Assembly: GCF_036178845.1 (NCBI RefSeq)
Contig: NZ_CP108070.1
Span: 310,001 to 374,000, forward strand
DNA from: Streptomyces sp. NBC_00271
Lineage (GTDB): Bacteria; Actinomycetota; Actinomycetes; Streptomycetales; Streptomycetaceae
Direction: 5' to 3'
Length of the DNA stretch: 64,000 nucleotides
Within the stretch, counting starts at the first letter, position 1. Every line of letters begins with the position of its first letter. Below, piece by piece: positions 1-64,000 of this stretch. The notes beneath the pieces were generated by a model. That model did not search any database and was not told the DNA's origin. It saw only the letters and a list, made by a program, of their open reading frames with translations. The translations under genes and the position numbers were made by a program.

Positions 1-614
1 AAGTCCGTCAGCGCGGGACTGTAGGCGGCGCCGCCCGCGCACGGGCCGAGCATCACCGAGATCTGCGGGATGACGCCCGACGCCTTCGTGTTGCGCTGGA
101 AGATGCCGCCGTAGCCGGCGAGCGCACTCACGCCCTCCTGGATGCGGGCGCCCGCACCGTCGTTGAGGGAGACCAGCGGCGCGCCGGCCGCGATGGCCAT
201 GTCCATGATCTTGTGGATCTTCGTGGCGTGCGCCTCGCCCAGCGCACCGCCGAAGATACGGAAGTCGTGCGCGTAGACGAAGACCGTACGGCCCTCCACC
301 GTGCCCCAGCCGGTGACGACACCGTCGGTGTACGGCTTCCTGGCCTCCAGGCCGAACCCGGTCGCCCGGTGCCGGCGCAACTGCTCGACCTCCTGGAAGC
401 TGCCTTCGTCCAGCAGCAGGGCGATGCGCTCCCGGGCGGTCAGCTTGCCCTTGGCGTGCTGCGCCTCGGTCGCCTTCTCGCTGGGTCCTCGCAGCGCCGC
501 CTCGCGGATCGCGTGCAGTTCGGCCACGCGCCCGCGGATGTCGGCCGGGGCCGGGCCCTGGGCGGGGGTGGGGGCGGGGCCCTGGGTACGGGCGGGGGCG
601 GTGGTCAATGCCAT
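1..614 (-). CDS. acyl-CoA carboxylase beta (carboxyltransferase) subunit, 3' end off window
   Basis: The first ~204 residues of a biotin-dependent acyl-CoA carboxylase carboxyltransferase (acetyl-/propionyl-CoA type) are present; the rest lies left of base 1. The enzyme moves CO2 from carboxy-biotin to acyl-CoA, giving malonyl- or methylmalonyl-CoA for polyketide synthesis. Visible family features are the [19 protein letters not shown] stretch, [12 protein letters not shown] and [20 protein letters not shown], which supplies oxyanion-hole glycines. The ATG has an AAAGGGA site upstream. The N-terminus carries an Ala/Pro/Gly-rich leader with a repeated TQGPAP-like unit. It lies downstream of the epsilon-subunit gene on the same strand, so the two are probably co-transcribed. 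Whether it prefers acetyl- or propionyl-CoA cannot be read from this part. Confidence 0.93.
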
Positions 615-680
615 GTCAGGTCCCTTTCTGGGGCGGGTAGTTCCGCATCACCGCCGGGCCCGGTGGGTGCGGGGGCGGTG

Positions 681-875
681 TCACTGCCAGCTGCGCGGGG
701 CCCGGCGGGTGCGGGGCCGCCACCAGCGGGAGCCGTTGACCGGCCTGCCCCGGCCGGGGAACGCGCCGCCCGCGCGCAGCGCGAGCAGCACCACGGTGAG
801 TGCGGCCAGTTCCTCGTCGCTGGCCTGCCCGCGCTCCACGCGCAGGACGGGCTCGTGGTGCTCCGGCGTGCCCAT
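681..875 (-). CDS. acyl-CoA carboxylase epsilon subunit
   Basis: A 64-residue protein with the signature of actinobacterial carboxylase epsilon subunits: a VERGQASDEELAALTVVLLAL core and a basic, Trp-rich tail (WWRPRTRRAPRSWQ). Epsilon subunits tether and stimulate the beta hexamer in Streptomyces-type carboxylases. The ATG at 875 is chosen because a strong GGAGGAGG lies 5 bases upstream; an in-frame GTG/ATG at 920 lacks such a site. It precedes the beta gene by 66 bases on the same strand; in many Streptomyces loci epsilon follows beta, so the order here is reversed. Position beside PKS genes points to malonyl-CoA supply. Confidence 0.85.
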   Translation of the reverse strand: MGTPEHHEPVLRVERGQASDEELAALTVVLLALRAGGAFPGRGRPVNGSRWWRPRTRRAPRSWQ

Positions 876-1095
876 ACCCCCTCCTCCGGTCGTGGGGACA
901 CCGTCGGCCACCGGGCTCAAGAACCGCTCTCACTGCGCTCGAAGAGCACTGCACACGGCGGGGCAAAGGCGCGTGAGGGGGTGTGTGCGGGGGCGGGGGT
1001 TCTTAACTGCTGTGGGCTTCGTCGTCGAATCTCAGTGTTTCTCAACTTCCGTTGATGGCAGGGGTGTTGTCGGTGGTGGCCGGTAGCCTGACCGG

Positions 1096-2409
1096 GTGAT
1101 CGTCAGGCATGCCTACCGGTTTGCACTGGACCCGACGCCTGGTCAGGCCGGGGCGCTGCTGCGGCATGCCGGTGCGGCCCGGGTGGCGTTCAACTGGGGT
1201 ATTACGCAGGTGAAAGCGAACCTCGGGCAGCGGGAGGCGGAACGGTCCTACGGCATGGCCGAGGCCGATCTGACGCCGTCGTTCGGCTGGTCGATGTATT
1301 CCCTGCGCAAGGCCTGGAACACAGCGAAGAGGGAGGTGGCGCCATGGTGGGCGGAGTGCTCGAAGGAGGCGTACGCCACCGGGCTGGATCAGCTCGCCCG
1401 GGCCTTGGAGAACTGGTCCGGTTCCAAGCGCGGCAAGCGCAAGGGCCCGCGGATGGGCTTTCCCCGCTACAAGTCGAAGCGGAAGACCACGCCGTCGGCT
1501 TCGTTCACCACCGGCACGATCCGCTTGGAAGACGACCGCAGGCATGTCACGCTCCCGGTCCTGGGAACGATCAGGACGCATGAGTCCACACGCAAGCTGC
1601 ACCGCCGGATCGCGGCCGGCACGGCGGTGGTGAAGTCGGCGACCGTCCGCCGCGAGGCGGGCCGCTGGTTCGTGTCCTTCACCTGCGAAGTCGAGCGCAC
1701 CGACCGTACCCCGTCCCGAGCGGATACGGTGATCGGCGTCGACCTGGGCATCAAGCACCTCGCGGTGTTCTCCGACGGCCGCCCGACCGCCGAGAACCCC
1801 AGACACTACGACACCGCGCGCCGCAAGCTCGGCCGCCTGTCCCGTACGGCCGCCCGCCGTCTGGGCCCTGACCGGCGCACCGGGCAGCAGCCTTCGAAGC
1901 GTTGGCAGCGCGCGGATGCGGCCCGCAACCGGGTGCACTGCCGCACCGCGAACCTGCGGCGGGACGCGCTCCACAAGCTCACCACCCCCCTGGCCCGCGA
2001 GTACGGCACGATCGTGGTGGAAGACCTCAACGTCTCGGGAATGCTCAAGAACCGCAGACTCGCCCGCGTCGTGGCCGACGCCGGATTCGGCGAGATCCGG
2101 CGTCAACTCGCCTACAAAACCCGGTGGAACGGCGGAACGCTCGAAGTGGCGGACCGCTGGTTCCCCAGCAGCAAGACGTGTTCCGGATGCCAGGCAGTGA
2201 CACCCAAACTGCCTCTCCGGATACGGATGTACGCATGCGACCACTGCGGACTCGTCCTCGACCGGGATGAGAACGCGGCACTGAACCTCGCCGCGCTCGT
2301 GAAGCGGCACGTCGCCGGGAGTGGCCCGGAGACAGAAAACGGACGTGGAGCCGACCGTAAGACCCCGTCCTGCGGGGCCGGTGGCATTGAAGCGTCTACC
2401 CCGCATTGA
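1096..2409 (+). CDS. tnpB: TnpB-type RNA-guided nuclease / IS200-IS605 accessory protein
   Basis: A 437-residue OrfB/TnpB protein. The N-terminal helix-turn-helix region (about 1-50) begins HAYRFALDPTPGQ. RuvC-like catalytic residues are visible as the Asp in GVDLGIKHLA (about 215), the Glu in VVEDLNV (about 312) and the Asp in LDRDENAALNLA (about 393), with a CxxC...CxxC zinc finger (CSGC, CDHCG) before the last. Known TnpBs are RNA-guided DNA nucleases that use an omega-RNA from the element's right end. No tnpA transposase is adjacent, so this is a stand-alone IS1341-type copy. The GTG start gives the standard short N-terminus. All three catalytic acids and the zinc ligands are present, so it may be active. 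Confidence 0.93.
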   Translation: MIVRHAYRFALDPTPGQAGALLRHAGAARVAFNWGITQVKANLGQREAERSYGMAEADLTPSFGWSMYSLRKAWNTAKREVAPWWAECSKEAYATGLDQLARALENWSGSKRGKRKGPRMGFPRYKSKRKTTPSASFTTGTIRLEDDRRHVTLPVLGTIRTHESTRKLHRRIAAGTAVVKSATVRREAGRWFVSFTCEVERTDRTPSRADTVIGVDLGIKHLAVFSDGRPTAENPRHYDTARRKLGRLSRTAARRLGPDRRTGQQPSKRWQRADAARNRVHCRTANLRRDALHKLTTPLAREYGTIVVEDLNVSGMLKNRRLARVVADAGFGEIRRQLAYKTRWNGGTLEVADRWFPSSKTCSGCQAVTPKLPLRIRMYACDHCGLVLDRDENAALNLAALVKRHVAGSGPETENGRGADRKTPSCGAGGIEASTPH

Positions 2410-2480
2410 TACCTCCTGGTAGCGAGTGAGACGGGGACCTTCGCCCAGCAACGGGCGAATCACCGATTCGCAGAAACTCG
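2335..2480 (+). ncRNA. candidate omega-RNA / right-end structure of the TnpB element
   Basis: The last tnpB codons and following DNA can fold into several stems: CCCCG-tcctg-CGGGG near 2363-2377, an outer CGTCTACC with GGTAG...AGACG spanning about 2392-2438, and CGCCC-agcaac-GGGCG near 2444-2460. Omega-RNAs of TnpB systems are made from exactly this place, overlapping the gene's 3' end and the right end, with the guide just outside. The exact 3' border and guide are not defined here. This is inferred from position plus visible pairing. Confidence 0.4.
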
Positions 2481-2925
2481 GTGAACGGGAAACGCTTCGG
2501 CCAGCTGCCGCCCGTGCGGGCGGGCGGGCGGAGGGGGCGGCGGGGCCGGGTGGCGGCGCGGGCGGCGCGCGGTGCGGCGCGTATGCGGCGGGGCGGGGAC
2601 ATGGTGTCTTGACTGCGCCGGTGGCGGTGATTACGGATCCGGCCGGCCCCGCGCCGGCGCGCGGGAAAGAGGGACGACGGTAGCCGTGTGGAGTGCGGCG
2701 ACAGCGGAATCAGGAGTTCTCTTCGAGCGGCCGTACACACGTTCTCCAGCGCGCCGAACGCCGTACGCGGCACCGGACTTGGAAGTCCGCTCGAGAACGG
2801 ATCCAGGAAAACGCTGGACGGGGACGGCCGCGGCTAGCGTGAGCGGCGGCGCGGATTTCCGGCCAACAAAGTGGAACGGGACAAGGAGCTCGACGACATA
2901 CGGAATGCGGAATACGGAGGAGACC
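2410..2925. other. intergenic region ahead of the first SARP gene
   Basis: There is no convincing gene in these 516 bases. The left part holds the TnpB right end; 2510-2680 is very GC-rich with short GGC/GGGC repeats. A possible promoter for the SARP gene is CTGGAC...TAGCGT at about 2813-2839, with a 15-base spacer that is shorter than ideal. Single TCGAG-type motifs occur near 2716 and 2790 but not at SARP-box spacing. Confidence 0.4.
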
Positions 2926-3747
2926 GTGAGGATTCAGGTTCTGGGTCCGTTGAGTGCCGAGGTCAACGGGGGATCCATCGTTCCGAGCGCGGGCAAGCCG
3001 CGGCAGATCCTGTCGCTGCTGGCGTTGTATCCCGGGCGGGTGATGCCCGTCCCGACCCTCATGGAGGAGATCTGGGCGACACAGCCGCCGCAGAGCGCGC
3101 TGACCACGCTGCAGACCTACATCCTGCAGCTGCGCCGGCGGCTGGGCACCGCGATGGGGCCCGGTGCGCCGGGCGGCGCCAAGGAGGTGCTGGCCACCCG
3201 GCACGGCGGCTATCTGCTGCAGATCCCGCCCGACTGCGTCGACGTGCACCAGTACGACCGGCTGACGAGGGAGGGCCAGGCCGCTTTCGAGAGCGGTGAC
3301 GACGAGGTGTCCGCCGCCCGTTTCAAGGCGGCCCTGGGCCTGTGGCAGGGCCCCGCCCTGGTCGACGTACGGCTGGGGCCGGTCCTGGAGATCGAGGTGG
3401 TGCGGCTGGAGGAGAGCCGGCTGGTCACCGTGGAACGGCGCATCGACGCCGACCTGCGGCTGGGCCGGCACGCCGAACTCATCGCCGAGCTCATCGAACT
3501 GACCGCCCGTCACCCCCAGCACGAGGGACTGCACTCCCAGGCCATGGTGGCGCTCTACCGCTCCGGCCGGCAGGCCTCCGCGCTGGAGGTCTACCGCCGG
3601 CTGCGGGTGCGGCTGATCGAGGACCTGGGCGTGGAACCCTCCCCCCAGCTGCAACGCCTCCACCAGGCCGTCCTGACCGTCGACCCCCAGCTGGACGTCC
3701 TCGCGGGCCCGCGCCACAGCTCCACCTACGACCTGTTCACGGCCTGA
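2926..3747 (+). CDS. SARP-family transcriptional activator (first copy)
   Basis: A 273-residue Streptomyces antibiotic regulatory protein of the small ActII-ORF4/DnrI type. Residues 1-95 form the winged-helix DNA-binding domain (PRQILSLLALYPGRVMPVPTLMEEIW, TLQTYILQLRRRL) and about 100-250 the bacterial transcriptional activation domain (RLEESRLVTVERRIDADLRLGRH, ALYRSGRQASALEVYRRLR). SARPs bind tandem TCGAG-type heptamers and recruit RNA polymerase to biosynthetic promoters. GTG at 2926 follows GGAGGAG by 5 bases; the in-frame ATG at 2905 is 16 bases from its AAGGAG and less likely. It is probably a pathway activator of the polyketide cluster, paired with a second SARP at 15402-16298. Confidence 0.9.
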   Translation: MRIQVLGPLSAEVNGGSIVPSAGKPRQILSLLALYPGRVMPVPTLMEEIWATQPPQSALTTLQTYILQLRRRLGTAMGPGAPGGAKEVLATRHGGYLLQIPPDCVDVHQYDRLTREGQAAFESGDDEVSAARFKAALGLWQGPALVDVRLGPVLEIEVVRLEESRLVTVERRIDADLRLGRHAELIAELIELTARHPQHEGLHSQAMVALYRSGRQASALEVYRRLRVRLIEDLGVEPSPQLQRLHQAVLTVDPQLDVLAGPRHSSTYDLFTA

Positions 3748-4089
3748 CAGACCCGCCCCCCGCCCCCGCAGCGAGTCGCGGCGGGGGCGGGCAGCGGCGG
3801 GAGGGATACTGCGGGCCGGCGGCGGACGGCGGCGGCCCGTCCGCCGCTGCGGCTGCGGGCCGGACCGGGCCCGGTCCGCCTCAGCGGCGGTGGCGCCCGG
3901 CCGCGGGGCTGCCAGCGCGGTGGCAGCCGGCCGCCGGGCGGCCCTCTCGAAACGTCGTCAGCACGCCCCGAACGACCAGAAGTGGTTATGCCGATGACAA
4001 GCAGCAGCGCATGCCGATGAGTTCTGACATCGGTTCATGCTCCGTGAGCGCGAGCATGTCGGTGAGTTTTGACACCGCTTCGACGCGGG
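3748..4089. other. intergenic region with two hairpins
   Basis: No gene is seen. After a GC-rich stretch there are two adjacent inverted repeats: CCGATG (4014-4019) with CATCGG (4028-4033), and CATGCT (4036-4041) with AGCATG (4053-4058). They lie between the ends of the SARP gene and of the opposing nucleotidyltransferase remnant, a place where convergent transcripts would terminate. No T-run follows either stem. Confidence 0.4.
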
Positions 4090-4585
4090 TCAAAAGTGCG
4101 TGGCGATCCCGAAGACGCGGCGAAGTTCTGCCATGTCGTGCCGGTCACGTTCCGTTGGTTCGTATCCCTGATGGAAGTAGACCTGCTGCTTCGGCGGACA
4201 AGCACGGGATGGGCGTCCCCTGGATGGTGCCCGTCACGAAGCAGGAGGAGGGATAGACGAAGGGACGTTGCGGTTCGGGTGACGCCTGCACTGCTGAGCC
4301 GTCATCACTGAAGACCAGCGGATGAAGGTCGATCTCCCGGCCGTCCGGAGCCTTCACGACGAATCGGATGGGTCTCCAGTTCAGGCTCTCCACGAAGCCT
4401 CCCGCGGAGAGGGCCGCCAGCACGGCGGCTTCCTGGTCTTGCCGGTGCATCAGGTCCAGGTCGCGATGGTCTCGGGTCTGCTCGCCGATCAGAGCGTCGA
4501 TCCCCCATCCGCCACCGACCCAGACGCCGGCCTCCGCCCGCTGCAACAGGGCCAGGACGAACAACACGTCATCAGCTGTCATCAC
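4090..4585 (-). pseudogene. frameshifted nucleotidyltransferase (lincosamide/aminoglycoside LnuA-ANT type)
   Basis: This encodes a small nucleotidyltransferase that would adenylylate a lincosamide or aminoglycoside. The N-terminal 130 residues read cleanly: WVGGGWGIDALIGEQTRDHRDLDL contains the GG-W and DLD metal-binding pattern. The frame is broken at about 4183-4190, where one extra base in a GCAGCAGG context shifts reading and stops after 146 residues. In the next frame the family C-terminus continues (QVYFHQGYEPTERDRHDMAEL) to a TGA at 4090-4092, restoring a normal length of about 164 residues. The GTG start is at 4585. The gene is probably dead unless the extra base is a sequencing error. 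Confidence 0.8.
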
Positions 4586-4599
4586 CCGGCGCAGGCTAG

Positions 4600-6167
4600 T
4601 ACTCCAGCAGCACTTTGACGTTTTCCCTGTTCAGGGGCGGTCTGGGTGAGTGTAGAGGGCTGATGACCGGCCTGTGTTCTCTTTCCCGGGCCGCCCCTCG
4701 ATCGTGTGCAGCCGCCGCTGATAGTGACAGCGGTCCGGGCAGCCTCCCTGCGTGATCGACGAGCGTGCAGTTGAGATCTGGAACGACGAACTCGAGGAAC
4801 TGTTCCTGCGTACCGGCCACCGCTTCAGGCGTGTCGAGCCGCGTCGCCGGATGCGTGACTACATCCGTGGACTACTGGGCCCGGTCGGCCGCAAAAACGG
4901 CTGGCAGCTGGCCGAATACGCCGGACACCGCACACCCGACCGCCTCCAGCGGCTTCTCAACGGCGCCCGCTGGGACGCCGATGAGCTCCGCGACGACCTC
5001 CAGCACTACGTAGCCGAACGGCTCGGCGAGCCCGACGGGATCCTCATCCTCGACGACACCGGCTTCCTCAAGAAGGGCACCACCTCGGCCGGCGTGCAGC
5101 GCCAGTACTCCGGCACCGCCGGCCGCACCGAGAACTGCCAGATCGGCGTGTTCGCCGCCTACGCCACCACCCGTGGACGCGCCCTGGTGGACCGGGAGTT
5201 GTACCTGCCCAAGACCTGGACCGACGACCGCGACCGCTGCCGCGCCGCCCACATCCCCAACGAGCGGACTTTCGCCACCAAACCCGACCTGGCCAAGGCC
5301 ATGGTGCTGCGGGCGATCGCCTCACCGCTGCCGATCGCATGGGTGACCGCGGACGCCGCCTACGGCCAGGAATGGCGGCTGCGCCACATGCTGGAGGAGA
5401 CCAGCCTGGGGTATGTACTCGCGGTTCCCAAGTCCCAGCAGGTGCCCCACTTCGGACGCATCGACCACCTCTTCTCCCAAGCACCCGACGAAGCGTGGGA
5501 GAGGCATTCGTGCGGTGACGGTGCCAAGGGCCCGCGCGTCTACCACTGGGCCGCCCTGCAGATCACGCCCATCGAGGACTTCGACGACGAGATGCCCACC
5601 CACCAGCGGTGGGCACTGGCCCGCCGCAGCATCAGCAAGCCCGAAGAGATCGCCTACTACCTCGCCTACGCACCGCTCGGCACCACCATCGAGCACCTGG
5701 TCCGCGTCGCCGGGACGCGCTGGGCCATCGAGGAAGCCTTCCAGGCCGCGAAGAACGAATGCGGCCTCGACCAGTACGAAGTCCGCCGCTACACCGGCTG
5801 GATGCGGCACATCACCCTGGCCATGCTGGCGCATGCCTTTCTGGCCGTCATGGCCGTCGACGCCGCGGCAAAAGGGGCAGCAGAAACGGTTCCTGCCTCG
5901 CGCCCCTCACCGTGGCAGAAATTCGGCGGCTCCTGGCAACTGGCCACTCATCCACCGCCGTTCACCAGCCCCTCATCAGCGCACGCGCGTTGAGGTGGTC
6001 ACACTGGCGCAGACGACGCCAAGCCGTCGCCCGCCGCTGTCACTATCAGCGGCGGCTGCACACGATCGAGGGGCGGCCCGGGAAAGAGAACACAGGCCGG
6101 TCATCAGCCCTCTACACTCACCCAGACCGCCCCTGAACAGGGAAAACGTCAAAGTGCTGCTGGAGTA
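4600..6167 (+). mobile_element. IS701-family insertion sequence with 134-bp perfect terminal inverted repeats
   Basis: The ends 4600-4733 and 6034-6167 are perfect inverted copies over 134 bases, beginning TACTCCAGCAGCACTTTGAC at the left. Both ends are flanked by CTAG (4596-4599 and 6168-6171), which fits the 4-bp YTAR target duplications known for IS701. The single transposase gene lies between the repeats. The right side has been joined to an IS630 element, whose TA duplication lies inside the right-hand CTAG. Confidence 0.85.
4752..5993 (+). CDS. IS701-family transposase
   Basis: A 413-residue DDE transposase of the IS701/IS4-like group. Candidate catalytic residues are Asp in [12 protein letters not shown] (about 98), Asp in WVTADAAYG (about 200) and Glu in [24 protein letters not shown] (about 327); the last carries the Y-(2)-R-(3)-E-like context. 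Family hallmarks [20 protein letters not shown] and LPKTW are present. GTG at 4752 gives the usual MIDER-like start. The gene is uninterrupted and its terminal repeats are intact, so the element may be functional. Confidence 0.92.
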
Positions 6168-7307
6168 CTAGTGTCCTGCGCCAGAGATCCGTCGGCAGAA
6201 GCGGGCGAGGGAGTCGAGGATTTCTTCGGCCGTCTTGGTCCAGACGAACGGCTTGGGGGCTTCGTTCCAGTCCTTGACCCATGCCCGGATGTCGGCTTCC
6301 AGGGCCTGGATGTTTTTGTGTGCGCCGCGGCGGATCATCTGGTGGGCGAGGTAGCCGAACCACCGCTCGACCTGGTTGATCCAGGACGAGCCGGTCGGGG
6401 TGAAGTGCAGCTCGAACCGCGGGTGTTTGGCCAGCCAAGCCTTGATCGCGGGTGTCTTGTGGGTGCCGTAATTGTCCACGATCAGGTGGACCTGCAAGTG
6501 CGCGGGCACCTCCTTGTCGATCCGGATCAGGAACTTCTTGAACTCCACGGCCCGGTGCCGGCGGTGCAGGGCAGTGATGACTTCACCCGTGGCGACATCG
6601 AACGCGGCGAACAACGTGGTCAGGCCGTTGCGCACATAGTCGTGCGTACGCCGCTCGGGCATGCCCGGCATTATCGGCAGCACCGGCTGGGACCGGTCCA
6701 GTGCCTGGATCTGCGACTTCTCGTCCACCGACAGCACCACCGCACCCTCGGGCGGGTTGAAGTACAAGCCCACGACGTCGTAGACCTTCTCCACGAACAA
6801 CGGGTCCGTCGACAGCTTGAAGGTGTCCGCCAGATGCGGCTTGAGCTGGAACTGCCGCCAGATCCGGCCCACGGTCGACTTCGACAGACCACTGTGCTGC
6901 GCCATCGATGTCCGCGACCAGTGGGTGGCGTTCTTCGGGAGCTGTTCCAGCGTGGTGACCACCACCGCTTCCACCTGATCGACGCTGATGGTGGGCGGCC
7001 GGCCCGGCCGGGGCTCGTCCGCCAGCCCGTCCAGCCGCTCGGCGAGGAAGCGTCGGCGCCACTTGCGGACGGTGTCCGCGGTCACCCGCAGTTCCCGGGC
7101 GACCGCGACGATCGGCGGCACCTCCGGGCCCGCGCACGCCAGCACGATCCGCGCGCGCAGGGCCAGCGCCTGGGCCGATGTAGCCCGACGCGTCCACCGC
7201 TCCAACACCGCCCGCTCGTCATCAGACAGCAGCAACGGTTCCAGCTTCGGGCCCCGACGAGGAGCTGACGCACCAGCAGTAGAAGTCACGCAACTTCTAA
7301 CGATCAA
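6168..7307 (-). CDS. IS630-family DDE transposase
   Basis: A 379-residue transposase. An N-terminal winged helix-turn-helix (RARIVLACAGPEVPPIVAVARELRVTADTVRKWRRRF, about 45-90) precedes a DDE domain with Asp in LSVDEKSQIQALDR (about 190), Asp in HLIVDNYGTHKT (about 273) and Glu in SSWINQVERWFGYL (about 310). The TTG at 7307 gives the longest form; GTG at 7289 is an alternative. The stop codon TAG is not inside the element: its TA comes from the target-site duplication and its G from flanking DNA. The gene is complete. Confidence 0.92.
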   Translation of the reverse strand: MIVRSCVTSTAGASAPRRGPKLEPLLLSDDERAVLERWTRRATSAQALALRARIVLACAGPEVPPIVAVARELRVTADTVRKWRRRFLAERLDGLADEPRPGRPPTISVDQVEAVVVTTLEQLPKNATHWSRTSMAQHSGLSKSTVGRIWRQFQLKPHLADTFKLSTDPLFVEKVYDVVGLYFNPPEGAVVLSVDEKSQIQALDRSQPVLPIMPGMPERRTHDYVRNGLTTLFAAFDVATGEVITALHRRHRAVEFKKFLIRIDKEVPAHLQVHLIVDNYGTHKTPAIKAWLAKHPRFELHFTPTGSSWINQVERWFGYLAHQMIRRGAHKNIQALEADIRAWVKDWNEAPKPFVWTKTAEEILDSLARFCRRISGAGH

Positions 7308-7324
7308 CTACTGGCGCAGGACAC
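6171..7324 (-). mobile_element. IS630-family insertion sequence
   Basis: The terminal inverted repeats are GTGTCCTGCGCCA at 6171-6183 and TGGCGCAGGACAC at 7312-7324, flanked by TA at 6169-6170 and 7325-7326, the expected IS630/Tc1 target duplication. The element is 1154 bases long with one transposase gene. Removing it and one TA regenerates CTGGAGTACTAGTACTCCAG, a perfect 20-base palindrome joining the right end of the IS701 element to a second TACTCCAG-type end. Confidence 0.9.
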
Positions 7325-7327
7325 TAG

Positions 7328-7812
7328 TACTCCAGTTGCAGATCGTGATCTTGTTGGTCGGGTGCCTGGTCCCGTACCGAACCGATCCCCGCCTCGATTG
7401 GTCCGGTCCGATGCGCTTGCCGTCTCAGCTGGATTGGTCAGTGGAGGGGCCGATGGCGCTGTCCGTGCCGTAGAAGCGGCCCTGGTCGCACAGGGCGTCG
7501 ATCTCGGCGTTGTCTTCCTCGCTCAGTTGTGCATCCAGCGCAACGCTGATGACGCGTCGGGCGCGGGCCAATCGCCGAGCGACATCCCAGTCGGCGATGA
7601 AATGTGCCGACGGTGTACTCGTCAGCGGTTCCGGATGCCTGGCGCGATCCAAGTCGGTCGAGGGAAACGACGAACTCGTTCAGGTCCTGCAGTACTGAGA
7701 CGACCTCGCTGAGGGGCATGCGGATCTCTCGGGAGGACATGTCCATCAGCCGATTCAACTCCAGAGTTGGTGCTCGGGCCCAGATCCCTGATCTTGGTGG
7801 TCGGAGCTGGTC
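7328..7812. repeat. segment bounded by imperfect direct repeats resembling IS ends
   Basis: TACTCCAGTTGCAGATCG...TGATCTTGTTGGTCGGGTGCCTGGTCC at 7328-7371 recurs imperfectly as ACTCCAGAGTTGG...TGATCTTGGTGGTCGGAGCTGGTCC at about 7760-7812. The first copy looks like a second IS701-type end (TACTCCAG) facing the element on its left. The segment between them contains only a frameshifted short gene. It may be a remnant or non-autonomous element; no transposase is present. Confidence 0.35.
7425..7746 (-). pseudogene. short hypothetical gene, apparently frameshifted
   Basis: From ATG at 7746 or 7740 the reading MSSREIRMPLSEVVSVLQDL followed by NEFVVSLDR looks like coding sequence, but a shift of one base at about 7655 is needed to join it to the equally plausible continuation FIADWDVARRLARARRVISV and AEIDALCDQGRFYG ending at 7425. 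The joined product would be about 107 residues, acidic and helical. I do not recognise a function. It lies inside the repeat-bounded segment next to the IS630 element and may have arrived with it. Confidence 0.4.
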
Positions 7813-10048
7813 CGGGAACGGGTGCGGCCACCGGTGACACCGCGAGCGGACGCACGACGTACGCCCTGCGGGGGGGGGACCAGTTTCCGGCACGGGGGGC
7901 GGGTTCAGGGGGCGGGGTGAGGACGGAGCGCACCCCGCGGGCGAGGGCGGACGCGCTGGCGGCGGCGTCGCCGATGCCGGTCATGACCACGGCCGAAACC
8001 ATGCCGGGAGCATGCGGCGTGCGCTGGGCGAGTTCGTAGGCCGCCCTCCCCCCGGGCCCGCACCCGCACAGCACCAGGCGCCGGCCCGGCCCGGATGCCT
8101 GGTGCAGCACGCCCGGTGCGCCGTCACCGTGCACGGCCACGATTTCCTCCGGGCCGCGGTGGCCGCGGACGAACAGGTCGTAGCTGCCCGCCGGCACACC
8201 CGGGGCGGTGACCAGGCAGATCACGTCCGCGTGCGGATGCCCGGGCCGCAGCACGGTCAGGGCGGGGTGCGGCGCGGGCGGCACGGGCCGGGCCATGCGC
8301 GGTGCCGCGGCCCGGGCCAGCAGGTCCAGCAGCTGTCCGGCACTGGCCTGGGCCTGCCGGAACTCGGGCAGCGCGCGCAGCAGGCGTACGCACTGGGAGT
8401 GCAGGGCGGCGGCGTCCTCGTCCGCCAGCTGCGCCCGGTCGTAGAACAGGCCCAGGACCAGGCCGCCCGCGCTGTCGTGCCGGGCGGCGAGGGTCAGGGG
8501 CCCGCCGGCGGCGCCGGCCGCGTTGCGGGGGGTGTCCGCGTGGACGCCCTGGGCGGCGAGTTCGCCGCGCAGGACCTTCGGCAGCACGAGCGGGCCGTCG
8601 AAACGCACCAGAGTGCCGCCGGCACCGCAGAGCGGACCCACACCCGCAGCAGGACCCGCAACAGGACCGGCAACAGGACCGGGACCGGCAGCGGGGGCGG
8701 GGGCGGCGGGCGGGCGGGGGGCCCACGCACGGATCGTCTCGGTGCTGGCCCACGGGTAGGCGGCCAGGTCCAGCAGCGTGTCGCGGACCTGGTGCAGCAG
8801 GTCCGCCAGCGGGGCGGCCGGATCGACGGTCACGGTCATCGGCAGCGGGCTGTCCAGCAGGCCGGGAATGCCCGCCGCCCCCGGCAGGGCGATGTCCCGG
8901 CCCGACAGCTGCACCCCGAAACTCACCGGCAGCGGCCCGGCAACGCCCGCCGCCCGGTACAGCAGCAGCGCCCACACCAGGTGCAGCGCGCTGGACTCGG
9001 CGGCGCCGCGCAGCGCGGCCCAGGAACGCAGCCGGAGGGTCTCCGGCGCCCGCAGCCGGGTGTGCAGCACACCGGGCCCGCTCTGCCCGGTGGCGCCGCC
9101 CGGCCGCCCCGGGCGGGTGGCGGCCCGCGGCGGCGGCACCGCGCGGGCCCAGAACTGCCGCGCGGCCGTGGTGTCCTGGCCGGCCAGCCAGCGGGCATGG
9201 TCGCGCAGATCGGGACGGCGTTCCCCGCCCGGCAGGACGCCGCCGGCGGCGTAGGCGCGGTAGAACTCCCGCAGCAGCAGGTGCACACCCCGCTCGTCGA
9301 GGAGGGCCGGGTGATAGGTCAGCAGCACCCGCGGCGGCGCCGCGCCCGCACCCCCGCCGGGCTCCGCCGCCAGCAGCGTCAGGCGCAGCAGTCCCGGCCG
9401 GTGCAGCGCGAACCCCCGCGCCCGGTCCCGCCGCAGCAGCTGGGGCCAGGTGACGGCGGCCGGGGAACACACCGCGATGTCCGCCTCGGCCCGGGCGTGC
9501 AGCACCAGACGCGGCGCGGCGACCCAGTCGAAACAGGCCCGCAGCACACACTCCCGGTCGACGACGGACTGCCACGCCGCGGCGAACCGCGCCACATCGA
9601 AAGGCCCGGACCAGTCCCAGTACAACTGCTCGACCCCGCCCCCGTCACCGCCGTCACTGCTGCCGCCGGTGCCAGTGCTGGTGCTGGTGGCGGTGGCGGC
9701 GGGGGTGAGGGCGGCGCGCAGCAGGGTCTGCTGGTGTCCGGTGACCGGGAGGATCTCCCCGCCCGGCGGGGGCGGTGCCAGCAGGTCGGCCAGCAGGTCC
9801 GCGGGCAGCGCGGCAAGCCCGCCCGCGGCGGGCGGGGTCAGGCGCAGCGTGTGGTGACCGGGCCGGTGACTGTCCAGCGCGACACCGAAGGCACGGTGGC
9901 GCTGCGCGAGCCGGGCGGCGACCGTCTCGGCGTCCGCCGGACCCAGCGGGCCGCGCAGTTCCAGGACCAGCGGACCGCCCGGCGACAGCGCCACCGGCTC
10001 ATGGACCACGGCAAGAACAGCGCCCCGCGGCACACCCTGGCTGCTCAT
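7622..10048 (-). CDS. NRPS-condensation-like protein with degenerate thioesterase-like tail
   Basis: An 808-residue protein. Residues about 95-560 resemble an NRPS condensation domain: GVEQLYWDWSGPFDVARFAAAW, an HxxxDG-region reading YHPALLDERG, SFGVQLSGRDIALPG and a VRFDGPLVLPK-like stretch. The usual HHxxxDG is HPxxxDE here, so the second, catalytic His is Pro. Residues about 610-740 resemble an alpha/beta-hydrolase thioesterase, but the nucleophile elbow reads GCGPGGRAAYELA with Gly for Ser. ATG at 10048 follows GGGGAGG. Low-complexity inserts occur at about 135 and 470. The last ~60 residues read into the IS-end-like repeat, so the true C-terminus may be lost. It ends a leftward block behind the PPTase; the role is unknown. 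Confidence 0.6.
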   Translation of the reverse strand: MSSQGVPRGAVLAVVHEPVALSPGGPLVLELRGPLGPADAETVAARLAQRHRAFGVALDSHRPGHHTLRLTPPAAGGLAALPADLLADLLAPPPPGGEILPVTGHQQTLLRAALTPAATATSTSTGTGGSSDGGDGGGVEQLYWDWSGPFDVARFAAAWQSVVDRECVLRACFDWVAAPRLVLHARAEADIAVCSPAAVTWPQLLRRDRARGFALHRPGLLRLTLLAAEPGGGAGAAPPRVLLTYHPALLDERGVHLLLREFYRAYAAGGVLPGGERRPDLRDHARWLAGQDTTAARQFWARAVPPPRAATRPGRPGGATGQSGPGVLHTRLRAPETLRLRSWAALRGAAESSALHLVWALLLYRAAGVAGPLPVSFGVQLSGRDIALPGAAGIPGLLDSPLPMTVTVDPAAPLADLLHQVRDTLLDLAAYPWASTETIRAWAPRPPAAPAPAAGPGPVAGPVAGPAAGVGPLCGAGGTLVRFDGPLVLPKVLRGELAAQGVHADTPRNAAGAAGGPLTLAARHDSAGGLVLGLFYDRAQLADEDAAALHSQCVRLLRALPEFRQAQASAGQLLDLLARAAAPRMARPVPPAPHPALTVLRPGHPHADVICLVTAPGVPAGSYDLFVRGHRGPEEIVAVHGDGAPGVLHQASGPGRRLVLCGCGPGGRAAYELAQRTPHAPGMVSAVVMTGIGDAAASASALARGVRSVLTPPPEPAPRAGNWSPPRRAYVVRPLAVSPVAAPVPGPAPTTKIRDLGPSTNSGVESADGHVLPRDPHAPQRGRLSTAGPERVRRFPRPTWIAPGIRNR

Positions 10049-10145
10049 CCGGCCTCCCCGACCCCAGAACCCGCCCCCGCGGCACGGCGGACCGGCCCCC
10101 CGCACCCCTTACCCGGCCGGCAGGACCAGCACGGCCGGCAAAACC

Positions 10146-10200
10146 GGCAGGGGTGGCAGGGGTGGCAGGGGTGGCAGGACCGGCAGGGGTGGCAGGGGTG
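10146..10200. repeat. 9-bp tandem repeat (GGCAGGGGT type)
   Basis: Six or so imperfect copies of a GGCAGGGGT unit lie in the 471-base spacer between the condensation-like gene and the PPTase gene. The rest of that spacer is GC-rich low-complexity DNA with further short repeats (for example GGCAGGCCGGGCAGA near 10400) and no recognisable gene. Confidence 0.7.
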
Positions 10201-10519
10201 TGGGGAGGGCAGGCACGGCGGGCACGGCCGCTGCGGGTGCGGGTGCGGGTGCGGCAGCCCCGGGCGGGGTGACGGCGGACGGGCCGCCCGGGCGGTGAGC
10301 GCGGGCCGCGGCGCCCGGCCCGCGACGGGCCGGGCGGCGGCGAAAGCTGCCGCCGGGACGTCCCGCGGCGGCGCCCCGCGCGAAGACAGGCCGCGCAGAG
10401 GCAGGCCGGGCAGAGGCAGGCCGGGCAGGGACAGGCCGCACGGAGACGGACCGGGCGGGGGCGGGCCGGGCCGGGTGCGGTGGGATGGCTGCACGGTGGT
10501 TCACGACGCCCGCCTCTCG

Positions 10520-11806
10520 TCATGTCGGCTGTGCGCCGGAGCTGCCCGGCAGCTGCCAGCCTAACGTCGCCGCAGGTGGGAGGCCTGTTTCCTCGAGCGG
10601 GTATGGAGCGGGCCGCGAAGCGGTCTCGATTTCCCGGGGCGGACGGCGGGCGCTGCTGACCAGATACCGGCCGTGGACGAGATGGGTGGCCAGAACCCAC
10701 CGCGCCGCGCTGTCCGGCTCGCCGGCCAGGACCGTACGGCCCTGTTCGTCGCGGCGGAACCCGACCGCCGAGAAACGGCGCCGCATGCCGTGCCCGAGCG
10801 CCTTGGTGTAGGCCTCCTTGAGGGTCCACAGGTGCAGCAGCCGCAGCGCCCGCTCGTCCTCGCCCAGCACGGCGAGCTCCGCGGCCTCGTCCGGGGTGCA
10901 CACGTAAGGGTGCAGCAGCTCGAAAGAAGGCCGGCGGGCGACGGGCTCGGCGTCCACCCCGATCGGCCCGCTGCGGCTGATGCCGACCACGATCAGCTCG
11001 TCGGTGTGGGCCAGGCTCACCTCGGCCTCGGCCAGGCCGCGCAGATGCGGGCGGCCGCCCGGCCGGTAGGCGAGGTCGAGGGCATCCGCGGGGACCTGGA
11101 GCGCGGCGGCCGCGGTGTACTTGAGGACCATCCGGGAAACGGCGAACCGCAGCCGGCCCGCCGGAGCGGCCGTCTGCCGGTAACGCGGCCAGTCACGGCC
11201 GAGCAGAGACCGCAGCCCGGGATCCAGCAGCGCCGCCGTCAGCCACTGCCCCCAGGTGGTGTGCACCAGGGCATGGCCCTGCCCGGCAAGCTGGTCGTGC
11301 ACCTGCTCCCACGGCCCGTCCGGCCCCGCCACGTGCAACAACGGCCCCGGCGACAGCCCGGACAGCCCCCCGGCCCCCCACCCGGACGGCAGACCGGCCG
11401 ACAGACCGGACGGCGGACCGGGCAGCGGAACAGGCGAGGTCCCTGGCGGCAGACCGGCCGACAGGCCCGGCGGCACACCGGCCGTCAGCCCGGACGGCAG
11501 ACCGCGTGGCGGACCGGCCGTCAGCCCGGGCAGCGGAACAGGCGAGGTCCCTGGCGGCGGGCCGGACGGCAGTGCGGGCAGCAGCGGGCCGGGCACCCGC
11601 TCTCCCCCGCCCTCCCCCGGCCCGTTCCGCCCCGGCCCGCCAAAACCCCGGCCCCCGGAACCCGCCCCGGCGGACCCAGTCCCGGAAGGAGCGGCCCCAG
11701 GAGATGTGGTCCCCGGGGGTGTGGTCCCGGGGGGTGTGGTCCCGGGGGGTGTGGTCCCGGGGGGTGTGGTGCTGCCCGGGCCGTCGGCCGGGCTGTGCCC
11801 GCTCAC
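10520..11806 (-). CDS. Sfp-type 4'-phosphopantetheinyl transferase with long repetitive N-terminus
   Basis: This enzyme transfers phosphopantetheine from CoA to acyl- or peptidyl-carrier proteins, here presumably the cluster's ACP. The catalytic domain is residues about 165-400: RPHLRGLAEAEVSLAHTDE, GPIGVDAEPVARR (Mg-binding Asp) and LWTLKEAYTKALGHG (the WxxKEAxxKA motif). The first ~150 residues are Gly/Pro/Thr/Ser repeats (TTPPG units and PxGLxAGLPxG units) and have no counterpart in usual 220-260 residue PPTases. The start is a GTG overlapping the upstream stop (GTGA), so it is translationally coupled to the acyl-CoA-dehydrogenase-like gene. An internal start near residue 150 cannot be excluded. 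Confidence 0.85.
   Translation of the reverse strand: MSGHSPADGPGSTTPPGTTPPGTTPPGTTPPGTTSPGAAPSGTGSAGAGSGGRGFGGPGRNGPGEGGGERVPGPLLPALPSGPPPGTSPVPLPGLTAGPPRGLPSGLTAGVPPGLSAGLPPGTSPVPLPGPPSGLSAGLPSGWGAGGLSGLSPGPLLHVAGPDGPWEQVHDQLAGQGHALVHTTWGQWLTAALLDPGLRSLLGRDWPRYRQTAAPAGRLRFAVSRMVLKYTAAAALQVPADALDLAYRPGGRPHLRGLAEAEVSLAHTDELIVVGISRSGPIGVDAEPVARRPSFELLHPYVCTPDEAAELAVLGEDERALRLLHLWTLKEAYTKALGHGMRRRFSAVGFRRDEQGRTVLAGEPDSAARWVLATHLVHGRYLVSSARRPPREIETASRPAPYPLEETGLPPAATLGWQLPGSSGAQPT
11695..11775. repeat. 15-bp tandem repeat inside the PPTase N-terminus
   Basis: Four to five nearly identical CCGGGGGGTGTGGTC units encode the TTPPG repeats of the PPTase leader. A looser repeat family (CGGCAGACCGGCCGACAG-like, about 11380-11570) encodes the following Pro/Gly/Leu repeats. 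Copies are close enough for slippage, so length probably varies between strains. There are no spacers of unique sequence, so this is not CRISPR. Confidence 0.75.
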
Positions 11807-13530
11807 CACAGCAGCCGGGTGGCGTACACGTCGCAGTCCACGCCGCGGCGGACGCGGTCGGCCAGTTCCGCCCAGACGGGTACGCGCGGGTCGGGGGCCG
11901 GTCCGGGCAGCGGCACGCCCAGCCGTCCCGCGATGCCCGACAGCGCGAGCAGCGCCCAGTGCGTACCGCCCAGAAACAGGCCGCGGCCGTCGTCGGCGGC
12001 CTCCCTGACACCGAGCACGGCGGCGGCCAGCCACAGCAGGGCCTGCCGGTCCGCCAGCGCCCGCGCCGCCACAGCGCCGGGGTCCGCGCCGGCCGTGCGG
12101 CACGGCCGGCGCAGCGCGCGCTGCTCGGTCAGCAGCCGCCGGGCCAGCGCCCCCAGCGCGGCACGGCCCGTATCCGCACCGTCCGCACCGTCCGCACGGG
12201 CGGCACCGGCGCGCAGCAGACCGGACAGCACCACACTGTCCCCGCCCACGCCGTACCCGCCCGGCTCGAGCCCGCCCGGGGTGTGCCCGTCCGGGGCAAG
12301 GCGGCCGGACTCGTGCCCGTCCGGGGTGTGCCCGCCCTCCTGCCCCCCGGCAGCGGCGACGCCGCCGGCGGGGGCGGGGGCGGGCGGGTCGGCGAGCCGG
12401 AAGAAAGCGGGGAGCGGGCCGCGGTGCGCGGTGCGGGGCTCTTCGGCCGCCAGGGCCGGCAGGGCCCTGGCCAGGCGGGCCTGCCAGTGCGCGGCGCCCG
12501 CCGCGTCCACCCCGGCCAGGGGAAGGTCACCGGTCAGTTTCGCGAGCATCCCGCCCCCGGCCCTGGCGGGCCCGTGGCCGCATTCGGCAAGGACCAGTCC
12601 CAGCTGCGCCAGTACGTCGGCCAGCACGGTCGGCACCACGTAGCCGGCCACCGCGCCCAGCAGCCCCGCCCCCGGCCCTGGCCCCGCCCCGGGACCGGGG
12701 GCGGGGGCGGCCGGGCGGCGCAGCGCCACACAGGTCAGGCTCTCGCAGGCCAGCAGGTCGGCGAAGGCGGCGGCGAGCACGGGCTGCCACTGCCGCAGGG
12801 CCGGCTCACCACTGCCGCGGCCGGCCACGGTGAGCGCGGCCTGGCGCAGCACGCTGCCGGCGGCGGCCACCAGGGCCGCCGGGCCGAGCAGCGCGGCGGG
12901 CACCGGAGAGGACACCGGGCAGGACTCCCCGTCCTGCCCCCGGACACGCCGGGCAGGCGGCATACCCGGCCCGCCCCACCGGCCCGCGGCATGTCCCAGG
13001 GCCAAATCCCGGCGCAGGAGCGGGCGCAGGGCACGCACCCGCTGGTCAGCGGCACATACCTGGCCCAGACCGGCCGCCGTAAGGAGCACACCCGCCCGCC
13101 CGTCCCACCCCTCCCCCGCCCCGGCAGAGGCGGCAGACCCGGCACAGGCGGCGGACCCTGCGGCGGCGGGGGAGGCGGCGGGGGCGGAGGCGAGGGCGGG
13201 CAGGCTGTAGGGGTTGGCCGCGTCGCGGGGATCGCCCAGCAGCACCTCCAGCCGCAGCGCGGCGAGCGCCACCCGCAGCGGCGGCGGCAGCGCGGCATAC
13301 CGGTGCGCCAGCGCTCCCGGGACCGGCCCGGCCACACGGACGACGCCCCCGCCCCTGTCCCCGCTCCCCGCCGGCGACACCACCGGCCCGGACACCGCGG
13401 CGGGCGGCCGCGCGGTGAAAGCAGCCGCAGGCGGCGGGGCCGGGGCCGCCGCCCGGACCGCCCCCCGGGCCGGCGAGGCAGCAAGGGCAGGGGCGGGTGC
13501 GCTGGGCGCGGCAGGCGGGGTGACGGCCAT
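11803..13530 (-). CDS. acyl-CoA-dehydrogenase-like protein
   Basis: A 575-residue protein. The central part (PAALLGPAALVAAAGSVLRQAALTVAGR ... LRQWQPVLAAAFADLLACESLTCVALR, about 230-300) resembles the helical C-terminal domain of the large acyl-CoA dehydrogenase-like proteins found in actinobacterial biosynthetic clusters. The following GYVVPTVLADVLAQLGLVLAECG and GGGMLAKLTGDLPL continue that fold. Ala/Pro/Gly-rich inserts break it up (for example about 128-145, 400-430). ATG at 13530 has AGGAGG 6 bases upstream. It overlaps the PPTase gene by 4 bases. A flavin-binding N-terminal domain is not obvious, so enzymatic activity is uncertain. Confidence 0.5.
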   Translation of the reverse strand: MAVTPPAAPSAPAPALAASPARGAVRAAAPAPPPAAAFTARPPAAVSGPVVSPAGSGDRGGGVVRVAGPVPGALAHRYAALPPPLRVALAALRLEVLLGDPRDAANPYSLPALASAPAASPAAAGSAACAGSAASAGAGEGWDGRAGVLLTAAGLGQVCAADQRVRALRPLLRRDLALGHAAGRWGGPGMPPARRVRGQDGESCPVSSPVPAALLGPAALVAAAGSVLRQAALTVAGRGSGEPALRQWQPVLAAAFADLLACESLTCVALRRPAAPAPGPGAGPGPGAGLLGAVAGYVVPTVLADVLAQLGLVLAECGHGPARAGGGMLAKLTGDLPLAGVDAAGAAHWQARLARALPALAAEEPRTAHRGPLPAFFRLADPPAPAPAGGVAAAGGQEGGHTPDGHESGRLAPDGHTPGGLEPGGYGVGGDSVVLSGLLRAGAARADGADGADTGRAALGALARRLLTEQRALRRPCRTAGADPGAVAARALADRQALLWLAAAVLGVREAADDGRGLFLGGTHWALLALSGIAGRLGVPLPGPAPDPRVPVWAELADRVRRGVDCDVYATRLLW

Positions 13531-13610
13531 GACCGGCCTCCTGTTCATCTGGTCATCCGCTCGGCTGGCCGGCTGGCCGACCAGCCGGCTGTTCATCGCA
13601 GGCCATCTGT

Positions 13611-14669
13611 TCACCGCAGACGGCGCACGGTGCTCTCGGCATGCCACTTGGCCAGGCCCAGCGTTTCGGTACTGGCACGCGACAGCCAGGCACGGACATG
13701 GTCACGGGCCTCCAGCAGGCCGGTGCCCGCACCGAGCACCCGGCCGACGGCCTCCTGCCGGAGCATCACCTGGTGGGCCGCGACGACCGTGACCCCGGAC
13801 GCGTCCGGCAGCAGCGACCACTCACCGCTGTGGGCGGCGACCAGCCCGGACGTGAGCGTCTCCTTGTAGACGATCCGCCCGGCGTGCGGGAAACACAGCC
13901 GCACAACCCGCGTGCTCACCGTCCGCCCGCCCGGCGCGGCGCAGCTGTCCAAAGACACCACCTGGATCCCCGGCACGTCCTCACGCACACCGGCCCGCTC
14001 CACGTGCGGGACCCGCCCGGGCCACTCCCCGATCCGGTAGAGAAAGTCATAGACCAGCTCCGCGGGGCCCTCGATCCGCACCCGGTCCTCGAACGACAGC
14101 AGCAGCTCGTCCAGCCGCTCCCACCACCCGGCCGCCCGCCGTACCTGGGCGAGCCGGCGATGCACATCCGCCTCCGCCTCCCGGCGGGCGCCGTCCGCAG
14201 CCGCCACCGGCAGCCCGCACTCCTGACGCAGGCCCAGCACACACTCCGCCTCACCCGCCGGCCGCACACTCCACACACCCGAAGTCACACTGCCGGGCCA
14301 GACAGCATCCTCCTGCTCGAACACGACCGCCCGGACATCAGGATGCAGCACCCGCCGGGCATACCAGGAACCAACCCGGCCCCCCAGCACACCACCCACA
14401 CCACCGGCACCGGCACCGGCACCGGCACCGGCGGCAGCGGGGGCGGGGGCGTCGGCGTCATCGGCAGCGTCGGCGTCGGCGTCGGCGTCATCGGCCAGCT
14501 CCCACATCCGCAGCCGCTCCTGGACCCCGTCGAAGTCGAGACGCTCGACATGCACGACCGAGGGCAAGAACACCGGCCAGCGCACGGCATCAGCCAGCAT
14601 CCCGTACACGACACCGGCCGGAGCGGCCACCCCCACCGTGTGCTCACAGGCGTGCACGCGCGACGACAT
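13611..14669 (-). CDS. type II polyketide aromatase/cyclase (two SRPBCC domains)
   Basis: A 352-residue START/SRPBCC-fold didomain aromatase/cyclase, which would fold and dehydrate the first ring of a poly-beta-ketone bound to ACP. Domain 1 (about 1-185) starts EHTVGVAAPAGVVYGMLADAVRWPVFLPSVVHVERL; domain 2 (about 195-345) starts EDRVRIEGPAELVYDFLYRIGEWPGRVPHVERA and ends WHAESTVRRLR. Both show the W-P...P-V-H/E-R pattern of the family. ATG at 14669 follows GGAGGAGGAGG. A DADADAADDADAPAPAAAGAGAGAG insert (about 72-100) interrupts domain 1. This is the clearest evidence that the block makes an aromatic polyketide. Confidence 0.88.
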   Translation of the reverse strand: MSSRVHACEHTVGVAAPAGVVYGMLADAVRWPVFLPSVVHVERLDFDGVQERLRMWELADDADADADAADDADAPAPAAAGAGAGAGAGGVGGVLGGRVGSWYARRVLHPDVRAVVFEQEDAVWPGSVTSGVWSVRPAGEAECVLGLRQECGLPVAAADGARREAEADVHRRLAQVRRAAGWWERLDELLLSFEDRVRIEGPAELVYDFLYRIGEWPGRVPHVERAGVREDVPGIQVVSLDSCAAPGGRTVSTRVVRLCFPHAGRIVYKETLTSGLVAAHSGEWSLLPDASGVTVVAAHQVMLRQEAVGRVLGAGTGLLEARDHVRAWLSRASTETLGLAKWHAESTVRRLR

Positions 14670-15401
14670 GCCGGCCCCTCCTCCTCCAGGCGCACCCCCA
14701 CCCTGCCCCCCACCACTCGAGCCCGCCTCGCACCCGCCCGGACCCCCACCCCGCCCCCGCCCCCGCCACCCGGCCCGGCACCCCGCCGACCGGCCGGCAC
14801 CCCCGCGGCGCCGACCGGGCGACAGCCCGCACACCGCCGAACGCCACCCACCACAGCCGCCACAGCCCACACAGCCGGCCCCAGCAGCATGCACAACACA
14901 CACCGCCCGGGCCCGGGCGGCACGGACAGGACACACAGCCCGGACGGCACGGGCGGGAAGAGCAGCCCGGGCAAGACAGGCGAGACGAGCAGCACCAGCA
15001 GCCCGTACAACCCGGGTGACACAGGCCGGACGAGGCGGGGCGGGGCGGGGCGGGGCGGGGCGGGGCGGGGCGGGGCGGGGTGGGGTGGGGTGGGGTGGGG
15101 TGGGGTGGGGTGGGGGTGAGGGCCGGACGGCGGGCCGCACAGCCGCCAACCCGGGCGTACCCGGAGGCCTGCGGGGGGGCCGGGAGGCGGACCGGGACCG
15201 GGGCATGCGCCAGGTCCCGGCGGAAGAGACCGGGACCTGGGAGGAAGCCGGGCGAGAAGGCCGGCCGCCCGAGGCAAGGGGGGCAGCCGACCGGGGCGAG
15301 AAGGCCAAGGGGGCAGCCGACCGAGGCGAGAAGGCCAGCCGACCAAGGCAAGGGGGCAGCCGGCCGGGGCGAGGGAGTCAGCCGGCTGGGGCAAAGGGGG
15401 G
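14670..15401. other. low-complexity intergenic region
   Basis: There is no convincing gene in 732 bases between the aromatase/cyclase and the SARP. The left part is C/A-rich with CCCGGCAC/CACCC repeats, the middle is the G4 tract at 15036-15116, and the right part is a GGCAGCCGACCGGGGCGAGAAGG-like imperfect repeat (about 15270-15420). Long open frames exist on both strands, but their amino-acid composition is Pro/Arg/Gly repeats typical of non-coding high-GC DNA. Confidence 0.6.
15036..15116 (+). repeat. (CGGGG)9-(TGGGG)7 G-quadruplex-prone tract
   Basis: Nine CGGGG units (15036-15080) are followed directly by seven TGGGG units, the last with an extra G, giving sixteen G4 runs separated by single bases. 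Such spacing is ideal for stacked G-quadruplexes. It lies in the non-coding spacer between the aromatase/cyclase and the second SARP, both transcribed leftward, so the C-rich strand is the coding sense. Confidence 0.97.
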
Positions 15402-16298
15402 TCAGCCGACCGGGGCGAGGCGTCCGGTCCCGGCGGGGCCACTGCCCGTGGAGCCCGGCCCGGCGGAACCGGGAGCGGTCGCAGTCGCGGTCACAGTGGC
15501 GGTCGCGGTGGCGGTGGCGGGTGAGCCGTCCGGCCGGGCCATCAGGATGGAACGCTGCAGCTTGCTCAGCGCCGCCGACGGTTCCAGGCCCAGACTGCGC
15601 ACCAGGGTGGCACGCAGCCGCTGGTAGGCGTCCAGGGCCTCGCCCCGGCGCCCGGAACGGTACAGGGCCAGCATGTACTGCCCGCACAGGCTTTCATGAG
15701 TGGGATAGCGGCTGACCAGCACGGTCAGCTCGGCCAGCAGCTCACGGTGGCGGCCCAGCCGCAGATCGGCCTCGATGCGCTGGTCCAGCGCGCACAGCCG
15801 GCTCTCCTCCAGCCGCTTGACCTGAGTGGCCAGGTGCACCCCGGCATGCACATCGGCCAGCGGCGGCCCGGACCACAGCGCGAGCGCGGCCCGCAGCTGC
15901 CGGGCAGCCTCCGGGAAGTCCGCCGCGTCCATCGCCCGGTAGCCCAGCCCGGCCAGCCGCTCGAACTCCCGCACGTCACTGCCGCCCCCGCCGCTCTTGA
16001 GGAGATAACCGCCCGGCACGGTCAGCAGCACGTCCTTGGCCGTACGGGCATCGGCCGCATCCAGCTCAAGCGCCGCGGTGATCAGCTCCCGCAACTGCAG
16101 AATGTACGTCTGCAGCGTGGGCCGCGCACTGCGGGGCGGCCTGCCGCCCCACAACTCCTCACTCAGCATGCCCACCGGCACCATCTGGTCGGCCTGCACC
16201 ACCAGCAGGGCCAGCACCTGCCGCGGCTTGGGAGCCGTCGGAGTAATCGAAAGACCCTTCTCCCGCACAGCAAGAGTGCCGAGTATGTCGGTGTCCAC
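15402..16298 (-). CDS. SARP-family transcriptional activator (second copy)
   Basis: A 298-residue SARP. The winged helix (about 1-95) includes PKPRQVLALLVVQADQMVPVGMLSEELWG and RPTLQTYILQLREL; the activation domain (about 100-260) includes VKRLEESRLCALDQRIEADLRLGRH and LALYRSGRRGEALDAYQRLRATL. A C-terminal TATATATVTATATA-like low-complexity tail follows. GTG at 16298 has GGGGAG 5 bases upstream. Upstream DNA contains a heptamer pair of SARP-box type at 16857-16874. It is flanked by butyrolactone-receptor-like repressor genes, a common arrangement for signal control of a pathway activator. Confidence 0.9.
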   Translation of the reverse strand: MDTDILGTLAVREKGLSITPTAPKPRQVLALLVVQADQMVPVGMLSEELWGGRPPRSARPTLQTYILQLRELITAALELDAADARTAKDVLLTVPGGYLLKSGGGGSDVREFERLAGLGYRAMDAADFPEAARQLRAALALWSGPPLADVHAGVHLATQVKRLEESRLCALDQRIEADLRLGRHRELLAELTVLVSRYPTHESLCGQYMLALYRSGRRGEALDAYQRLRATLVRSLGLEPSAALSKLQRSILMARPDGSPATATATATVTATATAPGSAGPGSTGSGPAGTGRLAPVG

Positions 16299-16978
16299 GC
16301 CGTCTCCCCTGTCCGTCCACTGCGCTCTGCCGAACCCCTTCGGACCCCATCAACACCCAGGCCCCCAAACCCCGAACCCAACCCCCGGAACCCGGCCCCG
16401 GACCCGCCCGGCCCGCACTACCCCAGCCCCGGACTCCCGGACCACCGGACTGCCGACACCACCAGACCCCGACACCGCCAGGCTCCGACGCCTCCAGGCC
16501 CCGGACCGCCAAGGCCCCGACACCGCCAGACCCCGACACTGCCGGACCCCGGACCGCCAGGACCCCGATACCGCCAGGCCCCGACACTGCCGGACCCCGG
16601 ACCGCAAGGGCCCCGACGCCGCCGGGCCCCGATGCCTCCAGGCCCCGCACTGCAGGGCCCCGATACCGCCAGGCCCCGACACTGCCGGACCCCGGACCGC
16701 AAGGGCTCCGATGCTGCCGGGCCCTGGCCCGCCGGAGGGCCGGCGGCGGGTGAGCCGCACCCGGCCGGACGGGATCCGCCCGACACACCGAGTAAAAAAC
16801 AGCATGGACGGTATGTCAATCTCAAACCGGTCGTCTTGTTTTCTCTCCGCCGACGCTCGAGACCCCCTCGAGAGAATCCGGCTTACGGCACATAAGTCGA
16901 CCATTCGGGCGGGATTCCGGTTGCTGCGGCCGCCCTGCCAGCGATTTGACTTCCCCATTGCCGGACCATGCGGTCTGT
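16299..16978. other. intergenic region between SARP and receptor gene
   Basis: No gene is seen in 680 bases. The left 400 bases (about 16400-16740) are imperfect repeats of a GACCCCGGACCGCAAGGCCCCGACACCGCCAG type. The right part is less GC-rich and holds the SARP-box-like heptamers and probable promoter sequences of the leftward SARP gene. Confidence 0.6.
16857..16874 (+). promoter_or_regulatory. SARP-box-like heptamer pair
   Basis: TCGAGAC (16857-16863) and TCGAGAG (16868-16874) are direct heptamers repeated with an 11-base period (4-base spacer), the spacing described for SARP binding sites. They lie upstream of the second SARP gene, so autoregulation or cross-regulation by the first SARP is possible. 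Binding is inferred from sequence only. Confidence 0.5.
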
Positions 16979-17614
16979 TTACCTGGGGGTGCGGTCGGTC
17001 CCGGCGGCCCGGGGACCGGGCAGCACCGGCAGCCGGCCCGAAGGCGCCGCGAGACCGGGCAGCAGCAGCGCCCAGAACTGCTCCACCAGATGAGGCGAGG
17101 AACGCACACGGTGACGGGAGGCAAGCCGGCCGAACCCGGCGACAGAGGCCACCACGGCCACCGCGGCCGCCTCCGGGGACACCCCCCGCGCCAGCTCCCC
17201 CGCACCCTGCGCCTCACGCAGCAGCGCATGCACCCACTCACACCACCACCGCCCCGGCCCCTGCGCACTCTTACGCGAAGGATCACCACCCAGCTCGAAC
17301 CCCGCCCGCAGCACCGGATCCACAGCCAGAGCCGCCACCAGATCACGGCTGACATCCACCAGCAACTGCAGCCCGCCGCCCCCCTCACCCTCCCGCACCA
17401 CCAGCCGCTGCACCGACACCGTCGCCGCCGCCTCCACCTCACACGCCAGAAGATCCTTGCTCGGGAAATGAAAATGCAGCGCCCCGGTACTCACACCCGC
17501 CCGCCTGCTGATCACCGGCAACGAGGCAAGGGCATACCCGTCCTCCGCAAACACCTCAGCCGCCGCACGCACCAGAGCCCGACGCGTCCGCACCGCCCGC
17601 ACCTGCCTGACCAC
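16979..17614 (-). CDS. TetR-family regulator, butyrolactone-receptor-like
   Basis: A 211-residue TetR protein. The helix-turn-helix (about 8-55: VRTRRALVRAAAEVFAEDGYALASLPVISRRAGVSTGALHFHFPSKDLLACEV) closely follows ScbR/ArpA-type receptors. The ligand domain has a GRWWCEWVHALLREAQ segment around the position of the conserved receptor Trp. GTG at 17614 has GGAGGAGG about 6 bases upstream. An ARE-like operator sits 67-94 bases upstream, so it probably represses itself. Divergence from the classical ligand-domain sequence makes a pseudo-receptor (binding antibiotics rather than butyrolactone) a reasonable alternative. Confidence 0.8.
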   Translation of the reverse strand: MVRQVRAVRTRRALVRAAAEVFAEDGYALASLPVISRRAGVSTGALHFHFPSKDLLACEVEAAATVSVQRLVVREGEGGGGLQLLVDVSRDLVAALAVDPVLRAGFELGGDPSRKSAQGPGRWWCEWVHALLREAQGAGELARGVSPEAAAVAVVASVAGFGRLASRHRVRSSPHLVEQFWALLLPGLAAPSGRLPVLPGPRAAGTDRTPR

Positions 17615-18515
17615 CCCACCCCTCCTCCCCAGCCACCACCACCCCCGCCACCCCCGGACACACCGGGACCACCCCACCCTACCAAACCGCACACGCGGTA
17701 TGTTTACCCGCACCCCTCCTCCACCCCTCCCCACCCCGGGCCACCCACCCCCGGGACCACCCACCCGGCCACCCCCACCCCGGCACAGAAACACACAGAC
17801 AAACCCACCGACACCCGCCCCCACACCCCGGACACCAGACCCCACCGGCAGACCCCACCGGCAGGACCCACCACCGCCACACCCCGACACCAGACCCCGC
17901 CACCGGGACACACCACCAGACCGCACCACCGGACCCCACCCCACCGGAAGAGACCCACCCCGCCCGCCCAGCCCTCCCGCACACCCCCCGCACGAGGACC
18001 CCCGCACAACCAACGACACAAACCAGGCCAGGCCAGAGGAGAGCAGGCCAGGCACAGCAGGGAAAGACACACGGCACCACAACAGGGACGCCACCACAGG
18101 CCCGCCCCACCATCAGCGGCCGCACTCAACGCCCGCTCGCACCCCACCAGAACCCACCCCGCCCCGCCACGGACAGCACCCCGGCCACACCACAACCACA
18201 AGGACCAGGACCAGGACCAGGCACACACAGACGGCCCAGACCGGCCAGGACAGGACCCCGCACACACGCACAGGCCACACAACGCCGACAGCCAGGACAG
18301 ACCACACGGACCAAATGAACCAGCCGGGCCAGACAAGCCAGGCGGACCCGATGAACCGGACAGGCCAGGGGGCCGGACACGCCAGGCAGGCCAGACAAGC
18401 CAGGCAGGCCAGGCCGGCCAGGCGGACCAGATGAACCGGACGGGCCAGGGGCCGGACAGACCAGGGGGCCAGGCGGGCCAGGCGGGCCAGGGGGCCAGGG
18501 GGAAACGGGCCGGAG
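17615..18515. other. 901-bp intergenic region, repeat-rich
   Basis: Apart from the ARE-like site at its left edge I see no gene. 17630-18000 is strongly CCAC/ACCC-biased. About 18310-18500 consists of GCCAGGC/GGCAGGCCA/GGACCAGATGAACC-type repeats. Open frames exist but give only Pro/Arg/Gly/Thr repeats. Confidence 0.6.
17681..17708. promoter_or_regulatory. autoregulatory-element-like operator
   Basis: ACCAAACCGCACACGCGGTA followed by TGTTTACC contains inverted half-sites CAAACCG and CGGTATGTTT. This matches the general ARE layout recognised by ScbR/ArpA-type receptors (CAAACCG...CGGTWTGTTT). It is 67 bases upstream of the start of the 16979-17614 regulator. Confidence 0.65.
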
Positions 18516-19205
18516 TCAGGCCGGAGCGCCGACCCCGCCCAGACCGGCCGGCTCCCCCGCCTCCGCCGCCAGCCGCTCACCCTCCGCAGCCACCTCAGCA
18601 GCCCGGGCCGGATCAATCACCAGCCTGCCCAGCACCGCCGGCACCGCCACACTCGGCAGCAGATGCTCAAACAACGCACACACCCGCTCCTCCAGATCCT
18701 CCCGGCCCGACAACGTATGCGAATACACCTGCACCCCCGTCCACGCCGCCGAGAACACCCACGCACTCTCCGCCACATCCACCTGCGGCAACAACTCCCC
18801 CTGCTCCTGCGCCTCCCGCAACACCCGCTCCGTCGCATCCAGCCACGTCCGGATCGTCCACGTACCGAAAACCGCCCCCATCTCCTGACCCAACGACAAC
18901 CGCGCCGACGCAGACACCACCGGATGACGCCGCATCCGATACGCCAACGCCAGCCCCATATCCACCAACTCCTGCAACTTACTCACCCGCGGCGCCAGCA
19001 CAAACCCCGCAAACTGCTCCCCCAACACCCCCTCCGCCAACGCCCGCTTCGACGGAAAATGAAAATACAAAGCCCCCTTCGTCACCCCCGCCCGCGCCAA
19101 CACCTCACCAATCGTCGCCGCCTCATACCCACGCTCATCAAAAACCGACGCCGCCGCATCCAAAATCAACCGCCGCGTGCGCACCGCACGCTCCTGCCGC
19201 ACCAC
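18516..19205 (-). CDS. gamma-butyrolactone receptor-type TetR repressor (ScbR/ArpA family)
   Basis: A 229-residue protein that follows the butyrolactone receptor pattern along its length: RAVRTRRLILDAAASVFDERGYEAATIGEVLARAGVTKGALYFHFPSKRALAEGVL (about 5-60), KLQELVDMGLALAYRMRRHPVVSASARLSLGQEM, and FGTWTIRTW containing the conserved Trp of the ligand pocket. GTG at 19205 has GGAGG 4 bases upstream. A degenerate ARE lies about 60 bases upstream. The C-terminal tail is long and Ala/Gly/Glu-rich. No butyrolactone synthase (AfsA-like) gene is in the window, so the signal must be made elsewhere. Confidence 0.87.
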   Translation of the reverse strand: MVRQERAVRTRRLILDAAASVFDERGYEAATIGEVLARAGVTKGALYFHFPSKRALAEGVLGEQFAGFVLAPRVSKLQELVDMGLALAYRMRRHPVVSASARLSLGQEMGAVFGTWTIRTWLDATERVLREAQEQGELLPQVDVAESAWVFSAAWTGVQVYSHTLSGREDLEERVCALFEHLLPSVAVPAVLGRLVIDPARAAEVAAEGERLAAEAGEPAGLGGVGAPA

Positions 19206-19265
19206 AAAACCTCCAAAGACCAACCCACAACCCACCACAACATGTTCCCTGCAACCACCCCAAAC

Positions 19266-19287
19266 CAAACCAGCTAGTCCGTATATT
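19266..19287. promoter_or_regulatory. degenerate autoregulatory-element-like site
   Basis: CAAACCAGCTAGTCCGTATA and the following TTC have the half-sites CAAACCRG and CCGTATATT in the same arrangement as the better site at 17681-17708. It is 61 bases upstream of the 18516-19205 receptor gene. The DNA beyond it (19290-19440) is CCCA/CCAC-rich with no gene. Confidence 0.45.
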
Positions 19288-19448
19288 CACAACCCCCCAA
19301 CCCCCACCCAACCCCACCCAACAACCAAAACCAACCCCCACCCCCCACCCACCCACCACCCACCCCCACCAGCCCAAACACCCCCACCCACCCACCACCA
19401 CCCCACCCAACCCCACCCAACCGGACGACCCGATTCAACCCCCCACCC

Positions 19449-19647
19449 CGACCGTCTGGTCCCGCGCACCGTCAGTACCGTCGACCGCCGCTCGTTCCAG
19501 GTGTCGATCACCGACGCGGGCCGGCAACTGACCAAACAGGTCGCCGCTCAGTTCGCCGAGCGGATCGAGAGCTGTGTCGCTCCCCTGTCCGAAGCCGAAC
19601 GGAAGCGGCTGTCCCGCATGGCGACCCGGATCGTGACCGCCGACGAC
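19449..19647 (+). pseudogene. 3' remnant of a MarR-family regulator
   Basis: About 66 residues of the dimerisation/wing region of a MarR repressor are legible: RTVSTVDRRSFQVSITDAGR (wing plus following helix), then VAPLSEAERKRLSRMATR. The DNA-binding helices and start are missing. It is the left-most piece of a mosaic of gene fragments. Confidence 0.6.
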
Positions 19648-19651
19648 CATG

Positions 19652-19802
19652 ACGCCTGGTGCGCCGCAGCGATGTCCGCGAGCGGGTACACGCTGTCGAT
19701 CACCGGGCGCAGCGCGCCCGACGTGACGAAGGCGGCCACACCGCGCAACACGGAGGTTTCAGGGCTGGCACTGAAGATGCGAATATGTCGGGAACCGTGC
19801 AC
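19652..19802 (-). pseudogene. 3' fragment of a zinc-binding/quinone oxidoreductase
   Basis: About 50 residues on the minus strand, GSRHIRIFSASPETS...FVTSGALRPVIDSVYPLADIAAAHQA, match the end of MDR-superfamily oxidoreductases (substrate-domain strand plus the IAAAHQA helix). No start, cofactor domain or terminal GKRVV strand is present, so it is a remnant. Confidence 0.55.
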
Positions 19803-19814
19803 GATCGAAGCGGC

Positions 19815-19975
19815 GATCGAGGGCGTCTGGTCGCTGTTACGGCGTGGGCCGCTGGCAAATACCGCCTTCACCGACGACGAACACCTTCAACGCACCCTCC
19901 GCCGGGGCCTGCGCCACATCCAACTCCCCCCAACCTGATCGACGGCTGCCTCACCGGCACCGGACTCACAGCGGA
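19815..19975 (+). pseudogene. 3' remnant of an IS630-family transposase
   Basis: EGVWSLLRRGPLANTAFTDD and HLQRTLRRGLRHIQL correspond to the Glu-containing C-terminus of an IS630 DDE transposase of a different subgroup from the one at 6168-7307. The final LIDGCLTGTGL is in another frame, after a one-base shift in a C-run at about 19930. Its end abuts the truncated reductase gene on the right. Confidence 0.6.
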
Positions 19976-20507
19976 CGTCGTCGGTGAACAGGACGCCATC
20001 GCGGGTACCAGCGACGAGTTCGTGCACGGCACGCTCATGCACGGAACGCCCGCCGCCGACGATCAGCGACGTGCGGGCGACAACAGCCTCTGGATACACC
20101 GCGAGAATCCCGGTCTCCGCCGCCGCCTTCGCTGCTCCGTAGGAAGTGACGGGGTCAGGGAGGCAGGTCTCGTCATACATGACTCCGGCACCGGAGAACA
20201 CCGCATCGCTGGACACCTGGATCAGACCGCTTCCGTACTTCGCCGCTGCCATCGCGAGCCGGACGGGGCCCTGCGCCGTAACCGCCCAGTCGTCCTTGAC
20301 GCTCGATGCGTTGACGACGAGACGGGACTCACCTCGGCCATGACGGCGTCCCGCGTCCCGCAAGTCGAGAGGGTACCAAGCGGTTTGGGAGGATCCGCGG
20401 GGCTTCTTCGCGTAGTACGTCGCGGCCGTGGTGTGCCCGGCCGCTCTCGCCTGCCGGGTCAGCTCAGCGCCGAGGAAGCCGCTGCCGCCAGTGATCAACG
20501 ATGTCAT
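19970..20507 (-). pseudogene. truncated RmlD-like dTDP-sugar reductase / NAD-dependent epimerase
   Basis: Begins MTSLITGGSGFLGAELTRQA with an intact Rossmann GGxGFLG, and has ALIQVSSDAVFSG-like and SYGAAKAAAE (catalytic YxxxK) motifs, as in SDR-type dTDP-4-dehydrorhamnose reductases. Only about 178 of the usual ~290 residues remain: family similarity ends at FTDDVRC, where the IS630 remnant begins. The remaining codons to 19887 are foreign. It presumably once made or modified a deoxysugar. Confidence 0.7.
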
Positions 20508-20630
20508 GGTGCGACACGGTAGACCGGTCCCGGCACCGTCAGCACCGGCGGAGGCTCGGTTCCCGAGTCGTCCGCGCTGGGCGAAGGGCGGTCACCCTGA
20601 GTTCGGGTGACCGCCCTTCGCCAGCCGGTG

Positions 20631-20780
20631 TTACTCCTGGGGGCGCCAGACGTAGCGGACGTCCGGCTCTCGCTCATCGTTGCGCAGCCCGCCCGTTCGC
20701 TCGACCTCGACGAAGCCGTGCCGCTCGTAGAACCGCTGCGCCGACTCGTTGACCTGAAACGTCCACAGCGCGAACCCGCC
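20631..20780 (-). pseudogene. 3' remnant of a GNAT acetyltransferase
   Basis: The last 49 residues of a GNAT N-acetyltransferase are present: ALWTFQVNESAQRFYERHGFVEVERT (the C-terminal acetyl-CoA fold helix and strand), then DVRYVWRPQE. The 5' part is missing, and the break coincides with the start of the decayed IS1380 transposase. Confidence 0.65.
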
Positions 20781-20782
20781 CG

Positions 20783-22135
20783 CGTGTCCGCGTCGAGGGT
20801 GGTGGCCGCTCGGTGGTCTCGCAGGCCGGGGCGGTGCTCCTGGTCGAGACGGCCCGCAAGTCCGGCCTGGACACCGCGATATCGGCGGCAATGGCGCCCT
20901 GGCGCAAGCCACGGGCAGGGCACGACCCGGGCAAGGTCCTGCTGGATATCGCGCTCGCAACAGCTCTGGGCGGGGACTGCCCCGCCGATGTCGCCATGCT
21001 GCGGGCCGAGCCCGACGTGTTCGGCCCGGTGGCATCCGACCCCACGGTCTTCCCGGCTCATCGACGCCCTCGCCGCAGCCGGCCCGAAGGCCCTCACCGC
21101 GATCCGCACGGCGCGAGCCGAAGTACGTACGCGGGTCTGGGGGCTGGCCGGGGCTAACGGCCCAGCCGCCGACGGCCACGTGATCGTGGACATCGATGGG
21201 GTGCTGGTCCTTGCGCACTCCGGGAAGTAGGACGCCACCCCGACCTGGAGAAGACCTTCGGCCATCATCCGCTCGTCGCGTTCGTCGACCACGGCCAGGC
21301 CGGTTCCAGGGAGCCGGTGGCCGCGCTGCTGCGGCCCGGCAACGCAGGCTCCAACACCGCGAGCGATCACATCACCACCACCCAGCTCGCCCTGGCCCAG
21401 CTGCCCAGACACCTGCGGCGGGGACACCGGACACTGATCCGCACCGACTCCGCCGGCGGCACCCACTCCTTTCTCGACTGGCTCTCCAGACCGGGCCGGT
21501 GGCTGTCGTATTCCGTCGGAATGACTATCACCGACGCCATCCATCAGGCCGTGCTGAAGATCCCGAAGAAGGCATGGACACCGGCCTACGACGCCGGCGG
21601 CACCGAGCGGCCCGGCGCCTGGGTCGCCGAGATCACCGACATGCCCGACCTCTCCTCCTGGCCGAAGGGCATGCGGCTGATCGTCCGCAAGGAACGCCCG
21701 TACCCCGGCGCCCAGTTGCGCTTCACCGACCTCGACGGACTGCGGCTGACCTGCTTCGCAACCAACACCAAAGGCGGTCAGCTCGCCGACCTCGAACTGC
21801 GTCACCGCCGCCGGGCCCGCTGCGAGGACCGCATCCGAAACGCCCGCGACACCGGCCTGCGCAACCTGCCCCTGCACGACACCGCACAGAACCGGATCTG
21901 GCTGGAGATCGTCTCGCTCGCACTCGACCTCCTCGCCTGGATGCCGATGCTCGCCCTGACCGACAAGACCCGCCGCTGGGAACCCAAAAAGCTCCGCCTG
22001 CGGCTGTTCTCCGCCGCCGCCCAACTCGTCACCACCGGCCGCACCCGCCGACTCCGCTTCACCACCCCATGGCCCTGGACCGACAAGATCACCCGGGCAA
22101 TCGACCGGCTCCAGGCCCTGTCGAACCCCGGCTGA
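20783..22135 (+). pseudogene. decayed IS1380-family transposase
   Basis: A full-length but broken transposase. SVVSQAGAVLLVETARKSGL and HDPGKVLLDIALATALGGDC begin it; VIVDIDGVLVLAHSGK carries the first catalytic Asp and is followed by an in-frame TAG at about 21228-21230 (Gln expected). After frame changes near 21055 and 21240 the rest is intact: LVAFVDHGQAGSREPVAALLRPGNAGSNTASDH, RTDSAGGTHSFLDWLS, and on to the stop at 22135. At least two shifts plus the nonsense codon make it inactive. Confidence 0.8.
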
Positions 22136-22334
22136 CCAGCCACTTCAACGGCCCCAACGACCCGCACCACCACCCCGGGAAAGTGGAACCCGGCGCCCAC
22201 CCGACGCGACAACCGGGCCGTCAACCTGCCCCAGACCCGAAAAGACCGCACCTCGCAAAAACAGAGTCCCCGTCAGCACAGCACACCGACGAGGACTCAT
22301 GAACGATCGAGGCTGGCGGAGCGCGAAGAGTCAA

Positions 22335-22690
22335 CCGGGATCCGACCTGGTGATCCGATTCTGCTGGCTCCGGACTACCGCATCGACGAACTCCTCAGCC
22401 TGTACACGCGCAGTAGTCCGTTCCGGGGGTGCACGAGGAAGACGAAGCGGAACTACATCACGGACGACTGTCTGTTCCTCAACTTCCTGTGGCTGCGGGG
22501 GAAGGTCTGGACGCAGGCGGTGAAAGCGGATTTGGACACCCGGTGCCGGTGGGCGGAAACAAGTGGAATCGTGAACTGACCACACTGATGAACCTGTACA
22601 CGTGGGCGACGAAGCCGGGGAACGAGTTCGTGCCGCGCAGCACGATCCCGCTGCACCAGGCGGTGGGCCGCGCGCCACGTCCCGCAGTGG
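22335..22690 (+). pseudogene. N-terminal fragment of a tyrosine-recombinase integrase
   Basis: DPILLAPDYRIDELLSLYTR, KRNYITDDCLFLNFLWLRGK and VWTQAVKADLD match the SAM-like core-binding domain of actinobacterial phage/plasmid integrases. A shift at about 22545 is needed to read the continuation VGGNKWNRELTTLMNLYTWA. The catalytic domain with its R-H-R-Y residues is absent, cut off before the TetR gene. It marks a former integrative element in this fragment-rich zone. The ~200 bases before it (22136-22334) show nothing recognisable. Confidence 0.6.
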
Positions 22691-22702
22691 CCCTGAGTCG
22701 CA

Positions 22703-23311
22703 TCAGTCGAGGGCGTGGCTGCGGCCGGTCTGCAGGATCTCGTCGGAGAGCTCAGGCTCGACGTGGCGTACGGCGCGGGCGAGCATCAGCGCGCCGACCA
22801 TTTCGCTGAGCAGGCGGATGGCCCTGTGGCGGGCCTCGGCCGGGTCGAGCTCGTGGCCCTTCTCCTCGGCTTCGCGCAGGAACTCGGCGGCGAAGCCGGT
22901 GAGGTAACCCTCGACGCCTTCGGCGTACGCGCTCTGCACGGCTTCGCTGTGCCGTCCGGCGTCGGTGACCAGGGAGGCGGAGGGGCAGCCGCCGTCCGGG
23001 GCGTCACGGTGCGCGGTGGACAGGTACCCGGCCACGACCCGCTCCAGCGGAGAGCCGCCCTGGCCCGGACCGTCCTCGATCGTCCGGGCCAGGCCCCCGA
23101 GCGAGGCGGCGAAGGAGGCGCCGCACACCTCCACGGCCAGGTCGTTCTTGGAGGCGAAGTGGTTGTAGAAGCCGCCGTGGGTGAGTCCGGCTTCCTTCAT
23201 CAACTCGGCGATGCCGACCGCGTCGATGCCCTGCGAGCGAAACATGCGGCCCGCCGCTTCCAGGATGTTCTGCCGGTTGCGGGCCTTGTCCTCCTTGGTG
23301 ATCCGCGGCAT
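22703..23311 (-). CDS. TetR-family repressor of the adjacent redox operon
   Basis: A 202-residue TetR protein. The helix-turn-helix (about 8-52) reads NRQNILEAAGRMFRSQGIDAVGIAELMKEAGLTHGGFYNHFASKNDLA; the C-terminal domain has GCPSASLVTDAGR, typical of the TetR_C group found beside oxidoreductases, whose Cys can sense electrophiles or quinones. ATG at 23311 has AAAGGA 7 bases upstream. It is divergent from the oxidoreductase at 23419 across a 107-base spacer with repeated ATGATG/CATCAT palindromes. Repression of itself and of the operon is the likely role. Confidence 0.88.
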   Translation of the reverse strand: MPRITKEDKARNRQNILEAAGRMFRSQGIDAVGIAELMKEAGLTHGGFYNHFASKNDLAVEVCGASFAASLGGLARTIEDGPGQGGSPLERVVAGYLSTAHRDAPDGGCPSASLVTDAGRHSEAVQSAYAEGVEGYLTGFAAEFLREAEEKGHELDPAEARHRAIRLLSEMVGALMLARAVRHVEPELSDEILQTGRSHALD

Positions 23312-23337
23312 GGCCGTCCTTTCGCATCGCTCTCGAT

Positions 23338-23402
23338 TTGACATTTTTAATGATGCCTCTCATCATAGCAGAAGTTCCAATGATGCCCATCATCAATAGT
23401 TC
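23338..23402. promoter_or_regulatory. divergent promoter/operator region with two ATGATG-CATCAT palindromes
   Basis: ATGATGCCTCTCATCAT (about 23350-23366) and ATGATGCCCATCAT (about 23380-23393) are two inverted repeats about 30 bases apart. A TTGACA hexamer at 23338-23343 could be a -35 element for the rightward operon. The paired sites are a natural operator for the TetR dimer encoded at 22703-23311. Confidence 0.6.
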
Positions 23403-23418
23403 GTGGAAGGGGAGCGTC

Positions 23419-24426
23419 ATGCGCGCCATCGCCTACGACCAGCACGGAGAAGCCGGGCAGGTACTACGCCTGAGCGAGCAGCTGGCCCCTGCTGCGCCCG
23501 CGGCCGGGCAGGTGCAGGTGCGGGTGCTGTCCCGGCCGATCCACCCCGGCGACCTGGCGGGAGTAGAGGGCCTTCCGGGTGGGCCGCGGCAGCGGTTCGC
23601 TACGCCACGGATTCCCGGCGTGGAGGGAATGGGCGTCATCGAGACCGTCGGCGAGGGCGTGCAGGATCTGCGGCCCGGTCAGCGGGTGGCGTTCTTCCCG
23701 GTGCCGGCCGCGTGGAGCGAACTCGTCACGGCGCCGACCGATCTGGTGGTGCCGGTGCCCGAGTCCCTCAGCGACGAGACCGCGGCCTTGATGCTGGTCA
23801 ACCCGCTCACCCTGCTCACCTTGCTGCGGGCGGTCGAGGACGCCCAGCACAGCCAGGCCGGTCCGGTGGTGCAGACGGCCGCCGGTTCGTCGGTGGGAAA
23901 ACTGGTCAGCGCCGCAGCACTCAAGCACGGCATCCCGCTGGTCAACCTGGTACGCAGCGCCACGGGGGCGCAGACCTTGCGCCAGCGCTTCCCCGGACTG
24001 CCGGCCATCTCGACGGCCGACGCGGACTGGCGCACTCAGGTCCAGGACGCGACCGGCGGCCGGGGTGCCCAGGTCATACTGGACGCGGTGGGCGGATCCC
24101 TGACCGGTGAACTGGCCGGGCTGCTCACCGACGGCGGCACGCTGATCACCTACGGACAGCTCGGTTCCGGCAGCACGCCGCTGGAGTCGCTCGCGCTGAC
24201 CCCGCGGGCCCTGACCCTGCGGGGCACGTCCATCGGCCAGTGGATGACCCGCACGCCTGAGGAACGGGCCGAGGACATCGCCTTCGCCGCCCGTCTGGCC
24301 GCGACAGCCCCGGAACTCTTCGAGGTCGCCGCCAGCTACGACCTCGCCGACTTCGCGAAGGCCATCGACCATGTCCGCCGCCCCGGCAAGAGCGGAACCG
24401 TCCTGCTCACCAGCCCCGCATCCTGA
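23419..24426 (+). CDS. quinone oxidoreductase-like MDR-family reductase
   Basis: A 335-residue zinc-independent medium-chain dehydrogenase/reductase. The GroES-like domain (about 1-130) includes RPIHPGDLAGVEG and PRIPGVEGMGVIETVGEGVQDLRPGQRVAF; the NADPH-binding domain (about 135-270) includes VVQTAAGSSVGKLVSAAAL, in place of the more usual GAxGGVG, and VILDAVGGSLTGEL. Such enzymes reduce quinones, enones or 2-enoyl thioesters. ATG at 23419 follows GGAAGGGGAG. First gene of a four-gene rightward operon (gaps 20, 62 and 15 bases). Confidence 0.9.
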   Translation: MRAIAYDQHGEAGQVLRLSEQLAPAAPAAGQVQVRVLSRPIHPGDLAGVEGLPGGPRQRFATPRIPGVEGMGVIETVGEGVQDLRPGQRVAFFPVPAAWSELVTAPTDLVVPVPESLSDETAALMLVNPLTLLTLLRAVEDAQHSQAGPVVQTAAGSSVGKLVSAAALKHGIPLVNLVRSATGAQTLRQRFPGLPAISTADADWRTQVQDATGGRGAQVILDAVGGSLTGELAGLLTDGGTLITYGQLGSGSTPLESLALTPRALTLRGTSIGQWMTRTPEERAEDIAFAARLAATAPELFEVAASYDLADFAKAIDHVRRPGKSGTVLLTSPAS

Positions 24427-24446
24427 ACCCCACGAAGGGCACCGCC

Positions 24447-25049
24447 ATGAAGATCGGAACCCTCGGCGCCGGAACCGTCGCCCAGGCCATCGCCCGCCAC
24501 GCCGTGGCCCACGGCCACCAGGTCGTACTGAGCAACAGCCACGGCCCCGCCTCCCTGGCCGGCCTCGCCGACGAACTCGGACCGCTCGCCCACGCCGGCA
24601 CCCCAGAGGAAGCCGCCGCCGCGGAACTCGTCGTACTCGCAGTCGGCTGGCCCCAGATCCCGGACGCGGTAGCCGGCCTGCCCCCCTTCGACGGGCGCAT
24701 CGTCATCGACGCCACCAACCAGTTCGCCTCCCCGCCCCCGCACACGAAGATCGCCGACCTGGGCGAGCTGACCGGCAGCGAACACGTCGCCTCACTGCTG
24801 CCCGGAGCCCGCGTCGTCAAGGCGTTCAACACCCTCTACGGCCAGTACATCGCCGCCGACCCGCGCCACCAGGCCGGACGCCAGGTGCTGTTCCTCGCCG
24901 GTGACGACGCCGACGCCAAGACCACCGTCAAGGACCTCACCGCCGCCTTCGGCTTCGCCCCCGTCGACCTCGGCTCCTTGCGCGAGGGCGGACGCCTCAT
25001 GCAGCTCGGCGGCCCACTCTCCGGCCTCCACGCCCTCAAACAGGACTGA
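24447..25049 (+). CDS. NADPH-dependent F420-reductase-like oxidoreductase
   Basis: A 200-residue protein of the F420-dependent NADP oxidoreductase/ProC-like fold. The dinucleotide motif GTLGAGTVAQAIARHAVAHGHQVVLSNS starts at residue 4. It is followed by VLAVGWPQIPDA, VIDATNQ and VVKAFNTLYG, all typical of the family; the C-terminal part (REGGRLMQLGGPLSGLHAL) closes the fold. It may transfer hydride between NADPH and F420 or act on another small substrate. Neighbours are other reductases under a TetR repressor, so detoxification of electrophiles is a sensible context. Intact. Confidence 0.85.
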   Translation: MKIGTLGAGTVAQAIARHAVAHGHQVVLSNSHGPASLAGLADELGPLAHAGTPEEAAAAELVVLAVGWPQIPDAVAGLPPFDGRIVIDATNQFASPPPHTKIADLGELTGSEHVASLLPGARVVKAFNTLYGQYIAADPRHQAGRQVLFLAGDDADAKTTVKDLTAAFGFAPVDLGSLREGGRLMQLGGPLSGLHALKQD

Positions 25050-25111
25050 GCCGGGCCCTCACCCATTCCCCGCTCTCCTCCTCATCCCCCCTCAGCACAA
25101 GGAAGTTGCTC

Positions 25112-26197
25112 ATGACCACCCAGCCCCTGCTGCAGCCCGTCCGCCTCGGCGCCCTGGAGCTCCCCAACAGCGTCGTCATGGCCCCCATGACCCGCGCCCG
25201 CGCTCAGAACGCCGAGCTGGCCCCCACCGACCTGCATGCGACCTACTACGCGCAGCGCGCTGGCGCCGGCCTGATCGTTACCGAGGGAACCTGGGTCAGC
25301 CCCGACGCGATCGGCTTCATCAACGTCCCCGGCATCTACACCGACATGCAGACCGCCGGCTGGGTGAAGGTCACCGAAGCCGTCCACGAGGCGGGCGGGC
25401 GGATCCTCTCCCAGTTCGGCCACGTCGGCACGGCCTCCCACCCCGACCACCTCGGCGGCCGCCTGCCCGCCGGACCCTCGGCCATCAACCCCGGCGAGAA
25501 GTCCTTCACCCCCTCCGGCCCGAAGGACACCGTCACCCCGCGCGCCTACACCGCCGCCGAGATCGCCGCCACCATCGCCGACTACCGCCATGCGGCCGAG
25601 AACGCCCGCCGCGCCGGCTTCGACGGCGTGGAAATCCACGCCCAGCAATCCCACTTGATCCCGCAGTTCCTCAACCCACGTCTCAACCAGCGCACCGACG
25701 CCTACGGAGGCAGCAGCGAGAAGCGGGCCCAGTTCCTCCTCGACATCCTCGACGCCGTCAGTGACGTGTGGGACAGCGACCGCATCAGCGTGAAGATGTC
25801 CCCGGGCTGGACCAGCGGAACCACGTTCACCGCGGACGAGGAGACACTCGCTGACTACGACCAGCTGCTCAAGAAGCTCAACGACAGCAACCTGGCCTAC
25901 CTGCACCTCCTGGGCACCCCCGGCACCATCGAGGAGCGCATCGCCCTCTTCTCCCGCTACCGCGCCCACTACCTGGGCAACATCGTCGCCAACCTCGGCT
26001 TCACCCAGGCCCTCGGCAACGAGATCCTCGACCACGGGATCGTCAACGCGGTCTCCTTCGGCGCCCCCTTCATCGCCAACCCCGACCTGGTCGAGCGCTT
26101 CGCGCAGGGCCACCCGCTGGCCGACGGCGACCGGGACACCTACTACGCCGGTCACACCGAGGGCTACACCGACTACCCCGCCTTCACCGCCAACTGA
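25112..26197 (+). CDS. Old Yellow Enzyme-family alkene reductase
   Basis: A 361-residue FMN-dependent ene-reductase (NemA/OYE class). TIM-barrel motifs: VVMAPMTRARA near the N-terminus, FGHVGTASHPDH (substrate-binding region; classical OYEs have HxGR), GFDGVEIHAQQSHLIPQFLNPRLNQRTDAYGG, and IANPDLVERFAQGHPLADGDR near the C-terminus. It would reduce activated C=C bonds in enones or nitro compounds. ATG at 25112 follows AAGGAAG; an in-frame TTG 6 bases earlier is less likely. Third gene of the operon. A second, divergent OYE lies at 41037-42149. Confidence 0.92.
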   Translation: MTTQPLLQPVRLGALELPNSVVMAPMTRARAQNAELAPTDLHATYYAQRAGAGLIVTEGTWVSPDAIGFINVPGIYTDMQTAGWVKVTEAVHEAGGRILSQFGHVGTASHPDHLGGRLPAGPSAINPGEKSFTPSGPKDTVTPRAYTAAEIAATIADYRHAAENARRAGFDGVEIHAQQSHLIPQFLNPRLNQRTDAYGGSSEKRAQFLLDILDAVSDVWDSDRISVKMSPGWTSGTTFTADEETLADYDQLLKKLNDSNLAYLHLLGTPGTIEERIALFSRYRAHYLGNIVANLGFTQALGNEILDHGIVNAVSFGAPFIANPDLVERFAQGHPLADGDRDTYYAGHTEGYTDYPAFTAN

Positions 26198-26212
26198 GCA
26201 AAGAAGATCTCC

Positions 26213-26560
26213 GTGAGCAGCAACATCCGAGCAATGATCGCAAACGTCGAAGTAGAGAACCTCGAAGACGCAATCCCTCTCTACCAGGACCTGGCCGGGG
26301 GTGCGGAAGTCCGCCGCTTCCCCTACCGAGAACTGGAGGTGGCACTGGTAGGACCCTTCCTGCTCTACTCCGGCCCGCTGGAGAAGTACGTCTCGCAGAA
26401 CGCGACCGTCATCGTCGAATCCCTGACCCCCGTTCTCGACGTCCTCGGCAAGGCTGGCGCCGAGATCCTCGAAGCACCCAACGAAGTACCCAACGGCACC
26501 AGGATCGTCGCCCGCCACCCGGACGGCTCTGTCTTCGAGTACATGCAGCCCCGTGCCTGA
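26213..26560 (+). CDS. VOC-superfamily (glyoxalase/dioxygenase-like) protein
   Basis: A 115-residue single vicinal-oxygen-chelate domain protein. The pattern is IRAMIANVEVENLEDAIPLYQDL...GAEVRRFPYRELEVALVGPFLLYSG, and a final RIVARHPDGSVFEYMQPRA carrying the usual Glu metal ligand. It may be a glyoxalase-like detoxifier. GTG at 26213 follows AAAGAAG. It closes the four-gene redox operon. Confidence 0.82.
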   Translation: MSSNIRAMIANVEVENLEDAIPLYQDLAGGAEVRRFPYRELEVALVGPFLLYSGPLEKYVSQNATVIVESLTPVLDVLGKAGAEILEAPNEVPNGTRIVARHPDGSVFEYMQPRA

Positions 26561-26649
26561 GAGCCTGAGCCCCGCATGACAAGTTGAGCGGGCTTCGACA
26601 CAGGTCAGGGCCCTATCGCATGGACGGATCCGCCCGCTGACCTACTGCG

Positions 26650-27617
26650 GTGTCAACGGGTTGCAACGCCGACGCCCCTCCCCAGGTCCGGGAACGGCTC
26701 GGCGTACGCGCCGACCCCGTGCTCCCCGGCCGTTGCCTTCCCGCTGAGACAACTGTCCGCCGACTCCTGGCTGGCATCGACGGTGATGCCCTGGACCGGG
26801 CAGTAGGCCGCTGGCTCGCCGACCGCTGTACTGGAGCGGGCGAGCTGCGCGGCCTGGCAGTGGACGGCAAGAGCCTGCGAGGTGCCGCCAGGGCCACGGG
26901 GCGAAAGATCCACCTACTCGCGGCATTGGACCACACCACCGGCCTGGTCCTGGCCCGGCTGGACGTGCAGGAGAAGACGAACGAGATCTCGTGCTTCCAG
27001 CCTCTGCCGGACACTGTCACCGGCCTCGCCGGCGTGGTCGTCACCAGCGACGCCATGTACACCCAGCGCGAGCACGCTGCGTACTGGACCGCGATGCCCA
27101 CTACATCGTGATCGCGAAGGGCAACCAAAAGAAGCGCGCATGCAGCTCAAGTCCCTTCCCTGGGCGAGATCCCACTGCAAAGCCGCACCAAGGGCATGGG
27201 GCACGAACGCGCCGAAATCCGGCGGATCAAGGTAGTCACCATCAACAACTTGCCTTCCCCGACGCCCGCCAAGCGCTCCAGATCAAGCGCCGTCGGGTGA
27301 ACCGCAAGACCGGCAAGACCACCATCAAGACCGTCTATGCCGTCACCAGCCTGACCGCCGAGCAGGCCACCCCCGCCCAACACGCGGCGCTCGTCCGAGA
27401 TCACTGGAAAGTCGAGCTCCTGCACCACATCAGGGATACGACGTTCGCCGAGGACGCCTTCCAACTGTGGACCGGCAACGCGCCCCGTACTATGGCCACC
27501 TGGCGCAGCCTCGCCGTCGGAGCCCTCCGCCTCACCGGCAGCACCAGCATCGCTGCAGCTCTGCGACGCAACGCCCGCGACCCACGCCGATCCCTCGCAC
27601 TCGTCGGGCTCACATAA
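26650..27617 (+). pseudogene. decayed ISAs1-family transposase
   Basis: The N-terminal ~60 residues are missing. [64 protein letters not shown] (first catalytic Asp) and [14 protein letters not shown] (second Asp) read to about 27105. A shift then leads to [10 protein letters not shown], and a further shift leads to [40 protein letters not shown] and the end at 27617. It is inactive. It separates the redox operon from the convergent MOSC gene. Confidence 0.78.
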
Positions 27618-27675
27618 TCACGAAACGGACATCAGCCACCCGAAGCCCTGGCCCAGGCGCGGCGGGGCCGTCGTC

Positions 27676-29451
27676 TCATAGGTCCAGTACAACCCCTCCT
27701 GCGGGTTTGGAGCAGCAGATGAGGATGTTGCCCTCGGCGGGAGGTTCGACGGGATCGGGTGAGTAGTTGACGGTGCCGGACATCAGGGCGAGTTCGCAGG
27801 TGTGGCAGACCCCGGTGCGGCAGGACCATTGGACGGGGACGTCGCAGGCTTCGGCGAGTTCGAGCAGGGACTCCTGGGCGTCGTTCCAGGGGACGGTGAG
27901 TCCGCTGCGGGCGAAGGAGACCTCGGGTCCGGTGCCGGGCGGGCCCGCGGGCTGGTGGGACGCGGGCCCGGTTGCCGAGCCCTTGATCCCGGGGGTGATG
28001 GCGGGGCCCGCGCCGAAGATCTCAGTGTGGACGCGGGAGGCGTCGAGACCGCAGTCCACGAGCGCGGAGGTGAGGCTGTCCATGAATGCGGTGGGGCCGC
28101 ACAGGTACGCGTCGGCATCGGTGGGTAGGCCGAGCCGGCGGACGGGCTCGGCCGAGAGGCGGCCTGCTTCCGCGTAGTCCACGCCAAGGTGGTCGTCGGC
28201 GGCAGGCCTGCTGTAGTAGACGGTCGACCGGGCTTTGGGGAGGGTGGCGATCAGGTCGCGACTCTCCTGGGCGAAGGGGTGCTCGCTCCCGTCACGGGCT
28301 CCGTGCAGCCACCACACCTGGCGGGTGGAGCGGTCATGCGCGAGGGCGTGCAGCATGGCCAGGACGGGGGTGACGCCGACCCCGGCCGACAGCAGCACCA
28401 CCGGGTTGTCGCCGCCGGTCAGGCAGAAGGTGCCGCGGGGCGCGGCGGCCTCCAGTTGGTCCCCGACCCGGATGTGGGCCCGCAGCTCGTTGCTGGCGGC
28501 GCCGTGCGGTTCGACCTTCACGCTGATCCGGTACGTGCCGGTGCCTGGCTCGCCGGACAGGGAGTAGCTGCGGATCAGGGGTGGAACGTCTCCCTCGGGC
28601 TGGACTTTGACGGTGAGGAACTGGCCCGGCAGCGCGGCCGGCAGCGCCGAGCCGTCTGCGGCGGCCAGGTGCAGGGAGAACACGCTGCGGCTCTCGGACT
28701 GGATATGCGTGACAGTCAGCGGGCGGAAGCCCGGCCAGGCAGGCGGCGGTGCGGTGGCCGCGGTGTTCAGTCCGGCGCTGCCCGAGGAAGCACCACCCTC
28801 GCCGTCGGCCTGGTCCAGCAGGGTCCGCATGGAACCCTGCCAGCCGGGGCTCAGCGCGGGGATCCGCAGGGCCCGTTCGACCTGTTCACGGGTGTGTCCG
28901 GGCAGGTAGAGCACCCGGTCGATCTCCTCGACGGTCATCGCCTCCGGGCCGGTGGAGACCTTGACGATCTTTTGCCCGGCCTCGACCTCGCCTTCCTCGA
29001 TGACGCGTAGGTAGAAGCCGGGGCGGTGGTGGGCCACGAGCAGTGCGGCCATCTGTGGCTCGCCCATGCGCAGCCCCACCCGGTAGCAGGTCACCCGGGG
29101 TTGAGTGACCTCGAACAGGGCGTCCCCGATGCGGTAGCGGTCCCCGATGCAGACCTCGTCGTCGGGCAGTCCCTCCACGGTGAAGTTCTCGCCGAAGTTC
29201 CCGGGGGTGAGGTCGTCGCGGCCCAGCTCGTTCGCCCAGAAGCGGTAGGAGTCGAGCTGGTAGACCAGCACCGCCCGCTGCTCACCGCCGTGCCCGCCCA
29301 GATCTCCCTGGCCGTCCCCGTCGATGTTCAGCCGCCGCACCATCCGCGGCCCGGCCACGGTCTGCTTGTAGACGCCGGTGTACACGGTCTTTCCGTGCCA
29401 GGGAACGCCCTTAGGCATCCCGACATTCACTGCTGTCAATGTGGCCACCAC
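27676..29451 (-). CDS. MOSC domain - ferredoxin reductase - 2Fe-2S ferredoxin fusion protein
   Basis: A three-part oxidoreductase of about 591 residues. Residues 1-215 are a MOSC domain (NIDGDGQGDLGGHGGEQRAVLVYQLDSYRFW, LTPGNFGENFTVEG). Residues 245-475 are a flavin/NAD-binding reductase (RSYSLSG for flavin, VVLLSAGVGVTPVLAMLHAL for NAD, DAYLCGPTAFM). Residues 510-591 are a plant-type ferredoxin with CRTGVCHTC and a distal ILICCSKP. MOSC proteins act on molybdenum-cofactor-linked sulfur chemistry; the fused electron chain suggests an NAD(P)H-dependent N-hydroxylated-compound or nitrogen reductase. GTG at 29451 is used (AGAGG upstream); ATG at 29478 is possible. Confidence 0.88.
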   Translation of the reverse strand: MVATLTAVNVGMPKGVPWHGKTVYTGVYKQTVAGPRMVRRLNIDGDGQGDLGGHGGEQRAVLVYQLDSYRFWANELGRDDLTPGNFGENFTVEGLPDDEVCIGDRYRIGDALFEVTQPRVTCYRVGLRMGEPQMAALLVAHHRPGFYLRVIEEGEVEAGQKIVKVSTGPEAMTVEEIDRVLYLPGHTREQVERALRIPALSPGWQGSMRTLLDQADGEGGASSGSAGLNTAATAPPPAWPGFRPLTVTHIQSESRSVFSLHLAAADGSALPAALPGQFLTVKVQPEGDVPPLIRSYSLSGEPGTGTYRISVKVEPHGAASNELRAHIRVGDQLEAAAPRGTFCLTGGDNPVVLLSAGVGVTPVLAMLHALAHDRSTRQVWWLHGARDGSEHPFAQESRDLIATLPKARSTVYYSRPAADDHLGVDYAEAGRLSAEPVRRLGLPTDADAYLCGPTAFMDSLTSALVDCGLDASRVHTEIFGAGPAITPGIKGSATGPASHQPAGPPGTGPEVSFARSGLTVPWNDAQESLLELAEACDVPVQWSCRTGVCHTCELALMSGTVNYSPDPVEPPAEGNILICCSKPAGGVVLDL

Positions 29452-29548
29452 GCCGCCTCTCTTGGGGGCGCTTCCCATGCCGCTCCGACCGGGAAGCACG
29501 TCGCATCAGCCGCCGCATCCGCTGAGGGGGCGTGGGTCTCGCTACGCT

Positions 29549-30415
29549 TCATGTGAGGACGCGCCCGAGGAATCCGTGGATGTATCCGCTGATGGCGTCC
29601 AGGTGCGTCTCCAGGGCGAAGTGCCCGGCGGGCAGCAGGTGGACTTCCGCCTCCGGCAGGTCACGGGAGAACGCCTTCGCGCCGTCCGGCCCGAAGATCT
29701 CATCCCGCTCGCCCCAGACCGCGAGCAGGGGCACTTGGCTGGTACGGAAGTACTCCTGCAGTTTCGGGTATCCGTCGATGTTCGTCGGGTAGTCGCGGAA
29801 CAGCGCCAGCTGGATCTCGTCGTTGCCGGGCCGTTCCAGCAGCAGCTGGTCCAGGGTCCAGGTGTCGGGGCTGACCAGGTTGGTGTCGGTGGCGCCGTTC
29901 TCGTACTGCCAACGGGTCGTACTGGGACTGAACTTGGCCCGCGCGCCCGGTTCCGTGTCGCGGCCGGGGTTGGTGGCGTACGCGAACAGGTCGTCCCAGA
30001 AAGGCTTGGCGAAGCCTTCCATGTAGGCGTTGCCGCTCTGCGAGATGATCGCGGTGACGTCGAAGGACGGGTCGAGCGCAAGGCGCCAGCCGATCGGTGC
30101 CCCGTAGTCGTGCACGTAGACGGCGAAACGTTCGATGCCCAGATGCTCCAGGAGTCCGGCGGTGATTCCTGCGAGGTTGTCGAAGGTGTAGTCGAATGCG
30201 TCCACCTTGGGCATGGCGGAGTGGCCGTATCCGATGTGGTCGGTGGCGATCACGTGATAATCGTCGGCCAGCGCGGGGACGAGATGGCGGAACATGTGCG
30301 AGCTGCTCGGGAATCCGTGCAGCAGCAGCACGAACGGAGCGTCGCTGGGGCCGGCCTCACGGTAGAAGACTTCTTGGCCCTTGATGGTTGCTGTCTTGTG
30401 TCGCGTGGGAAGCAC
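29549..30415 (-). CDS. alpha/beta hydrolase of haloalkane dehalogenase/epoxide hydrolase type
   Basis: A 288-residue hydrolase. LLLHGFPSSSHMF supplies the oxyanion HGFP. The nucleophile elbow is VHDYGAPIGW, with Asp as in haloalkane dehalogenases and soluble epoxide hydrolases. The cap domain is about 135-215. AGHFALETH contains the catalytic His and WGERDEIFG a candidate acid. GTG at 30415 is preferred because GGAGGT lies 5 bases upstream; a TTG further up extends the protein by 13 residues. Substrate is not predictable. It is on the same strand as, and 97 bases upstream of, the MOSC fusion gene. Confidence 0.87.
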   Translation of the reverse strand: MLPTRHKTATIKGQEVFYREAGPSDAPFVLLLHGFPSSSHMFRHLVPALADDYHVIATDHIGYGHSAMPKVDAFDYTFDNLAGITAGLLEHLGIERFAVYVHDYGAPIGWRLALDPSFDVTAIISQSGNAYMEGFAKPFWDDLFAYATNPGRDTEPGARAKFSPSTTRWQYENGATDTNLVSPDTWTLDQLLLERPGNDEIQLALFRDYPTNIDGYPKLQEYFRTSQVPLLAVWGERDEIFGPDGAKAFSRDLPEAEVHLLPAGHFALETHLDAISGYIHGFLGRVLT

Positions 30416-31239
30416 ATCGACCTCCGGGCGCCCGTGGGCGCGGAACTGCGTCAAATCCGCCCGTGTAAAACCCGGCTGGACACGACCAAGGTCAGGACGG
30501 TCGCCGTGGAGGCTCGGGAACCATTTTCCCTCGGCGGCGTGGTGCCTCGCGGCAGATGGCGCCGGTTGCCACCTTCCTCACGCTAGACCTGACCCGCAGG
30601 GAGCACAACGCAGCAGAACCAATAAATGGGATCACGGAATTCACGTGCAGCTCGCTGAATCACGGGTACCAACACATTACGGAACACAATCACAGCAGAG
30701 AGTCACAGCAATGTCGCGAGTCGTTGTCTCTGCGGGATCTCCCGGCGGTAGGCCCGACATCCCTGACGTCAGCCAGGAATACCGCAATGACGTATAGCCG
30801 TTCCCGTCCGGCTTCCTACCGCGAGGTCGAGTTGGCCGCCCCGCACTGTGCTGGATTCCGTGAAGGCGGAGACCGCACCCAATCATTAGTGACGCACTTC
30901 TCCGCGGCGCCGCGGGATTCCTTGCCGATCTGCGATTCCTGGTCATCTGGGCGGCCTCTGCTGAGCGCCCAGACCCTCACCACGGCCGGCGCGCTGTGCG
31001 GGCTGCCGCGTACAGCATCGGTGGCTCGACGGCTACCGCCGACTTCCCCCCTGTATCGGAGCTTGTGTCAATGTCCGTCAAAACAGCGGCAATCGTGCCG
31101 CTACTGGGCGTCAGACCAGGATTCCACCGCGCCCCTGAACGGGACCCCGGCCGCCGTCCGGCACCGCACACGACACCCGCGGCGGGCCTGTGCTCACGGT
31201 GTCATCCGGGGCCCGGCTGGCGCCCGGGGTCTCGTGCGT
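30416..31239. other. 824-bp region without a recognisable gene
   Basis: GC content is lower than in the surrounding genes and open frames are short or of unlikely composition. The right end presumably holds the 3' untranslated region of the haloperoxidase gene and the left end the promoter of the hydrolase gene. CCTGACGTCAGCCAGG near 30768 contains a TGACGTCA palindrome. I see no RNA gene. Confidence 0.5.
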
Positions 31240-32067
31240 TCAGCCGCGGGCGAAGGCCAGCAAGTCGGCGTCGAAGACGTCCTTGAACGGAGCGACCATC
31301 GACAGGCCGTGCGGGGCCCCGGGGTACACCTTGAACGTGTTGTCCTTGACGATCTTCGAGGACTTCTCACCGGCCGCGACGATAGGCACGATCTGGTCGT
31401 CGTCACCGTGCGCGATGAGCGTAGGGAAGTCGAAGCGTTGCAGGTCCTCGGTCAGATCGGTCTCCGAGAATGCCTTGATGCAGTCGTAGGAACCCTTGAT
31501 CCCCACCTGCAGCGACCACAGCCAGAACGCGTCACGGGTGCCCTGGGACACCTGGTGACCCTCGCGGTTCGCGCCGTAGAAGGGGGCACTCAGGTCCTGG
31601 TAGAACTGCGAACGGTCGGTCGCCACGCCCTTGCGGATCTCGTCGAACACCTCCCGCGGCAGCCCCTCGGGGTTGGCATCTGTCTTGAGCATCAGCGGCG
31701 GGATCGCGCTGAGCAGGACCGCTTTGGCGACCCGGTCGCTACCGTGGCGGCCGACATAGCGCGTAACCTCGCCACCCCCGGTGGAGTGCCCGACAAGAAT
31801 GACATCACGTAGGTCAAGGGTTTCGATCAGCTGCGCCAGGTCATCGGCATAGGTGTCCAGGTCGTTGCCGTTCCAGGTCTGCCCGGAGCGCCCGTGGCCG
31901 CGGCGGTCGTGGGCGATGGCGCGGAATCCGTTGTCGGCCATCAAATGGGTCTGGGGGTCCCAGGCGTCGGCGTTCAGCGGCCAGCCATGGCTGAAGACCA
32001 CGGGCTGTCCGGTACCCCAGTCCTTGTAGAAGATCTCGGTATCGTCCCTGGTGGTGATGAAAGGCAT
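31240..32067 (-). CDS. non-heme chloroperoxidase/perhydrolase-type alpha/beta hydrolase
   Basis: A 275-residue protein of the cofactor-free haloperoxidase family: [47 protein letters not shown], and the nucleophile [27 protein letters not shown] gives the catalytic Asp and PGAPHGL the His. Length and motifs fit a complete enzyme. Members hydrolyse esters and make peracids that can halogenate in vitro; the natural substrate is unknown. ATG at 32067 starts the conserved N-terminus. It is alone in its transcription unit. Confidence 0.9.
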
Positions 32068-32251
32068 CGCATGCCCCTCTCGATCGAATCGACGTGAAGT
32101 GCCGCAGCCCCGTGCGGTCTGACTCGTCCGGAGAACATGGGCGTCAGCTCGCATGAGGCCATCAGTGCCGTCAACTCGATTGTCGGCAAGTCGAGCCGGT
32201 ACCTGGGGAAGGCGCACGAGGTGCCGGGCGATCACTGAGCGCCTCGCGCCT

Positions 32252-32533
32252 TCACGCTACCCGCCGCACCGAATTCACGCGCGCCCAGGCGCAGGCCCCC
32301 GCGCTCATCCCCGTACGGCCGAGGCCGCTCACTCGGCGTATGCCGATGTTCGCCCCCAGCGTCCTGAAATAGTCAGCTACCTCGCTGCGCTTGGTGCGCG
32401 GCCCCGTCCAGGGCAGCGACGCCGACCCGGGAACGTACCAGTCGATGTCGTCGGCGAAGACCTCTGCGACCTTGTCCGGGTCTCCGCCTGCCAGCAGGCC
32501 GAAGAATTCCTCGACGACGTCTCGGGTAGTCAT
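32252..32533 (-). pseudogene. truncated SnoaL/NTF2-fold protein
   Basis: ATG at 32533 follows AGAAAGG and begins MTTRDVVEEFFGLLAGGDPDKVAEVFADDIDWYVPG, then LPWTGPRTKRSEVADYFRTL, as in ketosteroid-isomerase/SnoaL-like proteins. After about residue 65 the sequence loses family similarity and becomes Arg/Ala-rich. The second half of the ~135-residue domain is missing, so it is a C-terminal truncation. Confidence 0.6.
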
Positions 32534-32783
32534 GATCAAAACCTTTCTGGAGAACATGCGACGTCAATGTCGTTTCGCATGACTGTTGGTAGGGGGTGGG
32601 GTCTGCCGTTTCCTGGGAAGGAGCCTGCCACCCCCGCTCGCCGCTTACCGGACAGAGTCGACCATGGTGAATTACAGGCGGAGGCTCTCGGCCATCGCGT
32701 CGCGCCACTGTGCAGTCCCACGAGCGCCACACGCCCAACACCGGGATATCGGGTCCAGTCGTTGGTCTTTGCCGGGCTCGGAG

Positions 32784-32960
32784 CGGACTCCAGCAACCGC
32801 TTGGTCAGCTGCTGCAACAGCCCGCCCTCGCCTGTCAGCTGGAGTCCCTCGGCCCCGGCCCGGCCACCAGCTCGTCGATCAGCTGGTCGTCCACAGACTT
32901 CGACGGTTGCAGCACAGCCGCCTCGGTGGTCTCGGGCTCGGTCACGTTTTCGCCGGCCAT
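32784..32960 (-). pseudogene. N-terminal remnant of an IS256-family transposase
   Basis: ATG at 32960 with AAGGAAG upstream gives MAGENVTEPETTEAAVL and SVDDQLIDELVA. After a one-base shift GLQLTGEGGLLQQLTKRLLESA continues, which is the standard start of actinobacterial IS256 transposases. The reading departs from the family at about 32784, and the ~340-residue remainder is gone. Confidence 0.65.
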
Positions 32961-33047
32961 CGGTGCATCTTCCTTGATCAGGAGTTACATCGAACGTTTT
33001 ACAGTCCTGAAGATCGCGATCTGCAACTGAGTAGTAGAGGCTGTTGA

Positions 33048-33505
33048 CTACAGGCTGGCGATGCTGTCCTGCACCGACTTGCCCCAAGCCACACCTTCGG
33101 CGTGGGTGTTGGCGAAGTCCGGGTCCACGTAGATGTGGACTCTCTTGATGAGTTCACCCTCGAACTCGAACACGTTGCAGAACAGGCCGAAGGAGGAAAC
33201 GCCGTCAGGGAATTCGATACCTGACGGCCATTGTGCCCCGTTCGGCGCCTTCGACGGTCGCGTGTTCCCGGATTACAGCACGGTGAAGCGGTCGAACTCG
33301 TGCTGGAGTGACGCGATTCCGCGGCCGAGACCTTGAGCGAACGCACCGATCTGCGCCTTCCCGTTGGCGATGCCGAACTTCGGGTAGAACATTTGCGCAT
33401 CGTCCGTGAAAAGGTCGATGCCCGCCGATTTGCCGGCGTCCGCCATGTGGAAGTAGTCGATTAAATCTCTTCGCGACGCTTCTGAATATCGCTGGTGTCG
33501 TTCAC
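33048..33505 (-). pseudogene. degenerate SnoaL/NTF2-fold gene with several frameshifts
   Basis: GTG at 33505 has a good AGGAGG and begins MNDTSDIQKRREEI. A shift is needed at about 33460 to reach LIDYFHMADAGKSAGIDLFTDDAQMFYPKFG and QHEFDRFTVL. A TAA then interrupts at about 33274, followed by shifted codons and finally FPDGVSSFGLFCNVFEFEGELIKRVHIYVDPDFANTH to the stop. The whole ~150-residue fold is recognisable but unreadable as one frame. It is a different family member from the remnant at 32252. Confidence 0.6.
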
Positions 33506-33814
33506 TTTTCCTCCTGGTACGTGGTGTGTGGTGCGCTCTCGCGCTGGTATTCCCCCGTCGGCCATATTCGCCGTACCGGGTGGCTGCTTCTGCAGGTGCC
33601 GCCGGGTCCACTGAGCTGGTCGCCCCGCGGCTCGGGCCCCGGGCGCCCCAAGAGGGGTATTCCGCTCGTGTTGCCGGGGCTGCTCGGCGAGCCGGGTGAG
33701 GCCGCCAGCCCTCCCATTTGGTCGTCACGGGAACGTTGGCAAGCGGCCAGGCCCGGGGGCCAAGCTGCCCGGTGAGCCGGGTGCGCGGTATGCCCTGCGG
33801 GTGAGGGGGTGCGG

Positions 33815-34060
33815 TCAGACCTGGGCCTGGCCTCCGTCGACGAACCAGTCGGCGCCGTTGACGAAGCTGGAGGCGTCCGAGTCCAGGAATGTCGCCACAG
33901 CGGCGATCTCGTCCGGGTGGCCGATCCTGCCGAGCGGCACCTCCGAGGCGAACTGGCGGAGGTCCGGGCCTACGGCGCCGACCAGGCCCGGGGGCTCGGT
34001 CGGGCCGGGGCTCAGCACGTTCACCCGGAACTTCCGTTCCTGCGCGCTGAGCGCCCAGCT
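33815..34060 (-). pseudogene. 3' remnant of a short-chain dehydrogenase/reductase
   Basis: The last ~80 residues of an SDR are present: RVNVLSPGPTEPPGLVG, PLGRIGHPDEIAAVATFLDSDASSFVNG and ADWFVDGGQAQV at the stop. The Rossmann start and the SYK catalytic residues are missing. The break at about 34065 joins unrelated DNA. Confidence 0.7.
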
Positions 34061-34214
34061 GTTCAGCCGGGGACGGATTGTGGTGCGCGATCTCGGCCCG
34101 GGGGCGGATTCGGGCCGCCGGCCCCGCAACTCGGGCCGCTCGAAGGCGATCTGCACCCCGTAACACCGGGGTCCGTCCGGCCTGCGCCAGAGTGATGCGT
34201 CGACCAGCCCCTCA

Positions 34215-34425
34215 GAGTTTGGCCAGCCGCCGCCTCGTCGGCTCGATCCGCACCCCAGGAGGAGGTGGCCTGCGCAATGGGCCAGTGGACCCCGAGGCTG
34301 CCGCGCGGGCGCAGTTGGTGACGGCTGTCGAGGCGGCGGCCGAAGTGTTGGCCCTCGCCCGTGCGCGCACCGCATCCCCCACCGTCCAATTCCTTGAGGC
34401 CGACCTGTTCCCAGGCTTAAGCGGA
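34215..34425 (+). other. possible coding fragment of unknown family
   Basis: On the plus strand LASRRLVGSIRTPGGGGLRN and AQLVTAVEAAAEVLALARAR look like protein (helical, high third-position GC) but match nothing I recognise. There is no clear start. It may be another fragment in this zone of remnants. Confidence 0.2.
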
Positions 34426-34870
34426 TTTCGTCGTCGCGGTCGACGGATTCGCGTCCGATGCTGAGCAGCACATCGACGACAGAGGCACAGTCGGGGGCCG
34501 CGGGGTCGTCGGCCAACGCGAACAGGAACGGCAAACTCGCCGTCGTGCACGCGTACACGTCGCCCTGGCGGTGGGCCGCGCTGCAGAAGTCAGCCAACGC
34601 TTTCCGCCGGGTTTCGGAATTGAGCGAGCCGATCGCCCGCAGCCACACGGGAACGTCGTTGGCGGTCCGTACGCATGGCTCATCGCCGCCCAGTCGATGC
34701 TGGCAAGTAGGGGGCAAGACTCTCCGCGGCGAAGGTGTATTAGGGGCTGAGCTGCGGGACCAGTGCATATAGGACGCTGGGCCGGATTTCCGGCTTGCCG
34801 ACGAATCCGCGGGCGTGCGGGCAGAGCACCCACTTCCAGGGCTGGGCGTACGGGGCTCGCTGGGACTCGG
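34405..34870 (-). pseudogene. frameshifted fragment of a HEAT-repeat-like protein
   Basis: Minus-strand pieces CPHARGFVGKPEIRPSVLYALVPQLSP, LLASIDWAAMSHAYG and NDVPVWLRAIGSLNSETRRKALADFCSAAHRQGDVY, followed by TTASLPFLFALADDPAAPDCASVVDVLLSIGRESV, resemble the start of large HEAT-repeat proteins of actinobacteria. They lie in different frames (shifts near 34740 and 34670), and the sequence stops near 34405. Function is lost. Confidence 0.4.
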
Positions 34871-35555
34871 GGCGCGGCCGGGGTCGTCGGCGATACAGCG
34901 ACGCTGGACACGGCCACGGCATCCGGTGCGCAAGCCGAAAGCCTCGCGGTACGGGCCGCACCGTTCGACCTCGATGGCGGCGATCTCCCGTGGGAGGACG
35001 GGTTGCGGGGAGGGGCGTCCACTGCTGGCCGGGGGTGCTGGTGAAGACGTGCCGGCCGTCATCGACAAGGTCTCACTGATCGGTTCATCGAATAGTCGGC
35101 GGGCGCCCACGGTCACGCGGCCCTTTCATGTGCTCGTTACGGGCCATCCCTCTTGGGCCAACAGAGCACTCCGCTCCAGAGTGGTGTCATGCCATGCAGA
35201 CCACCGACCTCCCCGAATGCACGGAGCTAACTTCTCCTCCCCATCATCCCCACAGACCGTTCACACCTCGGGGATGGCATGGACGTCGACCGAGGTGCAG
35301 CAATATCACCGATGCAGAACACCCAGCGATGGGGCACAGTGGAATGGAGGGCCGGATGACCGGGACAGCGCCCCCTCAGGGCACACACCCCGAAGGTGAG
35401 CCCGGCACTCGAGTGATGTCGCTTGGTGTCGGAACAATCCGCACCGGCTCAGGGAAGAGACCTCGCGTCACCGGACCGGAATGTGCTTCGGAAGGACATC
35501 CGGTGTACCGAATACTTACTACACCAGTGGTTTGTTATTGCGTGAGGAGCGCCAG
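34871..35555. other. region without a recognisable gene
   Basis: There are short open frames on both strands, none with family features. The right ~100 bases are less GC-rich (TACCGAATACTTACTACACC near 35505-35525) and probably contain the promoter of the cysteine hydrolase gene. Confidence 0.4.
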
Positions 35556-36203
35556 GTGGAAATCACGAAGACCGACACGGCGGTTGTGTTCATTGACCCA
35601 CAGAACGACGTGCTGAGCGAGGGCGGAGTGAACTGGGACGCGGTGGGAGCGAGCGTCACAGAGAACAGGACCGTCGAAAATATGGAGAGAATCTTCGAGG
35701 CGGCGAAGGCGGGCGGATATGAGGTCTTCATCTCGCCCCATTACTTCTACCCGACGGACAACGGATGGCGAATGAACGGGCCGCTCGAGACAAGCGAGCT
35801 CGAGACCCACACGTTCGCACGGTCGGGACAGCTTGATCTGACCGGGTTCCGAAACTCCGGGGCAGACTGGCTGGACCGCTTCAAGCCCTATATCGAAGAC
35901 GGCAGAACGGTGGTCGCCAGCCCGCACAAGGTATTCGGTCCGGAAACCAACGACTTGGTACTGCAACTGCGCAAGCGGGGAATACAAAGGATTATTCTTG
36001 GCGGGATGCTGGCGAACATGTGCGTCGAGTCCCATATGCGTCACCTCATCGAGGAGGGATTTGAGGTCGCCGTGGTCAGGGATGCAACAGCCGGACCCCG
36101 ACACCCGGTCTGGGGCGACGGCTATCAGGCGGCGATCATCAACTACCATTTCTTCGCCCATGCGTTACTGTCGACTGACGAAGTACTCGATCGAATGCAC
36201 TGA
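35556..36203 (+). CDS. isochorismatase-like cysteine hydrolase
   Basis: A 215-residue hydrolase. Catalytic triad candidates are Asp in VVFIDPQNDVLSEGG, Lys in SPHKVFGPETNDL and Cys in GGMLANMCVESHMRHLIEEGFEVAVVRDATAG. Family members cleave amides, N-carbamoyl groups or isochorismate. GTG at 35556 has GAGGAG 6 bases upstream and opens the conserved KTDTAVVFID strand. Base composition is visibly less GC-rich than neighbours (for example GAAAATATGGAGAGAATC), suggesting acquisition from elsewhere. It stands alone between fragments. Complete. Confidence 0.9.
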   Translation: MEITKTDTAVVFIDPQNDVLSEGGVNWDAVGASVTENRTVENMERIFEAAKAGGYEVFISPHYFYPTDNGWRMNGPLETSELETHTFARSGQLDLTGFRNSGADWLDRFKPYIEDGRTVVASPHKVFGPETNDLVLQLRKRGIQRIILGGMLANMCVESHMRHLIEEGFEVAVVRDATAGPRHPVWGDGYQAAIINYHFFAHALLSTDEVLDRMH

Positions 36204-36406
36204 GGAGCTCGCAGCCGAACTAGTGCTCGCGTAGGCCGATAGTTACGCTTTCAATAGGCGTCGTCGACGGTCGCCGGTCTACTGCGCGGGAGTGCCGTGG
36301 AAACATGTCTGCCCGACAATAGCCGGTGCTCGGAACGACGTGTCGGTAGCAACAGAGGTTGCCGACCACAAACGAGCGGATTCGGGTCGGCGTGAGAGGG
36401 CATACT

Positions 36407-36760
36407 TTGGAGTTCCAACACATCGTGGAGTTGGTCGGTCGAGCCGTTGACGCCGCCGGCGTAGCCATCATAGTCGTGGGAACGCTCTTGGCGACCGTTC
36501 TCGCGGCTATCCGGCTCGGTCGCCGACAGGCGGGTGTGTACCGCGGCTATCGCCGTCGCGTCGGGCGGTCGATCCTGCTGGGGCTGGAGTTCCTCGTAGC
36601 CGGCGATATCATCCGTACAGTCGCCGTCGCACCGACGTACGCAAGCGTCGGAGTGCTGGCCGTGATCGTGGGCATCCGCACCTTCCTCAGCTTTTCTCTC
36701 GAGCTCGAGATCACCGGGCGGTGGCCATGGCAGAAGCCAGTGGCCGAAGCCGAAGACTGA
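36407..36760 (+). CDS. DUF1622-type small membrane protein
   Basis: A protein of about 117 residues with three membrane segments: VGRAVDAAGVAIIVVGTLLATVLAAI, then SILLGLEFLVAGDIIRTVAV, then VGVLAVIVGIRTFLSFSLELEI. The GLEFLVAGDIIRT and R-T-F-L-S-x-x-L-E-x-E patterns are hallmarks of DUF1622. A TTG start at 36407 follows AGAGGG; TTG at 36359 would add 16 residues. Function is unknown. Confidence 0.75.
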   Translation: MEFQHIVELVGRAVDAAGVAIIVVGTLLATVLAAIRLGRRQAGVYRGYRRRVGRSILLGLEFLVAGDIIRTVAVAPTYASVGVLAVIVGIRTFLSFSLELEITGRWPWQKPVAEAED

Positions 36761-36839
36761 CCCCGCGTGACGCCGGCGGCCAGCTAAGCGGCGCCATCCC
36801 TGCCGTGAATTCCTAGGCCGGAGCTCAGTCTCATCGATC

Positions 36840-37022
36840 TCAATTGGTGACTCTGCGGTAGCAGATGAGGGTGCAGGCGATGCTCGCAAAGGCGAGGAAG
36901 TGCTCGGCTTTGCGCTCGTAGCGTCGGTGGAGACGGCCGCAGCCGGCGAGCCAGGCCATGGTGCGTTCGACGGTCCAGCGGTGGCGGCCCAGTCGCCCAC
37001 GTCTTCGGCTTCTCGAGTAGCT
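36840..37022 (-). pseudogene. 3' remnant of an IS5-family transposase
   Basis: GRHRWTVERTMAWLAGCGRLHRRYERKAEHFLAFASIACTLICYRR is the C-terminus of an IS5/IS4-type DDE transposase, including the final Glu. No upstream catalytic part is present. It abuts the fragment at 37112-37309. Confidence 0.75.
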
Positions 37023-37111
37023 CTGCGCGACCGTGGACAGGAGGGAAGGAGCTGGACCTTGGGCCAGTGGCACAGGCAAACGGCAGTTCAAGACGCAGAA
37101 CTTGACAGGGA

Positions 37112-37309
37112 ACAGGCCCGGTCGGTGTACAACTTCGTGGTCAATCGCCCCCCGCAGCCGCCGAGCAGCAACCCGCACCAGAACGTGTCGCTCTCATGCA
37201 GGTGGCGGAAGGCGTCCAGCTCGATCGCCTCCAACGGCAGCATCAGCGGATCGTCGGAGTCTGCGCTGCCCAGTACCGCCGTCTGTATCTGCCGCCTGTC
37301 GCCCTGCAA
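37112..37309 (-). pseudogene. N-terminal fragment of a zinc-ribbon/CoiA-like protein
   Basis: MQGDRRQIQTAVLGSADSDD and AFRHLHESDTFWCGLLLGGCGG, then RLTTKLYTDRAC, resemble the start of Streptomyces competence-CoiA-like proteins (a C-x(7)-C zinc-ribbon beginning). Similarity stops about where the IS5 remnant begins, so it is a truncated gene. The family assignment is from memory and tentative. Confidence 0.35.
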
Positions 37310-37538
37310 GAAGCCTCCATCTATCGCCTCAACTCATCGTGTCACCTGCCCAGTTCGTCGTCCAGAGCACCCAACATGCCCGCTCCAGGCGAGGATCTGG
37401 GGGCGTAATGCAACGTTCGGGGACAGCGGGCCGCCGTGGCCGCGTACCGTCCCCTCAGGTATGCAGTGACCGGACGGTCACACGGGGTCGCAACCTGGGA
37501 GGGGTCGACATGGTGAACGCCGGGACGTACCCGCAGCG

Positions 37539-37805
37539 TTGCCCGTTGCTGCGCAGGTATCGCTGCCGATGTGGCTCTCGTCGAGAAACGGCGGCACCGA
37601 ACGCGCCGATGCACTCGCCCTGGCAGCTGCCCTGCTCGACGAGGACACCAACGCCATGGACATGGCCTTGCGTCAGATAGCCACCTGGGACAGCGCCCTC
37701 GCCGCACAACTCGAAAGCCCGCATACCCCCCGCCCCCAAGCCGCCCGCGCGGCCCTGGCTGCCTGTGTCAAACGAGACCTGCCCGATGCAGTGCAACTCC
37801 CCTAG
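37539..37805 (+). CDS. hypothetical protein, possibly the 3' part of a larger gene
   Basis: An 88-residue frame with plausible protein composition: NGGTERADALALAAALLDED, TNAMDMALRQIATWDSALAA and ARAALAACVKRDLPDAVQLP. There is no good ribosome site; the true start may be upstream in lost sequence. I do not recognise a family. The stop lies just before the IS5-type remnant. Confidence 0.3.
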   Translation: MPVAAQVSLPMWLSSRNGGTERADALALAAALLDEDTNAMDMALRQIATWDSALAAQLESPHTPRPQAARAALAACVKRDLPDAVQLP

Positions 37806-37824
37806 GTCGCGTGCCGAGGCCTGA

Positions 37825-38827
37825 TCACCGGCTGGTCCGGGTGAGGTCTTTAATCCAGATCATCGAGGCACGCAGGTGGAGGCCAGCGAGGTAGCTGCCG
37901 GGGTCTTGTCGTACCGAGTGGCGATGCCCCGCCATGCCTTGAGCTTGTTGATCAGGCGCTCGACGGTATACCTCTCCTTGTAGACATCGGCGTCGTGGCC
38001 CACGGGCCGACCACCCTTGCTTCCCTTCCTCTTCCGGTTCGTGGCCTGGTCCTTCTTCTCTGGGATGACCGCTTTGATGCCGCGCCTGCGCAGGTGGGCG
38101 CGGTTGCCGCGGGACGAATACGCTTTGTCACCGGCGACCGCGTCCGGCCGGGTGCGGGGGCGTCCGACAGGCCCGCGGACCCGTATCTTCTTCAGGACGG
38201 GGATGAACTGCGGGCTATCCGCGTCCTGACCTGCGGTCAGGACGAATGCCAGCGGGCGGCACTTGCGGTCGGCGGCGAGATGGACCTTGCTGGTCTGTCC
38301 ACCCCGCGAGCGTCCCAGGAGAGCGGCCTTCAGTCGGACTTTTCGCCGTCGCCGGACGCATCGTCGCTCTCCCTGCACGGGATCGGTCCCGACGTTCTGC
38401 CCGTTTCGTCCTTCGAGGCTGCCCCTTTAGACCTAGGCTTCTCCTCCTCGGCGGCAGCCTTCTCGAGGGCGGCGAGGACGTCTTCGTCCAGGTGCATCCC
38501 GGCAGCGTCGTGGTGAGCGCGCGCGGTGGTGGAGTCGACACTGACCAGGGAGACGTCCACCTCGCCCTCCTTCGCGGCCTCCACGATCATTCCCTCCAGC
38601 AGGGCCTCGAAGACACCGGCATCGCGCCACTGTCGGAAGCGGTTGGACACGGTCGCCCAAGCGCCGAACTCGGCCGGCATCTCCCGCCACTGCGCGCCGG
38701 ACCAGAACCGCCAGATCACACCCTCGAACTGCTGCCGCAGCCGCTCGGGATACGGGCCATGCCTGCCGATCGGCAGATACGGGCCGATGAACTCCCACTC
38801 CACATCCATGAGTTGCGCGCGCGTCAT
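37825..38827 (-). pseudogene. IS5-family (IS427-type) transposase, two frames plus a terminal frameshift
   Basis: Frame A (38330-38827) begins MTRAQLMDVEWEFIGPYLPI and carries SVDSTTARAHHDAAG (first Asp). Frame B (37860-38378) continues with GRSRGGQTSKVHLAADRKCRPLAF, AGDKAYSSRGNRAHLRRRGI (second Asp) and ERYTVERLINKLKAWRGIATRYDK (Glu). A and B overlap by 49 bases with a GAAAAG slip site near 38335, the normal programmed frameshift of this group. Near 37885 an extra shift diverts the C-terminus (YLAGLHLRASMIWIKDL is in another frame, ending at 37825), so the copy is probably defective. Confidence 0.75.
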
Positions 38828-38842
38828 TCGAGATGACCTACT

Positions 38843-38880
38843 GGATCAAGCCCTCCCACAAGGGCCGATCCCGTAGATTG
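38843..38880. repeat. 38-bp inverted repeat, left copy
   Basis: GGATCAAGCCCTCCCACAAG and the following 18 bases to GATTG pair with 39747-39784 at 33 of 38 positions in inverted orientation. It is the outer end of the IS5-type element and, with the right copy, brackets the hydrolase gene. Confidence 0.8.
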
Positions 38881-38900
38881 ATCAAGAGTCGGTACACGCC

Positions 38901-39686
38901 CTAACGGGCGAGGAACGGGGTCAGTGCCGCGCTGAGTTCGGCGGGCGCGTCCAAGGCGATGAGGTGCGCGGCGGCGGCGAACTCGACCAGGGTTGCGCCG
39001 GGGATCTCGGCGGCGTAGCGGCGGGCGATCTCCTGGAAGTCGGCGACGTCCAGCTTGCCAACGCCCACCAGAGTGGGGACGGAGATAGCAGCGAGGTCGC
39101 CGGTCGCGGGGCCCTGGGAGTGCTCTCCCACGACGGCCTGATTCTCCAGCGAGGTCTGCAAGGGGCCGCGGAGTTGGTCGGCTAGTCCGTCGGCCACGTC
39201 GTCCCAGCTGCGGGCGGGTCCGCGCAGCCACATGTCCAGGTTGATGCGGACGGCAGCGTCCAAATCGCCCGCCTCCAGGGCCGCCGTCTCGGCCTCGTCG
39301 TACGCAATCATGTCCGCGGACCAGTGGTAGCGCGGCCAAGGCGCGGCGAGCATCGCGAGGGAGTGCACCCGGTCCGGGTAGGTGAGCGTGAAATCCAGGG
39401 CCACGCGGCCGCCCCAGGAGGCGCCCACGAGCCGGACGCGTTCGTGGCCGAGATGGTCCAGAAGACGGCGCAGGTCGTCGGTCTCGCGGAAGGAGCCACT
39501 CGGGGGCGCGGACCTGCCGAAGCCGCGCAGGTCGTACCGGATCACGGTGTGCCGTTTTGCGAGTGCGGGCACGACCGCGTCCCACATGCGGTGATCGGCG
39601 ACACCGGCGTGCACGAGCACGACGGGCGAGCCGTCACCGACTAGGTCGTAAGAAAGATGTCCAAAGTCGTCGTTGAGCATGAGCAT
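38901..39686 (-). CDS. alpha/beta hydrolase between IS-end inverted repeats
   Basis: A 261-residue hydrolase: VVLVHAGVADHRMWDAVVPALA (HA-type oxyanion strand), IRYDLRGFGRSAPP, nucleophile VGASWGGRVALDFTLTYPDRV, and ATLVEFAAAAHLIALDAP with the catalytic His. ATG at 39686 is used; ATG at 39680 is possible. It is close to 3-oxoadipate enol-lactonase-like hydrolases in layout, but the substrate is not predictable. The gene is flanked by 38-bp inverted repeats that look like two IS5-type ends, and the 27 bases around its stop resemble those around the ku stop, so it may have been brought in as a cassette. Confidence 0.85.
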   Translation of the reverse strand: MLMLNDDFGHLSYDLVGDGSPVVLVHAGVADHRMWDAVVPALAKRHTVIRYDLRGFGRSAPPSGSFRETDDLRRLLDHLGHERVRLVGASWGGRVALDFTLTYPDRVHSLAMLAAPWPRYHWSADMIAYDEAETAALEAGDLDAAVRINLDMWLRGPARSWDDVADGLADQLRGPLQTSLENQAVVGEHSQGPATGDLAAISVPTLVGVGKLDVADFQEIARRYAAEIPGATLVEFAAAAHLIALDAPAELSAALTPFLAR

Positions 39687-39746
39687 GCATGGATGATCGC
39701 AGGGCCATCGTGTATGAGCCACCGAGGCTGCAGATCAGGCTATGAG

Positions 39747-39784
39747 CAATCTACGGGATCGACCCTAGCGGGAAAGCTTGATCC
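39747..39784. repeat. 38-bp inverted repeat, right copy (solo IS end)
   Basis: CAATCTACGGGATCGACCCT and the following 18 bases mirror 38843-38880 with five mismatches. No transposase accompanies this copy, so it is a solo end. Confidence 0.75.
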
Positions 39785-39830
39785 TCACTGGGACCACCGA
39801 CCACCTCTTGATCAGGACTCGATACGCGCC

Positions 39831-40718
39831 CTAGGCGCCCCGCTGCCCCCGGCCCGGCTTCTTCGCTGCCGGCTTCTTCTTCGCCGTCTTCTTGGCGGGC
39901 GCCTTCCCCGCTGTCTTCCTGTTCGTGGCCGTCTTCTTCGGCATCTCGTGGACCTCGGCACGGCCGGCGTCCTCGGCGCGTGCGGCCTGGGCGTTGCGGA
40001 CGCTCTCCTGAAGGGCGGCCATCAGGTCGACGACCTTGCCGCCCGGCTCCTCGTCCTCGGTGCTCGGCTTGGGCGGCTGGTGGCCCTCGGCCTTCGCCTC
40101 GAGCACCGGTTCCAGGGCCTGGCCGTACTCGTCCTGGTAGCCGGAGATGTCGTCCGTCGTCACCGAGTCGATCAGTTGCAGCGCCTCGTCGATCTCGGAG
40201 TCCGTGACCTTGGCTTCCTTCGGCGCGAGCTCGGAGGAGTCGCGCACCTCGTCGTCCCACTTGAGTACGTGCGCGATCAGTGCCCCGTCCCGCACCCGCA
40301 GCAGCACCAGGCGCTCACGCCCGTGCCACGCCAGCTTCGCGACGGCCACCTTCGTGTTGCGGGCCAGCGCCCGGGCGATCAGGACGTACGGCTTCGCTGC
40401 GACTTGGCCGTCGTACTGCACGAGGTAGCTGTCGCCGCTGAGCCGCACCGGGTCGATCGAAGCGGCCGGCACGAACGCGACGATCTCGATCGCCTTCGCG
40501 GTCGGCGGCGGCATCTGTTCCAGCTCTTCGTCCGTGACGGCGACCAGCGTGTCCTTGGAGACCTCGTACCCCTTGCCGATCTCGGCCGCGGACACCTCGC
40601 GGTCCTCCGCCTCGCAGTACTTGCGCACCCGCACCCGGCCCAGGTCCTCGGTATGGACCTGGTGGAAACGGACCGAACGGTCCTCGGTGGCGCTCATCAG
40701 CTTCACCGGAATGGTCAC
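39831..40718 (-). pseudogene. ku: Ku end-joining protein, 3' segment of a split gene
   Basis: This is 295 residues of bacterial Ku, the homodimeric ring that holds broken DNA ends for ligase LigD. Visible are VKLMSATEDRSVRFHQVH, KGYEVSKDTLVAVTDEEL, FVPAASIDPVRL, YLVQYDGQVAAKPYVLIARAL, the GRERLVLLRVRDGALIAHVLKW strand, and a Lys/Ala/Pro tail (KKTAKKKPAAKKPGRGQRGA) seen in actinobacterial Kus. The frame opens at GTG 40718, but the first beta-strand (MPRPLWSGAISFGL) is missing here and lies 3.85 kb away at 44572-44613. There is no good ribosome site at 40718. It is probably inactive or greatly weakened; a short-start product is possible. Confidence 0.9.
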
Positions 40719-41036
40719 ACGGATATCGGCGAAGGACTCCCTTACGGAAGGCCGACCTGGTGGATGGGCCGCCGCCGGAAAGCTGTCATAGGCGTCAGCT
40801 GTGGCCGAAGGCCGCCGCGGTGGCCACGCACGAGAGCGATGGGCTCGACGAGGTCACCGAACGCAGGCTGCTGACCAGGAACCTGCGGACCCTCAACGCC
40901 CTGACGGACCCGACGGTCCTCGAGCCGGTGATCGCCGGTGTGACCGCGGGCTCAAAGGGTCGGGCACAGTGTCGCCGGTCGGGCGCCTGTCCATGTGTGA
41001 GTGGGACTGCCGCATGGACAGGCGTGACCGTGGGCC

Positions 41037-42149
41037 TCAAGCCGCTTCGAGGAAGGGGTAGTCGGTGTAGCCCTCGGCGCCCGGCCCGTAGAACAGTTCC
41101 GGCCGCGGCTCGTTCTCCGGGTGGCCACCCTGCCAGCGCTCGACCAGGTCGGGGTTGGCGATGAGGGCCCGGCCCACGACCACGGCATCGGCGTGGTCGG
41201 CCTCGATCTGCTGGAGCGCCTGCTCGCGGGTGGTCTGCCCACCGAAGGGGCCGCTGTTGACGATCAGCTTGCCGTCGAAGCGCCGCCGCAGCTCCTGTAC
41301 AAGGTCACCGCCCGGCTCGGCGTGCAGTACGGAGAGGTAGGCCAGGCCCAGCGGGCGCAGTTGGTCCATCAGGGTGCCGTAGGTGGCCAGGACGTCGTCC
41401 CGGTCGGTCTCGAAGACGTCCCCGAGGTCGACCTCCGGCGAGATCCGCAGCCCGACCCGCTCGGCACCGACGGCCTGGGCGACCGCCGTGACGACCTCGA
41501 CGACGAAGCGGGCGCGGTTCTGCGGCGAGCCGCCGTATCCATCGGTGCGCTGGTTGGCCGCCGGGGAGAGGAACTCCTGGAGCAGGTAGCCGTTGGCGCC
41601 GTGGATTTCCACGCCGTCCGCTCCCGCCTCGACGGCCCGGCGGGCCGCGGCGACGAAGTCCTCCAGGGCTGCCCGGATCTCTGCGGTGGTCATCGCTTCC
41701 GGTACGGGGTAGGGCTGCTCGCCCTTCTCGGTGAACGTCTTATTGTCGATGGCGATCGCGCTGGGGGCGAGGATGCGGCGGCCGCCGTTGATGTCGGGGT
41801 GGGTGCCGCGGCCGGCGTGCATGATCTGCAGGACGATGCGGCCGCCCTCGGCGTGCACCGCCTCGAACACCCGCTGCCAGCCGGCCGCCTGCTCGTCGGT
41901 GGCGATGCCCGGCTCACCGACATACCCCTGCGACGCGTGGTCGGGGTAGGTGCCCTCGGTGATGATCATTCCGACGCTCGCCCGCTGCCGGTAGTACTCG
42001 ACCATCAGGTCCCCGGGAATGCCGGAGGAACCGGCCCGGACCCGGGTCAGCGGCGCCATGACGATGCGGTTGGCGAGCTCGATCTTCCCGAGGGAGACGG
42101 GGGAGAAAAGCGACGAAACGGACGAAACTTCTGAAATGTTGACAGTCAT
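41037..42149 (-). CDS. Old Yellow Enzyme-family alkene reductase (second copy)
   Basis: A 370-residue FMN-dependent ene-reductase: VSLGKIELANRIVMAPLTRVRA, the catalytic-region IMHAGRGTHPDINGG (HxGR present, unlike the copy at 25112), GADGVEIHGANGYLLQEFLSPAANQRTDGYGG, VGLRISPEVDLGDV, SVLHAEPGGDL and ANPDLVERWQGGHP. It is complete. ATG at 42149 has only a weak AGAAAG upstream. It lies inside the insertion in ku and shares strand with the aldehyde dehydrogenase 505 bases upstream; that spacer (42150-42654) has no clear gene. Confidence 0.93.
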   Translation of the reverse strand: MTVNISEVSSVSSLFSPVSLGKIELANRIVMAPLTRVRAGSSGIPGDLMVEYYRQRASVGMIITEGTYPDHASQGYVGEPGIATDEQAAGWQRVFEAVHAEGGRIVLQIMHAGRGTHPDINGGRRILAPSAIAIDNKTFTEKGEQPYPVPEAMTTAEIRAALEDFVAAARRAVEAGADGVEIHGANGYLLQEFLSPAANQRTDGYGGSPQNRARFVVEVVTAVAQAVGAERVGLRISPEVDLGDVFETDRDDVLATYGTLMDQLRPLGLAYLSVLHAEPGGDLVQELRRRFDGKLIVNSGPFGGQTTREQALQQIEADHADAVVVGRALIANPDLVERWQGGHPENEPRPELFYGPGAEGYTDYPFLEAA

Positions 42150-42654
42150 GGGTTTCTTTCTTTCTGCAATACGGAGGAAAACGGGATGAAGGTCTGCGAC
42201 GCAGGGGGTCCACGCTGTCCCGGCGGAGGCACGGATGCGGTCCTCGGGCAGGCGCGGGCCCGCTGACGGTGACGCGGTTCCATGACCGCGATCGGGGTGT
42301 GGGTGGTGCGGGCGGCGAACGCGGTGAGAGCCGCATGCCGTCGGCGTCGACGCCGGTCAAGCGGAACTGCCCGCCGGAGTAAGGGCGTTCGCTCCTTGCG
42401 CACGATCCGCAGTCAGCCAGGTGACGAAGTCATGGGTGCCGCCGCCGGGGTCGGTACAGATCGGTGTCTGCAGGCCGCGCCGCGACCGACTCCCTCGACG
42501 CGCCCCCGCGAAGAGGACCGATACACGGCTTCACCTGGTACACGCTTGCGGCGGTGGCGGGAACAGTGATCTCAGCGTTCCTCGTTCGCACCGGCCTGAG
42601 GCACTTCCGGCGGCCGATCGGCCATCGGACAGCCTGCTTCGGGAGAGCGCGGGG

Positions 42655-44001
42655 CTAGTTGAGCGGCACGTCCGCGACGGCCTTGAGGTGGCTGAACGTC
42701 TCGAGGGAGTACCGGCCGTGGTAGCGGCCCATGCCGCTTTCGCCGACGCCACCGAAAGGCAGTCCCGGCATGAGCAGTTGCATCACCGGCTGGCCCCAGG
42801 CGACGCCGCCGGAGGACGTCTCCTTCACGAGGCGCGACTTGGTGGCCTCGGACGTGGTGAAGGCGTAGAGCGCGAGGGGCTTTTCGCGTTCGTTGATGAA
42901 GGCGATGGCGGCATCGAGGTCGGCGACTTCGACGACGGCGAGGATCGGACCGAAGATCTCCTCCTGCATGACCGGCGATGCGGGGTCGACATCGGTGAGC
43001 ACGGTCGGTGCGATGAACAGGTCGTCGCGGTCGTGCTGGCCTCCCACCGCCGCCCGGCCGGAGTCCAGCAGACGGGTGAGCCGGTCGAAGTGCCGCTCGT
43101 TGATGATCCGGCCGAAGTCGGCTGCGGTCTGCGGGGTGGTGCCGAACTGGGCGTCGACCGCCGCGCGCAGGGCGGGGACCAGCGCGGCGGCGGTGGCAGG
43201 ATCGGCCAGAACGTAGTCGGGGGCTATGCACTGCTGCCCCGCGTTGCCGAACTTGGCGCCGACCAGCCGCTTCGCGGTCTCGTCCACGTCGGCGTCGGGG
43301 GCCACGAAGACCGGTGACTTGCCTCCGAGTTCGAGCGTGACGGGGGTGAGGTTCTTGGCGGCTGCGGCCATGACGAGCCGGCCGACCGTGCCATTGCCGG
43401 TGTAGAAGATCTGGTCGAAACGCTCCGCCAGGAGGGCCGTGGTCTCCTCGGCGCCCCCCTCGACCACGGTGAGCACGTCGGCGTCGAAGTACTCACGCAG
43501 CAGGCGTGAAGCGACCGCCGAGGTGTGCACCGACATCTCGCTCGGCTTGGCCACCACGGTGTTCCCGGCGGCCAGCGCGCCGATGATGGGGTCGATGAGA
43601 AGGTGCAGCGGGAAATTCCACGGAGCGATCACCAGGACGACCCCGAGCGGGTCGTACGTGGTGTAGGCCGTTGTCGTGGGACCGAAGTGGGCAGGAACCT
43701 CCACCGGCCGAGGCTGAAGCCAGTTTTCGAGATTCGCCAGCGCCTCGTCGATGTCGGCGACGGTGAAGTCGATCTCCTGCACCTTCGCCTCGGCGGCGTT
43801 CTTCCTCAGGTCCGCCCAGAGCGCTTCGATCAGTTCCTGCTCGTTCTCGACCAGCAGGGCCCGCAGCCGCTGCAGCTGGCTGACGCGCCAGTCCAGTCCG
43901 CGGGTGACGCCGGTGTTGAACGTCGCACGAAGGCGGCCGACCACATCCGCGGCCGTTTCGCTCTGGTGCGTCCTCGGCTCGGTCGCCTGTGTTGTGGTCA
44001 T
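42655..44001 (-). CDS. aldehyde dehydrogenase (class 3-like)
   Basis: A 448-residue NAD(P)-dependent aldehyde dehydrogenase without the N-terminal extension of longer ALDHs. LGVVLVIAPWNFPLHLLIDPIIGALAAGNTVVAKPSE is the cofactor region; VTLELGGKSPVFV has the general-base Glu; FGNAGQQCIAPDYVLA the catalytic Cys; EEIFGPILAVVE closes the fold. ATG at 44001 is used. It is divergent from the ArsR-type gene across 169 bases with an imperfect palindrome at about 44127-44146. Likely role: oxidation of toxic aldehydes, regulated by the adjacent repressor. Confidence 0.92.
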   Translation of the reverse strand: MTTTQATEPRTHQSETAADVVGRLRATFNTGVTRGLDWRVSQLQRLRALLVENEQELIEALWADLRKNAAEAKVQEIDFTVADIDEALANLENWLQPRPVEVPAHFGPTTTAYTTYDPLGVVLVIAPWNFPLHLLIDPIIGALAAGNTVVAKPSEMSVHTSAVASRLLREYFDADVLTVVEGGAEETTALLAERFDQIFYTGNGTVGRLVMAAAAKNLTPVTLELGGKSPVFVAPDADVDETAKRLVGAKFGNAGQQCIAPDYVLADPATAAALVPALRAAVDAQFGTTPQTAADFGRIINERHFDRLTRLLDSGRAAVGGQHDRDDLFIAPTVLTDVDPASPVMQEEIFGPILAVVEVADLDAAIAFINEREKPLALYAFTTSEATKSRLVKETSSGGVAWGQPVMQLLMPGLPFGGVGESGMGRYHGRYSLETFSHLKAVADVPLN

Positions 44002-44126
44002 GAGGTGTGCTCCGTTCTTGATGCAGGCCGCGCCGTCAAAGGCGTTCGTGGCATGCCGTAGTACCGGTGATGGGCAACCCGGTGGATGACGGATGAAGGG
44101 TCAATCCGTGCCTTCACTGTAGCCCA

Positions 44127-44146
44127 TGTACGCACTAACGCGAACA
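44127..44146. promoter_or_regulatory. imperfect palindrome between ALDH and ArsR-type genes
   Basis: TGTACGCACTAACGCGAACA matches its own reverse complement at 14 of 20 positions, with TGT and ACA outer ends. It sits just ahead of the regulator's start and within the shared spacer, so it is a candidate operator. Confidence 0.4.
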
Positions 44147-44170
44147 TAGGGCAGGGGCTATTCTTTTCTC

Positions 44171-44524
44171 ATGGCCAGTCGCACCTCATCCCCCCTCGTC
44201 CACCCCGACACGGACGACCTCGACCTCTTCAAGATCATGAGCGCGCTGACCGACGAGACCCGGCTCACCATCGTCGTCACCCTCTCCGTCTCCCCTGGCC
44301 TGGCCTGCAGCGGCTTCACGCAGGACGTCACCGCGTCCGTACTCACCCGCCACTTCCGCGTCCTGCGCGAGGCCGGTCTCATCCGGCAGCACGACGTCGG
44401 CACCCGCCGTTTCAACACTCTGCGCAAGGAAGATCTGGACCAGCGCTTCCCCGGACTGCTCGACCTCGTCCTCAAGGAGAGCGTCGGCCGCGTGGAGCCC
44501 TACGTGAACACCGAGTGCGCCTGA
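44171..44524 (+). CDS. ArsR/SmtB-type winged-helix repressor
   Basis: A 117-residue regulator. FKIMSALTDETRLTIVVTLSV and SGFTQDVTASVLTRHFRVLREAGLIRQHDVGTRRFNTLRKEDLDQRFPGLLD match the single-domain ArsR winged helix (helix-turn-helix about 45-75). No CxC metal motif is seen, so it is probably not a metal sensor. ATG at 44171 is preceded by a moderately AT-rich leader. It is divergent from the aldehyde dehydrogenase and is the rightmost gene of the ku insertion. Confidence 0.82.
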   Translation: MASRTSSPLVHPDTDDLDLFKIMSALTDETRLTIVVTLSVSPGLACSGFTQDVTASVLTRHFRVLREAGLIRQHDVGTRRFNTLRKEDLDQRFPGLLDLVLKESVGRVEPYVNTECA

Positions 44525-44571
44525 CGCTCTGGCAGAGCCGACGGACCGGCGAGCTAGTTCAGAGAAGTCAC

Positions 44572-44613
44572 CAGGCCAAAGGAAATGGCGCCGCTCCACA
44601 GCGGTCGGGGCAT
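44572..44613 (-). pseudogene. ku: 5' segment of the split ku gene
   Basis: ATG at 44613 encodes MPRPLWSGAISFGL, the conserved first strand of bacterial Ku, followed by GTGAC (the duplicated GTCAC) and then foreign sequence with a stop a few codons on. It is the missing start of the gene at 39831-40718. It faces away from the ligase gene at 44725, reproducing a divergent ku/ligD-type arrangement with a 111-base spacer. Confidence 0.88.
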
Positions 44614-44724
44614 CACAGACCTCCACGACAACCCCGAGCCCCACCAGCCTAAAAGCCCCCAGAGCGGCCCGCTTCCCGACAACACCGACGCGCACCACAG
44701 CCGACACCGCCGCAGGCTGGACGG

Positions 44725-45603
44725 GTGGACTGGCCCGCCTCCGTCGCCCTCGCACAGTCCGTACCGGAACTTCCCACCGGCACGGACTGGAGCTACGAGG
44801 TGAAACTCGACGGCCACCGAATGATCATGTGGCGGACCGGCGACGGAGTCCGGCTGCAGGCCCGCTCCGGACGCGACGTCACCGCCGCATGGGGCGACCT
44901 CGCCCTCGCCGGCTTGTACCTCCCGGCCGGGACCGTTCTCGACGGCGAGGCCGTCATCACCACCGAGGGCGGACGGATCAGCTTCGAGGCTGCCCAGGCC
45001 CGAGCCGCCTCCTCCCCCACCCGCGCCCGCCGCCTGGCCACCCAGCGCCCCGCCCACTACATCGCCTTCGACGCCCTGCAACTGCCGTCGCCGACCGGGG
45101 ACATACGAGCACGCCCGTACAGCGAGCGCCGCACAGCCCTCCTCAACCTCCTGGCAGGACTGCCCGCGAACACCCCGATCCAGGCCGTCTCCGCCACCAC
45201 CGACCGCGACACCGCACTCACCTGGTACACCACCCTCCACCACCAGGGCATCGAAGGCATCGTCGCCAAACGCACCACCGCCCCCTACCGAGCCGGCCGC
45301 ACCGGGACATCTTGGTTGAAGATCCGCCACGCGGACACGATCGACGCGACCGTCGCCGGGTTCACCGGCACCGCACGCCAGCCGCGAGCCCTCGCTGTAC
45401 GGCTCCCCGGCGGACGCGTCGCGCTGTCCCAGCGCCTGACCACGGTGCTCGCGGCCTCCGTCGCCCCGTGTCTGGTCCCCCAGCCCGGGCGCGCGTACAC
45501 GCAGGGCGGCGACGCCTACACACCCGCGAGCGAGGAGATCATCGTGGAGGTCGTGGCAGGCACCACCCGGCATGCGATGGTCACCGTGGTCCGCCTGCGC
45601 TGA
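44725..45603 (+). CDS. ATP-dependent DNA ligase, LigD ligase-domain type
   Basis: A 292-residue ATP-dependent ligase. Motif I is YEVKLDGHR (Lys nucleophile, about 28), motif III YIAFDAL near 112 with LDGEAVI upstream, motif IV EGIVAKR and motif V SWLKIRHADT, followed by an OB-fold (about 205-292). This corresponds to the ligase module of LigD without polymerase or nuclease domains; Streptomyces often encode these separately. GTG at 44725 is used. It is divergent from the broken ku gene, its expected partner in non-homologous end joining. Complete. Confidence 0.9.
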   Translation: MDWPASVALAQSVPELPTGTDWSYEVKLDGHRMIMWRTGDGVRLQARSGRDVTAAWGDLALAGLYLPAGTVLDGEAVITTEGGRISFEAAQARAASSPTRARRLATQRPAHYIAFDALQLPSPTGDIRARPYSERRTALLNLLAGLPANTPIQAVSATTDRDTALTWYTTLHHQGIEGIVAKRTTAPYRAGRTGTSWLKIRHADTIDATVAGFTGTARQPRALAVRLPGGRVALSQRLTTVLAASVAPCLVPQPGRAYTQGGDAYTPASEEIIVEVVAGTTRHAMVTVVRLR

Positions 45604-45662
45604 CCCAACCGCAGGCCCCGGCCGCCCCTGGGCCCTGACGATCGGACGGGCCAGCTCCAAAT

Positions 45663-45821
45663 CTACTCTTCGCTGGGAGGCTCCTCTCGCCATGCCTTCC
45701 GGGCACGGTGCAAGGAACGGAAGACGCCCGGCAGCTGATCCAGGATGCCTTTGACGGCGAAGAGGAGAACCGATACCACGCCTGCGCTGGCGAGGACGGT
45801 GAGAACGGCAGCGTCGCCCAC
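45663..45821 (-). CDS. 52-residue single-pass membrane protein
   Basis: GTG at 45821 has AAAGG about 9 bases upstream. The product has one membrane helix, AAVLTVLASAGVVSVLLFAV, followed by an amphipathic basic-then-acidic tail (FRSLHRARKAWREEPPSEE). Third-position GC is high, as in real genes. It lies downstream of and convergent with the ligase gene. No family is recognised. Confidence 0.45.
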   Translation of the reverse strand: MGDAAVLTVLASAGVVSVLLFAVKGILDQLPGVFRSLHRARKAWREEPPSEE

Positions 45822-47090
45822 CGGTCATGACCTTTCCCTGTAGGTGGTCAAACCGATGCGCACGGCAAGTGCAGTTCGACCACCAAATACGTGGACAGAA
45901 CTGACTCCCTGCCGACACCAAGAATTCAGGGCTCGGCCAAGCCCCGAGCTGGCCTACTGCGGTACAGCGTGCAGGGCGAGGCCCTGCGGGTTCACCACCG
46001 CTCCCCCGGCCACCCTGTGTCGGGGGCATACCGGCTTCGCGAAGGTCTTCCTGGCACCCCAACGTTGCGCCGGGCCGCCCAGGGAGCGGACAGTCCGAGC
46101 TTTGCGCTCGAACTGAGATTGCCCGGAACGTAGCACAACTCTCCTCAGGCGCTTGGCCTGTTGGCGTCACACAGGGTTCGTGCGCTATAGGGGAAGAGGG
46201 CGCACCCAACGGAACCACCCACTCTCGCCCAGCCATGTAGGAGCAACCGACCCAGACCAGCCCGCAGACCAGATCCGGATCGTTCCCGTCACGACGCAAC
46301 GCGAGCAGACGACCAGACCAGCGCCAAGCACTCCCGCCCCAAGCCACCGGCGGCCCCACGGGCTTCCGGAGCAGGCTTGCCACCATCCGCAACATGACGC
46401 AGCCCCGGCCAAGGAGACCCAGCCGGGGCTTGTGGTCGTGAAGGGCGGTCGCCTACGCGGCGAAAGGCTCCATGAGGCTTCAGCCGAACGATCGTCCTCA
46501 TGGGCTATAGGTGAGGCCCGGGGACACTGTCCCCTTCACAACCACGCTCCCCATAACGAGGACGCACCCGCAGATGTTCCCGGCACTCTCCGGCGGGTCA
46601 AGCCCCGGTCCGGGCCGAACCGGCCGTCCAGCCTCCCGGGTGATCTCGCCCGCTCCTCCAACCGCAGCAGCTGGTAGGCGCGGAGGCCTGCCCGCCGGCC
46701 GCGTCCCGACAGACGGCGGCGACTTCGTCACCCGTCCCGCAGGGCGGAGCCCGGCAGCTGGCCCGGCGCGCCGAAGGCGTACGCACCGACGCCCGCGGAG
46801 GTTTGGCCCGTGGGCGTCGGTGCGTACGGCGGCTGGCCTGGGGAGAACGGATCTTCCTGCGGTACGGAGGGGAGGTGGCAGCGGTCAGCCCCGCTTCAGG
46901 TGGCAGAGGGAACCGGTGCCTCACATTGACCGAGGCCCCTCACCAGATGCCCGAGATGGAGTGAGGCGTGCGACCACATGTCTCACTAGGACCGGGACCG
47001 GCTCAGCTTCGCAGAGACGGTCAGCTGGTCCCCCGCCTGAGCTCTGCGCACAGCCCCGGGGCACGGCTGGGACCAGGCCTCGTGCCCTTC
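45822..47090. other. 1.27-kb region without a recognisable gene
   Basis: Open frames are present but none shows family features, and codon third positions are not GC-enriched in any consistent frame. It contains the strong hairpin at 46778-46828 listed separately. Confidence 0.5.
46778..46828. repeat. 17-bp perfect inverted repeat (strong hairpin)
   Basis: CGTACGCACCGACGCCC at 46778-46794 pairs perfectly with GGGCGTCGGTGCGTACG at 46812-46828 across a 17-base loop. No T-run follows, so it could be a factor-independent-like terminator of the actinobacterial kind, a transposon or recombinase site, or an RNA processing structure. Confidence 0.85.
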
Positions 47091-48245
47091 TCAGGCCGGG
47101 CCGGGGGTATGGCCGGCTGGGGGTGAGTCCGGGTCCTGCCAGGTCCACGGGTCGGCGAGGGAGCCGTCCGTTTCGAGCCCGAGGCGCATGTACGCATCCG
47201 GGGATTCGTTGCGGATCCGAGCCAGTCCTCCCAGAGCGCCGAGGTGCCCGGCGTCGACGGCGAGCCGGTACATCCGGGCTGCGCCCTGCTCGTCTCCCTG
47301 CCATTTCGGCGATCCGGGCCAGGGCGTACGGGGCATCGGCTTTGGCGGCCTCACGGGCAAGGTGCTCCGCCTGGCCAAGGCTGTGGCGCCAGCCAGCGGA
47401 CAACGCTTGCCCTGTCAGGATGTAGATGAGGCGGCGGAGCTCACCCTCGTGCCAGGCCTCCGGGTCCGAGGACGGTGATGGCATCACCTCGTATTCGAGC
47501 TGCACAGTTCCTCCCTGCCGAAGGATCCCAGTGCCAGGCGTGCGTGGGGGGCGCCGCTTCTGGCGGCGGCATGAGCGATCCCGAGGGCGGTTGGCCGGTC
47601 CCCAGCCCGGTTGTGCAGGAGCGCGAGCAGAACCATGGCGCCTATGTACCCCTGCTCGGCCGCGGGACTGACGAGCCGCAGTGCGCCTTCCCGGTCTCCC
47701 GCGTACTCCCTTGTCCTTGCCAGCACCACACGCGCTTCGAGACTGCCCATCCTGACAGCGGCGCCGTAGAGCAGCGACGCGTACCGGAACCGGCCTCGCG
47801 CCCGGGCTGCGTCGGCGAGGTGGGTGAGATCGGCGCCGTTGGTGAGATGGACGGAGGCGGCCTCCCAGAAGGAGGGCGGCGGGCAACGCGCCCATCGGGT
47901 CTGACGGCCGTGCTGCTCAAGGTAGTCGGCCAGACGCAGCACACCGGGCAGGGCGCCCATGCCAGAGGGACGCGGTACTTCCTGTAGCGGACGGGTGGTG
48001 TCCTTGATGAGAGTTCGGGCATATGCGAGCGCGCCGGTGAACCAGTCGGGATCGGCCTGACTGCGCTGCTGGTCGCTCAGGTAGCCGGGGGCGGCGGCCT
48101 CAAGGAAGGACAGTGAGAGGAGGGGCAGGCGCAGGCGACGGGCGTCTATGGCCACGGCGATCAGCGCGCTGCCGTAGATGCCGTGCTCGCCTGCCGGTTG
48201 CTCGTAGTGGCGGACGAGATCCGGTCCAGCGGCGATGACGGGCCG
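47091..48245 (-). pseudogene. truncated, frameshifted TPR/Sel1-type repeat protein
   Basis: The upper part (48245-47484) reads GPDLVRHYEQPAGEHGIYGSALIAVAIDARRLRL, TGALAYARTLIKDTTRPLQEV, GVLRLADYLEQHGR, then helical repeats (GRFRYASLLYGAAVRMGSLEARVVLARTREYAGDREGAL). It corresponds to the middle of large actinobacterial ATPase-TPR proteins, with the P-loop N-terminus missing. Two shifts (near 47500 and 47310) are needed to read on through LEYEVMPSPSSDPEAWHEGELRRLI and DEQGAARMYRLAVDAGHLGALGGLARI to the stop at 47091. Function is lost. Confidence 0.6.
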
Positions 48246-48344
48246 AGCGGGGCGCAGCGGCACGCGCGGGATGTCCCACTTCGAGCCAACGGCACCATCG
48301 ACGGCGGAAGCGGGTGGTGGCAGCCGGTTTCGTACCCTGGCGGC

Positions 48345-49253
48345 ATGCGCATGCGCCCCACTCTGAGTTGGACCCCTACCGAGGACCTGCCGCCGGCCAC
48401 CACGGATCTGGAGCCGGTCACCGATGCGCTGCGCACAGGCGGTGTGCTAGTGCTCAGCGGGGCGGGCATCTCCACGGAGTCGGGCATACCCGACTACCGG
48501 GGCGACGGCGGGAGCCTCGTCCGGCACACCCCGATGACCTACCAGGACTTCACCGCCAGCGCCCAGGCCCGACGCCGGTACTGGGCGCGCAGCCACCTCG
48601 GCTGGCGTACCTTCGGCCGCGCCCGCCCCAACGCCGGGCACCGGGCCGTGGCCGCGTTCGGGCGGCACGGCCTGCTCTCGGGTGTGGTCACCCAGAACGT
48701 CGACGGCCTGCACCAGGCCGCTGGCAGCGAGGGCGTCGTGGAACTTCACGGAAGCCTGGACCGGGTCGTCTGTCTTTCCTGCGGCGCCTTCAGCCCGCGC
48801 CGCGAAGTCGCACGGCGGCTGGAGGAGGCCAATGTGGGCTTCGAGCCGGTGGCCGCCGGAACCAACCCGGACGGTGACGCCGACCTCACCGACGACCAGG
48901 TCGGGGACTTCCGCGTGGTGCCCTGCACGGTCTGCGGCGGCATCCTCAAACCGGACGTGGTGTTCTTCGGCGAGGCCGTTCCGCCACGGCGGGTCGAGCA
49001 CTGCCGCAAGCTGGTCCGTGAGGCGGCCTCGCTGCTGGTCCTGGGTTCTTCACTGACGGTGATGTCCGGGCTCCGGTTCGTCCGCCAGGCGGCCAAGGCC
49101 GGGAAGCCGGTGCTGATCATCAACCGGGACCCGACTCGGGGCGACGCGCACGCCGTCGCCCGGGTCGCGCTCCCGCTGGGAACGGCCCTCACCACCATGG
49201 CCGACCGGCTGGGCATCCCCGCCGACGACGAGGCGGCGGCCCGGGCGAGGTAG
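48345..49253 (+). CDS. sirtuin (Sir2-family NAD-dependent deacetylase)
   Basis: A 302-residue Sir2 protein. [20 protein letters not shown] is the NAD-binding GAG-S/D-YR motif; [14 protein letters not shown] follows; the catalytic His is in [13 protein letters not shown]. Zinc ligands are CLSC (about 145) and CTVC (about 197), and [20 protein letters not shown] and INRDPTRGD complete the Rossmann domain. It would remove acyl groups from lysines using NAD+, for example to control acyl-CoA synthetases. ATG at 48345 gives a sensible N-terminus; ATG at 48351 is an alternative. Single gene, intact. Confidence 0.92.
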
Positions 49254-49574
49254 TGACAGCGGGGAGTAGTAAGTGCAGGGAGGAGCCGGGCAGAGGAGGC
49301 TGGAGGCAGGCTCCGAGGTAGCCGACGACGAGTCCGCCCAGGCCGCAGGCGAAGCCGAGGAACCAAATCGATGCCGCCCGTCGGCAACGGTCCGTCGTCG
49401 AAGACCGTTGCCCCGCCTGGGCCGGGGCGGGAGATGCCACCTCAGCTCCCGGTCTCCAAGTCCATTCGTGCAGTCGTCCTTGCGCTCCTGTCCTCCAGGG
49501 CCACAGGGGCAGAGTTATGCCCAGCTCCCGCATAAGTCGGTCGCCGACCGGTTGGGCGGCTTCGCTAGTCGAGT
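49254..49574. other. region between sirtuin gene and IS110 element
   Basis: No gene is seen in these 321 bases. The left border of the IS110 element is not defined and may lie in the right part of this stretch. Confidence 0.4.
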
Positions 49575-49820
49575 CATTCCGATGTGATCAGTGGTCCCTA
49601 CCTTGTTGATCGGGATGAGCGAGCCATTCGTAGGGTTGGCTCACCCAGGGGTGTCGGGTGTGGCTTTCAGTGGTCTGCCGTCCGTGGCTTCCTACGATTC
49701 GCCGCCCGACGCCCCACGACGACTCGGCTGCTGATTAGGAATCGCGATCCGATCGCTGAGTAGGGACTCGCCAGCGAGGTCGTCTGTGGTGCAGGTAGGC
49801 GAGCGACCCGTGGAGAGCGC
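49575..49820 (+). ncRNA. candidate bridge-RNA region of the IS110 element
   Basis: IS110 elements express a structured bridge RNA from the non-coding end ahead of the transposase; its loops pair with target and donor DNA. Here GATTAGGAATCG (49733-49744) is identical to 51012-51023 just beyond the transposase gene, and CCTACGATTC (49691-49700) is the reverse complement of GAATCGTAGG at 51018-51027. Several GC-rich stems are possible. Assignment rests on position plus these matches; borders are approximate. Confidence 0.4.
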
Positions 49821-51005
49821 GTGACAGCGATTTGGGCCGGCATCGATGCCGGCAGGACCCATCACCATTGCGTGGTGATCGACGACACCGGCAAGCGGCT
49901 GCTGTCGCGGCGCGTGGCCAACGACGAGTCGGAATTACTGAAGCTCCTGGCCGATGTCCTCGCTCTGAGCGTTGAGGTCACCTGGGGCATCGACCTGGCC
50001 GACGGCGGCGCCGCCCTGCTGATCGATCTGCTGCTCAACCACGGCCAGCACATGCTCTACATCCCCGGCCGGGCCGTCAGCCGTGCCTCCGAGGGTTACC
50101 GGGGCGAAGGCAAGACCGACGCCAAGGACGCCGCGATCATCGCCGACCAGGCCCGGATCCGCCGAGACCTGCAACCCTTGCGGCCGGGTGACGAACTCGT
50201 CGCTGAGATCAAGGTACTCACCGGCCATCGCCGCGACCTCGCCGACGACCGCACCCGCGTGATCAACCGGCTCCACAACCACCTCACCAGCATCTTTCCC
50301 GCTCTGGACCGGGCTCTGGACCCCACCAACGCCGGCCCGCTGATCCTGCTGACCGGCTATCAGACCCCAGCCGCCATCCGCAGGACCGGGGCCCGGAGGC
50401 TGGAGACCTGGCTGCGTAACCGCAAGGTCCGCGGTGCTGCCCAGCTCGCCGAGACGGCCCTGGCGGCTGCCGAGAGCCAGCACACCAGCGTGACCGGGGA
50501 GAAGCCGACAGCCCAGCTCGTGCACACGCTCGCCAGGGAGGTGATGCGCCTCAACGAGCAAATCGCCGAGACCGACAAGCTCATCGAGGCCCGGTTTCGC
50601 GAGCACAAACACGCCGAGGTGATCGCGAGCATGCCCGGCATCGGGCCTTTGCTCGGCGCCGAGTTCCTCGCCGTCACCGGCGGCGACATGGCGGCCTTCG
50701 ACAGCCCGGACCGCCTCGCCGGGTTCGCCGGCGTCGCCCCCGCTCCCCGCGACTCGGGCAAGATCAGCGGCAACCTGCACCGGCCCAGACGTTACAGTCG
50801 GCGACTCCAACGCGTCTTCTACACCTCCGCGCTGATCAGCATCCGCTGCTGCGAGGAATCCCGCCGCTTCTACGACCGCAAACGCGCCGAGGGCAAACGG
50901 CACACCGTCCTCGCCCTCGCCCGCCGCCGGGTCAACGTCCTGTGGGCCCTGTTGCGTGACGGACGGTGCTACGAACCCATACCCCCCGTCACAAACGCCG
51001 CTTGA
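49821..51005 (+). CDS. IS110-family transposase (DEDD, bridge-RNA-type recombinase)
   Basis: A 394-residue IS110 transposase. The RuvC-like DEDD domain (about 1-160) starts IWAGIDAGRTHHHCVVIDDTG (Asp) and contains GIDLADGG and EGKTDAKDAAIIADQAR (two Asp). The C-terminal Transposase_20 domain has EVIASMPGIGPLLGAEFLAVTGG and RLAGFAGVAPAPRDSGKISG, containing the Ser nucleophile region of this family. GTG at 49821 follows GGAGAG. The gene is intact. The stop is followed within a few bases by the 3' end of a dead IS982 transposase, so the element inserted immediately beside that gene. Confidence 0.93.
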   Translation: MTAIWAGIDAGRTHHHCVVIDDTGKRLLSRRVANDESELLKLLADVLALSVEVTWGIDLADGGAALLIDLLLNHGQHMLYIPGRAVSRASEGYRGEGKTDAKDAAIIADQARIRRDLQPLRPGDELVAEIKVLTGHRRDLADDRTRVINRLHNHLTSIFPALDRALDPTNAGPLILLTGYQTPAAIRRTGARRLETWLRNRKVRGAAQLAETALAAAESQHTSVTGEKPTAQLVHTLAREVMRLNEQIAETDKLIEARFREHKHAEVIASMPGIGPLLGAEFLAVTGGDMAAFDSPDRLAGFAGVAPAPRDSGKISGNLHRPRRYSRRLQRVFYTSALISIRCCEESRRFYDRKRAEGKRHTVLALARRRVNVLWALLRDGRCYEPIPPVTNAA

Positions 51006-51013
51006 CAAAGAGA

Positions 51014-51914
51014 TTAGGAATCGTAGGCGATCAGTGAGCGTAGGACGGTTTGTCCGGTGGCGTCGTTGTGCCAGATCGCGGCGGTCAGCGCGAGGATGCG
51101 TTGCATGACGCGGGCTATGACACCTCCGGGTGTGCGCCCTCGGTGCCGTTCGAGGTCAAGCTGTCCCTTGAAGGTCTCGTTGATCGATTCGATGACCTGT
51201 CGCAGCGGCTTGAACAGGGCTGCGCCAGGCCGTTCCCGTTCACCTTTACAGGCAGGCCGCAGCAACTGGACTCCATGCTCGGACAGTTCGCGTTCGAAAC
51301 CACGGCCGAAGTAGTTCTTGTCGCCGATGAGAGTCTGTCGGGGGCGCTCTCGCAGAAGCTCGCATTCGGCTGCCAGGAGGCCAAGGAGGGTCTCGCGTTC
51401 GTCGGCCTTGGCCCCGGTCAGGGCGAAGGCGATGGGCAGGCACTGAAGCGTGCAGACCAGGTGCAGGCGCAGGCCCCAGAAGAAGCGGCTGTGGCTGGCG
51501 CAGTAGCCGCATTCGGCCCAACCTGCCAGGTCGGAGCGTTTGACGGCCGCATTCCACGGGGGTGGAGTCCACGACCCATACGTCGTCGCTCCACACCGAG
51601 GTGGTGGTGGCCAGGATCCGGTTGACGCTTCGCATCAGACCGGCGGCCTTGCGCAGCCGCTTGTTGTAGCCGGGCTGCTGGGACAGGTAGGGGAAGAGGT
51701 GGCGCAGGTAAGCATGGGCATGGCGGAGCCATTTGGCCTCGGAGGTGTAGCCGAGTATGGCCTGCATCGTGGCGAGGGTGACCAGTTCGGCATCGCTCAG
51801 GCGGGGCGTAATGCCGACCGGCGGCCGCCACGGCGCCAGGTCGGGATGCTCCTTCAGCATGTCGTCGGTCGTCGCATAGAGTGCTGTCGCGAGGGTGTCC
51901 ACGTCGTTCGCCAC
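51014..51914 (-). pseudogene. frameshifted IS982-family transposase
   Basis: From GTG at 51914: VDTLATALYATTDDMLKEHP, RLSDAELVTLATMQAILGYTSEAKWLRHAHAYLRHLFPYL, and SDDVWVVDSTPVECG (first catalytic Asp). At about 51543 a small deletion shifts the frame. KRSDLAGWAECGYC, GAKADERETLLGLL, LIGDKNYFGRGFE (second Asp) and FKPLRQVIESINETFKGQLDLERHRGRTPGGVIARV (Glu) continue in another frame to TAA at 51014-51016. Inactive. Confidence 0.8.
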
Positions 51915-51943
51915 AAAACGATCTTGGACACCCTCGTTCTCGT

Positions 51944-51963
51944 CTCCGCAGGCACCCCTTGGA
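51944..51963. repeat. 20-bp direct repeat, left copy
   Basis: CTCCGCAGGCACCCCTTGGA occurs identically at 51944-51963 and 52461-52480. The 517-base period contains the complete deoxyribosyltransferase-like gene. Confidence 0.95.
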
Positions 51964-51984
51964 CCACACCACCAGGAGGAACCA

Positions 51985-52374
51985 GTGTCATACCCGCAAC
52001 TGCTCACCCCCGAGGAGAAGCTCGCCGACGCGAAGAAGCTGTTGAGCCTCCCGCGTATCGTCGTAATCTGCGGCTCCACCCGCTTCATGACCGAGATGAA
52101 CGAGGCCGATCTGCGGGAGACCAAAGCCGGAAAGATTGTCGTCAAACCGGGCTGTGACATGAAGTCGCCGCACGAACTTTGGTCCGATCCTGTCGAGGCC
52201 GAGGCGCTGAAGGTTCGGCTCGACGATCTGCACCGGGCGAAGATCCGGCTCGCTGATGAGATGCTCGTAGTCGGCGACTACATCGGAGACAGCGCCCGAG
52301 CCGAAATCGCCTACGCCCGGTCGCTGGGCAAGCCCGTGCGGTTCACGCACCCCGAAGTCGACCCTGACGCCTGA
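51985..52374 (+). CDS. nucleoside 2-deoxyribosyltransferase-like protein
   Basis: A 129-residue protein with the small Rossmann-like fold of nucleoside 2-deoxyribosyltransferase-related proteins: RIVVICGSTRFMTEMNEADL, then HRAKIRLADEMLVVGDYIGDSARAEIAYARSLGKPVRFTHPE, where the DEMLVV strand and Ser-x-Ala-x-x-Glu segment resemble the family active site. GTG at 51985 has AGGAGGA 4 bases upstream. It sits between 20-bp direct repeats and just upstream of a truncated PRC-barrel gene. Substrate unknown. Confidence 0.7.
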   Translation: MSYPQLLTPEEKLADAKKLLSLPRIVVICGSTRFMTEMNEADLRETKAGKIVVKPGCDMKSPHELWSDPVEAEALKVRLDDLHRAKIRLADEMLVVGDYIGDSARAEIAYARSLGKPVRFTHPEVDPDA

Positions 52375-52460
52375 CCGCCCGCTGCCACCTCGACAACCAG
52401 GGCCGGCAGCCCGCCGCCTGACCGTCTCGCGGTGGCTTCGGCCGCCGCCCACCCCACACC

Positions 52461-52480
52461 CTCCGCAGGCACCCCTTGGA
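52461..52480. repeat. 20-bp direct repeat, right copy
   Basis: Identical to 51944-51963. Immediately to the right a PRC-barrel gene remnant begins, which suggests the repeat marks a recombination junction. Confidence 0.95.
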
Positions 52481-52485
52481 ATTGA

Positions 52486-52545
52486 TCATCTAGGATCCAC
52501 GACGTTGTGGTTGCGCCACTCACGGATATCGGCTTCCTGGATCAC
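52486..52545 (-). pseudogene. 5' remnant of a PRC-barrel gene
   Basis: GTG at 52545 with AGGAGGAGG upstream gives MIQEADIREWRNHNVVDPR and a stop. The first 17 residues parallel the intact PRC-barrel protein at 54720-55076 (MIHAADVREWRNRDVVDTEG); the sequence diverges after VVD, about 10 bases before the 20-bp repeat. The gene was cut here. Confidence 0.75.
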
Positions 52546-52624
52546 GGCCTCCTCCTGAGCCGTTCGGGAAGCTGTGCGTCGCGCCCTCGTGGGGCGCCGG
52601 TGTCGACTGTGGTAGTCGACAGGC

Positions 52625-53458
52625 ATGCCGATGAAGACCTCGGGTGCCGCGGGCCGTTCCTCTCTGTTCGAACGGCTGGGCCGCGTGATCAGCCATTCGC
52701 CAATCGGACGCGGATGGCGGCGGAGCAGCGATCTGGAGCTGGGGCAGCGTTCGCTGGGCTTCGCCGCGCTGGGGTTCCTCACACTGGTGCCGCTGCTGAT
52801 CATTGTCTCCTCGGCCGATCCAGAGCATGGGCGGGGATTCGCGCAGTGGCTGGGGGAAGGACTCGGCGTGTCGACGACCTCCAGAGAACATGTGGAGCAG
52901 TTGTTCACCCTCCCCAGTCAGGCACTGCGGACCACGACCGCGTTCGGAATTGCCGTCCTCGCCGCTTTCGGCCTGGCCTTCGGGGTAGCGGTGCAGTCCG
53001 GCTATGAGAAGGTCTGGGATATGCCCCCGGCCCGCTGGTGGGCCAGGTGGCGCCATGTGGTGTGGCTCGGCGTACTCATCGGCTACCTCTTCGCTTCCGC
53101 CACCACCACGCTGCGACCCGAGTCCCTGGCCGGCGCGTTCGCCGCATCGCTGAGCGCCGTCCTGTTCTTCTGGTGGTCGCAGCGGATACTGCTCGGCGGG
53201 CGGGTTCGCTGGCACGCCCTGTTGCCCGGCGCGGTGGCTACCATGGTCGGGCTGCTCGGTCTCAGGGTCTTCTCCCGGCTCGTCTACTCGCCACTGATCG
53301 CATCCAACGCCATCACCTACGGCCCCGTCGGAACCGTCCTGGTCATCCAGTCATGGCTGGTCGGTGTGGGCGTCGTCGTATTCGGCGGTGCGCTGGTCGG
53401 CCGACTGCTCCACGAGGAGCTCCCACGCGTGGCACGTGCACTGAAACGGCGAGGATGA
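52625..53458 (+). CDS. YihY/BrkB-family membrane protein
   Basis: A protein of about 277 residues with six likely membrane segments, for example LGFAALGFLTLVPLLIIVSS, ALRTTTAFGIAVLAAFGLAFGVAV, HVVWLGVLIGYLFASATT, ALLPGAVATMVGLLGLRVF and GPVGTVLVIQSWLVGVGVVVFGGALV. The pattern of the YihY/virulence factor BrkB family (formerly called RNase BN) is clear. ATG at 52625 or 52631. Function in the family is unsettled. It starts a cluster of stress/envelope genes. Confidence 0.85.
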   Translation: MPMKTSGAAGRSSLFERLGRVISHSPIGRGWRRSSDLELGQRSLGFAALGFLTLVPLLIIVSSADPEHGRGFAQWLGEGLGVSTTSREHVEQLFTLPSQALRTTTAFGIAVLAAFGLAFGVAVQSGYEKVWDMPPARWWARWRHVVWLGVLIGYLFASATTTLRPESLAGAFAASLSAVLFFWWSQRILLGGRVRWHALLPGAVATMVGLLGLRVFSRLVYSPLIASNAITYGPVGTVLVIQSWLVGVGVVVFGGALVGRLLHEELPRVARALKRRG

Positions 53459-53829
53459 GACGCAACCTCGGCGCAAACGGACGCCCGATGCCAGTGAGGC
53501 GTGCGCCCGATCAGCGTGCATCAGACCCTCGCGTGGACAACGGCCATACACGGCGAACAATAGATCTTCGGTCGGCGTGTCATCGAGGACCGGCCTGGCA
53601 CGCACGGTTTGCGCGACTTTCTGTCCGCACAGTGTGGTGCGGACATCGCCCTTGGCCCTTACGTGCCACATGACCCCGGCACCGGTCGTCGCAGGATCGG
53701 TCTCCTCGGTGGAGGGGCCACCCTAACTGGCGAGTTGCAGTTCACCCCCGAGTGCCTTCACCAGGCGGCGCCGGTGGGCGGTCCGATCTGGCTGGTAGCC
53801 AACCACCGGCAGGATCCGTACTGCCGTGA
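53459..53829. other. region without a recognisable gene
   Basis: Short frames only; none has family features or a ribosome site. It probably includes the terminator of the YihY gene. Confidence 0.4.
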
Positions 53830-54053
53830 ATGAGTGGTGCGGATAACGTGCGCGTGATGGTCCTGGCGAGGAGAAGCACGTGCCCGCCGAAGATTCAGAC
53901 CACCATGTCGACAACGAGGTAGGCGGCGCCGGCTTCGTCCGAATGCTTGCCGATCCTCCCAATGCTGCCGCCAGCGGCTTCCACCGTGAAACCGATTGCG
54001 TTGATTACCGCGCCGTGGCCGATGGCCGGATCGTAACCCCATACGTCGCACAC
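53830..54053 (-). pseudogene. PRC-barrel (DUF2171-like) gene with premature stop
   Basis: GTG at 54053 leads to DVWGYDPAIGHGAVINAIGF, TVEAAGGSIGRIGKHSDEAG and AYLVVDMVV, then TGA where the family has Trp (VVxxWIFG). In frame after the stop, IFGGHVLLLARTITR continues the barrel before similarity fades near 53830. One W-to-stop change therefore truncates the protein at about 52 residues. Confidence 0.6.
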
Positions 54054-54319
54054 GAAATATTCGTCCTCGAAAATCTTCAAGAAGACACGGCAGACTTCTA
54101 TTCGCCGAACTGACGTCGGCTGGGTCCCCCATCGGGCTTCGCCAAACATTCGGGCCGGTCTCCCGCACATCGGCAGATGTCCGAAGAGGACGCGCAGACG
54201 GAGACGGTTTGCCATCACCAGAGTTGGGATACCCGACAGAGCCTCCCATGGCCGGCGGACAAAGGCACCGGAGGGTTGAGCTCACAGCCCCCGGTGCCGT
54301 CCGCTGAGCGCGCATGCCG

Positions 54320-54679
54320 TCATCTCCCGGCTCCCGCGTAAAGGCGCCGCAGCGCCCGGCGCAGCTCCCGCTGTATCTGCCCCGGGAGCGTCTCGTCCCT
54401 CGTCGTGGCGACCAGGGCTGCAGCCACGTTCCGGAGTTTGACGTTGCAGTGCTGCGATACGTCCACCAGCAGGTCCCAGGCCCGCTCACTGGAACACGGT
54501 GCCAGGACCATCACCATGCCGCGCGCCTGGTCGATCACCGCACGGCTCGCCAGCGCCTGCTCCAACTGCTCATTCCTGGCGCGTAGTTCGACAACCTCGG
54601 CCAGTAGAGCCGTTTCCTCCGCCGAAGCCACGGCCGTCAACAGCCGCCGTTCTTCACGGGGCGTGGTCACCTGGTGCAT
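54320..54679 (-). CDS. ANTAR-domain protein (first copy)
   Basis: A 119-residue protein. Residues about 28-100 form a coiled coil running into an ANTAR three-helix domain (VELRARNEQLEQALASRAVIDQARGMVMVLAPCSSERAWDLLVDVSQHCNVKLRNVA). ANTAR domains bind paired RNA hairpins and prevent transcription termination. There is no GAF or receiver domain, so its signal input must come from elsewhere. ATG at 54679 has GAGG 8 bases upstream. It follows the PRC-barrel gene by 40 bases on the same strand, and a close relative lies just upstream of that gene. Confidence 0.82.
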   Translation of the reverse strand: MHQVTTPREERRLLTAVASAEETALLAEVVELRARNEQLEQALASRAVIDQARGMVMVLAPCSSERAWDLLVDVSQHCNVKLRNVAAALVATTRDETLPGQIQRELRRALRRLYAGAGR

Positions 54680-54719
54680 GGTCCGTACCTCACAGGCCAG
54701 CCATCCTGTCCATAGGCGG

Positions 54720-55076
54720 TCAGCGGCGCGCCAGTTGCCGTTCGCCGGCCGCACCGGGCTTGTAGGCCAGCCCGTAGTGCTTGAAGATCGCTTCCTCCTG
54801 TTCGGCGGGCAGCACGTCGTCGGTGCCGATCGAAGGAGCCTGTTTCACCAGGGTTTTCACATAGCCGACCTTGAGATAGTCCGGCCCGGCAATCGCATCA
54901 TCGATGGGGACGAAGAGCAGACGGTGCCGGGTGGGCAGTCCGGTCCGTACCGTGGCCACGGCCGGCTCGTCCGTGGTGGTGTCCACATAGACCGCTTCGA
55001 GCATACCGATCTTGTGGCCCTCGGTATCGACGACGTCGCGGTTGCGCCATTCGCGGACGTCGGCTGCGTGAATCAT
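54720..55076 (-). CDS. PRC-barrel domain protein
   Basis: A 118-residue protein with an N-terminal PRC-barrel: VREWRNRDVVDTEGHKIGMLEAVYVDTTTDEPAVATVRTG, then RHRLLFVPIDDAIAGPDYLKVGY. The C-terminal ~45 residues (QAPSIGTDDVLPAEQEEAIFKHYGLAY) are a common extension in Streptomyces members. Its start overlaps the upstream ANTAR gene stop (ATGA), so the two are translationally coupled. These proteins accumulate under stress in actinobacteria; the molecular role is unclear. Confidence 0.85.
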   Translation of the reverse strand: MIHAADVREWRNRDVVDTEGHKIGMLEAVYVDTTTDEPAVATVRTGLPTRHRLLFVPIDDAIAGPDYLKVGYVKTLVKQAPSIGTDDVLPAEQEEAIFKHYGLAYKPGAAGERQLARR

Positions 55077-55474
55077 GGCCTTCCCCTTCCGGTCGGCTCA
55101 TCCGCCGGTGGTGAGTCGCACCCCCGGTCTTCCGCGTAAAGCCGCCGCAGTGCGCGCCGAAGTGCCCGCTGCATCAGCTGCGAGAGCGGCTCCCCCTCCC
55201 AGGCGGCGGCCACGGCCGCAGCCACCTCTGGGAGTTTGGTGTTGCACTGTCGCGAGATATCCACCAGCAGGTTCCTGGCCGGCCCACGGCGGCAAGGGGC
55301 CAGGACCATGACCATGCCGCAGGCCTGGTCGATGACCGCACGGCCGGCCAGCGCCCGCCGCAACTGATCGATCTCGGCGCGCAGCGACGCGACATCCTGT
55401 TCGGCCGGATTCCCTACCGAGGCCTCGGCCGTCAGGTCCCACCAATCCCTTGGGAGCGTGGTTGTGCGATGCAT
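55073..55474 (-). CDS. ANTAR-domain protein (second copy)
   Basis: A 133-residue relative of the protein at 54320-54679. The ANTAR core is SLRAEIDQLRRALAGRAVIDQACGMVMVLAPCRRGPARNLLVDISRQCNTKLPEVAAAV, followed by RALRRALRRLYAE as in the first copy. ATG at 55474 follows GGAGAGG. It is first in a three-gene leftward operon ANTAR - PRC-barrel - ANTAR. Both ANTAR proteins begin MH(Q/R)TTT-like, which supports duplication. Confidence 0.82.
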   Translation of the reverse strand: MHRTTTLPRDWWDLTAEASVGNPAEQDVASLRAEIDQLRRALAGRAVIDQACGMVMVLAPCRRGPARNLLVDISRQCNTKLPEVAAAVAAAWEGEPLSQLMQRALRRALRRLYAEDRGCDSPPADEPTGRGRP

Positions 55475-55557
55475 GGCACGTACCTCTCCACGATTTCGGC
55501 GCGTCCGGTGTGGCTGAAGCCGTCCCGGAACCTCTGGATGCCAGGCCAGTTCATCGG

Positions 55558-55818
55558 TCACCCACGGCGTTCGCGGTCCCGACGGTCCTCGCGCCTCCAG
55601 CGCGCCCGGTGCTGACGGCTGTAGCGACGGTCCCAGCGGTCCTGACGTTCCCGGTACTCCCCATAATCGGACCCGCCGCCAAGGCCCCGGCCTCCACCAC
55701 GATCGCGACCGTAGCGGGTGGCGCCGAAGACCAGCACGGCCGCGGCCACCCACCAGAGGGGATGGAGGAAGCCGAAGCCGAACAAGACCACGATCAGGAT
55801 GAGAAGCAGAATGAACAC
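55558..55818 (-). CDS. small hydrophobic protein with Arg-rich tail
   Basis: An 86-residue protein. Residues 1-32 are hydrophobic (MFILLLILIVVLFGFGFLHP then LWWVAAAVLVFGATRYG). Residues 33-86 are Gly then Arg/Asp-rich (RDRGGGRGLGGG, RWRREDRRDRERRG). It is a paralogue of the protein at 56523-56702 on the other strand, sharing the FGFGF...LWWVAA core. Likely a membrane-anchored small stress protein; no function assigned. Confidence 0.7.
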   Translation of the reverse strand: MFILLLILIVVLFGFGFLHPLWWVAAAVLVFGATRYGRDRGGGRGLGGGSDYGEYRERQDRWDRRYSRQHRARWRREDRRDRERRG

Positions 55819-56198
55819 GGCGAGACTCCCCGGGAGCGGAACAAGGTATCACTGCCGGGGACTGGGGCCTGTGCGAACAGCGTAGTCCTGCCCCGAGGTT
55901 ACGGATAGCGCCCCACGTAACCGTCTTCCACCCGGTGTAGATGGCCACCTGTCGTCTGTTCCGGGAGTGCGGCGAGGGCTAGCATGCGCGGTACGGCCCC
56001 GGCCCCCGGCAGCGTCGATCGCCTCTCGCGTTCCTTCGGGGGCGCACCTTGCGCATCAGTGCCGGAACCTGCCCCGCCACCAACTGGCCGCTCCCGCACT
56101 CGCAGTCGCCACGCGACCCCGGCGCAGCCTCGATGCACTCCAAGGGGCACCGATCTACTGCCCGCAGCGTCGCACGCATCCCACCGCAGGCGGTACGC

Positions 56199-56405
56199 AT
56201 GTACGTACTGATCGTTCCGGCTTCGACTCCCTTGGTCCTGCTCGCCACCATGCTGGGCCTGTTCTGGTGGGGGGACCGCATCCTGCCGCCGGCCGAGCCG
56301 GTCGACGCTCCCGCCGAGGCTCCGTTTGTCCCAGCGGCCCCTGCCCAGATCGCAGAACTCCCCCGTTTCGGCACTGCGTTGACAACGGAAGTCGCCGGGC
56401 GTTGA
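56199..56405 (+). CDS. small putative membrane protein
   Basis: A 68-residue frame: MYVLIVPASTPLVLLATMLG and LFWWGDRILPP form one membrane helix, followed by a Pro/Ala-rich cytoplasmic or extracytoplasmic tail (PAEPVDAPAEAPFVPAAPAQ). There is a weak AGG upstream of ATG at 56199. Similar short proteins accompany hydrophobic/CsbD-type stress genes in Streptomyces, but the assignment is tentative. Confidence 0.45.
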   Translation: MYVLIVPASTPLVLLATMLGLFWWGDRILPPAEPVDAPAEAPFVPAAPAQIAELPRFGTALTTEVAGR

Positions 56406-56522
56406 CTGACAGCACGGCGTAGGGCGATGCCACTCCGAATTGTTCGGGGACTGCATTCCACCTACCCACTTCGCCCGGACCCCGCGGAACTCAGGAACTT
56501 CCCGCGATCTGGAGGCCCGGCG

Positions 56523-56702
56523 ATGTTGTGGATTCTTCTCCTTCTGCTGATCCTGGTGGTGTTCGGGTTCGGCTTCACCATGCAGGCCCTGTGGTGGGTC
56601 GCCGCCATACTGCTGGTCGTCTGGATCGCCGGCTTCGCGATGCGCGGGCGCGGCGGTGGCAGGCGCGGCGGCGGCCGCCGGTACGGCCGCAGTCGCGGCT
56701 AG
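56523..56702 (+). CDS. small hydrophobic protein with Gly/Arg tail
   Basis: A 59-residue protein: MLWILLLLLILVVFGFGFTM, QALWWVAAILLVVWIAGFAM and then RGRGGGRRGGGRRYGRSRG. ATG at 56523 has GGAGG 7 bases upstream. It is the divergent paralogue of 55558-55818. The positive tail suggests membrane anchoring with contact to nucleic acid or phospholipid head groups. Confidence 0.75.
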   Translation: MLWILLLLLILVVFGFGFTMQALWWVAAILLVVWIAGFAMRGRGGGRRGGGRRYGRSRG

Positions 56703-56795
56703 CCCACACCAGGCGCTCTCCCCCGCCCGCGAGAACAGCGGCCTGTACAGCAATCACGCGCGGAAGCCCATCCAGAGAACGAGCAGAGGACAACC

Positions 56796-56969
56796 ATGAG
56801 CGTCGGACAGACGATCAAGCACAAGACGCAGGCACTCAAGGGCCGGGTCACCGAACGCATCGGCCGGACCACCCGCAACAGGCGACTGCAGCGTGAAGGC
56901 AGGACCGACCAGATCTCCGGAAACCTGAAGCAGTCCGGCGACAAGGCCAAGAACGCCTTCAGGCGGTGA
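56796..56969 (+). CDS. CsbD-like stress protein
   Basis: A 57-residue, highly charged protein: KHKTQALKGRVTERIGRTTRNRRLQREGRTDQ and SGNLKQSGDKAKNAFRR follow the CsbD pattern (K-G, E-x-x-G-x-x-x-x-x-x-x-x-x-x-G-x-x-x-Q-x-x-G-x-x-K-x-x-G-x-K-x-K). CsbD-family proteins rise in general stress. ATG at 56796 follows AGAGGA. It belongs to the rightward run of small stress genes. Confidence 0.8.
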   Translation: MSVGQTIKHKTQALKGRVTERIGRTTRNRRLQREGRTDQISGNLKQSGDKAKNAFRR

Positions 56970-57032
56970 CCAACAGGCCCCGGGTGGTGCTCACGTCGTG
57001 TGGACACCAGCCGAGAGCCAGAGAAGGCCACC

Positions 57033-57523
57033 ATGCTCACCATCGTGATCATCGCCGTGATCGTCATCGCGGCGGTCAGCTTCAAGCAGCACGGCTCCCT
57101 CGATGAGCAGCCGTTGTCGCCCGAGGACCGGGCGCAGTACGCGGCACAGTGGCGCAGTGGGCCGACGTCCAGGAACAGTTCGTCGACTCGCCGCAGAAGG
57201 CCGTCACCGGCCGACACACTCCTTGCCGGCCTGGCGAGGGACCGCGGCTTCCCCGACGGCGAGCGGTTCGAAGAGCAGCTCGCCACTCTCTCCGTCCACC
57301 ACGCCGCCCATATCCACGGCTACCGCAGCGTGCACACAGCGGCGCGCGGCCAAAGCGTCACCGAGGAGATGCGGGAGGCATGATCGAGGCCCGAAGCCTC
57401 TTCGAGACACTGGTAACCGAACAACCAGTCGACTCCGACCCGCGCCGCCCGCAATCCCCCGACGGTCAAGGCCACGCGCCGTGGGCACTGCACCGACGCC
57501 ACGCGCAGGGAAGTAGCAGGTGA
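57033..57523 (+). pseudogene. frameshifted small membrane-anchored hypothetical protein
   Basis: Starts MLTIVIIAVIVIAAVSFKQH (membrane anchor) then PEDRAQYAAQW. A CAGTGGCG duplication at about 57148 shifts the frame; the expected WADVQEQFVDSPQKAVT is in another frame until about 57212, after which ADTLLAGLARDRGFPDGERFEEQLATLSVHHAAHIHGYRSVH is back in frame. A third shift at about 57380 separates MIEARSLFETLVTEQ. The open frame 57033-57383 survives with about 20 wrong residues in its centre, so a product is possible but probably not functional. Confidence 0.6.
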
Positions 57524-57957
57524 TGTCGTACAACGCCGAACACGCACGGCACTCCCAGACCGGGGGCCCGGATCCGGTGGAGCGCGCACCCGAGGCACCT
57601 CGCACCGAACCCGCTCATGCCCCGCGTGAGCCCGGTACCAGCGCCGGCAGCCCCGATCGGAGGCGCAGCCCGGAACTGGTCACGCAGGGCAAGCGGAACA
57701 AGCTCACCCTGCGACTCCAACAGGCCCTCAACACCTTCGTCGACAACCCACGCCAGGCAGTGGAAGAGGCCGACACCGTCTTCGACGATGCCGCCACCCA
57801 GTTCACCAACACCCTCGCAGAACGGCGCCGCGTCCTGCGCGAAAGCTGGCAGGACCAGGACACCGACACGCAGACCGAGGAACTGCGGCTCGCGCTCAGG
57901 CAATACCGGGAGATCACCGAACGGCTGCTGCAGATGTCAGCGCCTGCCAGCCAGTGA
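57523..57957 (+). CDS. hypothetical protein of the same family as its upstream neighbour
   Basis: A 144-residue protein. Residues 1-50 are Pro/Arg/Glu-rich and disordered; 55-140 are helical: LTLRLQQALNTFVDNPRQAVEEADTVFDDAATQFTNTLAERRRVLRESW and EELRLALRQYREITERLLQM. The F-V-D-x-P-x-x-A-V-x-x-A-D core is shared with the pseudogene at 57033-57523. ATG at 57523, or GTG at 57520. No function is known; such genes sit among Streptomyces stress genes. Confidence 0.7.
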   Translation: MSYNAEHARHSQTGGPDPVERAPEAPRTEPAHAPREPGTSAGSPDRRRSPELVTQGKRNKLTLRLQQALNTFVDNPRQAVEEADTVFDDAATQFTNTLAERRRVLRESWQDQDTDTQTEELRLALRQYREITERLLQMSAPASQ

Positions 57958-57976
57958 CAGCGTCTTCCCCGCAGGA

Positions 57977-58037
57977 AACACAGCCGCCGCAGGAAGCCGG
58001 TACGTGGACCACACCGGCGGAATGCGGCGGCTGTGTT
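57977..58037. terminator. nested hairpin after the stress-gene run
   Basis: AACACAGCCGCCGCA (57977-57991) pairs perfectly with TGCGGCGGCTGTGTT (58023-58037), and CCGGT/ACCGG pairs inside. It begins 19 bases after the stop at 57957. There is no T-run, as is common for Streptomyces terminators. Downstream on the minus strand a short coding-like piece (VKALVEPARELCSMPEEVRS, about 58050-58160) may be a gene remnant. Confidence 0.65.
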
Positions 58038-58529
58038 CTGAAACAGTCGCTGTACTAACCACGTGATGATCATGGTCAGCAACAGGCTCCGCACCTCCTC
58101 GGGCATCGAGCACAGCTCCCTCGCCGGCTCCACCAACGCTTTCACCATCTGCTCCCTCGCGGGGGCGGCGAGCGCGCCGGGGTCCCTGGGCTCGTCCCGC
58201 GCGGCGAGCCGCAGCCGACGGGGGCCGTATGTGGGCCGATACGTGCACTGGCACGACGTGCAGTCAGACGCGATTCGGCCATTGTGCGCCGGACGGGTGC
58301 GGCATTCGTACGCCTTGCTTCCGAGGTACCCCCGCGTGGGCCGGGCGGGCTCGCTCGTGTCGTGCGGCGCGGGAGGCGGGAGGGACGCGTGGCCTGGCGG
58401 AAACTGGTTCCGCGTCCGCCGCGGGCGGTGTCGTTGTGGTTCTCTGGCGGGACGCCGACTGCGGCACGCCGCCCAGGGGCCGACGTAACCGACGTGCTCG
58501 GCCCCCGCGTGTATGCACTGTGGTGAGAG

Positions 58530-59722
58530 CCGGTTCTGCGCACACGGGCCCTCCCGTCGACGCCGTCGGCCGTCTCCGGAACGACCGCCGACGTCTTCGC
58601 CGCTCTCGCCCGTCTCGCCGACCGGGGCAGCGGCAGTGCACTGGCCACGGCGGGCCGGCTTGCCGGCGCCCTCGTGAGCCCTCTCGCGACTCCCCTCGCG
58701 CCGGACGACTACCTCGGCCTGATCGACCCGCTGCTGTCCGCCCGCCATCCCGCGGGCCGGGTGGTCGCCGTGCGGCCGGAGTGCGCCGGGGCCGCCACGC
58801 TGGAGATCCGTCCCGGGAGCGGCTGGGCGGGACACCGGGCCGGTCAGTACCTGCCGGTGGGGGTGGAGATCGACGGCGTACGGCACTGGCGTACGTACTC
58901 GATCACCTCACCCCCGAGGCACCGGGCCGGACGCTGCTGATCACGGTCAAGGAGGATCCCGGCGGCCGGGCCTCCCCGCACCTGGTGTACCGCACCCGTC
59001 CCACAACGGTGCTCCGACTCGGCCCCGCGCAGGGCGAGTTCACGCTGCCGGACGATCCGCTGCCGCCGCGGATCCTAATGGTGACGGCGGGCAGCGACAT
59101 CACCCCGATGGCGGGGATGCTGCGCACCCTCGCGCGCCGCCACTTCCCCGGGCCGCCCCCGACGTCGTACTCCTGCACAGCGCACCCGGCCCGGACGAGT
59201 TCCTCTTCCGCGCCGAACTGGCCGACTTGGCGGCCCGGCTGCCCTGGCTGAGCGTCGAGACCCGTACACCCGTACGGCCGGTCGGCTGGTCCCGGAGCAC
59301 ATCAGTGTGCTCTGCCCGGACTGGTACGACCGCGAGACCTGGGCCTGCGGTCCGGGGGGCTGCTCGACGCACTGCAGCGGCACTGGGCCGCGGCCGGGGC
59401 CGACGAGCGGCTGCGCGTGGAGCGATTCCGGCCGATGCCCGTGCTGTCTGCGGACACCGACGCGCCGGGCGGCCGGGTCCGGTTCGAGCGCAGCGGCATC
59501 GAGGCCGACGCGTCCGCGTCCGTGCCCCTGCTGGAGACCGGGGAGGCCGCGGGTGTGGCGATGCCGTACGGGTGCCGCCGGGGGATCTGTTTCGGCTGTC
59601 TCGTCCCGCTGGTACACGGCCGCGTCCGCGATCTGCGGACCGGCGAACTGCACGGTGAACCGGGCGAGTTGATCCAGACCTGCGTCAATGGCGCGGCAGG
59701 CCCGCTCACCCTCGCTCTCTAG
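58530..59722 (+). pseudogene. ferredoxin reductase-ferredoxin gene with several single-base deletions
   Basis: A flavin reductase fused to a 2Fe-2S ferredoxin, of the type that feeds electrons to membrane desaturases. Readable parts: LATPLAPDDYLGLIDPLLSA, GHRAGQYLPVGVEIDGVRHWRTYSITSPP (flavin), GRTLLITVKEDPGG, PPRILMVTAGSDITPMAGMLRTLARRHFP (NAD), PEHISVLCPDWYDRETWACGPGG, and VAMPYGCRRGICFGCLVPLVHG (ferredoxin Cys), ending NGAAGPLTLAL. Frame changes occur near 58913 (C-run), 59155 (G-run), 59275 and 59358 (G-run). Each is cured by adding one base, so these may be sequencing errors or true decay. The start is not certain. Confidence 0.75.
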
Positions 59723-60029
59723 GCCCCTCCACCCTGGCCGTGTCGCTGCTGCCGCCCGCCTGGCCTGCGCTCCCCATCAGGCGCACACGTCAGAACCTCT
59801 TTGCGCGGCTGTCCGAACACGGCCGACGGGGCGCGGGCACCCGCCAAGAGGAGAGTCCCGAGATCGAAGTCGCCGGCTCGCCCCCTGCCAGCACCCTGCG
59901 CCGCACGCGACCTGTCCGGTCCTCGTCCGCGAGGTCCAGTCAAAGCCCAAGCCCTTCGGCCATGCCCTGGCTGGTCAGTTGTACCAATGAGTCCACGGGT
60001 TGGGCGGATTCTCCGCACACGGCTCGGCC
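59723..60029. other. intergenic region between convergent genes
   Basis: No gene is seen in 307 bases between the reductase pseudogene and the 3' end of the desaturase gene. Confidence 0.5.
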
Positions 60030-61109
60030 TTACCTCGCGGCAAGTCCACCAACAGGAAGAGCGAAGCGCAGAATACGGCCCCACGTGGAGCCGTACTGCC
60101 GCCACAACGGGCCGGTGACGTACGGGATGCCGTACCTCTCGCAGAGTTCGCGCACCTGCGGGGCGATCTCTGCGTAGCGGTTGCTGGGCAGATCCGGGAA
60201 GGCATGGTGCTCGATCTGGTGACCGAGGTTGCCACTGAGGACGTGGAAGAGGGGGCCGCCCTCGATATTGGCGGAGCCCTGGATCTGGCGCAGGTACCAC
60301 TCGCCGCGGGTCTCGCCCTCGATGTGCTCCTCGGTGAAGGTCTGGACGTCGCCGGGGAAATGGCCGCAGAAGATGATGGTGTGGGTCCACAGGTTGCGCA
60401 CCGTGTTGGCGGTGAGGTTCCCGAGCAGACAGGGCAGCGCGGACGGGCCCGCGAGCAACGGGAAGATCACATAGTCCTTGGCGAGCTGACGGGTGGCCTT
60501 GGCAAGAAACCCGCTCACGTCGTCCAGGAAGGAACGCCACGGCTTGCGGCCGGCGGCGACGACATCGGGTTCCAGGTCGTACAGCGCAATGCCCCACTCG
60601 AAGAGTGGCGCGAGCAGGAAGTTGTAGAGCGGCTGGGCGAGATGGCGCGGGCGCCAGCTCTGGTCGGCGCTCATCCGGAAGACGACGTATCCGAGGTCGC
60701 GGTCGCGGTCCACGACATTGGTCCAGGTGTGGTGCAGATGGTTGTGGGTGTGCTTCCAGGCCGCGGCGGGCGTGAGGAAATCCCACTCCCAGGTCGTGGA
60801 GTGGATGGCCGGGTCACCCATCCAGTCCCACTGGCCGTGCAGGATGTTGTGGCCCAGCTCCATGTTCTCCAGGATCTTGGCGAGGGAGAGCATGGCGGCG
60901 CCCGCCGCCCAGGCGGGCGGGAGCAGCGAGATGGCGAGCGCGATCCGGCCTCCCGCTTCCAGACTCCGCTGGGTGGCGATCACGGCACGGATGTAACGGG
61001 CGTCGTCGGCGCCGCGGGTGGCGATGATCCCGGAGCGGATTCGGTCGAGTTCCTTGCCGAACTCCTCGGCGAGGGTGGCTTCGGTGAGCGCGGGAGCGGT
61101 AGCAGTCAC
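60030..61109 (-). CDS. membrane fatty-acid desaturase (DesA3-like)
   Basis: A 359-residue di-iron desaturase. Histidine boxes are HNILHGQ (about 103), HTHNHLHH (about 137) and GHQIEHH (about 303). Membrane segments include ALAISLLPPAWAAGAAMLSLAKIL and NTVRNLWTHTIIFCGHF. GDVQTFTEEHIEGETRGEWYLRQIQGSANI is typical of the mycobacterial DesA3-type group acting on long-chain acyl groups with a ferredoxin-reductase partner. GTG at 61109 has AAGGAG 6 bases upstream. The frame stays open upstream into a ferredoxin remnant, suggesting a former reductase-desaturase operon. Confidence 0.92.
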   Translation of the reverse strand: MTATAPALTEATLAEEFGKELDRIRSGIIATRGADDARYIRAVIATQRSLEAGGRIALAISLLPPAWAAGAAMLSLAKILENMELGHNILHGQWDWMGDPAIHSTTWEWDFLTPAAAWKHTHNHLHHTWTNVVDRDRDLGYVVFRMSADQSWRPRHLAQPLYNFLLAPLFEWGIALYDLEPDVVAAGRKPWRSFLDDVSGFLAKATRQLAKDYVIFPLLAGPSALPCLLGNLTANTVRNLWTHTIIFCGHFPGDVQTFTEEHIEGETRGEWYLRQIQGSANIEGGPLFHVLSGNLGHQIEHHAFPDLPSNRYAEIAPQVRELCERYGIPYVTGPLWRQYGSTWGRILRFALPVGGLAAR

Positions 61110-61112
61110 AGG

Positions 61113-61330
61113 GGACTCCTTGCGGGGCTGGGCGTCGAGGGTCGGCGGTCCGGATGTCGCCGAGACGCAGGTCTGGGTCAGTTGGCCGGCCAGGTCGTGC
61201 AGTTCGCCGGTATGCAGGTCGCATGCGCGCCTGTACGCCCGTGGGGTGAGGCAGCCGACACAGATGGCGCGTCGGCAGTTGTACGGCGTCACCACACCCG
61301 TCGACTCGCCTGCGAGAGGCGGCGTCAGGC
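61113..61330 (-). pseudogene. C-terminal 2Fe-2S ferredoxin remnant in frame with the desaturase
   Basis: AGESTGVVTPYNCRRAICVG and CLTPRAYRRACDLHTGELHD, then LAGQLTQTCVSATSGPPTLDA, are the ferredoxin end of a reductase of the kind seen at 58530-59722 (cluster Cys C-x4-C-x2-C and a distal C). The usual stop is absent, and reading continues in frame through the desaturase start. The flavin-reductase part is missing upstream of about 61330. Confidence 0.65.
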
Positions 61331-62389
61331 GGAGATGTTCTGTGTGGAGCCGGTTCGCAAAAACATGCGCCTGGCGTTGGTCAACGGCCTCCGGCCGGCG
61401 CTCACCATGGTCGGTCGCCGACTGGCGGAACGGTCGCGTCACGGTTTGTTCGATGCCCTGACATCGAACTGGGCCACGCACATCGTCGCCATCAAGCCAG
61501 CGCCGACGTTTTCCAGCGGCCAAGCCCGCTCTCGCCAAACGCAGGATCACGAAGGCGCTGTCGAGACCTGTGTGCACCACGCGCCTCCCCGGAACAGAGC
61601 AACTGAGCTGCTGCCGGGGGCTCGGGCGTCACCATGCAGCGTAATGCCACCCCGGCCGAGCGAACAGTGCGCCCGCGGCCAACCTCCAGAGGGAGAGGGG
61701 CCGACCAGGTCGTCGTCGCGCCGCTCGACCGGCAATCGCACGATCGTGCACTGTTCCTCTCGCGCGACCTCGCGCACGTCGCTGCGGAGGAGGGCGCCCA
61801 TGCCGGCAACCCATGTCACCATCTGCTGTTCCAGCGTTGGCCACTCCCCGATGTGATGGACGCGCCTCTGTTCGTCGAGCTGGGCGATCGGCTCGGCCCT
61901 CAACGTTCTTCCGTGCTCGGCGAGGCCCGGCAGAAGGACGGGCCGGGATCCCTCCCTTCTCGGCCGTGAGTACGCAGAGAACCGGTGCCCTTCATGGAAT
62001 GGCTGACCAGACTGGCGCATCCCAGGCCGGGCCTTCGCACTCTGTTCGCCGACGAGGCCGCCCACCGAGGGCCGGACCGGCTCGTCACTGCTCAATGAGC
62101 GGCGGCGTCGGAACTGCGCGCGGCGCCACCGCTGGACGGCGCGGACGACGCCGAAGCCCTGGGACTGGAGCCGGGGCTGTGACGCCGGCTGGAACCAGAA
62201 CTGGTGTCCGGCGCCGCGCTCGCGTCCCGCGAGACAGAGCTGCCCGTCCGCGGCGCCGCGCCACTGGACGCACCCGGGATGGGTGTCCGGCTGTCGGCGG
62301 AGTTGACGGCAACCGCAGCAAAGGGCGGGAAACGCCCTCTTCCGCTCGCGGGTTTCGTACGGTGAGAGCCGGTCGGCGAGGCAGAACGG
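61331..62389. other. region of fragments without an intact gene
   Basis: Apart from the terminase remnant at 61780-61935, I see only coding-like scraps: plus-strand LVNGLRPALTMVGRRLAERS (about 61375-61440) and plus-strand SGAALASRETELPVRGAAPL (about 62209-62270). Neither has a start or a family match. Confidence 0.4.
61780..61935 (-). pseudogene. phage terminase large-subunit remnant
   Basis: GLAEHGRTLRAEPIAQLDEQ followed by RRVHHIGEWPTLEQQMVTWV is the conserved stretch near the C-terminus of phage terminase large subunits (R-A-E-P-I...R-V-H-H-x-G-x-x-P-x-L-E-x-Q-M). No other phage gene is nearby. It is a relic of a prophage or gene-transfer element. Confidence 0.6.
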
Positions 62390-63289
62390 TCAGGCGATCC
62401 CGGTGCCGCGCAGCAGCAACAACGCCACGTCCACCACCGCCACGGCGACCGCTGCCGCGAACGCCGTCCGCTCCCAGCGGCGTCCCAGCACCGTCCCCGC
62501 CACCGCGACCAGGCCGGCCACCGCGAGCGCCGCCGCTCCCCATCTGCCGGGTGGTCCGGCGGGCCCCAGCGCCAGAACAGCGGACGCGGTCACCAGCGGA
62601 ACCGGCAGCAGCAGCCGCGCGCCGTCCTGGCCAAGCCGGTGCGGAAATCCCCGTACGCCCGTCGCCAGATCCCCGCGGATATCCGGCAGCACATCACCCA
62701 GATGGGCTCCGACCCCCAGTAGCGCGCCAGAGGTGACAACCCACCAGGCCGGCCACGGCTGCCCCGGCAGCCCCAGCGCCACGAACGCCGGGAGCGCGGC
62801 GAAACCCACCGCGTACGGCGCCCAGGACCATGCAGTCGCCTTGATCCGCAGGTCGTACGCCCACGCCGCCGCCACCCCGGCCAGGTGAACGACGCCCGCC
62901 CACAGGCCACAGGCGAGCGACAACGGCACGCACAGCGCCAGGGCGGCATACGCCGCCACCCACACCTCCGTCACACCCACCGCGCCGTCGACGACGGGTT
63001 TGCCACGGCGGCCGGCGGCGATGTCCCGGCGCGCATCGAACGCGTCGTTGCACCAGCCGACGGACAACTGCCCGGTCAGAACTGCGGCTGTGGTCAGGAC
63101 GCAACGTGCGGCGCCCTGTCCGGCGGACGCGGCCAGCGCGGCGATCAAGGCGGTGACCGCCACGACAGGCCCAGGGTGGCACGACCCGGCCAGGCCGCCC
63201 ACCCGGCCGGCCCAACTCGCGGCCGCGCCGACGGTCGTCGACTGCTCAGGAGTGCCCACCCGGCCGATCGTAGGCGCCCCGGCCCCCAC
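62390..63289 (-). CDS. UbiA-family prenyltransferase
   Basis: A 299-residue, 8-9-helix membrane prenyltransferase. Both Asp-rich motifs are present: GWCNDAFDARRDIAAGRRGKP (NDxxDxxxD, about 80) and LGDVLPDIRGDLATGVRG (about 200). It would transfer an isoprenoid diphosphate onto an aromatic or other acceptor. The start is uncertain: GTG at 63289 has no strong ribosome site, and a later in-frame GTG at 63256 is possible. It is divergent from a type III polyketide synthase 118 bases away, which could supply a phenolic or resorcinol acceptor. Confidence 0.85.
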   Translation of the reverse strand: MGAGAPTIGRVGTPEQSTTVGAAASWAGRVGGLAGSCHPGPVVAVTALIAALAASAGQGAARCVLTTAAVLTGQLSVGWCNDAFDARRDIAAGRRGKPVVDGAVGVTEVWVAAYAALALCVPLSLACGLWAGVVHLAGVAAAWAYDLRIKATAWSWAPYAVGFAALPAFVALGLPGQPWPAWWVVTSGALLGVGAHLGDVLPDIRGDLATGVRGFPHRLGQDGARLLLPVPLVTASAVLALGPAGPPGRWGAAALAVAGLVAVAGTVLGRRWERTAFAAAVAVAVVDVALLLLRGTGIA

Positions 63290-63407
63290 CCGGCTGGAGC
63301 ACGCACCCCTGGGCTAACGGCCGGACGGGCGATCCGTGGTGTCGAGGCCCGGGTCCGGGGAACACGTCCAGAGCAACGCACTCCAATCGATAGCCGGACG
63401 GGAACCA

Positions 63408-64000
63408 TATGACGCGGATCGCCGCCGTTCACGGTGCCCTCGCACCGCACCGTCGCACCCAGTCCGAGATCACCGACATGGTGGCCCGCATCTGTCTGCC
63501 CGAGGGCACCGACCGCCGGGTCCTGGACCGGCTGCACCGCAGCGCGAAGGTCGGCTCGCGCCACATGACGCTGCCGCTGGAACGGTACGAGGAACTGGAC
63601 GGATTCGGCGCCGCCAACGACGTCTTCATCGCCGCCGCCACCGACCTGGGCGCCAAGGCAGTGAGAGCCGCACTGCACATGGCCGGTCTGTCCGCCGCCG
63701 ACGTGGACCTGCTGATCTTCACGTCCGTCACCGGCATCGCCGCCCCCTCGATCGACGCACGGCTGGCAGGCCGCCTCGGTCTGCGGCCGGACGTCAAACG
63801 GCTGCCCCTGTTCGGCCTGGGCTGCGCCGGCGGCGCAGCCGGACTGGCCCGTATGCACGACTACCTGCTGGGCCGGCCCGACCACGTGGCGGTACTGCTG
63901 TCCGTCGAACTGTGCTCGCTCACCTTCCAGCGCAACGACGCCTCCATGGCCAACCTGGTCGCCACCGGACTGTTCGGCGACGGCGCCGCCGCGGTCGTCG
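63408..64000 (+). CDS. type III polyketide synthase, 3' end off window
   Basis: The first ~198 residues of a chalcone-synthase-superfamily enzyme. RIAAVHGALAPHRRTQSEIT begins the fold. LIFTSVTGIAAPSIDARLAGRLGLRPDVKRLPLFGLGCAGGAAGL contains the active-site Cys in GLGCAGG. VLLSVELCSLTFQRNDAS and GLFGDGAAAVV follow; the His and Asn of the triad lie beyond the window. It makes short aromatic polyketides (pyrones, resorcinols or naphthols) from CoA esters. ATG at 63408 is preceded by GACGGGAACC. The divergent UbiA gene suggests a prenylated product. Confidence 0.92.

Follow-up and report, generated by a model that had tools for sequence, protein, structure and literature searches.

The ku gene in a 64,000-nucleotide stretch of Streptomyces sp. 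NBC_00271 (hereafter the window) is split by an insert which, with a probability of roughly 0.87, represents the dead remains of a transposon related to Tn554, namely the cargo half of an element moved by tyrosine recombinases and attaching at the start of ku. All of the evidence for this transposon reading is comparative.

The 5' piece of the gene, comprising ku codons 1-14 and encoding MPRPLWSGAISFGL, is located at 44572-44613 on the minus strand, where the paralogs L009, L010 and L016 run on uninterrupted, while the ku body from codon 15 onward (VTIPVKLMSA..., 295 aa; Pfam Ku 6.5e-39, profile positions 5-189) occupies 39831-40718 on the same strand. The insert between the two pieces, 40719-44571, has a GTCAC read from the sequence at each joint, the left copy at 40714-40718 and the right copy, which forms the start of ku codons 15-16, at 44567-44571. 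In silico excision of 40719-44571 yields an in-frame Ku of 14 + 295 = 309 residues, and the split-gene coordinates, the GTCAC pair and the rejoined Ku of about 309 residues put forward in the original prediction were thus all reproduced from the sequence. The ligase partner that had been placed next to ku was likewise found there as an ATP-dependent DNA ligase divergent from ku (44725-45603, plus strand; Pfam DNA_ligase_A_M 5.6e-27), a piece of context outside the element; since it is the ku sequence itself that is hit repeatedly, this proximity is probably a coincidence. A recombination core is a better reading of the GTCAC pair than a target duplication made by an ordinary transposase.

The complete form of the element is represented by the relatives L130, L136 and L137, in which the ku body is followed by a core, a left end (GTTGACYGAACTA), two recombinase genes, the cargo, a right end (YTAGTTCAGAGAA), GTSAC and the ku 5' end, and these relatives, whose core is 5 bp long, are inserted at ku codons 14/15. 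Both recombinases are of the tyrosine type, T1 with 428 aa and T2 with 819 aa in L130, where they are adjacent in the same direction and their frames overlap by 4 bp; the pair also occurs in L136 and L137, and L146 is an element in ku with broken recombinase frames. Streptomyces strains carrying intact elements include S. humi MUSC 119 and S. hilarionis IBSBF 2807. Across ten sequences, with one gap allowed per column, R250, K274, H346, R349, H373 and Y382 are invariant in T1, and H667, R670, H693 and Y702 in T2 (numbered along an 858-aa read, which exceeds the ORF by 39 residues), the latter set being without the first Arg and the Lys; we take these invariant positions to be the catalytic residues of tyrosine recombinases. 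Among 14 T1 loci that were tallied out of 19, the left end was exact in ten and one base off in four, and it matches the right end in inverted orientation at 11 of 13 positions. A small ORF of L130 (9031-9576, overlapping the end of T2), the only small ORF scanned for TnpC, gave no family match.

The variable part of these elements is their cargo. L130 and L136 have in common a 3.8-kb module of left end, T1 and T2 with 91% identity, beyond which unrelated cargo extends up to the same right end, so that cargo is evidently exchanged. An arrangement of enzymes plus a regulator is common to L130, L136 and the window; elsewhere the layout varies, the gene adjoining the right end lying on the opposite strand in L146 and L137 being almost cargo-free. 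As to whether the core is a short footprint, as in the Tn554 family, or a true target duplication, the cores on the T1 side read GTGCC, GGCAC (three times) and GGGAC in five of seven ku-inserted elements, and none of 32 intact ku starts has them; on the right side GTCAC was read in four of the same seven, and in the window the core is GTGAC at either side. Related elements also sit in targets other than ku.

The link between the window and these elements is its right end, CTAGTTCAGAGAA (13 bp; 44554-44566, plus strand), which is exact and is also the end that closes L136 and L137. The earlier statement that the insert has no matching terminal repeats needs correction in that 44554-44566 is a recognisable end of a known kind of element; by eye, the two ends of the insert do not match. 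Within the genome of NBC_00271 the right-joint 20-mer has two exact places, both after a ku 5' end (reversed control, one place), with no further place at up to three mismatches, which is beyond chance. Among 392 sampled Streptomyces-group genomes, the joint between GGNNTGGTGAC and TTCTCTGAAC was found at 41 places in 36 genomes, and the reversed control gave none among the matches listed. An in-frame ku 5' end, taken as at least 5 of 12 ku residues, lies upstream at 36 of the 39 distinct places inspected, and the core GTSAC, which is present also in L130, L136, L137 and L146, was read at 38 of these 39, all preselected by a pattern tolerating one mismatch. The right end is accordingly joined to ku in 34 of the 392 genomes, NBC_00271 included (the 36 with the pattern minus G032 and G124, which showed no ku).

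By itself, the right-end pattern has 46 places in 40 of the 392 genomes (control, one), of which 17 are flanked by the ku site by eye and 29 lie outside ku. Stretches of T1 or T2 at E < 1e-6 occur at 9 of 20 right-end loci, every one on the expected strand, and at 11 none was detected at this threshold; weaker T1 matches, which occur on both strands, were discounted as chance. Because none of the 20 loci showed the ku body when followed for at most about 18 kb more, and 11 showed no T1/T2 at that threshold, many right-end joints are evidently relics also. In other Streptomyces genomes relatives have interrupted ku at this very codon, so that ku is a recurrent landing site of transposons of the Tn554 kind.

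On the basis of their recombinases, the intact relatives L130, L136 and L137 are assigned to the known actinobacterial class of Tn554-related transposons. Among the matches listed (60 of 187 and 60 of 195 records), R. erythropolis PR4 pREL1 (NC_007491) carries proteins with 57% identity to T1 and 50% identity to T2 of L130, and T1 is 55% identical to pRHL2 (NC_008270), 41% to an Arthrobacter sp. FB24 plasmid (NC_008537) and 54% to a protein of NC_005073, which we take to be pBD2. The class was described by Van Houdt et al. in 2012 (PMC3414803), and in the available text of that paper NC_007491, NC_008270, NC_008537 and likewise pBD2 are entries of Table 2, where TnpC is given as "none" for pRHL2 and FB24. 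The adjacent recombinases described there comprise a short one of ~350 aa, against 428 here, and an abnormally long one of 611-828 aa, against 819 here; the target is not given in that text (PMC3414803), whereas it is ku here, and the window copy is without both recombinases and one end.

Tn554 of Staphylococcus aureus was set beside these elements trait by trait: the family trait of a preferred integration site is matched by ku codons 14/15, whereas a TnpC-like gene was not recognised in L130 and the target here is ku. The strand-biased circularizing integrative elements (SEs) are similar in their two tyrosine recombinases, one of them large, in imperfect inverted repeats of 13-19 bp and in a 6-bp core with a donor footprint; they differ in their description from Gammaproteobacteria and in the extra genes tfp and srap (the intA-tfp-intB-srap set), whereas the frames of T1 and T2 overlap directly and no gene separates them, and in a footprint on the intA-distal side, the unusual cores here being on the T1 side. 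The GInts, too, group several tyrosine recombinases at one end, insert specifically and vary in their cargo, and their operon ginABCD, as presented in the available text, holds three recombinase-like genes against the two found here (PMC5385486). In the literature, as far as its text was accessible, our search found no paper naming ku as a target of such elements.

The cargo calls of the original prediction were borne out. An ArsR-like regulator with an HTH (44171-44524, plus strand) adjoins the right end, with weak scores under the curated cut-offs, and corresponds in position and strand to the MarR-like/TetR regulators of L136/L130. It is accompanied on the minus strand by an aldehyde dehydrogenase of 448 aa (42655-44001; Pfam Aldedh 5.3e-92; NCBIfam BenzalDHMdlD 1.2e-111, below cut-off), with copies 90-96% identical in 13 other genomes, and by an OYE-family, N-ethylmaleimide-reductase-like ene-reductase of 370 aa (41037-42149; Pfam Oxidored_FMN 5.2e-81; NCBIfam PRK10605 5.3e-93, below cut-off). 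The claim that no transposase is visible needs correction, as a degenerate IS1380-type stretch lies within the cargo at about 42225-42658 (matches H52/H53; three pieces, 74.7%), most of which certain related cassettes lack, L180, L184 and L186 among them. Among 40 of 534 candidates scored in the same genome, none was a further complete copy of the cassette, and the best other match was 73% over the aldehyde dehydrogenase part. Of the cassettes that have the same ArsR, the nearest, L175 (95%), is situated outside ku and is without the right end there.

At the other side of the insert, comparison with related cassettes identifies 40719-41036 as the cassette's 3' stretch, which touches the ku core directly, without a left end or recombinase. 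The left joint is rejected as the cassette's own boundary, because six related cassettes extend 164-419 bp past it in shared sequence. Searches of 40719-44571 revealed neither the left end nor any remains of T1 or T2, and in the whole genome T1 was absent at E up to 0.001 and T2 present only as a fragment at 10.386 Mb. The insert is for that reason best regarded as a remnant, and not as a working member, of the Tn554-related transposons. The recombinases would have cut the ku core and rejoined it to a mobile copy of the element whose ends were linked, whereby ku would be split after codon 14 and the short tail Val-Thr-Ser-Leu-Asn-stop appended to the 5' piece; the recombinase half was presumably lost later, most likely via a deletion with one endpoint at the ku core, leaving a remnant that would no longer be able to move alone. 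Of the two origins offered at the outset, a transposon that has lost its enzyme is supported by the right end matching ku-joined ends in 34 of 392 genomes and by the two tyrosine recombinases of the intact relatives.

An unlikely alternative is a one-ended capture, in which the recombinases used the right end together with a non-standard second end, carried neighbouring DNA without their own genes and attached it exactly to the ku core on both sides, no later deletion being required. Such an event is favoured by the exact meeting of cassette DNA and ku core without a leftover base, by GTGAC on both sides and by the cargo exchange seen between L130 and L136. The left-joint sequence, however, does not evidently resemble the left end by eye, and a deletion ending at the core would look identical. 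Nor was a second example of such a joint seen among the matches listed: a search allowing up to two mismatches gave mostly spurious matches, in 145 of the 392 genomes, and among those listed NBC_00271 alone had the left joint in exact form.

Considerably less probable is the other origin first suggested, that end joining inserted a linear fragment bearing the metabolic genes where ku had suffered a double-strand break. Insertions at repair scars have been reported in Streptomyces in the available text of PMC5869714, and no micro-homology is visible at the left joint, which end joining could have made; as the cause of the right joint it is rejected, since one 13-bp end recurs at one ku codon in many genomes, and intact recombinase-bearing elements occupy this site. 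An ordinary DDE transposon with a 5-bp target duplication and a lost transposase, to which the duplication and the IS1380-like remnant might point, is effectively refuted by the intact elements with their tyrosine recombinases, the more so as its only transposase stretch is internal, degenerate and missing from some related cassettes, the ends are unmatched by eye and a single codon is the recurrent target. An assembly artefact as the main cause, suggested by the restriction of the exact left joint to this genome among the matches listed, is rejected as equally remote in view of the 11.9-Mb contig (3 contigs; completeness 100, contamination 2.93) and the right joint recurring across genomes.

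With these results, the actinobacterial Tn554-like elements, for which no target is given in the available text of the 2012 paper (PMC3414803), gain an attachment site, both ends and a core, whereby their mechanism becomes testable, and metabolic cassettes are shown as their cargo. The end-joining gene ku is a recurrent transposon site in Streptomyces, and ku copies that are broken or accessory may in part be explained by this. A tentative and rather doubtful extension is that the ku-targeting elements act as cargo shuttles, whose constant module of left end and recombinases swaps regulator-plus-redox cassettes since the 13-bp right end suffices, and sometimes moves a cassette without the recombinase genes via a non-standard second end. 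If so, the exact, recombinase-less insert of the window would be an example of such a move, and settling in ku would also switch off one host end-joining gene.

The window's ku copy is probably inactive, and other complete ku genes remain. An uninterrupted ku with one GTCAC and a second intact ku, both proposed as checks of the original prediction, were found: in the same genome, L009/L010 (terminal-repeat copies) and L016 carry ku uninterrupted with a single core, reading ...GGTCTGGTGACCATTCCGG or ...GGGCTGGTGACCATTCCGG; at the plasmid locus L048 of Streptomyces sp. NBC_01483, ku, again with one GTCAC, is contiguous across query residues 1-257. The genome of NBC_00271 also has a ku body at 391.9 kb, 91.9% like that of the window, and a ku 5' piece at 415.8 kb, 76.7% like the window's over 86 bp. 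A single split ku was dropped as a firm reading of this pair, and the body and the 5' piece may be two genes because of their differing identities to the window's copy.

The original prediction that ku is split by an insert at 40719-44571, leaving a 5′ piece at 44613-44572 and a body at 40718-39831 on the minus strand, was borne out by sequence and translation reads. Codons 1-14 end at 44572 and are directly followed by the right core GTCAC (44567-44571), and the ku body opens with the left core GTCAC (40714-40718), extends to 39831 and matches Pfam Ku at positions 5-189. A GTG at codon 15 is a possible start for the body without the first 14 residues, and, judged from the sequence, the absence of these residues makes this copy probably inactive. 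At 44572-44600, the last bases before the core, several synonymous positions depart from the paralog sequences although the stretch immediately upstream is almost the same as theirs; gene conversion or a mosaic ku is offered as a reading. Pieces of an IS4/IS5-type transposase (DUF4096 and DDE_Tnp_1) lie at 37860-38827, beside the abhydrolase gene adjoining ku.

The right joint recurs in ku. The 20-mer TGGTGACTTCTCTGAACTAG has an identical second copy at 415.82 kb of the same genome, also after a ku 5′ end, and no third place there at up to three mismatches (reversed control, one place). In the genus sample, the pattern GGNNTGGTGACTTCTCTGAAC was detected at up to one mismatch in 36 of 392 genomes, this one included, with 41 places listed; its reversed control gave none among the matches listed. 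With two terminal-repeat copies left out, 39 distinct places were inspected. In 36 of these, ku can be read in frame immediately upstream at 5 or more of 12 residues, the likeness being limited in several to the last residues before the joint. One of the 39 (L059) carries ku-like DNA with an apparent frameshift before the joint, and ku is not visible upstream in two (L052 and L053, from genomes G032 and G124), whose subtraction leaves 34 genomes. The sequence beyond GAAC is different in nearly all inspected places. The 13-bp right end alone (44554-44566; YTAGTTCAGAGAAG) occurs at 46 places in 40 of the 392 genomes (control, 1), and, judged by eye, the ku site flanks 17 of them (14 genomes) and does not flank the remaining 29. 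At L134:1347-2859 (G299:C32), a ku 5′ piece meets a right end twice, 1456 bp apart, in an arrangement resembling a tandem array of insertions.

The host genome harbors 13 Ku matches, six of them covering the domain between positions 1-2 and 188-190, and complete ku genes exist besides the split one; several of the 13 are partial and near the chromosome ends. Two of the six are terminal-repeat copies at 64.5 kb and 11.867 Mb, whose DNA is 90-91% identical to the window ku body and to the window ku start plus the ligase. The reconstruction proposed originally, a ku uninterrupted across one GTCAC, is found in these two copies, which carry one core and no interruption. The joint is likewise uninterrupted in a third paralog at 11.504 Mb, and the same ku is whole on a plasmid of Streptomyces sp. 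NBC_01483; the empty site is thus documented both inside and outside the genome.

Intact elements in relatives show the parts that the window insert lacks. In L130 (G243), 6.9 kb separate the ku 5′ piece from the ku body, beside which two tyrosine recombinases, T1 (428 aa) and T2 (819 aa), read away from ku, followed by a quinone-oxidoreductase-like gene, an F420-reductase-like gene and a TetR regulator. A T1 scan of the species-genome collection yielded 18 loci, 17 from Streptomyces and one from Nonomuraea. Complete elements sit in ku in L136 (S. humi) and L137 (S. hilarionis); all parts are present in L146 (S. swartbergensis), with broken recombinase frames and the right end one base off; T1 lies against the ku body in L141, L148 and L151; and the remaining 12 have other flanks, contig-end cuts or partial elements. 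The left end GTTGACYGAACTA was tallied in 14 of 19 T1 loci (10 exact, four one base off); with the right end it forms an imperfect inverted repeat in which 11 of 13 positions agree. Between L130 and L136, the left-end/T1/T2 module is 91% identical over 3.8 kb, after which unrelated cargo extends to the same right end. An element of the same family in L147 targets the Cys-rich C-terminal motif (ACVRC) of T2 itself at position 14527, the T2 gene hit there belonging to another element. Elements with the same ends also occupy a DHCHEHGYVRG...VCQSCN motif, which we take to be endonuclease-VII-like, in L138 (9945 and 14456), and L139 shows its first half.

Actinobacterial transposons related to Tn554 were named as a class by Van Houdt et al. 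in 2012 (PMC3414803), and T1 and T2 match replicons from Table 2 of that article, on which basis the intact relatives are counted as members. Excerpts of the article discuss attachment sites and give none, and ku is not named as a site of these transposons in the parts of the open-access literature searched; the class is therefore known, and the ku target, the ends and the cargo exchange are new features.

The window insert has an exact right end and shares cargo order and strands with L136 and L130, the enzymes lying toward the recombinase side and the regulator beside the right end; the layout differs in L146, and L137 is nearly without cargo. T1, T2 and the left end were not found in the insert; in the whole genome, a T2 fragment lies at 10.386 Mb and a search for T1 found none. 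Copies of the aldehyde dehydrogenase with 90-96% identity (next best, 65%) occur with a related block at 14 places in 13 other genomes of 295, in other settings; in L175, the block, including the same ArsR, matches window 44532-40719 at 95%. At six of the 14 places, shared cassette sequence extends beyond the left joint of the window, so this joint is a break within the cassette that falls exactly on the ku core; at the other eight, the block ends earlier or its ene-reductase part is diverged or missing. Among the matches listed, the left joint is exact only in the window's own genome. On the opposite strand of the window, ene-reductase-like pieces (64.8% and 78.2%) and an IS1380-type stretch (71.5%) occur at 25136-26179 and 21676-21837.

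The right-side core is GTCAC, as in ku, in L130, L136, L137 and L146, and the T1-side cores in five of seven ku-inserted elements are GTGCC, GGCAC (three times) and GGGAC, none of which is present in 32 distinct intact ku starts from the loci fetched. These aberrant cores would fit a donor footprint of the kind described for Tn554 and the strand-biased circularizing integrative elements (SEs) in excerpts of PMC10214605, although the footprint side reported there for SEs differs from that in the ku-inserted elements. The window has GTGAC (ku reading direction) on both sides, so that a footprint from another ku and the native core are indistinguishable.

The site, ends, core and recombinases are directly visible in the relatives, as is the missing left half in the window. 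In the history we prefer, T1 and T2 would have inserted a circular form of the element into ku, and a later deletion up to the ku core would have removed the left end and the recombinases. One-ended transfer of the cargo instead of a later deletion would be the less favored route to the same structure. Among 20 loci carrying the right end, with up to about 18 kb of additional sequence, none showed the ku body (search with Ku of the own paralog, E up to 0.001), and T1/T2 were absent at E below 1e-6 from 11 of the 20; many right-end copies are thus relics, which counts against a simple history.

A second ku of the same genome (L011:9960-10800; G000:C1:391.96-392.80 kb) is also interrupted, only a few bases away from the codon at which the window ku is split. 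The ku body there abuts a different end, GTTATCTAGAGG, and the remains of another kind of tyrosine recombinase, an arrangement shared by L131 (genome G226). Relatives of this second recombinase occur in 22 of 295 genomes at E up to 1e-15 (25 loci, L188-L212), with ends mostly like GTTATCT that adjoin coding DNA of other genes, and only the own-genome copy lies beside ku.
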